From a virus: a stretch of DNA of 32,357 nt. Positions 1 through 32,357 of the stretch are shown here, in pieces. Numbering within the stretch: the first letter of the stretch is position 1; every line of letters starts with the position of its first letter. The notes under the pieces were generated by a model. That model had not been told where the DNA came from. It did no database searches and worked only from the letters and a program-made list of their open reading frames with translations. The position numbers and the translations under genes were made by a program. The DNA lies in IMG/VR virus record IMGVR_UViG_3300034375_009288, positions 1 through 32,357 of that record. One strand, written 5' to 3'.

Positions 1-1
1 T

Positions 2-760
2 CTGTCCAGCTCAGGAGGACAAGACTTTGGCTCCTTTGTCGGGGCGGTGGCTCAACTCGGGTATCGTGGAGGATGGCGAGTGCTGGACGCTGCGATGTTC
101 GGACTGGCCCAGCGACGCAAGCGTGTGTTCTTTGTCGGCTGTTCTCCAGCCGCCGAGCGAGGTCCACGAGAGATTCTATTTGAGCGCGAAAGCCTGTGCG
201 GGAATTCTCCGCCGAGCCGAGAAGCGGGGGAAGGCACTTCCCCCGGCACTCGAGGAGGCGCTCCGGTCGCGCACGCTCTCAACGGACGAGGAGCCGCTGG
301 ACGCTTCGACGCCGAAAGCGAGACCCTGATTCCCGCCGTCCTTAAAATCCGCGCTGGCTGCGAAGGCGGAGGGAAGGGACCGCTCGTAGGGGAAGACCAG
401 AGTTTCACGCTGGCGACTGGTGGGGACCAGACTCTGTTTGCTCCCCTGCCCTTCGACACCACCCAAGTCACCAGCCCTGGCAACTACAGCAGCCCGAAGG
501 AGGGCGACCCGGTACACCCGTTGGCTGCGGGGGCGCATCCCCCGGCGGTGGCCTTCGACGCTCGCCAGCATGACTACGCCGTCCGCCGCCTCACCCCCAT
601 CGAGTGCGAGCGCCTTCAGGGCTTCCCCGACGATTACACCCGCATCCCGTGGAAGGGCAAGGCACCCGAGGACTGCCCCGATGGCCCACGCTACAAGGCT
701 CTCGGCAACAGCATGGCCGTCCCGGTCATGCGCTGGATTGGGAGTCGCATCGGTGACTGA
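2..760 (+). CDS. C5-cytosine DNA methyltransferase, C-terminal part (5' truncated by window edge)
   Basis: This enzyme methylates carbon 5 of cytosine in DNA using SAM; in phages it usually protects the genome from host restriction. The open frame runs in from the window edge, so the SAM-binding and catalytic Pro-Cys motifs are not visible. What is visible is the family's C-terminal half: motif VIII (FGLAQRRKRVFFVG), a long target-recognition region rich in Gly and Pro, motif IX (VRRLTPIECERLQGFPDDYT) and motif X (RYKALGNSMAVPVMRWIG). A GTG at 47 is in frame, but it falls inside conserved sequence and is not a start. The gene ends in an 8-nt overlap with the next one, so the two are probably translated together. 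Its recognition sequence cannot be predicted from this. Confidence 0.93.
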   Translation: MSSSGGQDFGSFVGAVAQLGYRGGWRVLDAAMFGLAQRRKRVFFVGCSPAAERGPREILFERESLCGNSPPSREAGEGTSPGTRGGAPVAHALNGRGAAGRFDAESETLIPAVLKIRAGCEGGGKGPLVGEDQSFTLATGGDQTLFAPLPFDTTQVTSPGNYSSPKEGDPVHPLAAGAHPPAVAFDARQHDYAVRRLTPIECERLQGFPDDYTRIPWKGKAPEDCPDGPRYKALGNSMAVPVMRWIGSRIGD

Positions 761-992
761 AATCCGCCCCGCCACTTGTCCCCGCTGCGGATCCATCGGC
801 CACGGGGAGCGGAAGTGTCCGTTCCCCAAGGACTTCTCCCTGGACACCGCGAACGCTTGGCTCCGGGTACGAACCGAGAGCTGTCCGTACTGCGAGACGG
901 GAGGGCGGATGTTCAGGGTGCTTGGCGCCCGCAACAAATCGCTGGCCCTATACTGCTTCGAATGTAAGGGCCACATACCCCCGCCCAACTGA
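753..992 (+). CDS. Small zinc-knuckle / zinc-ribbon protein, 79 aa
   Basis: Starts with GTG at 753 inside the last codons of the methyltransferase gene (8-nt overlap), which favours this short start over in-frame starts further up. The N-terminus carries C-x2-C-x4-H-x4-C (CPRCGSIGHGERKC), the exact spacing of a retroviral-type zinc knuckle that binds single-stranded nucleic acid. A second pair of CxxC motifs (CPYC near residue 47 and CFEC near 70) could form a zinc ribbon. I do not recognise a named family. The coupling to the methyltransferase suggests a nucleic-acid-binding accessory, but that is inference. A terminator follows directly, so this is the last gene of its transcript. Confidence 0.75.
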   Translation: MTEIRPATCPRCGSIGHGERKCPFPKDFSLDTANAWLRVRTESCPYCETGGRMFRVLGARNKSLALYCFECKGHIPPPN

Positions 993-998
993 CAGCGG

Positions 999-1030
999 CC
1001 CCGCTCCCCTGACCAGGAGCGGGGTCTTTT
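999..1030 (+). terminator. Rho-independent terminator after the methyltransferase operon
   Basis: A perfect 9-bp GC-rich stem (999-1007 CCCCGCTCC with 1016-1024 GGAGCGGGG) encloses an 8-nt loop and is followed by TCTTTT. It starts 7 nt after the stop codon of the zinc-knuckle gene and separates that transcript from the strong promoter just downstream. Confidence 0.88.
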
Positions 1031-1031
1031 C

Positions 1032-1043
1032 GTTATATATAAC
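1032..1043. promoter_or_regulatory. Perfect 12-bp AT palindrome abutting a -35 box (candidate operator or UP-like element)
   Basis: GTTATATATAAC is its own reverse complement and ends exactly where the TTGACA -35 box begins. An all-A/T core stands out in this GC-rich genome. It could bind a dimeric regulator or act as an AT-rich upstream element for RNA polymerase; the sequence alone does not decide. Confidence 0.45.
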
Positions 1044-1071
1044 TTGACATGCGGGGGCGGGGCACTATAAT
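1044..1071 (+). promoter_or_regulatory. Consensus sigma70-type promoter with palindromic -10
   Basis: TTGACA (1044-1049), a 16-bp spacer, then TATAAT (1066-1071) match the consensus at all twelve positions. The -10 lies inside GGGCAC-TATAAT-GCCC, the near-palindrome shared with four minus-strand promoters of this window. Only 9 nt separate the -10 from the ATG at 1081, so with normal start-site spacing the 5' leader would be about 0-4 nt. Confidence 0.9.
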
Positions 1072-1080
1072 GCCCGCACC

Positions 1081-2010
1081 ATGGGAATCCTCACCGCATC
1101 CACTTACTCCCCTGCTGCTGGCGCTGTCCACGGCACCACCAACACCACGGCCCAGGAGTGGACCGGGGACATCGACAACATCACCCAGTACGGGCTGGCG
1201 TTTTACACAACTTCCGGTGGTCCGGCGGGTCCCCTAATCATCATGCTCCGCGGCGGGGGTGCTGGGGGCAGCATCACTGATAATAAAGTTATCGGCAACC
1301 AAGGCGTTGTTGGAATCTGCGAGACTGGGTATTCCGCCCCGGTGTTGTGGGATGACTCCAGCGCAGGAGGACCCAGCACGTACACCGTCGTCATGCCCGA
1401 CTACCGAGAGGGCGGCGGCTCCTGGAACGGCGGCACGGCGTCGAGCGGCACCGACGAGTTCGGCGGCGCGGATGTCGAGGATGTCATTCAGATTTACTCG
1501 GCGGCCCTGGAGCTGTACGACACGGGCGACTCGCAGCGTGTCATCTGGGGCGACTCCCGCGGCGGCATGATGGCGGGGCTGGCGATGGCTCGCGGTCTGA
1601 CCCCCGATGTCTGCATCCTCCGCTCGCCGCTCCTGGACACGGCGGACTACGACGCCTTCGACGACGCGACCCGCGCCACCATCATCGCAGACATCCCTGG
1701 GTTCGCCGGGGCCAACACCGACACCTGGAGCGAGTTGAGCAGCCGGGACCAGGAACTTCTGAAGGCTCGCTCGGTAAACAGCAAACTCGACCAGCTCCCG
1801 ACGACCACGAAGTACCTAGTCGTGTGGGGCGAGGACGACACCACCATCCCGCGCAACCAGTGCGAAACCTTTGTCGCCGGGATGCGGAAGCGTGGCGCGG
1901 AGGTGGAGTTCCAAGTGATTCGTGAGTTCGCCCACGCGATCAGCCCCAGCACCGGCACTGAGCTGGCCTACCTGGCCTGTAGAAAGTTCCTCGCCAAACA
2001 CCTGACCTGA
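1081..2010 (+). CDS. Alpha/beta hydrolase (S9 / dienelactone-hydrolase-like), 309 aa
   Basis: Predicted serine hydrolase acting on an ester or amide bond; substrate unknown. Visible fold features, in order: a strand plus oxyanion-hole-like segment (IIMLRGGGAGG, about residues 53-63), an aromatic/Gly turn (DYREGGGSW, about 107-115), the nucleophile elbow GDSRGG with Ser159, the acid loop VVWGEDDTTIP (Asp252 or 253) and the His of FAHAIS (His285). This order and spacing fit the prolyl-oligopeptidase/dienelactone-hydrolase branch. No signal peptide or membrane segment is visible. The ATG sits 9 nt after a consensus -10, so the message is probably leaderless. It overlaps the next gene by 1 nt (TGATG). 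It is not a LysB-type GxSxG (GYSQG) enzyme, so a mycolyl-esterase role is not supported. Confidence 0.82.
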   Translation: MGILTASTYSPAAGAVHGTTNTTAQEWTGDIDNITQYGLAFYTTSGGPAGPLIIMLRGGGAGGSITDNKVIGNQGVVGICETGYSAPVLWDDSSAGGPSTYTVVMPDYREGGGSWNGGTASSGTDEFGGADVEDVIQIYSAALELYDTGDSQRVIWGDSRGGMMAGLAMARGLTPDVCILRSPLLDTADYDAFDDATRATIIADIPGFAGANTDTWSELSSRDQELLKARSVNSKLDQLPTTTKYLVVWGEDDTTIPRNQCETFVAGMRKRGAEVEFQVIREFAHAISPSTGTELAYLACRKFLAKHLT

Positions 2011-2108
2011 TGATCATTCTCCCCTTCTTTACCGGACTAGTCCTCGGAGCCTTGATTGCCGCGCGGTACTTTGATAAGCTGCCCGCGTGGATGAAGCGGA
2101 GAGACTAG
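2010..2108 (+). CDS. 32-aa membrane peptide
   Basis: ATG at 2010 overlaps the stop of the hydrolase gene (TGATG), and the frame closes at 2108 after 32 codons. Residues 2-18 form one hydrophobic helix (FFTGLVLGALIAA region), followed by a short basic tail ending KRRD, so the tail would be cytoplasmic by the positive-inside rule. The helicase GTG at 2087 lies inside this gene (22-nt overlap), so translating this ORF may bring ribosomes to the helicase start. It could be a functional membrane peptide or mainly a translational coupler. The hydrophobic profile and tight packing support it; no homology was available. Confidence 0.5.
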   Translation: MIILPFFTGLVLGALIAARYFDKLPAWMKRRD

Positions 2109-3199
2109 CGGAGGGTGGGGCCGTCGAGCGATTCGTCGTCGATGGCCCCCCAGGCACAGGCAAGACGACAACAATCCTCCGCTCACTTGAGCCGGGGGTT
2201 CCCGTTGCCACCTACACCAGGGCTGCGGCTCAGGAGGTGCGCCAGCGGGGCGGGGTTGCCGGCACAATCTACAGCCTGACTTGGCCCCACGCCCAGCACT
2301 ACAGCAAAACGCAGGGCAGGAGCGGTCGCGAGTCGGTCGCCTACCAGACCCGCCCCATCTACAACAGCGCCGACCCGGCCCTTGAACGCTACGAGGCCGA
2401 GGCTCCGTCGCTGAAACCTCGGAGCGATTGGGAGGGGACCGCGATGGCCCTCCACGACTGGGACGGGCAGGGCGAGCCGCCGTTCGACCTGGACCGACTG
2501 CCCCCGGTCGGCCCCCTGCGCTACGTCCTCCCGCTGGCCCGGTGGCTGGCGGATGGTGCGCCCCTCGCCACGCCCCCCTACGAGGAGGCCATCATCGACG
2601 AGGCGCAGGACATTAGCGCCATCGAGTACGCGGGCATGCGGGCCTGTGTCTCCCGGAAGTTGACCAGCTACGGCGATCCCGGTCAGGCCATCTTCATCGA
2701 GTCAAAGGGAACCTCCTTGACCGCCCTCCCCGCAGTGTGGCGGGACAAGGGGGCGACGCACCGGCAGTTGGTTGGGGGCTGGCGAGTGGGCGATCCCGTC
2801 GCCTCCATGGCCGCTCGGATTCTGGCGCCTTACTGGGACCGGAGCGCGGACACCTTTGCCGCCGAACACCCGACCGAGGTGCTGGTGTGGGACCATCGAC
2901 TCGCCCCAGCTCGCGGCCTGGTCCTAGGCCACTCGCGCTTCTCGGTCGGTGCGGCGCTCCGGGAGTGGGGGCTGGCGAACACCCCGGTCGTGAGCGGCGT
3001 TGATGCGCCCCTCCGGTTGAGCAGCATCCACGGGGCGAAGGGTGCGGAGGCGGACGATGTGTTCCTCCTGCCGTGGCCGAACAAGCAGCGCCCCGCCGTC
3101 CTGCGTAAGGAGCCGTGGACCCTGAAGCTGCTGTACGTGGCGATGACTCGGGCGCGGAAGCGGCTCCATGTGCCGATGAGCTTGATGGGGATGCTGTAG
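2087..3199 (+). CDS. SF1 (UvrD/Rep-type) DNA helicase, compact, 370 aa
   Basis: ATP-driven DNA translocase. The SF1 motifs appear in order: Walker A GPPGTGKTTT (20-29), motif Ia TYTRAAAQEV (42-51), Ib GTIYSLTW (59-66), Walker B IIDEAQD (169-175), motif III YGDPGQAIF (195-203), a motif IV-like basic stretch near 225-235, motif V IHGAKGAEADDVF (314-326) and motif VI LLYVAMTRARKRL (348-360). At 370 aa it is about half the length of UvrD or Rep, so the 1B/2B accessory domains must be largely absent. GTG at 2087 is the only usable start before Walker A, and it overlaps the upstream peptide gene. The stop overlaps the polymerase start (TAGTG). It probably works with that polymerase in replication or recombination. 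No DnaB-type helicase is visible here. Confidence 0.9.
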   Translation: MDEAERLAEGGAVERFVVDGPPGTGKTTTILRSLEPGVPVATYTRAAAQEVRQRGGVAGTIYSLTWPHAQHYSKTQGRSGRESVAYQTRPIYNSADPALERYEAEAPSLKPRSDWEGTAMALHDWDGQGEPPFDLDRLPPVGPLRYVLPLARWLADGAPLATPPYEEAIIDEAQDISAIEYAGMRACVSRKLTSYGDPGQAIFIESKGTSLTALPAVWRDKGATHRQLVGGWRVGDPVASMAARILAPYWDRSADTFAAEHPTEVLVWDHRLAPARGLVLGHSRFSVGAALREWGLANTPVVSGVDAPLRLSSIHGAKGAEADDVFLLPWPNKQRPAVLRKEPWTLKLLYVAMTRARKRLHVPMSLMGML

Positions 3200-4896
3200 T
3201 GAAGAAGCCCCCCACCTCTATCATTCGGGGCGCAACCCCGGAGCAGTTCAGGAGCGCAGTCGAGAAGGCTGGCCGCACCTGGATTCTCGACACCGAGACG
3301 AATGGGCTGATGGTTCGCAACGGCCAGCACCGGGCCGAGTGGATTGGCATGACGCCCCATCGGACCAACCACTGCTTCATCTGGACGCGGGAGGAGTTCG
3401 ACGCCGGGATCCGTCCGATTGCGGAGGGGCTGCATCTGGTCGGCCACAACCTACGCTTCGACGCGCTGGCCCTCGACCTGGACCTCGCGGAGTGGGACGA
3501 CACCATGCTCCACCTCGCGCACGGCTGCACATCGCAGCCCCTGAGCCTGGACGAACAGGCGCGGTCGCTCGGGTGGAAGAAGATCAAGACCTCGCCGATG
3601 CTCAAGTCGGCAGAGAAGTGGGGGACGAACCGCATCCACGAGATGGACGAGGCGGAACTGTGCGAGTACCTGTGGGATGACTGCGTGTTCACCTCCTACC
3701 TCTGGAACTACATCCAGAAGTCGCCCTGGGCGCACATGGACGGGCGGACTGAGGATGCGGTCCGGCGGATGGAGGCTCGGGGAGTCCGGCTCTACGATGA
3801 CGGCCTCCACAAGTTTGAGCGGCTGGCACTCGGTCGCTACGAGGAGGCGGTTCAGTCCCTCGCATCGCACGGGTTCACGGGCAACATCAACGCCCCGAAA
3901 CAGGTGGGCGACTGGCTCCACGAGGCCGGGGTCAAGCTCGCGCGGAACCCGAAGTCCGGCTGGTGGAAGACGGACGCGCAAGCACTTCGGCGACTGGCGG
4001 AAGCTGGCGACGAGCGGGTGCTTGCCCTCCTGAGCGCCCGCACCGGACACAAGCTGGGGTACGGACTGGTCGCCAACCTCCGAGGCTTCCGCACCCACGA
4101 CGGAATGATCTACCCATCTGTCCGCACGACCGGCGCTCGGACTGGGCGCTTCAGTTACAGCGACCCGCCGCTCCAACAGGCTCCGAAGCGCGACAAGGTT
4201 CTCGGTCCTGCGGCTCGGGGGATGTTCGGATCGAGAGGCGGCTATGTCTGCGGCGCGGACTTCAGCCAGGTGGAGCTGCGAGTCGCCGCTGCACTGAGCG
4301 GGGAGGATACGCTGCTTGAGGCGTTCGCTTCGGGGCGCGACCCGCACACCGAAACCGCAGCCTCGGCCCTCGGAATCCCCTTTGAACAGGTAACCGAGAG
4401 CCAGCGGTTCGGCGCGAAGGCCATCAACTTCGGCATCCTGAACGGCATGAAGGCCAAGCGACTGAGCCTGGAACTGCGCTCGGACCTGGAGACTGCTCGG
4501 CGCTGGATTGACGACCACCGGAAGGGACTGCCCCGGCTCCACGAATGGATGGAGGGGGTGTGGTCGAAGGCCAGCACCCAGCGCGTTGTCCGCACCCTGA
4601 GCGGCAGGACGCGGGTGTTCACCGCCGACGAGAGTACGCTTCCGGCTGTGAGCCAGGAGGTGCAGGGGACCGCCGCAGAGCTGATGCGCTCGGCCCTTGT
4701 CGCCCTGGACGAGGCTGGAGCGGAGCCGATTCTCGTGGTTCACGACGAGATTATTTGTCAGAATCCCTTGATGCGGGGTTCCGACGTGGCTAGAATCATG
4801 TCCGACGCCGCGCAGAACACCTTCCCGGATGCGCTCGGATCAGTCCGATTCGACTGCGATGGAGGGGAAGGAGAACGCTGGGCGGATGTACACTAA
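3199..4896 (+). CDS. Family A DNA polymerase with 3'-5' exonuclease domain, 565 aa
   Basis: Replicative DNA polymerase. Residues 1-175 are a DnaQ-like proofreading exonuclease: Exo I DTETNG (Asp31, Glu33), Exo II NLRFD (Asp88), Exo III YLWDD (Tyr157, Asp161). The polymerase domain follows: TGRFSYSDPPLQQAP (316-329), motif A DFSQVELR (Asp354), motif B (R403, K407, F411, N415) and motif C HDE (515-517). There is no 5'-3' exonuclease domain, as is usual for phage enzymes. The O-helix position that is Phe762 in E. coli Pol I is Phe here (F411). The normally invariant Tyr766 position is Asn (N415), which is odd (see findings). Start chosen as GTG at 3199 in the TAGTG overlap with the helicase stop; the exonuclease domain begins 30 residues later. 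Confidence 0.95.
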   Translation: MKKPPTSIIRGATPEQFRSAVEKAGRTWILDTETNGLMVRNGQHRAEWIGMTPHRTNHCFIWTREEFDAGIRPIAEGLHLVGHNLRFDALALDLDLAEWDDTMLHLAHGCTSQPLSLDEQARSLGWKKIKTSPMLKSAEKWGTNRIHEMDEAELCEYLWDDCVFTSYLWNYIQKSPWAHMDGRTEDAVRRMEARGVRLYDDGLHKFERLALGRYEEAVQSLASHGFTGNINAPKQVGDWLHEAGVKLARNPKSGWWKTDAQALRRLAEAGDERVLALLSARTGHKLGYGLVANLRGFRTHDGMIYPSVRTTGARTGRFSYSDPPLQQAPKRDKVLGPAARGMFGSRGGYVCGADFSQVELRVAAALSGEDTLLEAFASGRDPHTETAASALGIPFEQVTESQRFGAKAINFGILNGMKAKRLSLELRSDLETARRWIDDHRKGLPRLHEWMEGVWSKASTQRVVRTLSGRTRVFTADESTLPAVSQEVQGTAAELMRSALVALDEAGAEPILVVHDEIICQNPLMRGSDVARIMSDAAQNTFPDALGSVRFDCDGGEGERWADVH

Positions 4897-5141
4897 TGTC
4901 GAACGATCCTAGTAGCCCGACCCCCAAGCTCATCTACGAGAAGGTGATGAAGGCTATGATGACCGCCGACCCCGATAGCCTCGTGAAGCTGAGTGCAGCC
5001 CTCAAGAATCTGCACGACATCATTCACGGCACGGCGAGCGGGTCGGTCAGTGTCCTGGAACAACTGCTCCAGGTTTCACAACCGACTAACCCAAACGAAT
5101 CCTCGATTCCCGAACACCTAAAAGTTCAAGAAAATGACTGA
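4896..5141 (+). CDS. Small unknown protein between polymerase and SSB-like gene, 81 aa
   Basis: ATG overlaps the polymerase stop (TAATG), and the 3' end overlaps the next gene by 8 nt (ATGACTGA), so it is packed tightly into the replication operon. Residues 8-45 read as amphipathic helix (KLIYEKVMKAMM, then SLVKLSAALKNLHDII). The C-terminal 25 residues are polar and rich in Asn, Ser and Pro, probably disordered. There is no Cys pair, signal peptide or membrane segment. I do not recognise the family; a small replication accessory is the contextual guess. Confidence 0.75.
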   Translation: MSNDPSSPTPKLIYEKVMKAMMTADPDSLVKLSAALKNLHDIIHGTASGSVSVLEQLLQVSQPTNPNESSIPEHLKVQEND

Positions 5142-5592
5142 CTCTGACCCTTCTCTTCTCGACTTCAGCCCGACCCTCGACGAGGCCCAGGGTAAGAAGG
5201 AACTCGTCCCGACTGGCTTCTACCAGAACGTCCTGATCGACGACATCACGGCCTACGCGCCGGACCCCGAGAGTCCGTACTTCGACGAGAACGAAGTGGC
5301 TCGCTACCAGTTCAAGTTCGTGTGCCCTGACAAGGACGTGGACCTGACGAAGTTCATCAAGCGGTCCAAGAAGATGGGTCCGCGTTCTGGCCTCCGCGCC
5401 CTGTGGAGTGCCGCCATCCAGGAGGGTGAGGCTAAGGAGCTGGACGAAGAAACCATCGCCGCTCGTATGTCCGATTCCAACCTGAAGGACCTGATCGGTC
5501 GTCGCGTCAACATCTTCGTGTCGCACGAGCCGAGTCCGAACGGCAAGGGTAAGTACGCGGCCTACGCTTACACGCCCTGCCTTAAGCAGTAG
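5134..5592 (+). CDS. Possible single-stranded DNA-binding protein, 152 aa
   Basis: Not firmly recognised. The protein has an acidic N-terminus, then alternating strand-like segments with aromatic and basic residues (GFYQNVLIDDI about 27-37, RYQFKFVCP about 57-65, LTKFIKRSKKMG about 71-82) and a closing pair of strands (RRVNIFVSHEPSPNGKGKY about 128-146). This resembles the OB-fold ssDNA-binding proteins phages encode beside polymerase and nuclease genes. The typical acidic C-terminal tail is absent; the protein ends PCLKQ. It starts in an 8-nt overlap with the preceding gene. Its stop codon lies in the outer stem of a predicted RNA structure. Position between polymerase and recombination-type nuclease supports the call, but an unrelated beta-rich protein is possible. 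Confidence 0.5.
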   Translation: MTDSDPSLLDFSPTLDEAQGKKELVPTGFYQNVLIDDITAYAPDPESPYFDENEVARYQFKFVCPDKDVDLTKFIKRSKKMGPRSGLRALWSAAIQEGEAKELDEETIAARMSDSNLKDLIGRRVNIFVSHEPSPNGKGKYAAYAYTPCLKQ

Positions 5593-5640
5593 AGTTCATG
5601 GGGAGTCCTGGGCCACGACGTTAAACTGGCCCACTCTACT
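5588..5640 (+). other. Predicted RNA secondary structure at the SSB-like / nuclease junction
   Basis: Two nested perfect inverted repeats: outer AGTAGAGT (5588-5595) with ACTCTACT (5633-5640), inner GGGCCA (5610-5615) with TGGCCC (5627-5632). On the 3' side the arms are contiguous; on the 5' side a 14-nt bulge (5596-5609) contains a GGGGAG Shine-Dalgarno-like run. The outer stem holds the stop codon of the SSB-like gene (5590-5592). No U-tract follows, so a simple intrinsic terminator is unlikely. Confidence 0.5.
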
Positions 5641-5705
5641 ACTCCGCATTCTCCATGCGTTCCAACGCGGCTGGGCATCCGCGATACCAACTGCCCACCC
5701 CACCC

Positions 5706-6545
5706 ATGAGCAACTACACCATCTGGTCCCATGCGATTGACTCCTGGTTCAAGGAGGGTCGCGCCACCACTGACCCGGCTGCGTTCGACGCCTACATGAA
5801 GGACACCCTGGCGAGCATCGGCTCGTGCTGGGAGTCCAGGGGCGACGAAGATAGCGGCCCGATTGTCCGCCCCTCCACCAACCTCTCCTGCGCACGGCAG
5901 GGCTGGCTGGTTCGGAAGCACGGAAGCGAGGCGCGGGGAGAGCCGAACCAGAGCGCCAGGATTACCTGGGCCATCGGTCACCTCCTGCACGGCTTCGTCT
6001 ACTCGTGCATCGAGAAGGGGCTGCCCGAGGGCTTCACGATGGAGGTCGAGCATACCCGCCAACTTCCTGACTGGTGGCCCGAGGACGACGGCTCCGGGTT
6101 CTTCGCCAAGCAGGGCCACACCGACCTCGTGATTCGCCGCGAGCCGGGTGCGGGAGGGTGGCCGGACTCGGCTGGTCACTCCGTCCTGGTCGATGTGAAG
6201 TCCAGCAACGAGACGGGCTACCGGAACTACGGCACCTCGGAGTTCTGGAATAAGCCGGACGGGTTCGGCTACATGTCCCAGCTCGCGGTCTACTCGGATG
6301 GGGGCGACGCTTACGACGCCACCTTCCTGGCCGCGGTCAACCGCAACAACCCCGGCGCACAGCGTCAGGGCTTGCACGTCCGCCAGATTCCGCAGACCCG
6401 GCTGGCGGAGGAGCGTGAGCGCCTACAACGAATCCTTGCGGACAGGTTTGAGGGCGACGATCCCGGCCCCGAGTTCCACGAGCGCCACGGCTCCTCGTTC
6501 TACTGCCGCGAGTTCTGCCCCGTCCGCCACCTGTGCGAGCGATGA
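5706..6545 (+). CDS. PD-(D/E)XK nuclease of the Cas4/RecB type with putative 4Fe-4S cluster, 279 aa
   Basis: Predicted DNA exonuclease for recombination or end processing. Catalytic features visible: His92 in GHLLH, Asp140 in GHTD, Asp163-x-Lys165 in LVDVKSSN and Gln192 with Tyr196 in SQLAVY, the usual order of a RecB-family core. Cys62 (SCARQGWL) and a C-terminal C-x3-C-x5-C (Cys267, 271, 277) reproduce the one-plus-three cysteine layout that holds a 4Fe-4S cluster in Cas4 and AddB. An in-frame ATG at 5655 would add 17 low-complexity residues; neither start has a Shine-Dalgarno, and I prefer 5706 because the added residues look noncoding. The 3' end overlaps a small ORF (ATGA). Paired with the SSB-like gene, a strand-exchange or end-resection role is likely. 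Confidence 0.85.
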   Translation: MSNYTIWSHAIDSWFKEGRATTDPAAFDAYMKDTLASIGSCWESRGDEDSGPIVRPSTNLSCARQGWLVRKHGSEARGEPNQSARITWAIGHLLHGFVYSCIEKGLPEGFTMEVEHTRQLPDWWPEDDGSGFFAKQGHTDLVIRREPGAGGWPDSAGHSVLVDVKSSNETGYRNYGTSEFWNKPDGFGYMSQLAVYSDGGDAYDATFLAAVNRNNPGAQRQGLHVRQIPQTRLAEERERLQRILADRFEGDDPGPEFHERHGSSFYCREFCPVRHLCER

Positions 6546-6655
6546 AGTACCGCCAGCCGTTCCTGCCCTTTGAGGGCCGCGTTGTCCTTCAGCTAGAACA
6601 CGAGCGCCTGTTCCGGCGACTCGCCCGAATCACTCGTCAGTTGGCTCGCCTATAA
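6542..6655 (+). CDS. 37-aa basic ORF at the end of the plus-strand operon
   Basis: ATG overlaps the nuclease stop (ATGA) and the frame ends at 6655. The product is strongly basic, with eight Arg/Lys in the last 17 residues (LFRRLARITRQLARL-like helix), so it could bind nucleic acid or simply be a fortuitous reading frame. It overlaps the 3' end of the convergent minus-strand gene by 26 nt. The translation-coupling geometry is the main support. Confidence 0.4.
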   Translation: MKYRQPFLPFEGRVVLQLEHERLFRRLARITRQLARL

Positions 6656-13720: not shown

Positions 13721-15925
13721 TTAGCGAAGGGCGGAGATTATGACCAGGGGGAGTACGTAGTCAGCATCTAGGCGACGCTTCTTCGGGATTTTGACCGTCA
13801 CGTTGTCGAGTGTGATGCCGCCTTTCCGCTCGACCGCACTAACCATCGCGGAACCAGAGCCAATGGGGCGCCTTGGGTCGAAGCCTGCCATTTCGAACCC
13901 CGTGATTTCATAATCGCGAGGGCGGGCGAATCCGCGAACTCCACTGAACATCTCCTCCTCGGCGGTCTCCAGGATGTCGATGTAGTTCTCAAGCACCTTG
14001 ACCAGCTCGGGGTCCTGCTGATGGAATGCCTTGCCGATAAAGCCCGCGATGGCGGCTCGCTGCTCAACAACATCGTCGCCCGCGCGGTCCATGGCCTCTT
14101 TGAATGCCACCTCGCCCGGAAGAGTCTCGGAGTCGAAGCCCATCCGGATGCCGAGGTCACCCTTGAAGCGTTCGATCACATCAGTAGCCAGGGATTCGCC
14201 CGTCTTGGTGCTGGTGTAGAACGCGGTGAAGGTGTCGTTCAGGACAGAGAGGGCACCCTCGCGCATGAGGGCTTCTTCCTTCCGCTCCTCCAGCAACTTG
14301 ATGCGACGGCCCAGGAGAGTAGAGGCCGAGCTGTCCGTCGTAGTGGCCGCTTGCTCGGACAGTTTCGTGATCTGTTGCTCGATGATGGTCGCGGAGGCGC
14401 GTCCGGTGACGGCCTCGCGCCCGTTATTGCGAATGTCCGGGTTGAGGCCGCCCTTTCCCAGATGAGACATCTTGCCCGACTCAAGCACACCTTTGAACGG
14501 AGCAAGGAACTGCGCCTTGTTGTCGTCGAAAGTGTCAATCTCAATGGCCTCCTGGTCCGGCGCTCCCAGGCGACCGAACAACTCCTCCTCGAACTTGAGG
14601 AAGATCTTCTCCTGCGCGGCGGTAGGGGTGACACCGCCCACCCCGCCGCGGCCCATCGTGTAGGCCAGTCGGTAGCGGTCGCTGACGGATTTCGTGTTGT
14701 CCTGGAGGTACTGGAGCGCTTCTTGCACCGGGTCTTTCGCGTCAGGAGAGAGGATGGGGCGGTAGGTGCCGTCGGGATTGCGCACCACATCCATGGCTTG
14801 TGTCGAGATGGCGCCTTCCAGGATGTCGTAGAGGGGATGGGTGGGGGGCAGACTACCCTGCGCTGCCTTGTAGATGCCGACCTGGGTATCGACCAGGTCG
14901 GGAACGGTCGAGCGCACCTTGGCTTCCTTCACCATCTCTGCCAGGTTGGCCGAGTCGAACTGCGCGAGTTGTGGGAGGAGTCCCGGATTGTCGTTCAGGA
15001 GAGTCAGGGCGTTCTGCGATCCCTTGGGCAGGGCGTCCAAGATAGCGAATGCCTGGGCCAGCTCAGGCTTCTGCACGAGAAGGGCGCGACTTCCTTCGTC
15101 CAACTCACTGAGACCCTGAATCGTGCGGAGGTTATCGTTCACGCGTTTTACCGCGATGCCGACATCGGCCCGTTTCAGTGCCTCGTCGCGGTATTCCGAC
15201 TGAGCGAGGGCAGTCCAATCGTTGCGAGTGACGCCCTCCGCAGCGGCGGCGACATCCTTGTTCTTGTTGATGGTCTTGGCCGCCCGTTGGATGCGGGAGT
15301 TCAGGGAACTCACGAAGGCGCTAACATCCATATGGGCGAACTCAGGGTTGCCCGCCGCCTGCACGAACGACGAGACCTGTGCCGAGACCGCAGCCGCATG
15401 ATCCGGGGTCGGGTTCTCCGTACTCTCCAGCGCCGTGAGTGCATCCTCGGTCGCCGCGTAGGCATCCTTGAACCGCTGGGTCTGACGCGCCTCAGAGTCC
15501 CGTTTCTGGTCCGTGGCGGCGGCCTGGATATACAACTCCTCCGTACTCATGCTTGAGTAGTCGCCACTCACCCCAGCGTTAGTGGCAACGCGCATGGCAT
15601 TGAGGCGCTGCTCCTCTTGGTTCTTCGACTCTGTGCGAGCGATGCTGGCCGTGTTGACGAACCCTTTGAAGATGTCGTCAAAGTTTTTCAGTCGGGCCAA
15701 CTCCTCTGGGGTACCTGCGGTGAGGGCATCCTTCTCGTTGATGAGGCCAGTGCGGATACCGGCGTTCAGTCGGGCGAGGTTCGCCGCAACCTGATCCTGC
15801 CGCACCGACTCGCGCTCCTGCCGAGCCTGAGCCTGTTGGAAGAAGGGGATGCCCGTGAGCTGCTCCGACTGCGCGAGGGCAGCGTTCGTAGCGGCGCGGG
15901 CGATGATGTCGCCAAGATCAGCCAT
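13721..15925 (-). CDS. Internal virion / ejection protein, 734 aa
   Basis: Predicted inner-core protein; its length is close to T7 gp15 (747 aa), and it lies between the smaller core-type protein and the giant one, the T7 order gp14-gp15-gp16. It is overwhelmingly helical and rich in Ala, Gln and Glu, with repeated amphipathic stretches, no catalytic motif and no N-terminal signal. The C-terminus ends in a short hydrophobic tail (DYVLPLVIISALR). Start chosen at ATG 15925 (MADLGDIIARAA), 8 nt inside the preceding 51-aa gene; an in-frame start further up at 15997 would add a Cys/Thr-rich stretch encoded across that gene and is unlikely. It is expected to enter the cell with the DNA. Confidence 0.72.
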   Translation of the reverse strand: MADLGDIIARAATNAALAQSEQLTGIPFFQQAQARQERESVRQDQVAANLARLNAGIRTGLINEKDALTAGTPEELARLKNFDDIFKGFVNTASIARTESKNQEEQRLNAMRVATNAGVSGDYSSMSTEELYIQAAATDQKRDSEARQTQRFKDAYAATEDALTALESTENPTPDHAAAVSAQVSSFVQAAGNPEFAHMDVSAFVSSLNSRIQRAAKTINKNKDVAAAAEGVTRNDWTALAQSEYRDEALKRADVGIAVKRVNDNLRTIQGLSELDEGSRALLVQKPELAQAFAILDALPKGSQNALTLLNDNPGLLPQLAQFDSANLAEMVKEAKVRSTVPDLVDTQVGIYKAAQGSLPPTHPLYDILEGAISTQAMDVVRNPDGTYRPILSPDAKDPVQEALQYLQDNTKSVSDRYRLAYTMGRGGVGGVTPTAAQEKIFLKFEEELFGRLGAPDQEAIEIDTFDDNKAQFLAPFKGVLESGKMSHLGKGGLNPDIRNNGREAVTGRASATIIEQQITKLSEQAATTTDSSASTLLGRRIKLLEERKEEALMREGALSVLNDTFTAFYTSTKTGESLATDVIERFKGDLGIRMGFDSETLPGEVAFKEAMDRAGDDVVEQRAAIAGFIGKAFHQQDPELVKVLENYIDILETAEEEMFSGVRGFARPRDYEITGFEMAGFDPRRPIGSGSAMVSAVERKGGITLDNVTVKIPKKRRLDADYVLPLVIISALR

Positions 15926-16073
15926 CGAACTCGTCTCCGTAGTAGTCGCGGAAAAGGTGTTCCGCAGTGTCCAGCACGAAATCGACCGACACCTCAAAGT
16001 GGTCGGCCACTTCTTCGGGAGATGCGTCGGGGTTGTGACTCACGAAGTCAATCAGGTCAATGAGGTCAGGCAT
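15918..16073 (-). CDS. 51-aa acidic helical protein between ejection-protein genes
   Basis: ATG at 16073 overlaps the stop of the upstream gene (TGATG), and its last codons overlap the next start by 8 nt, so it fills the gap exactly. The product is acidic (many Asp/Glu), with a first helix (PDLIDLIDFVSHN) and a turn-helix (SPEEVADHFEVSVDFVLDTAEHLF) that looks like a small helix-turn-helix or MarR/ArsR-type half motif. I do not recognise a family. It could be a chaperone or assembly factor for the core proteins, or a small DNA-binding protein. Perfect coupling on both sides makes a real gene likely. Confidence 0.68.
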   Translation of the reverse strand: MPDLIDLIDFVSHNPDASPEEVADHFEVSVDFVLDTAEHLFRDYYGDEFDG

Positions 16074-16924
16074 CACGCAGGGGGGAGCATGAGGTTAGAG
16101 GATCTGCCAAACGGGTTAATCTGCCCAAACAAATCGCCGAAGCCCAACTTGAGAGCTTCAAAAAGTTCAGGGCTAGCTACCTGAGTTTGCACCGGACTAC
16201 CGAAAGCACCTGGTCGCATCCAGGCAGGAGTCTTGAGGGTCTCGGGGGTCTTGGGCACCGTGAGGGAGTCGTCGTCGCCACCACCAAACAGGCCGCGGAG
16301 GAACTTGTCCAGATCGTCCTTATCCTCGTCGCTAAGACTGTCCAGGGTTGAGAGCGCACCACCCATCATCGCCGCAACCGTGTTAGGAGCCATCGGAGTC
16401 GCCATACCGGCAGCCTGACCCTCCGCCGACTGAATGATGCTCGCGGCCTGAGATGCGGCCTGGGTGCGGAACTGACCGGACTGGGCCAGCAGCGCGGCAC
16501 GAGCTTGCTGGGCGCGTTGAGTGCGCTCGGCCCGGACGCTCTCACGAGCAGTCAGGGCGCGAGCAGAGAGGAGTTCCTGGAAGATGCGGAATCGAGCAGC
16601 CCGCGGGTCAATCCCGGTCGCAGCCCGTTCAGCAACCATCGGGGCGGCCTGAGTTCGGGCGGCCTCGGTCAGGGCTTGCTCCAGGATGGGGTTGCGGAGG
16701 CTCTCCGTATCGCGGAGGATCTGCGCCTCACGCTCCAGGGGGGCGGCGGCAGCCGCGCCAGCAGCCCGAATCTCGGCAGCGGACTGTGCAGCAGACTGGC
16801 GGAGAGCAGCCTTCTGGCGCTGCATCTCCTCACGCTGTCGTCTGGCAGCGCGCCTGGCGGAACTAGAACTGAGGGCAGCCGACCCTAGGGAAAGGGCGGC
16901 CATCGCGGCGACGTCGAAAACCAT
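16073..16924 (-). CDS. Small internal virion protein, gp14-like, 283 aa
   Basis: Starts 1 nt after the stop of the giant tail-protein gene. Residues 5-20 form a small-residue hydrophobic helix (AMAALSLGSAALSS), followed at once by a very basic helix (ARRAARRQREEMQRQK) and a long Ala/Gln/Glu coiled coil to about residue 180, then an acidic linker and a Pro-rich, Phe-containing tail ending NLMLPPA. Hydrophobic N-terminus plus coiled coil is the plan of T7 gp14, which inserts into the outer membrane during ejection (about 196 aa; this is longer). Function is inferred from that plan and from its place before the two larger core proteins. Confidence 0.65.
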   Translation of the reverse strand: MVFDVAAMAALSLGSAALSSSSARRAARRQREEMQRQKAALRQSAAQSAAEIRAAGAAAAAPLEREAQILRDTESLRNPILEQALTEAARTQAAPMVAERAATGIDPRAARFRIFQELLSARALTARESVRAERTQRAQQARAALLAQSGQFRTQAASQAASIIQSAEGQAAGMATPMAPNTVAAMMGGALSTLDSLSDEDKDDLDKFLRGLFGGGDDDSLTVPKTPETLKTPAWMRPGAFGSPVQTQVASPELFEALKLGFGDLFGQINPFGRSSNLMLPPA

Positions 16925-16925
16925 G

Positions 16926-19900
16926 CTAGGTCAGGGGTTCGATGATGGAGAGGGAAGCATCTTCGTTGCCTAGGTGCCGGACAACGATGCGGTGGAATCG
17001 ACCCCTGAGACCGGAACCCATCCGGCCCTCAAGAGTGTCATGGGAGAGGGTGTCGGACACCGCATCCAGGTCGCCGGGGGTGCGGCTGGCCCAGAAGGCG
17101 GCGGTCCACTGCCCGGAGGTTCCAGCGAGAACCTCGGTCTGGATGCCCTCGATGGAGCGTTCGGCCCCGGCGTCGATTGCTCCCGTGTCCAGGATGAGCG
17201 GAGGCGCGACGTAGACGGTAACGGCACCGTCCGCCAGCCCGAGGCCGTCGAAGGTGAGCGTCGAACCGGAGAGGGCGGCGGACCCACTCTCGATGGTGCC
17301 CGCAGAATCCTTGACCCAGTAGTTCTGGCCGTCAAGGAGTCCGGTGGTGGCGGTGAGGGTGACGACCTGGCTAGAGAGGGTGCCAGAGTATTCCAGCAGC
17401 TCAGAGCCGGAAGCGTCATCCGCGTAGGTCGCCGCATCGACCAGAGAGTGCGTCCCTTGGGCGTGGATGATGGTGCCGACACCGGCGGGAGAGTCGCCGA
17501 TAACGCGGAGGGCGCGGTCCTCGACGCTGAAGGTCTGCGTCGGGAAGTGGTAGCGGACTGAGACGCCAGTCCCGGTATCCGTGATGTAGAGCGAGCGGAG
17601 GTCGCCGCACACATCCAGCGAGCCGGTCGAATTGGTGGGCAGCCACTCCTGGGCCGGATCGCCGATGTCCACCGCGTCGCCGTTCGCCACAGCCCAGAGC
17701 CGCCCGTTGAACATGAACGCCATGCCCGAGTAGCTAATCAGGCTGTCGGGCGACCAGGCACCCGCGCCGGGACCGAGGGAGCGCCAGACCGGGGCATCGG
17801 GGGAACCGCCCAACATCCCGGCCCAGGTGCGACCAGCGACCAAGAGGAAGGATTGGTTCCGCTCGCCCTGCACCTCCACGAGAGCGACCGCATCGCCCCC
17901 ACCGCTGGCGGGGATGCTGTAGCTGGAATCGAACGACTCGCGGTTGTCGTCGGTGCTGAAGTAAATCGTGTTCCGGTCGTCGAGCAGGACCAGGCGACCC
18001 TGCCAAGTTGCGACATCCTGGACCGTGTACGGGAGGATGCCCGAGAGGCGGTCAACCGGGAGGCCGAGCGCGTCGTCCGGGGTGTTGTCCACGATGTGCG
18101 TGGTGCCGGTCGGAACCTCCGCAAGCACGAACATCTGGGAGCCGCGGGCGGCCTCCAGGGCGTTCTGCACATCGTCCTCGTTGTCCGGGTCCACCGGGGG
18201 GATTCCGGCGGTGCGAACGATCTGGATGGCCGCGACATCCGGCGACGGTGGGACTGCCGGGAGCGCGACAGTGGGGGCGCCGCTCTCGCCGCCGGTCGAG
18301 CGGTTGTCGATGATTTCTGCGTTCTCGCGGAGGGTGAAGTCGCCCGCCGAGCCGAGGTTCGTCACGGTAGAGCCAGAGACATCTCCGGGCTGAAAGCGAG
18401 CGTAGAACAGCAGATTATTCGTTCCACCAGTATACTCGTTTTCGGACACTCGACCCTGGAGGTAGTCGAAGTTTTCTTCTCTGCGTAGGTCGGGACCCTG
18501 ACCGTCCGCCCACCAACGGAACTCGGAGACGCGGGTGGAGGTGCTGGTCTTCACCGCAGAGTTCGCATAGCCGCCCACATGGACGACGCCGTAACCCGTG
18601 GACCAGCCGGACATACTTGCCGTACCACCGATGGAAGTGTCGAAGGGCACATCGCCGTTGATGGCGAGGTGTCCCACGGAGACGATACGGTTGGACCCTG
18701 TGCCGCCCTCGATGTCCACATCGAAGGCGAACCAGTTGTCCGAGTACCAATCGTTCAGGGTGACTCCAGCGGACCGCAGCTCGTCAACGGTCTTGGTGAA
18801 CTTGGCGTCGGCGGTCTGCGGGTTCCAGAGGCGCTCGGGGATGGTGTACGCACCATCAGTGCCGACCTGGAGTACGAGGGAGCCATCGCCCAGCTCAGTG
18901 AAGTAGAGCGCGATGCCGTCAGCGCCCAGCGTGTTGCCGTCGTTGTTCAGCTCCAGGAAGGGGGCGACGGCGGGCTGGAGGTTCGAATCGTCCTGAGCTG
19001 CGTGGGCGCATGTGGCCGCGCTAGTGGGCGTATTGCGAAACTCCCAGGGCATGTTCAGGGCCGCATCGTGCCGCTCGTTGTCGGTTTCGTTGGGATCTTC
19101 AAAGACAGGGGCAAAATCGCAGCGGATGTCCGTGTCTAGGGGTTCGCCAGGGAAGGCAGCGAACCGGAAGTGGGCGTCGGCCTTGATGTCCACGAGGGAG
19201 AGGCTGCGCTCCCACATGCGGAGGTGCCAGTAAATCGCGTCGGCGGGAGCCGGGTAAATCAGTGGGTGGCTGTTGTCCACATAGTTTGAAAAGGCTCCGT
19301 TACCATCGACCTGATATACCTGACCAGTTGATTTAATCAGGGGGAAGCGCGTATGTCGATCACCCAAAGATCCGAACATGGCTCGATGGCTCGTCCGCCT
19401 GGGGCGCCAGTTAGTCGTTGAAAAGAAGTTGGTGCCCGTGTATGTGGCGATGGCGCCAAGGGTGGCAGGTCCATAGGTGTCCACCTGGGCCAGCGCATCC
19501 ATCTGCCTGGCAGCCATCGTCGTCCAGGTTCCGTTCGTTCGGTCGTTCACATAGCAGATGAAGTCTCGACCTCGGCGTATAAAGTAGCACACATAGTCAT
19601 TACCTGGTGTCCAGCCAACATTACTGTCACTGCTAAAGGTGATGGGAATGTAGTTCGTGTGCCAGCGGTCGGCCTCTAACGGACCGCCCATATAGGAAAT
19701 ATCGTACTCCTGGCGAGAAAAACCCACGACCAAGCGGGGGTTGGCGGGTGTGCCGTAGCTACCTCCCTCGCCACTGGTCGGGAGGTCATGGCCCTCGGTG
19801 ATAAAGGCGCAAAAGGAGGCGTTAGTGATGTTGCCGCCGGTCCCGCCTGCCTGAGGAGTGGAGGGCGGCTGGAGTCCGACGATGGGGAACGCCTCCCAGC

Positions 19901-21899
19901 CGTCCCAACTGAGAGATGCCGGACTCTGGTATCGGAAAGCGGCCTGAACGCACCAATCAGTGGTCAGGTCTATGCCGATATCGCTGAGTGTGGAGCGGAA
20001 GTAAGAGCGCCCGGACGTGCTTACGTCCTCCGCCCCGCGCATGTCGATTTCCTCCTTGTAGTCGTCCTTGTCCCAGTCGGGGAGGGACGCCAGAATCTCG
20101 ACGGGGAGGTTGTCGCCCACAGTGGGCGTCGGCTCAGAGGCGAAGGTGGCGGAGAGCTGGTCGCCCTCGGTGCCGACCGCCTCGTGACCGGTGGCGAGGT
20201 AAGTCTCGCCTAGCTCAGAGGTGTCGCCACCGCTTGCTTCGGAGGTGGAGCCGATGAGAACCCGCGCCCCCTTGGTCGCCGCAACTTCTCCGATGGGCAG
20301 GACAGGACCCGCGGCCCCATCGTAGGCGACGGCGCGGATGCCGTACCCGTAGGCGGCATCGAGGACACCCGGGGAGAGCTTCGTGAGCGACGCCTTCCGC
20401 TGGGGCCGGGGGACGCCCAGGGAGCGGGCGCGTTTCCGAACGAGGTCCGCAACCCAGGTCGGGCCGTAGACTTGGTGGCCGAGTCGGATGGAGCGGTCGC
20501 CGTCCGCGATCAGGGTGTCGAGGTTCGACTGATGGCCGGCGATGCCGACCGGACCCGCGGCCTCCCCGCCCACAAGGACGAGGTGAGAGGCGTCGGCGAT
20601 GGGGCCGCCCGACCAGCCCAGCCATCCCGCAGTCGTGGTGTGGGGCGTCAGGTAGTGGCGGAGACCCGTGAGGCTCTGGTCCAGGTCGGGGATGTTCGCG
20701 TCGTCGAACCGGAAGGCGAAAGTCGCCAGCTCGTCCGGCAACTCGTCGTCGGACCAGAACGGGTGGAGCGCGGCGAAGTCCATCGAGCCGACCCAATGCT
20801 CGCTCGGGTCTTCCTTCGCGCCGATGTAGAGGTCGCGGATGCGCTCAAAGGAGAGGTAGGGCGGCTGGACCGCAGCGCCCGTGGTGGCGACGGTGGTGGC
20901 GCCAATCGTGACCGCGAGCCGGATGCCGCTGGAGTCCTGGCCCACGGAGATGAACGCCTCCGTCCCACTGGTCAGGGCGGAGGTCGCATCGGTCACCGTC
21001 GTGCCGTTGATGGTGGCCTCAACGCGGTTGGCGGAGGTGCGACGGAGCAGCAGGAGGTCCCCGAAGTCCGCGATGGTCAGGTTCGTGCCCGACTCGTTCG
21101 GCGTGACGCGGAACTGGGCGCACCACTCAGTCTCGGCCTGAGCCTGGATGGCGGTCTGGTAGTAGCGGTAGATCGGCGGACTAATCTCGATGACCGCCGC
21201 ACCCGAACGCCCGGTGAACTGGAGGCCGGACGAATAGAACGGGGCGGCGGTGTCGGACGCGAGGACCGCGCCGCTGTCCGTCTGATACGACGACTCTCCG
21301 GACTGGAGGGGGAACGAGTAGTCTGCGCTGCTCTGTGTCCGCGAGCCGTAGCTGGGGGACGCCTGGTAGGTGTTGTAGATGTGGAGGTTGGTGAGCGAGG
21401 TCGGGTCGCGGTGGGTCGCGCTGAACGGGCCGAACAGGCTCAGGGTGAACGAGGTGTCGCTCGCGCCGGTCGCGTCGATGGTGGTCGTCGAGGTGCCGTC
21501 GCGAACCGTCACATCGTTGCCGTTCTTCGACAGGGCGATGTCCGTGTCGCCCGAGATGGTAAAGGTGTCACTGGCGGTCGCGCCCCCGGTGACGGCGACA
21601 GTCAGGGTCGTCTCGTCGGTCAGGGTCAGCGTGTAGGTGTCCGTGGCCCCGGTCAGCGTCAGGAGGACGCGATCCTGTGCGCCCGAGCCAGGGCGGACGC
21701 TCAGGAGGATGGTGCCAAAGTTGACGGCGGTGTCCAGCTCGGCAGTCGCACCCCCGGTCGCGGCGAGGCCGGGAGCCTCCGCGTACTGGGCTTGGCGGAG
21801 GGAGCCGACGCGACGCTGGAACTGGGACGACTCGGGGTCCACCTCACGCCGGTCCCAGAGGCCGCCGTTCCGATTGAGGGGGGTCTTGTCGAGTCGCAT
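16926..21899 (-). CDS. Giant tail protein: LamG/concanavalin-like modules plus tail-nozzle-like C-terminus, 1657 aa
   Basis: Start ATG at 21899 in a TGATG overlap with the upstream stop (a TTG one codon earlier is in frame). Residues 1-150 are Thr/Gly-rich strands. Three jelly-roll-like (LamG/concanavalin) modules can be read at about 250-385 (EWCAQFRVTP to VGSMDFAALHPFW), 645-870 (DWCVQAAFRYQ onwards) and 1000-1170 (DNWFAFDVDIEGG to NNLLFYARFQPG). From about 1230 to the end, repeated strand-turn units (GRLVLLDDRNTIYFSTDDNR, RLWAVANGDAVDIGD) suggest a beta-propeller as in podovirus tail nozzle proteins of the T7 gp12 type, which are about half this size. Glycan binding through the LamG modules is inference. 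No other obvious receptor-binding fibre is in the window. Confidence 0.7.
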   Translation of the reverse strand: MRLDKTPLNRNGGLWDRREVDPESSQFQRRVGSLRQAQYAEAPGLAATGGATAELDTAVNFGTILLSVRPGSGAQDRVLLTLTGATDTYTLTLTDETTLTVAVTGGATASDTFTISGDTDIALSKNGNDVTVRDGTSTTTIDATGASDTSFTLSLFGPFSATHRDPTSLTNLHIYNTYQASPSYGSRTQSSADYSFPLQSGESSYQTDSGAVLASDTAAPFYSSGLQFTGRSGAAVIEISPPIYRYYQTAIQAQAETEWCAQFRVTPNESGTNLTIADFGDLLLLRRTSANRVEATINGTTVTDATSALTSGTEAFISVGQDSSGIRLAVTIGATTVATTGAAVQPPYLSFERIRDLYIGAKEDPSEHWVGSMDFAALHPFWSDDELPDELATFAFRFDDANIPDLDQSLTGLRHYLTPHTTTAGWLGWSGGPIADASHLVLVGGEAAGPVGIAGHQSNLDTLIADGDRSIRLGHQVYGPTWVADLVRKRARSLGVPRPQRKASLTKLSPGVLDAAYGYGIRAVAYDGAAGPVLPIGEVAATKGARVLIGSTSEASGGDTSELGETYLATGHEAVGTEGDQLSATFASEPTPTVGDNLPVEILASLPDWDKDDYKEEIDMRGAEDVSTSGRSYFRSTLSDIGIDLTTDWCVQAAFRYQSPASLSWDGWEAFPIVGLQPPSTPQAGGTGGNITNASFCAFITEGHDLPTSGEGGSYGTPANPRLVVGFSRQEYDISYMGGPLEADRWHTNYIPITFSSDSNVGWTPGNDYVCYFIRRGRDFICYVNDRTNGTWTTMAARQMDALAQVDTYGPATLGAIATYTGTNFFSTTNWRPRRTSHRAMFGSLGDRHTRFPLIKSTGQVYQVDGNGAFSNYVDNSHPLIYPAPADAIYWHLRMWERSLSLVDIKADAHFRFAAFPGEPLDTDIRCDFAPVFEDPNETDNERHDAALNMPWEFRNTPTSAATCAHAAQDDSNLQPAVAPFLELNNDGNTLGADGIALYFTELGDGSLVLQVGTDGAYTIPERLWNPQTADAKFTKTVDELRSAGVTLNDWYSDNWFAFDVDIEGGTGSNRIVSVGHLAINGDVPFDTSIGGTASMSGWSTGYGVVHVGGYANSAVKTSTSTRVSEFRWWADGQGPDLRREENFDYLQGRVSENEYTGGTNNLLFYARFQPGDVSGSTVTNLGSAGDFTLRENAEIIDNRSTGGESGAPTVALPAVPPSPDVAAIQIVRTAGIPPVDPDNEDDVQNALEAARGSQMFVLAEVPTGTTHIVDNTPDDALGLPVDRLSGILPYTVQDVATWQGRLVLLDDRNTIYFSTDDNRESFDSSYSIPASGGGDAVALVEVQGERNQSFLLVAGRTWAGMLGGSPDAPVWRSLGPGAGAWSPDSLISYSGMAFMFNGRLWAVANGDAVDIGDPAQEWLPTNSTGSLDVCGDLRSLYITDTGTGVSVRYHFPTQTFSVEDRALRVIGDSPAGVGTIIHAQGTHSLVDAATYADDASGSELLEYSGTLSSQVVTLTATTGLLDGQNYWVKDSAGTIESGSAALSGSTLTFDGLGLADGAVTVYVAPPLILDTGAIDAGAERSIEGIQTEVLAGTSGQWTAAFWASRTPGDLDAVSDTLSHDTLEGRMGSGLRGRFHRIVVRHLGNEDASLSIIEPLT

Positions 21900-22996
21900 C
21901 AATTAAGCGTGTAGTAGATGGTGAAGTCCCACTGCTCCGAGTTCTGGCTCAGGCCAGGATTGTTGTTCGCCCGGATTACCAAGGAGACGATGTTCCCAGC
22001 AGGCACACTTAAGGTGGCGTCAACGCCAAGGTCCTTCGAGTCGAGGTTGTCCGAGAGGTCGTTGGGGTCGACTCCGTCGTGCGTGCGGAACGGGGTGCCC
22101 GAGAACAGCGAGGAGCCGGAAACTGAGCCGCCATTGAAGATGTCGATTTCCCAGTAGTTGGTCGCCGAAGATGTACCCGTGCCGCCGGGCTTGGTGGTAG
22201 AGACATAGATGGCCGCGATGGTCATGTCCGCCCGCGCGGTGAACATCGTGAACTCCTGCGCCGTGTTGTAGTTTGAGGCTCCCTGGTGGAAGTGGTGCGT
22301 GTAGTGCAGGGCCTGCTCGACGCTGCCACCTCCCGTGCCAATCTGCGTCCAGACAGCAGCGCCCGCGGTCGCATCGGCCAGGACGAACACCGTGTCATCG
22401 GTACTGTTGACCCACAAGTCGCCAGCGGAATATCCGGCAGCCGAGTCGTCGTTGACGGTGGGGTCGGTCGTAAAGATGCTGACCTTCGGCGCACCAGAGA
22501 CGCCGCCAGAACCCGCCGCGCCCTCGTTGTCCCACTCCTCGTCAGGCCGAGTGCCGCGGTCGTAGTTATCGTAGAGAGCAGAGCCGCTGCGCCCTGCCGC
22601 ATTCTCCCAACACTCGGCCAACGACTCTGGGATACGCGGGAACGACCGGCAGTATTCGTCGCGGGCCACCCAGTCCGCCTCGACCAAGGCGACATCGCTG
22701 TTGCCCTCAATACCCTCGACTTCGATATAGAGGCCGTTGGGGAAGTAAAGGTCGGGGGCATCCGTCCGATCGTCGGGGACGCTCAGGATGCACTTAATCG
22801 TGTCGCCCGCGTCAGCGTCCGGGTCGGGGTTTGAAAAGAACTTGACGGTCAGCCCGGACGCGCCCTGCATCCCGGCGGCGCGGGCATGAATGAGGTAACA
22901 GGCGCCAGAGTAGAACTCATAACGGTTCCCCTGCGTCGCCTCTTTGATGCCGGACTGGATGAGGTCCGGGTGGGGGAAGTCGTTAACGGAGGACAT
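21899..22996 (-). CDS. Virion structural protein (tail or decoration), 365 aa
   Basis: Lies between the tail adaptor and the giant tail protein, overlapping both by about 1-3 nt. Residues 10-115 look like a compact beta domain (FYSGACYLIHARAAG, LTVKFFSNPDPDADAG, LYIEVEG). A Gly/Ser linker (GAAGSGGVSGAP, about 168-179) leads to a segment typical of phage tail proteins (SAGDLWVNSTDDTVFVL, about 193-209). The C-terminal 130 residues form a second beta domain (TMFTARADMTIAAIYVSTT to WDFTIYYTLN). There are no enzyme motifs. It could be a tail fibre, a head fibre or a tail-attached spike; context supports virion structure only. Confidence 0.6.
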   Translation of the reverse strand: MSSVNDFPHPDLIQSGIKEATQGNRYEFYSGACYLIHARAAGMQGASGLTVKFFSNPDPDADAGDTIKCILSVPDDRTDAPDLYFPNGLYIEVEGIEGNSDVALVEADWVARDEYCRSFPRIPESLAECWENAAGRSGSALYDNYDRGTRPDEEWDNEGAAGSGGVSGAPKVSIFTTDPTVNDDSAAGYSAGDLWVNSTDDTVFVLADATAGAAVWTQIGTGGGSVEQALHYTHHFHQGASNYNTAQEFTMFTARADMTIAAIYVSTTKPGGTGTSSATNYWEIDIFNGGSVSGSSLFSGTPFRTHDGVDPNDLSDNLDSKDLGVDATLSVPAGNIVSLVIRANNNPGLSQNSEQWDFTIYYTLN

Positions 22997-23763
22997 TAGC
23001 CGCGGGTGTAGACGCCGCTCTCGCCGCTTTCAGTTGCTAGATCGTCGGCATCCCGCTGGGAGCGGACGACGGGCTGGTATTGCCCACTGGTCCAGGCGAC
23101 ATAGAGGACAACCGCCTTCGCAAGGATGGTCTCAATGACGCCGTTCGGGACATCAATGGTCGTGTCCTTCGTGACCGCCAACTCCTGCTTGATGACGAAG
23201 CGATTAGAGCTGGCGGGGGCGGGCCAGATAATCACGTAGGAGTTGCCTTTGTCCCAGATTTGCTGGTAGTAGTTGGCCGACCCGCTCTCGGTGTCGAAGC
23301 CCCAGCGACCAGCCACTAGGGGGCGAGTGCCGGACCCAGCGGGGGCAACATGCGTGATGCGCCCAGCGTGGGGGAGCAGGATGGTCCGGCGCTTGATGGT
23401 GCCGGAACCCGCCAGGGAGGTCTGAGCCGGGGTCCCGATGTCCAGGTGATGACCAGCGACGCCCCGGATAGGCCACTCGTCGCCGTTCAGGTCAACGAAC
23501 AGGTCGCCGCGCCGGGTCTGGTCAGGATTTTCGCTCAGGTTGACGGTTGCCGATCCGGCGGAGTGGGAGGAGACGGTTACGCTGAGGTCGCCGGGGACGA
23601 CACCAACAACAGTCTCCAACATGGCAGGAACGCCGTCGCTCAGAGTGAGAGCGATGGCGGCGTTGATGACTTCCTCCAAGCGCGAAGTCTCGACGGTAGA
23701 GAGCGTGTCGAGTCCGAGGCGCTCAGCGAGGGTGGCCCGAAGGCCCGCGATGGTGTCTGCCAT
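22996..23763 (-). CDS. Tail adaptor (tail tubular protein A-like), 255 aa
   Basis: First tail gene after the capsid, the position of T7 gp11, and of similar size (T7 gp11 about 196 aa). It begins with a helical segment (MADTIAGLRATLAERLGL, ETSRLEEVINAAIAL) and continues as beta-rich sequence with paired hydrophobic strands (TIKRRTILLPHAGRITHV, NSYVIIWPAPASSNRF), ending in a charged tail. An in-frame start further upstream would run back through the post-capsid hairpin and is rejected. No Shine-Dalgarno precedes the chosen ATG. Predicted to ring the portal and anchor the nozzle. The assignment is from order and fold impression, not from a signature motif. Confidence 0.65.
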   Translation of the reverse strand: MADTIAGLRATLAERLGLDTLSTVETSRLEEVINAAIALTLSDGVPAMLETVVGVVPGDLSVTVSSHSAGSATVNLSENPDQTRRGDLFVDLNGDEWPIRGVAGHHLDIGTPAQTSLAGSGTIKRRTILLPHAGRITHVAPAGSGTRPLVAGRWGFDTESGSANYYQQIWDKGNSYVIIWPAPASSNRFVIKQELAVTKDTTIDVPNGVIETILAKAVVLYVAWTSGQYQPVVRSQRDADDLATESGESGVYTRG

Positions 23764-23777
23764 TTGGGGTGGGGGTA

Positions 23778-23803
23778 GGGGCGCCCCCGTTAAGGAGCGC
23801 CCC
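23778..23803 (-). terminator. Post-capsid hairpin, likely partial terminator or mRNA processing site
   Basis: On the minus strand a 10-bp stem (GGGGCGCTCC with GGGGCGCCCC, one G-U pair) closes a 6-nt loop between the capsid stop and the tail-adaptor start. No U-tract follows, so read-through is expected. A leaky stop here would lower tail-gene expression relative to capsid, as T7 does after gene 10. Confidence 0.6.
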
Positions 23804-23812
23804 GAGATGAGC

Positions 23813-24967
23813 TTAGAGGGTGATGCCCTCCATGTGACCGAACGAGCGACGACCGTTCTCCAGGGAGAAGCCGTGACCCATGGACACACGCTTGAACAGG
23901 TTGGTCGAGGTCGGGTGCGGGAAGACACCGGGCATCTGCTTCAGGAAGCCGATTTGCGGGTTCTTCTGCGCTTCCGGGCCGCCATCAGAGATGGTGCCAG
24001 CCGCGACAACGTTCAGGCGAAGAGACTTGGTGTTCAGGAAGACATACGGGTACTCCGGCGTGGTGGTGGCGGTAAAGTCCCATTCGGCATCCTTGGTATC
24101 GAGCATGCGGTGCCAATCGACAGTGGCAGTACCCATCTGAATGGTACCTTCCTTGCCGAGGTTAGCCATCATGCCCGCGTTGTGGGTAGCAGTCTCCCGC
24201 ACCAACTCAGCCAGCTTGTTGAACACCGACAGACCCGTGAGGATCAGGTCGGGGCTTTCCTGCGGGCCGTACCAGAGCTGACGGAGAGCGTCGTCGGTGT
24301 CCTCGATGAGGCCCGAACCGTTAGGCGCGCTGGTAGTAAACAGTTGCGGTGCCCACTTCGCGGCATCCGAGACGGTCACACCGGCAAAGGACTCCGAGGC
24401 GGGGCGACCCGAGACCAAGCCAGCACCAGACGACAGGAGACCCAGGAGGGACATGCCGTTGACGTCGTAATTGGCGTCGCTCTCGTAAGGAGCGCGAGCA
24501 GTCGGGTTAGCACCATCAGCGGTGGCGTTACCGAGGACGAAGTTCGACTCCAGCTCGTAGAACATGCCAATCGCGTTAGACATGACCAGGGCATCCATGT
24601 AGGAGACCGGGTTGCCTTGCAGCGGCATGTCCTGCGGGAAGTTGAGGTTGCGCGAACGGAACACAACATCGAACTTCGCCTGAGTCAGGATTTCCGCGGA
24701 ATCGGCGCTAAGGGATGCCCCCGCACCGAAGTTATCGCGGCGATACGCGACGGTAGCCGAGCCGCCGTCAGCGTGGAGCAGCGGGTGGCTGTAACGATCG
24801 CTGTCCGGGACCACGAAGATGCGGCCTCGTTCGGCGAGGTACTGGAGCAGCTTCTCACCGCCGTCGTTGATGACTTGGGTGAGGTTGCGAGAAACTCCGT
24901 CAATGGACGTGGTGGCGAGGGTATCAACCTTGCTCGCCGGGGTGTCTTCAGCCCAGGGAAAGGCCAT
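23813..24967 (-). CDS. Major capsid protein, 384 aa
   Basis: Predicted head shell subunit. Evidence is contextual and compositional: it follows a scaffold-like gene, precedes the tail adaptor, has a typical capsid length, and has even Ala/Gly/Thr/Asn composition without Cys or enzyme motifs. An N-terminal helical part (residues 10-45) leads into long beta-rich stretches (SATVAYRRDNFGAG, LTQAKFDVVFRSRNLNFPQDM, ELESNFVLGNATADG) and a strand-rich C-terminus (YPYVFLNTKSLRLNVV). It has the only strong Shine-Dalgarno I noticed (AAAGGAG, 7 nt before ATG), fitting very high expression. A post-gene hairpin follows. The lineage (HK97-fold is expected) cannot be proved here. Confidence 0.8.
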   Translation of the reverse strand: MAFPWAEDTPASKVDTLATTSIDGVSRNLTQVINDGGEKLLQYLAERGRIFVVPDSDRYSHPLLHADGGSATVAYRRDNFGAGASLSADSAEILTQAKFDVVFRSRNLNFPQDMPLQGNPVSYMDALVMSNAIGMFYELESNFVLGNATADGANPTARAPYESDANYDVNGMSLLGLLSSGAGLVSGRPASESFAGVTVSDAAKWAPQLFTTSAPNGSGLIEDTDDALRQLWYGPQESPDLILTGLSVFNKLAELVRETATHNAGMMANLGKEGTIQMGTATVDWHRMLDTKDAEWDFTATTTPEYPYVFLNTKSLRLNVVAAGTISDGGPEAQKNPQIGFLKQMPGVFPHPTSTNLFKRVSMGHGFSLENGRRSFGHMEGITL

Positions 24968-24971
24968 GATT

Positions 24972-25005
24972 GGACTCCTTTGTTAAAGGTGGTTTGTGGG
25001 AGTCC
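24972..25005 (-). promoter_or_regulatory. Inverted repeats that can sequester the capsid ribosome-binding site
   Basis: Minus-strand mRNA: GGACTCC (25005-24999) is complementary to GGAGTCC (24978-24972), the latter containing the capsid Shine-Dalgarno GGAG. A second, mutually exclusive hairpin CCTTT-AAC-AAAGG (24989-24977) also covers it. The two structures could alternate to set capsid translation. Confidence 0.45.
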
Positions 25006-25019
25006 CCTTAAAGCCTACG

Positions 25020-25607
25020 TCAATCGTCGGAAGGATTCAGTTTCGCAAGCGGGAGACCAGTCGCGGGGATGTCCAGAACTTCGCCGCTGGACGCTCGCGG
25101 CTGATACAGCGGGTGCATGGGCCGTTCGGCAGGGGCAGCAACCTCCTCGTTACGGATGCCAGCGGCACGAACGATTTTGGCGATACCTTCTCGGGACTGG
25201 AGGGCCGTGGCCTTAAAGTCCTGAGATGCCTCTGCGAACTTGTCGTACTCCGGGGAGCCGACAGCGATGCCATGCTCCTGGATCAGGGTCTTCTCCATTT
25301 GCTGTTGAAGCTCCTGTTTCCGGGACCACTGCTCGTCTCGTTGCTTGAGAGCGTTGTCGAGGTCATCCTGCGTCAGGAACTCGCCCTTCTCACGCTTGGT
25401 GGTGAGGGCTTCATTCACTGCCTTGGATGCACTACGACGGCTGAAATCCTCGACTTTTGACCGCAGCTCCGCGGGGAAATCGTCAAGGCTGCGATACTCC
25501 TTATCCACCGAGTCAGCGATGCGGGTGGCCGGGTCAACGGCGCCGCTATCGGCCTGAGTGTCCGTGGTATCTTCGGGGGTTTCGCGGGAGGTGGTTTCGT
25601 CAGTCAT
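25020..25607 (-). CDS. Scaffolding protein, 195 aa
   Basis: Immediately precedes the capsid gene. The product has the composition of phage scaffolds: an acidic, Thr-rich disordered N-terminus (residues 1-30), a highly charged helical middle (LRSKVEDFSRRSASKAVNEAL and QRDEQWSRKQELQQQMEKTLI, about 48-115), and a Pro-containing C-terminal tail that would touch the capsid subunit. No Cys and no catalytic motif. It assembles with the capsid protein and leaves the head before or during packaging. It has its own promoter with a 5' leader of about 55 nt, and no Shine-Dalgarno before the ATG. Confidence 0.75.
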   Translation of the reverse strand: MTDETTSRETPEDTTDTQADSGAVDPATRIADSVDKEYRSLDDFPAELRSKVEDFSRRSASKAVNEALTTKREKGEFLTQDDLDNALKQRDEQWSRKQELQQQMEKTLIQEHGIAVGSPEYDKFAEASQDFKATALQSREGIAKIVRAAGIRNEEVAAPAERPMHPLYQPRASSGEVLDIPATGLPLAKLNPSDD

Positions 25608-25669
25608 GCTAAAGGGCCGCGTCTTTCGGGTGCCGATGTTCGGGCCGAAGGGGCGGGTGCCGTGCGGGC

Positions 25670-25697
25670 ATTATAATGCACACGGCAGGGGGTGCAA
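25670..25697 (-). promoter_or_regulatory. Promoter for the scaffold-capsid genes, perfectly palindromic -10
   Basis: Minus strand: TTGCAC (25697-25692), 16-bp spacer, TATAAT (25675-25670). The core GCATTATAATGC is a perfect 12-bp palindrome, so a -10 also reads on the plus strand. Unlike its sister promoters this one has a leader, of about 55 nt, before the scaffold ATG at 25607. Confidence 0.8.
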
Positions 25698-25703
25698 GGC
25701 ATT

Positions 25704-26177
25704 TTACTGCCCTTTTTCTTGTTGCGGGCGACTGTACGCCTCGCTGACGGCCTTGTTCTTGGCCTCCTCGCTGGTCCAGTTGCCAGTCTCCGGGTCAATC
25801 CCGTTCTTGACCATCTTCCGGTTCGCGTCGTTCGCGTTCTCCGGGAAGGCGTCTGGGTGGCTCGACGGGAGGGCCAGGATGCGCTTCCGCTTGTCCGGGC
25901 GCGAGTCCTGGTAGCTGGCCTTGAAGATGACACCCGGCACCCGGCTTGGGTTACTGGGGGTGCCGTAGTCCGGCTCGTGGGCGTTGCAGTCCCAGCAGGC
26001 GGTTCGGGAGGGGTCCGGCTCGCCCCCGATCCCTAGCGGTGTGCGGTCGCACAGGACACAAGTACGGGCCGCCACGTCGGTGTAGGCGTCACAGTCCCAG
26101 CAAGCCTTCCGGGTGTCATCAAGGTTCCCGTTCTTGTCGGCGGGGATGCGCCCGCATTCGGTGCAGCGGCTTGACAT
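25704..26177 (-). CDS. CxxC-rich zinc-binding protein, 157 aa
   Basis: The N-terminal 70 residues contain four CxxC pairs (CTEC, CWDC, CVLC, CWDC) in two similar halves, each a likely zinc ribbon (pattern CxEC...ACWDCDA and CxLC...ACWDCNA). This looks like an internal duplication. The rest (75-157) is polar and basic, with a SHPDAFPENANDANRKMVKNG segment, and contains no catalytic motif I know. Position between portal and scaffold suggests either a head-assembly factor or a nucleic-acid-binding insert. It ends just before the scaffold promoter. Confidence 0.7.
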   Translation of the reverse strand: MSSRCTECGRIPADKNGNLDDTRKACWDCDAYTDVAARTCVLCDRTPLGIGGEPDPSRTACWDCNAHEPDYGTPSNPSRVPGVIFKASYQDSRPDKRKRILALPSSHPDAFPENANDANRKMVKNGIDPETGNWTSEEAKNKAVSEAYSRPQQEKGQ

Positions 26178-26224
26178 GTTGGCTCAGATTTGAATGATAA
26201 TCATGCGTACCGTGAATGAACGGC

Positions 26225-26467
26225 TCAACGCCGAACCTCTACGGTGTGGATCCGGACGCGGTAGCCGGGGTAGGTCTGCTCAATCATGTCCAGGTCTTCC
26301 TCGGCCCGGGCAATGCTCGGGTAGGCCGCGAACAGCCAAGTGGGGGCGCCGGGGTTCTGCTCCAGCTCGATGACGTAGGCGTACTGAGGCGCTTCCGGCG
26401 CTGTAGATAGCGTCCAGGCTGCGCTCAGGTGGCCCATGAACAGTGCGATGGCGACGCAGACTTTCAT
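26225..26467 (-). CDS. Small exported protein after the portal gene, 80 aa
   Basis: ATG overlaps the portal stop (TAATG), so it is coupled to portal translation. The first 18 residues form a signal peptide-like segment (MKVCVAIALFMGHLSAAW: one Lys, a hydrophobic core, then SAA). The mature part is about 60 residues with an aromatic strand pattern (YAYVIELEQNPGAPTWLFAAYPS) and a helix (IARAEEDLDMIEQTY) before a final strand, like a small alpha/beta domain. I do not recognise a family. An exported product in a structural operon could act in the periplasm, for example in superinfection exclusion; that is speculation. Confidence 0.65.
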   Translation of the reverse strand: MKVCVAIALFMGHLSAAWTLSTAPEAPQYAYVIELEQNPGAPTWLFAAYPSIARAEEDLDMIEQTYPGYRVRIHTVEVRR

Positions 26468-28446
26468 TATCCCAGCACCTGGCGGGTCATCGCGGGGAGA
26501 GCGCCGGTCGCAGCAGCGGCGGCAATCTGGTTATCGATGTTGCCCTCGGGGGAGACGCCCGGAACCGGGGAGAGGCGGGTCGCGTTCTGGGCCTCGTTGT
26601 GAAGCATCTGGTGACGGTCTAGGGCCGCACGGATGACGCTGACGTCGATGTCCCGCGCACCGTCGGCCAGGGCGCGGTCGATAATCTTCTGGTAGCCGCT
26701 GATGTAGGCCGCGTGGTTGTCGTCCTGGTAAACGGGGATGTCCCTGCCGGTCTCCAGGAACTCGACGTAGCGCGAGATGGGGTCGCCGACAGTCTCCATG
26801 TAGTCGTCTCCATCTTTCCAGCCCGCAGCCTTGAGGAAGCGCCGCAGCACTTCGTTGACCATCCGCATGGCGTTCGGGTTCTGGAAGTTGGCCGCGACGT
26901 TGCTCAGGGTGGTCAGCACCAGCATCTCGGTGTCGAGCTTGCCCTGGCGGCCCTGGTTCTCAAAGGCCACCGGGTCCACGCGGAGGTTCATCGGCATGAC
27001 CTCCGGGTCCGGCACATTCAGGCGCTTGATGATGCCGCCAGCCTGGGGGATTGCCAACTCCTCGCCGAACAGGGCACGCTGGTGCAGCATGATGAGGGTC
27101 GCTGCCTGGGACCAGAGACGAGCCTGGACCCGGATCGCGTCCGTGTTGCGCCGACCCGCAGCCTGGACCAGAGCGGACGCCTCGGTGGCGGACTTCTCCG
27201 GGTTGACTGCTGCGCCACGATCGAGCGGACCCACCCCCGACACATCATCAAACAGTGCAAGAAGTAGGTTTAGAGTGGCGATGAGGTCTGGCAGGGTGGA
27301 GTTCCGCTCGACCGGACGCATGGTGGCGTTCACACCACGCGTGTCCCCGTCGTCTACATCGACAGGGAGGAATACTTGCTGACCGGGGCGGGCGTTCAGG
27401 ATGCCCTTGATGGCCTTGTTCAGGGCCGTGCGGTCGTACAAAATCGTGTTGTTCGTGTTCTGCACCTCGCTCATAATCATGTCGATCACAATGCCGATCG
27501 AGCGCATGAGCGGGAGCCAGGACAGAACTTCCGGCATCGGGATGTCCTCGCCGGGAGGGGCGTCGAGTCCAGCAGCAAGGACCATGACCGGGGCGCGGAG
27601 GATGCGCGTCTTGACGTACTTGCCCAGGTTCGGGTTCCGGCGGCGACGATACCAGATGTCGCCCTCCAGGTTCACGAAGATGGAGGTCGGAACCTCGCGC
27701 CCCGTGTGCTTGTTGGACTCGAACGCCATGCCGGGGTGGTAGACCTCGGTGACGCCCACCAAGTCCCAGGGGCTGGGCTGCTGGTCCGGGGAGACATCGG
27801 AAGTGGCGGCCTCCCGGATGTCCTTGGGGAGGGACCCGAACTGGACCAGAGAGGTGTGCCAGGTAAAGCGGCGGAGGTGGGGTTCGTAGCCGCAGTGGGT
27901 GGACTCGACGACCTCAAAGCCCAGGCGGCGCGACGGCACATCCTCGTCCGGGTTTATCAGGAGGCGAACACCGAAGTAGGGCTGGGTCGGCAGCAGGAAG
28001 GCCACCCGCTCCATGACCTGTTCCAGGTTGGTGCCGGGGATGATGGCATCCATCAGGTCCTGCTGCGACTCGGCGAGCTGCACCGCGCCGTCCAGGAGGG
28101 GGGTAGTCTGGAGGCGCGGTACGCCGGGGGTGGTCGCCGTGACCCGCTGGCGCAGACGGCTCAGGATGAGGTTCGCGCCGGTCTTGGGGATGCGGATGTC
28201 ACCGGGCGCATTTGGGTCCGATAATCCCAGTCCGCTCAGGTCCAGCGTGACCTTCTCGGGGTCCGGGTTGATCAGGAGCGGAGACATGCTGCCGCCCGTC
28301 GCCGGATCGCGGCCCGCCAGCATATCGGAGCTGAGAGCAATCCAGGGTTCGATGGCCTCACTGGTCAGGCGGGCAGACTGGCCCCATGCCTCCTTGAGGT
28401 AGTCCGCTTCTTCCTCGGTGAGCTGGTAGGTATCCGGGCGGGCCAT
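26467..28446 (-). CDS. Portal (head-tail connector) protein, 659 aa
   Basis: Forms the dodecameric ring through which DNA is packaged and ejected. Support: position directly after TerL; length in the podovirus portal range; a central helical region (VIDMIMSEVQNTNNTILYD, ATLNLLLALFDDVSG) and a late acidic/aromatic stretch (VGDPISRYVEFLETGRDIP) before a low-complexity C-terminus. No enzyme motifs. Start chosen at ATG 28446 (MARPDTYQ), 7 nt after the -10 box of its own promoter; an in-frame ATG at 28467 would lie upstream of the transcript start. Expected mRNA is leaderless. The 3' end overlaps the exported-protein gene. Confidence 0.82.
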   Translation of the reverse strand: MARPDTYQLTEEEADYLKEAWGQSARLTSEAIEPWIALSSDMLAGRDPATGGSMSPLLINPDPEKVTLDLSGLGLSDPNAPGDIRIPKTGANLILSRLRQRVTATTPGVPRLQTTPLLDGAVQLAESQQDLMDAIIPGTNLEQVMERVAFLLPTQPYFGVRLLINPDEDVPSRRLGFEVVESTHCGYEPHLRRFTWHTSLVQFGSLPKDIREAATSDVSPDQQPSPWDLVGVTEVYHPGMAFESNKHTGREVPTSIFVNLEGDIWYRRRRNPNLGKYVKTRILRAPVMVLAAGLDAPPGEDIPMPEVLSWLPLMRSIGIVIDMIMSEVQNTNNTILYDRTALNKAIKGILNARPGQQVFLPVDVDDGDTRGVNATMRPVERNSTLPDLIATLNLLLALFDDVSGVGPLDRGAAVNPEKSATEASALVQAAGRRNTDAIRVQARLWSQAATLIMLHQRALFGEELAIPQAGGIIKRLNVPDPEVMPMNLRVDPVAFENQGRQGKLDTEMLVLTTLSNVAANFQNPNAMRMVNEVLRRFLKAAGWKDGDDYMETVGDPISRYVEFLETGRDIPVYQDDNHAAYISGYQKIIDRALADGARDIDVSVIRAALDRHQMLHNEAQNATRLSPVPGVSPEGNIDNQIAAAAATGALPAMTRQVLG

Positions 28447-28453
28447 GTTGGGC

Positions 28454-28481
28454 AGTATAATGCCCACTGGGGGCGTGTCAA
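28454..28481 (-). promoter_or_regulatory. Leaderless promoter for the portal gene, palindromic -10
   Basis: Minus strand: TTGACA (28481-28476), 16-bp spacer, TATACT (28459-28454), then 7 nt to the portal ATG. The -10 is embedded in GGGCAT-TATACT-GCCC. It occupies the 38-nt gap between the TerL stop and the portal start. Confidence 0.85.
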
Positions 28482-28484
28482 GGG

Positions 28485-30104
28485 CTAACTGAAGTAGTTT
28501 CCAGCCGAAGTGTCGCTCATTCGCTCGATAACGCCGGGAACATGGCCGAAATCGCGCTGGTTTAGGGGAGCAGGGTCCCCATCGTCGCCCAGAGGTAGGG
28601 GGCCTCGACGGTCCAGGTGGCCCGCGAGGAGAGCGAGGGCGGCGGGCAAATCGTCGTGGGCGGCCTTCGGATACTGGGTCAGGCGCGACTCCAGGAGCTG
28701 CTGGTTGTGGTAGCCCCTGGGGCCGAAGCGCAGCAGCCCCTTCCTGAGCGCAGTCGGAAACGAACTGAGGCGCATATCCAGCTTCTTGTTCGGGATCTTC
28801 TGGCGGCGCATCCGGGTCTGCTCGATGCGGCCCCGATCCCGGAGCCAGGGCTTGATGACCCCGGAGAATACGACATCCTCAATCCAGATGCCGTCCACGT
28901 CGGGAGCGATGGTCTCGAGGGCCTGGATGGCGGTGTCGGCGTTTCCGCGCAGCTCCTCGGCCCAGTAGGGGATGAAGATGTTCTGGTCCGCCCCCGCGTG
29001 GGGAGACTGTAGCTCAGGGGGCAGCGAGCCGTTGGGGGCGACGCGGACCTTGATAAGGCCGTTCCGGTCCAGCGATTCGCCGGTCGCGACGGCCACGGGG
29101 TCCACGAGGAGGATGTCCTGGCCGTGGGGGAGGGGGCGGTCGCTCGGCCAGCGCGACTTCTCGATTTGGTCCTGGGTGAACAGGGCGGAATCGCCGACCG
29201 ATGGGACGCACATGTATTGCATCTCAAAGAAGCCGGGGTTGTCCGACAAATCCTCCTTGACCATCGCAATCTCGCGCTCGTTCAGGAAGGAGGGGCAGAG
29301 CGGAGTGCCGCCGGGGCCGTCGAGGACGCCGTACCTGATTTGGTGCCAGGAGGACTTCTGGCCCAGGTAGGCGCAGATGTCCCAGAACGCCCAGGGAGTT
29401 CCGATGTGGAAGATGGGCGAGTCGTAGTTGTACATCAGCGGGACGAGCTGGTCCACGAAGTCGATGGCCTTCTGACACTGGGCCGGGGTCGTGGAGGTCG
29501 TCTCGTTGGTGGGGTCGTCCAGCTTGGCGCGGCGGGGGTGGCGACCCGCGAGGTTTGAGCCGGGGGAGGACACGAAGACCGAGGGTTCGCGGCCAGGGGT
29601 GCCCTCGCGGCCCACCACGTCGAGGGTTTCGCACGGACCAGATCGAGCGCCCTGCCCGAACACCGGGGCGGCCCAGGGGAAGATTTCCTTGAGCGGGACG
29701 AACACCCCCGGCCAGATTTCTAGGTCGCCAGCCAGGATGTCGCGCACCCGGCCCAGGAGCTGCTTCGCCAGCTTCGTCTCGGCGGAGGCCAGGAGGATTC
29801 GGTCGCCGGGGTCAACCACCAGGTCGTGCGCCGTGCCAATCTCGGATTCAAGGGTGGACTTGGCGTGTCCGCGGGGGACAATCAGCGAACACTTGTTGTA
29901 GGTGTTCTTGGCGCGGACAATCTCGCGGTGGAGGCGTCCGAACTTCTTCCGGCCATCGGGCGTTCCCTTGTACCCGGCTGCGATGCCGAACGCAATCTGG
30001 TCGGCGTGGCAGGCCCGGATCGCGGCCAGGAGGTTGTCGGGTGTGGGCTGGTCGCTCACTGGGGGCGGTTGGTCCGCAGTGGAGGGGTCCGGCTGGTCGC
30101 TCAC
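28485..30104 (-). CDS. terL: Terminase large subunit (packaging ATPase/nuclease), 539 aa
   Basis: Motor that drives DNA into the head and cuts the concatemer. ATPase part: a variant Walker A VPRGHAKST (like the RGHGKS form of T7-type terminases), Walker B-like AKLDD, then the TNETTSTT coupling region. Nuclease part: an Asp in ILLVDPVAVA and a late Asp pair in HDDLPAALALLA, as in RNase H-fold terminase nucleases. Length suits podoviruses. Start GTG at 30104 overlaps the upstream stop; a second in-frame GTG at 30059 lies in a duplicate of the same 23-nt block, so the first 15 residues may be optional. A longer in-frame start at 30233 is rejected because it runs across the upstream gene. Confidence 0.92.
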   Translation of the reverse strand: MSDQPDPSTADQPPPVSDQPTPDNLLAAIRACHADQIAFGIAAGYKGTPDGRKKFGRLHREIVRAKNTYNKCSLIVPRGHAKSTLESEIGTAHDLVVDPGDRILLASAETKLAKQLLGRVRDILAGDLEIWPGVFVPLKEIFPWAAPVFGQGARSGPCETLDVVGREGTPGREPSVFVSSPGSNLAGRHPRRAKLDDPTNETTSTTPAQCQKAIDFVDQLVPLMYNYDSPIFHIGTPWAFWDICAYLGQKSSWHQIRYGVLDGPGGTPLCPSFLNEREIAMVKEDLSDNPGFFEMQYMCVPSVGDSALFTQDQIEKSRWPSDRPLPHGQDILLVDPVAVATGESLDRNGLIKVRVAPNGSLPPELQSPHAGADQNIFIPYWAEELRGNADTAIQALETIAPDVDGIWIEDVVFSGVIKPWLRDRGRIEQTRMRRQKIPNKKLDMRLSSFPTALRKGLLRFGPRGYHNQQLLESRLTQYPKAAHDDLPAALALLAGHLDRRGPLPLGDDGDPAPLNQRDFGHVPGVIERMSDTSAGNYFS

Positions 30105-30113
30105 TGGGGGCGG
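30046..30113 (-). repeat. 23-bp direct repeat, 45-bp period, at the terL start
   Basis: An identical 23-bp block occurs at 30046-30068 and 30091-30113. Each copy carries a GTG in the terL frame (PPPVSDQP at protein level), so the gene has two equivalent potential starts exactly 15 codons apart. Confidence 0.8.
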
Positions 30114-30367
30114 CTGTCCTCGTCCGGCTCGTCGGGAGACCTGAGCAGCGAGTGGAGGACGCCGAGGAAGTCGCCTTGACCAGAGAGGCTGAGCGACCAG
30201 AAATCGCCGCCCTCCTCCCGGTAGATGCCGCACAGGGTCAGGTCGCCGCGTCGCTTCATCTCGTCAAGGATTTCGGCGTCGCTGGCCGTGCGGAGGGCTG
30301 GGCCGAGGGTGAGAGGGTCCGGCCAGGGGTCCGGAGGGGTGGGGTCGGGGTCGGCGTCGCGGGACAT
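30101..30367 (-). CDS. Small protein upstream of TerL (small-terminase candidate), 88 aa
   Basis: ATG at 30367 lies 10 nt after the -10 of a promoter on the same strand, which fixes this start; the frame stays open far upstream only because the GC-rich control region lacks stops. The product begins with an Asp/Pro-rich tail (DADPDPTPPDPWPDPL), has one helix (SDAEILDEMKRRGDL) and a strand-helix end (FWSLSLSGQGDFLGVLHSLLRS). Position right before TerL is where small terminase usually sits, but it is short and shows no clear helix-turn-helix, so that role is only possible. Confidence 0.65.
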   Translation of the reverse strand: MSRDADPDPTPPDPWPDPLTLGPALRTASDAEILDEMKRRGDLTLCGIYREEGGDFWSLSLSGQGDFLGVLHSLLRSPDEPDEDSRPQ

Positions 30368-30377
30368 GGTTGTGGGC

Positions 30378-30406
30378 AGTATAGTGCGCGGGTTGGGGCG
30401 GGTCAA
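30378..30406 (-). promoter_or_regulatory. First promoter of the minus-strand late arm, palindromic -10
   Basis: Minus strand: TTGACC (30406-30401), 17-bp spacer, TATACT (30383-30378) within GCGCAC-TATACT-GCCC, then 10 nt to the ATG at 30367. Predicted leader is about 3 nt. Confidence 0.82.
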
Positions 30407-30481
30407 GGGGTGGTGGCTCGTGGGCGGGCGGGACCCGGCGCGCCCCCGGAGGGCGGCCCCCTCGATCCGCGCGGGCGGGCG

Positions 30482-30555
30482 CGGCGCTCGACTACCGCGG
30501 TCGTCGGCGGCGGGGCGGCGGCGCTCGACTACCGCGGTCGTCGGCGGCGGGGCGG
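30482..30555. repeat. Two tandem copies of a 37-bp repeat with near-palindromic core
   Basis: Copies at 30482-30518 and 30519-30555 are identical. Each contains CGACTACCGCGGTCGTCG, an imperfect dyad around CCGCGG with a single mismatched pair. The repeat lies between the divergent promoters and could be an operator pair or replication iterons. Confidence 0.75.
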
Positions 30556-30602
30556 CGGGGCGGCGGGCGGGCGGGGCGGCGGCGGGCGGGCGGGCGGCGG
30601 GG
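30549..30602 (+). other. G-run tract in the divergent control region (potential G-quadruplex)
   Basis: Nine runs of three or four G lie within 54 nt, mostly separated by one to four nucleotides, more than enough for intramolecular quadruplexes on the plus strand. The 30368-30719 intergenic region otherwise holds the two divergent promoters, the 37-bp repeats and an A/C-rich leader; I see no gene in it. Confidence 0.6.
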
Positions 30603-30629
30603 TGGCCGAAAGTTTTATCGAATTGGGTA

Positions 30630-30658
30630 TTGACAGGCGGCGAGCGGTCTCCGATATT
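30630..30658 (+). promoter_or_regulatory. Promoter of the plus-strand early arm
   Basis: TTGACA (30630-30635), a 17-bp spacer, then GATATT (30653-30658); TATTAA two bases on is an alternative -10. It lies in an abrupt AT-rich island after the G-run tract. It lacks the GGGC/GCCC palindrome of the other promoters, so it may be controlled differently. Confidence 0.65.
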
Positions 30659-30719
30659 AATAATGTGCGTCGGGCAACACCGCTCGCCACCACCACCACC
30701 CAGAACCAGAACCAGAACC

Positions 30720-30923
30720 ATGACCACCACCACCATCAACGCGAACACCCTCGCCAAGCTGGACAAGCTTGCTGGCGACCTCGACCTCAACATCCTGGAC
30801 TTCATCGTGGCCTTGGCCGAGAACGCCCACGCCGACGAGGTGGCGATGCGATGCGAGGAGTTCGGCGGCGACGAGCGACGGGCTCTGGTCGCTCTCGACC
30901 GCATCCTGTCCTTCGGCCTGTAA
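30720..30923 (+). CDS. First early gene, unknown, 67 aa
   Basis: First gene downstream of the plus-strand promoter. The ATG follows an A/C-only leader with repeated CAC and AACCAG units and no Shine-Dalgarno. After a Thr-rich start the product is an acidic all-helical protein (ANTLAKLDKLAGDLDLNI, LDFIVALAENAHADEVAMRC, DERRALVALDRILSF). No Cys motif apart from one Cys, no signal peptide. The family is not recognised; a small host-takeover protein would fit its place. A two-hairpin element follows its stop. Confidence 0.72.
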   Translation: MTTTTINANTLAKLDKLAGDLDLNILDFIVALAENAHADEVAMRCEEFGGDERRALVALDRILSFGL

Positions 30924-30943
30924 GCCACCACCACCACCGTCTC

Positions 30944-31008
30944 GCCCCGTGTCAGCTTGACTGGCGCGGGGCTACGGCAGTGAAGGGCGGCGCAATACCG
31001 CGACCGCC
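30944..31008 (+). other. Early-region two-hairpin intergenic element, copy A
   Basis: Hairpin 1: 12-bp stem (30944-30955 with 30961-30972, two G-U pairs), loop CTTGA, no U-tract. Linker TACGGCAGTGAAG. Hairpin 2: GGCGG-CGC (30986-30993), loop AATACC, GCG-A-CCGCC (31000-31008) with one bulged A. CCCCGAGA and an A-run lead to the next ATG. Hairpin 2 is identical over 23 nt to copy B. Confidence 0.75.
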
Positions 31009-31027
31009 AGACCCCGAGACCGAAAAA

Positions 31028-31240
31028 ATGACCGCACCAAAAAACCTTCGATTCCAGCCTTCCGGCGGATTCCCCGCCTTCCACGAAGACCATGGCTCTC
31101 CAGCCGCCTGCCGCTACATTCTCGCGTCCATGCTTCGGCGGTGGCGTCGGGAAGGCGCGGACGTCAGTGGTTCCCGCGGCGTCTTCCGGGTCGCGGCTCA
31201 GGACTTCACTGGAGCCGTCTACGCCCCTGCCCGCGGCTAA
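31028..31240 (+). CDS. Early gene, unknown, 70 aa
   Basis: ATG at 31028 follows CCCCGAGACCGAAAAA, the conserved 3' edge of copy A of the two-hairpin element; the frame is open far upstream only through stop-poor GC-rich DNA. The product is basic (LRRWRREGADV) with an aromatic, Gly-rich N-terminus (FQPSGGFPAFHED) and a short strand-rich C-terminus (GVFRVAAQDFTGAVY). No membrane segment. Function unknown; small basic early proteins often bind host enzymes or nucleic acid. Confidence 0.68.
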   Translation: MTAPKNLRFQPSGGFPAFHEDHGSPAACRYILASMLRRWRREGADVSGSRGVFRVAAQDFTGAVYAPARG

Positions 31241-31252
31241 GGCAGTCAATCA

Positions 31253-31420
31253 ATGCTGCTCGCCCTCACCTACACGCTAGCCGCCGTCATCGGCGGAATC
31301 CTGTTTAGCGCTGTTCCGTTCCCCGGCGAACGCGCCGCTCGCCGTGAACGCGACCGCGCCGCCGCCTACTGCGTCATGCGGGACGGCATCCGCCGTAGCC
31401 GCAACGCCGATATCGGCTAG
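31253..31420 (+). CDS. Early gene, small single-pass membrane protein, 55 aa
   Basis: Starts 12 nt after the previous stop, behind a bare copy of the linker motif (TAAGGCAGT) without hairpins. Residues 1-22 form a transmembrane helix (LLALTYTLAAVIGGILFSAV); the rest is strongly basic (ERAARRERDRAAAYC and RRSRNADIG), so the tail should face the cytoplasm. No Shine-Dalgarno. Possible roles are membrane remodelling or superinfection exclusion, neither shown by sequence. Its end (ADIG-stop) resembles the end of the gene at 31911. Confidence 0.62.
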   Translation: MLLALTYTLAAVIGGILFSAVPFPGERAARRERDRAAAYCVMRDGIRRSRNADIG

Positions 31421-31441
31421 CCTCCCCGCCCTCCCGCCCTT

Positions 31442-31506
31442 GCCCGTGTCGCCCCGAGAGGGACACGGGCTTAGGCGGTGAGAGGCGGCGCAATACCGCG
31501 ACCGCC
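31442..31506 (+). other. Early-region two-hairpin intergenic element, copy B
   Basis: Hairpin 1: GCCCGTGTC (31442-31450) with GACACGGGC (31462-31470), a different stem sequence from copy A. Linker TTAGGCGGTGAGA. Hairpin 2 (31484-31506) repeats copy A exactly, bulged A included. ACCCGAGA and an A-rich run lead to the ATG at 31524. Confidence 0.75.
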
Positions 31507-31523
31507 AAACCCGAGAAAGAAAC

Positions 31524-31895
31524 ATGAGCGATTCTACCCTATTCCCCCGCCGCTGCGACGATTGCGTCGAAGTGATGGACCTGACCACTGAAGACCGCGC
31601 CCGCGCCTATGTTGCGCTAGTGTGCCTGGAGTCTGGCGCGCACCCACTGCATCTGACCGAAGTGGACTGCGCCGCGTTGGAGAAGGCCGGATTCGTCGAC
31701 GGCGAGGAGCCGTTCTCTATGGATTTCCTCCAGGACTGTCCGAACGTCCCCGAAGTAGTACGCCTTGCTTCTGATTTGCTGCCGCCACATCTCGACGCGC
31801 CCGAAAAGTGCTGGGCCTGCGACGGATTCGGCATCGACGCGCGGTGGGAGCGCAAGCCTTGTCTCCACTGCGACGGCGACGGCTACATCCTGTAA
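31524..31895 (+). CDS. Early gene with DnaJ-like cysteine pairs, 123 aa
   Basis: The C-terminus carries two CxxCxGxG-type units (CWACDGFG near residue 96 and CLHCDGDG near 113), the zinc-binding repeat of DnaJ-type zinc fingers; here two repeats could bind one zinc. A further CDDC sits near residue 11. The middle is acidic and helical (DRARAYVALVCLESG, PNVPEVVRLASDLL). There is no J domain. It may be a small chaperone-like or nucleic-acid-binding protein. Preceded by copy B of the two-hairpin element and a weak GAGAAAG ribosome site. Confidence 0.75.
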   Translation: MSDSTLFPRRCDDCVEVMDLTTEDRARAYVALVCLESGAHPLHLTEVDCAALEKAGFVDGEEPFSMDFLQDCPNVPEVVRLASDLLPPHLDAPEKCWACDGFGIDARWERKPCLHCDGDGYIL

Positions 31896-31910
31896 ACCCA
31901 AACCCAAAAA

Positions 31911-32126
31911 ATGACCATGGATTCCCTTCCCGAACTCCTACTTGAACTCTCAAAGGCGACTGAAGCAGCGAGCACGATTGAGTTCTTCAAAGCACAGCTA
32001 AAATCTGTCCGCGAAAATGATTCGGACCTAATCGCCGCCGAAAAGGATAGACTCGCCGACGCGCTCCACCAAGCCGGGGAGCATATCGCCGCTATGGCCA
32101 GAGAATACGGCGTGGAAATCGGCTAG
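31911..32126 (+). CDS. Early gene, coiled-coil protein, 71 aa
   Basis: Starts 15 nt after the previous stop, behind an A/C-only leader without Shine-Dalgarno. Almost the whole product is one acidic helix with heptad-like spacing (LLLELSKATEAASTIEFF, LIAAEKDRLADALHQAGEHIAAMA), suggesting dimerisation. No Cys and no membrane segment. Not recognised; a regulator or host-protein inhibitor would fit the early region. Confidence 0.68.
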   Translation: MTMDSLPELLLELSKATEAASTIEFFKAQLKSVRENDSDLIAAEKDRLADALHQAGEHIAAMAREYGVEIG

Positions 32127-32152
32127 GCTTCCCGCCCGCCCCCGATGAACCG

Positions 32153-32248
32153 ATGAAACCTACCCGAAAAGAATCACGCGCTGAGGCGATCCGTTGCGCC
32201 GCCATCGTCGCCTTCCTTCTCGCCTTCCTGATTATCTGCCCCGCATGA
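32153..32248 (+). CDS. 31-aa early membrane peptide
   Basis: A basic N-terminus (MKPTRKESRAEAIRC) is followed by one hydrophobic helix (AAIVAFLLAFLIICPA) reaching the C-terminus. This is the charge layout of a small inner-membrane phage peptide, and it could also be read as an uncleaved signal anchor. It lies 26 nt after the previous stop and is followed by copy C of the two-hairpin element. Confidence 0.55.
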   Translation: MKPTRKESRAEAIRCAAIVAFLLAFLIICPA

Positions 32249-32274
32249 GCTAGGCGCGAGCGTACTCCGCCCCA

Positions 32275-32335
32275 CCCCGTTCCGGCTCGACCGGCGCGGG
32301 GCTAGGGCAGTGAAGGGGGCCGATTCCCGGACCCC
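32275..32335 (+). other. Early-region two-hairpin intergenic element, copy C (diverged)
   Basis: Hairpin 1: 11-bp stem with one mismatch (32275-32285 with 32291-32301), loop CTCGA. Linker TAGGGCAGTGAAG. Hairpin 2: GGGG-CCG (32316-32322), loop ATTCC, CGG-A-CCCC (32328-32335). The stem differs from copies A and B, yet pairing and the bulged A are kept. CCTGAGA leads to an ATG at 32351. Confidence 0.7.
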
Positions 32336-32350
32336 GACCTGAGACAGCCC

Positions 32351-32357
32351 ATGAAAC
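32351..32357 (+). CDS. Start of a next early gene, cut by the window edge
   Basis: An ATG at 32351 stands at the position where copies A and B place their start codons, 15 nt after hairpin 2 and 6 nt after CTGAGA. Only ATG AAA is visible, so nothing can be said about the product. Confidence 0.4.

Follow-up and report, generated by a model that had tools for sequence, protein, structure and literature searches.

Dunn and Studier are said to have found in 1973 that the early RNA of phage T7 is cleaved by RNase III. The RNase III sites of T7 consist of one long hairpin which is cut inside; a site of this type has a helix of about 20 bp and is cut in an internal loop. The promoter early stem-loop (PeSL) cassettes of T4-type phages carry an early promoter, and their stem-loops, located at the gene junctions of the early region, have been linked to gene shuffling. 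The put element of phage HK022 is described, in the part of the source considered here, as an RNA of about 70 nt with two stem-loops, of which each early transcript has one, downstream of PL or PR (PMC9378689). The consulted section on the SAS and ESAS repeats of cluster K mycobacteriophages places them before the starts of non-structural genes, about half of them with an upstream inverted repeat; the SAS is a conserved box of 13 bp whose AGGAG is typically 3–7 bp from the start, and the inverted repeats of ESAS have a sequence consensus (PMC3203893). The PeSL of T4-type phages are also mentioned in PMC4503421.

The DNA analysed here (the window) is the virus contig IMGVR_UViG_3300034375_009288, over its 32,357 bases. 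Its late genes are on the minus strand of the window and include two that encode proteins of about 1,660 aa. Genes for a helicase, a DNA polymerase and a Cas4-like exonuclease are on the plus strand, in the left part, and the plus-strand early region starts near the right end, where it is truncated by the end of the contig. Among 50,697 deposited phage records, the terminase of the window has two weak matches (25%) and the 666-aa protein has none; the polymerase has distant matches in many phages. No phage DNA similar to positions 30600-32357 was found, and the gene at 31524-31895, the only downstream gene tried, has no relatives in viral contigs by peptide patterns. When genomes were scanned with the terminase, a Flavobacteriales MAG yielded a near-identical contig and a Gemmatimonadota MAG a distant one, within N-bordered sequence; either is possibly an assembly or binning error.

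The first-pass annotation of this DNA proposed that three gaps between early genes hold copies of one RNA element. Indeed, the three intergenic copies (A, B and C) lie at the positions that it gave and have the anatomy hairpin 1 / GGCRGTGARR / hairpin 2 / ATG (Table 1). The order of the parts is stop codon, hairpin 1 (outer stem, internal loop, inner stem), RUGA, hairpin 2 and ATG. The GG of the linker doubles as the 3' arm of the short outer stem of hairpin 1, so that the single-stranded part is mainly RUGA. Sequence and folds confirm that the second hairpins of A and B are identical. Copy C keeps the pairing of the second stem, and also the bulged A at 32331, when the hairpin is folded alone, as had been claimed; a longer stretch sets a G opposite this A. 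The ATG behind the three copies are at 31028, 31524 and 32351, the gene behind C being truncated by the contig end. The fold z-scores of the stretches that contain A, B and C are −3.9, −5.5 and −1.2, respectively, so that copy C by itself is unremarkable in energy.

Table 1. Features of the window referred to in the text.
Feature	Position	Strand	Remarks
Head-protein-like protein	23813-24967	minus	E 6e-4
666-aa protein	26467-28467	minus	portal presumed from its place
Large terminase	28485-30233	minus	PHROG 38
Sigma-70-like promoter match	30630..30658	+	TTGACA, 17 nt, GATATT; start would be expected at a G near 30665
First early gene	30720..30923	+	67 aa; nothing in Pfam up to E 0.05
Copy A hairpin 1	30937..30977	+	outer stem CCGU/ACGG; in inner stem 30944-30955 pairs with 30961-30972; loop CUUGA; R1 64.2 bits
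Copy A RUGA linker (GUGA)	30980..30983	+	stop codon 56 nt before
Copy A hairpin 2	30986..31008	+	bulged A at 31003; loop AAUACC
Early gene behind copy A	31028..31240	+	70 aa; no Pfam match
Early gene	31253..31420	+	55 aa; preceded by GGCAGTCAA only
Copy B hairpin 1	31434..31477	+	outer stem uses the GGCG(G) of the linker; inner stem GCCCGUGUC/GACACGGGC; R1 49.6 bits
Copy B RUGA linker (GUGA)	31478..31481	+	stop codon 57 nt before
Copy B hairpin 2	31484..31506	+	same as A; bulged A at 31501
Early gene behind copy B	31524..31895	+	123 aa; DnaJ zinc-finger-like at E 0.016, under the cut-off
Early gene	31911..32126	+	71 aa; no Pfam match
Small hydrophobic early ORF	32153..32248	+	31 aa; directly 5' of copy C
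Copy C hairpin 1	32269..32309	+	outer stem GCCC/GGGC; inner stem spans 32275-32301; loop CUCGA; R1 67.5 bits
Copy C RUGA linker (GUGA)	32310..32313	+	stop codon 61 nt before
Copy C hairpin 2	32316..32335	+	GGGGCCG-AUUCC-CGG-A-CCCC; bulged A at 32331

A descriptor was written which demands RTGA flanked by two strong hairpins, the first ending no more than 5 nt before it and the second beginning no more than 5 nt after it. It matches three times in the early region, also three times on the whole plus strand, and once on the minus strand. In 500 shuffles of the early region the mean is 0.004 matches, the maximum is one and none reaches three (0/500), with energy thresholds that were chosen after the copies had been seen. 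Looser thresholds give extra chance matches within genes of the window.

The element is present in other phages. We count 14 copies in six phages: three each in the window and L085, one each in L095 and L047, four in the L090 phage and two in that of L088, i.e. 11 copies in five phages other than that of the window. Exact 13-mers in common with the window led to L085 (IMGVR_UViG_3300021958_000007). The polymerases of L085, L088 and L090 are 36%, 35% and 34% identical to that of the window, respectively. A pattern scan of viral contigs gave 20 stretches: the contig of L085, L095 (a new phage whose terminase is 42% identical), 11 leaders of DUF3489-type genes and seven others. The stretches in L094, L098, L101, L103, L107, L109 and L111 were judged from their folds to be chance matches. 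A scan with the pattern GGCRGTGARRGGCGGYGCRATACCGC returned no match, and a second pattern scan returned three contigs, all from the same phage group.

The covariance model that the first-pass annotation had called for was made from six copies (R1) and found seven more in relatives, in their early regions and behind stop codons, in agreement with the expectation of further copies ahead of early genes. In a search of 91 loci (1.07 Mb), R1 gives 23 matches up to E 5, which are the six copies of the model, L090 (30 bits, E 4e-5), L047 (18.7 bits, E 0.08), DUF3489 leaders, antisense matches and chance matches. Applied to more sequence of two genomes, it detects the four copies of the L090 phage as well as both copies of the L088 phage; the copy L085:3682 was picked up by the descriptor and missed by R1. 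The weakest accepted copies (both of L088, 90_2 and 47_1) score 18.6–20.9 bits, no higher than the DUF3489 leaders; it was their context (early region, stop codon and RUGA), rather than the score alone, that led to their acceptance. The copy of which we are least sure is 47_1. Over 31 chosen sources, with E up to 10, R1 recovers 13 of the 14 copies together with four antisense matches, the bare linker described below and 12 chance matches; R2, which is the alignment of R1 without base pairs, recovers 10 of the 14 in the same sources, plus two antisense matches. The early proteins of the L088 and L090 phages give five matches, four of which are 88–94% identical (one over 13 aa) and the fifth 45%; these phages are therefore closely related and their copies are not independent. 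Many of the relatives searched, among them L005, L006, L033, L079 and L082, which have early sequence, gave no convincing copy, so that the element is patchy within the phage group. The number of perfect hairpins per early region does not separate phages with the element from phages without it.

Some details of the initial description hold for part of the copies, or fail. The bare linker reported before the gene at 31253 reads GGCAGTCAA, is devoid of RTGA and of both hairpins, and is not a copy (14.9 bits; E 0.058 in one search and 0.49 in another). The single unpaired A on the 3' arm of hairpin 2 is present in A, B, C and 88_1; in the other copies this arm has GA, AA, AGUA or no such bulge. 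Similarly, the CCYGAGA that was described between RUGA and the ATG is limited to four of the 14 copies (A, B, C and 90_4) and the L117 leader.

Alignments of the whole element with MAFFT are poor and the statistics were therefore restricted to hairpin 1 and the linker. The covariation set consists of 12 of the 14 copies, 85_7 and 47_1 having been excluded beforehand. In this set 89.9% of the cells of hairpin 1 are paired, compared to 31.6–48.3% with slid partners. The number of cells changed on both sides is 32, versus 14.0 in shuffles (0/500), and the covariation score is 0.480 versus 0.203 (0/500), in a control which does not correct for the kinship of copies from one phage group. Two other measures are not above chance: seven of 15 pairs are changed on both sides (6.3 in shuffles; 220/500), and there are 20 pair types (17.8 in shuffles; 78/500). 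Pairing is kept in 95.5% of the cells of the inner stem and 74.5% of those of the outer stem. The inner stem has 107 Watson-Crick, 19 G-U, no A-C and six other cells; the outer stem has 32 Watson-Crick, three G-U, two A-C and 10 other cells, and one gap. The presence of 19 G-U cells against no A-C cell shows that at least the inner stem is constrained as sense RNA. Hairpin 1 is thus under selection as RNA, which bears out the selection on structure that had been deduced from the window's three copies, and the covariation in relatives that had been named as support for it. The letters change but the pairing is kept, and the folded piece that recurs between early genes of these uncultured phages, usually with a second hairpin ahead of the next start, is therefore a real RNA element.

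Hairpin 1 has 12–19 predicted pairs in all, and its loop is CYNGA in six of the 14 copies. Hairpin 2, the loop of which is frequently AAUCC-like (by eye), gives a weaker signal and is less well supported than hairpin 1: the mean fold z over the 14 copies is −1.9, versus −3.8 for hairpin 1, and the value is near zero in C, 90_2, 90_4, 95_1 and 47_1. RUGA is present in all 14 copies, which were anchored on it, and GGNNRUGA in 13 of them (90_1 has AGGC).

The element has a fixed position with respect to the neighboring genes. In 13 of the 14 copies, RUGA follows at 54–61 nt the stop codon of an ORF of 40 codons or more (for five of these copies a second candidate stop is listed as well), and the first pair of hairpin 1 is 7–23 nt downstream of the stop; 90_3 has no upstream stop in range. 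On the other side, an ATG is 37–52 nt from RUGA in 12 of the 14 copies (for 88_1, the ATG at 46 was chosen over an alternative at 30), and no downstream ORF of at least 25 aa follows 90_2 and 47_1.

Three simple roles of the linker were considered and rejected. GGNNRUGA resembles the Shine-Dalgarno sequence GGAGGUGA, but its middle positions are never AG (they are CA in seven copies and otherwise CG, CC, UG, UA (twice) and GC), and the distance of 37–52 nt to the ATG also excludes this function. An upstream ORF that would start at RUG is not conserved among the seven of 14 copies that were read by eye: four of the frames stop close to the ATG, one runs in frame and two overlap out of frame. 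A switch between the linker and the tail was assessed with 12 of the 14 copies (47_1 and 90_2 were dropped); a copy's own tail binds better than shuffled tails (p 0.025) but no better than swapped tails (p 0.40).

A scan of 30400-32357 for sigma-70-like promoters gives a single match (Table 1; the mean in shuffles is 0.3) and none at A, B or C. In the same stretch there is no terminator-like site (GC-rich stem followed by a U run) at the three copies, the only one being at 31281-31296, inside a gene; the first hairpin lacks a U-tract, as was originally noted. From hairpin 2 on, the copies resemble the first leaders of the early regions. In the five pairs compared, 90_1 agrees with the first leader of its own phage at 43 of 52 positions and with that of the L088 phage at 46 of 52, and 85_2 with that of its own phage at 42 of 52 (0/500 shuffles in each case); the similarity to the first leader of L117 is equaled by 0/500 shuffles for copy A and 1/500 for copy B. 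L117 is about 96% identical to the window over positions 23087-30461, except for a short gap, and the first genes of the two differ.

The 30 nt upstream of the shared part of the leader show no such similarity (between 114 and 458 of the 500 shuffles do as well), a difference that is partly due to the boundary being placed at the start of the match. In the first leaders, this upstream stretch has a GATANN box (by eye), which would put the start about 7 nt later; the scored promoter match is found in the window's leader only. In L085 the shared stretch starts at the G of RUGA, and the −10 box GATAAT would put the start of transcription at that same G. As judged by this comparison, hairpin 1 and RUGA occupy the place of the promoter-like stretch of the first leader. 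This favors a device that makes 5' ends, by cutting, over a mere spacer, and is no proof of it. The similarity of the leaders would also fit an uncleaved translation leader or an internal promoter of unrecognised type.

The reading that we prefer, to which we give a probability of roughly 0.4 (0.43), is that the element ensures intercistronic processing and insulation, and gives the downstream cistrons the leader of the primary transcript. These structured intercistronic RNAs would be the punctuation marks of phage early operons. The upstream message would end in hairpin 1, RUGA would be an exposed site between the hairpins, probably cut (in the simplest case between U and G) by an endonuclease of the host or the phage, and hairpin 2 and the tail would form a 5' leader which is also carried by the primary early transcript. 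Both new RNA ends would be capped by hairpins, and the element would substitute for a promoter, allowing the downstream cistrons to gain the primary leader from the one recognisable promoter. We infer the cleavage, the position of the cut, the enzyme and the stabilising effect; to our knowledge, RUGA is not a site of any endonuclease. It is more doubtful that hairpin 1 and RUGA suffice for a precise cut between U and G, so that separate messages sharing the primary leader would be formed. The cutter would then be a phage or host nuclease new for this site, or the RNA itself.

An uncleaved RNA that serves as a structural insulator and as a translation leader is unlikely, but it has several observations on its side. 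Hairpin 1 would shield the message behind the stop codon, while hairpin 2 and the A-rich tail would hold the next start open, which agrees with the constant distances from the stop and to the start, with the similarity of the leaders and with the fact that a Shine-Dalgarno-like core is present at two of the 24 window starts listed and at none of the early ones (two of these entries are one base off). However, poverty in such cores is not general: they are seen at seven of the 12 starts listed for L085 (several entries are off the start codon) and at two of the seven listed for L095. Besides, the invariance of RUGA, and the fact that hairpin 1 and RUGA form a single unit, would remain unexplained by insulation.

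An antitermination RNA similar to HK022 put, the two stem-loops of which would bind the elongating RNA polymerase and allow read-through, is improbable. Two stem-loops within about 70 nt of an early operon are what such an RNA would show. Against this, there are up to four copies per phage, located between genes (the L090 phage has four and the window three), compared to one put per early transcript of HK022 in the part of the source considered; the distance to the stop codon is fixed in 13 of the 14 copies, and the first leaders that were compared hold the hairpin 2 part only.

There is a similarly small chance that the unit is an internal early promoter of unrecognised type, from which transcription would start at the G of RUGA, hairpin 1 being the terminator of the upstream gene, as in a PeSL. 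The unit does sit in the place of the promoter, before a similar leader, but no match was found at A, B or C in the scan for sigma-70-type promoters, and a T7-type polymerase (PF00940) is found in none of seven records, which may be incomplete, in a search in which the controls gave no signal. Moreover, recognition of double-stranded DNA predicts neither the conserved pairing nor the occurrence of G-U without A-C in the inner stem.

It is very improbable that the repeats chiefly serve as a recombination cassette, which shuffles the small early genes at the DNA level, since this leaves the G-U bias of the sense strand, the fixed orientation and the spacing unexplained. Signs of shuffling exist: the window and L117 are nearly identical and yet their first genes differ, 88_1 resembles hairpin 1 of 90_2 fused to hairpin 2 of 90_3 (by eye), and two genes are in reversed order behind the similar copies 88_2 and 90_4 (one of the matches is weak, 45% over 31 aa). 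The repeats may also act as points of recombination, and the shuffling may be a mere by-product of them. Recent duplications of one spacer, i.e. likeness by descent without function, would explain the identical second hairpins of A and B and deserve hardly any credence in view of the slid-partner controls of hairpin 1 and of the compensatory changes across distant phages, even though copies within phage groups are kin.

The element is an RNA family supported by covariation, without a match in Rfam, in a phage group whose terminase has just two weak matches among the deposited phage records. It suggests that such phages punctuate their early RNA with a standard hairpin-linker-hairpin and reuse the primary leader inside the operon. 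How a phage makes separate messages for separate early genes from one promoter can thereby be tested in a reporter of some 100 nt, and the element provides a small RNA part whose ends are defined.

We class the element as a structured punctuation RNA of phage early operons; it belongs to none of the families tested. At the gathering score, Rfam 15 gives no match in the window, consistent with the initial opinion that no described family corresponds to the element, and none in L095; up to E 5, only chance-level, sub-threshold matches are obtained in the window and L085, such as an atpB RNA over copy B (E 1.2, 15.8 of 37.4 bits). A description of the element was not found in the sampled literature on hairpins between phage early genes, structured phage RNAs, the RNase III sites of T7, put, SAS/ESAS and PeSL. 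The leaders of the DUF3489-type genes (11 loci; 17–27 bits with R1) have, like the element, a CCCCG/CGGGG hairpin, GGYGGTGA, a second hairpin and then a start codon. Unlike in the element, GGYGGTGA is paired within the second stem, the genes are others, and an outer stem encloses the whole structure in many folds.

The element is repeated before gene starts like the SAS and ESAS repeats, as these are described in the section consulted; it differs from them in that it has no SAS box and that the stem of hairpin 1 covaries. The box GGGATAGGAGCCC gives seven matches with three mismatches each, below the 16.0 expected by chance, and none past 28840. With putL and putR of HK022, in so far as the excerpt describes them, the element shares a length of about 70 nt, two stem-loops, a location in an early operon and an action as RNA; unlike put, with which it was compared by description rather than by sequence, it is repeated and tied to stop codons. 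Like the PeSL of T4-type phages, it is a stem-loop at the junctions of early genes and is associated with gene shuffling, but no promoter of the sigma-70 type scanned is recognisable at A, B and C, whereas the PeSL carries one. The RNase III sites of T7, like the element, are hairpins between early cistrons of one transcript; in place of the single long hairpin of T7, the element has two hairpins and, between them, an invariant RUGA.

The window and its near-twin phage L117 are about 96% identical across the terminase, portal-like and head genes, and differ, in the part from window position 30461 onward, in their first early genes, which lie just beyond a GC-rich repeat tract. The window also carries a 37-nt unit as a perfect tandem pair, which is flanked by the terminase on one side and by an early promoter on the other. 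The Gemmatimonadota MAG CP070815.1 (L118) contains a terminase relative and a phage-like early region within its chromosome, with runs of N at the borders; this region is perhaps a scaffolded phage contig rather than a prophage.

In L085, the early operon that bears the two-hairpin element contains another repeated spacer between small genes, which occurs as GCCGGGAGGC-TTTAAA-CCCCGGC and CCGGCCCTAGGGCTGG. By eye, the L090 phage has this spacer too, on the minus strand of L121.

The relative L006 lacks the element and carries a different hairpin, which is repeated after stop codons and preserves its pairing across the two copies (GACCCC-UUCG-GGGGUC and GGACCC-UUCG-GGGUCC). By eye, L006 and another relative, L005, have in common a noncoding stretch 5' of a small gene, with arms CCTTTCGAC and GAATAGGTCGAA, which is possibly an origin or a structured RNA.

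Coordinates of the repeats, spacers and hairpins
Feature	Sequence	Positions
37-nt tandem pair	window	30481-30554
Second repeated spacer	L085 (element-bearing phage)	1901-1953, 2169-2202, 2460-2523
Post-stop hairpin	L006	204-267, 619-683
Shared noncoding stretch	L005	5961-6165
Shared noncoding stretch	L006	5495-5711
DUF3489-type leader, all loci	L097, L099, L100, L102, L104, L105, L106, L108, L110, L112, L113	
DUF3489-type leader, example	L108	5474-5558

A leader RNA lies immediately 5' of DUF3489-type genes at 11 loci, and combines a closing stem (GGGAUCC/GGAUCCC in several loci) with two hairpins, one of GCCCCG type and one with UUCGGUGGUGACGGC. Pfam DUF3489 was confirmed for the downstream genes at both of the loci tested. 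Compared with Rfam, these leaders have no match at the gathering score, and they look like a separate cis-regulatory RNA.
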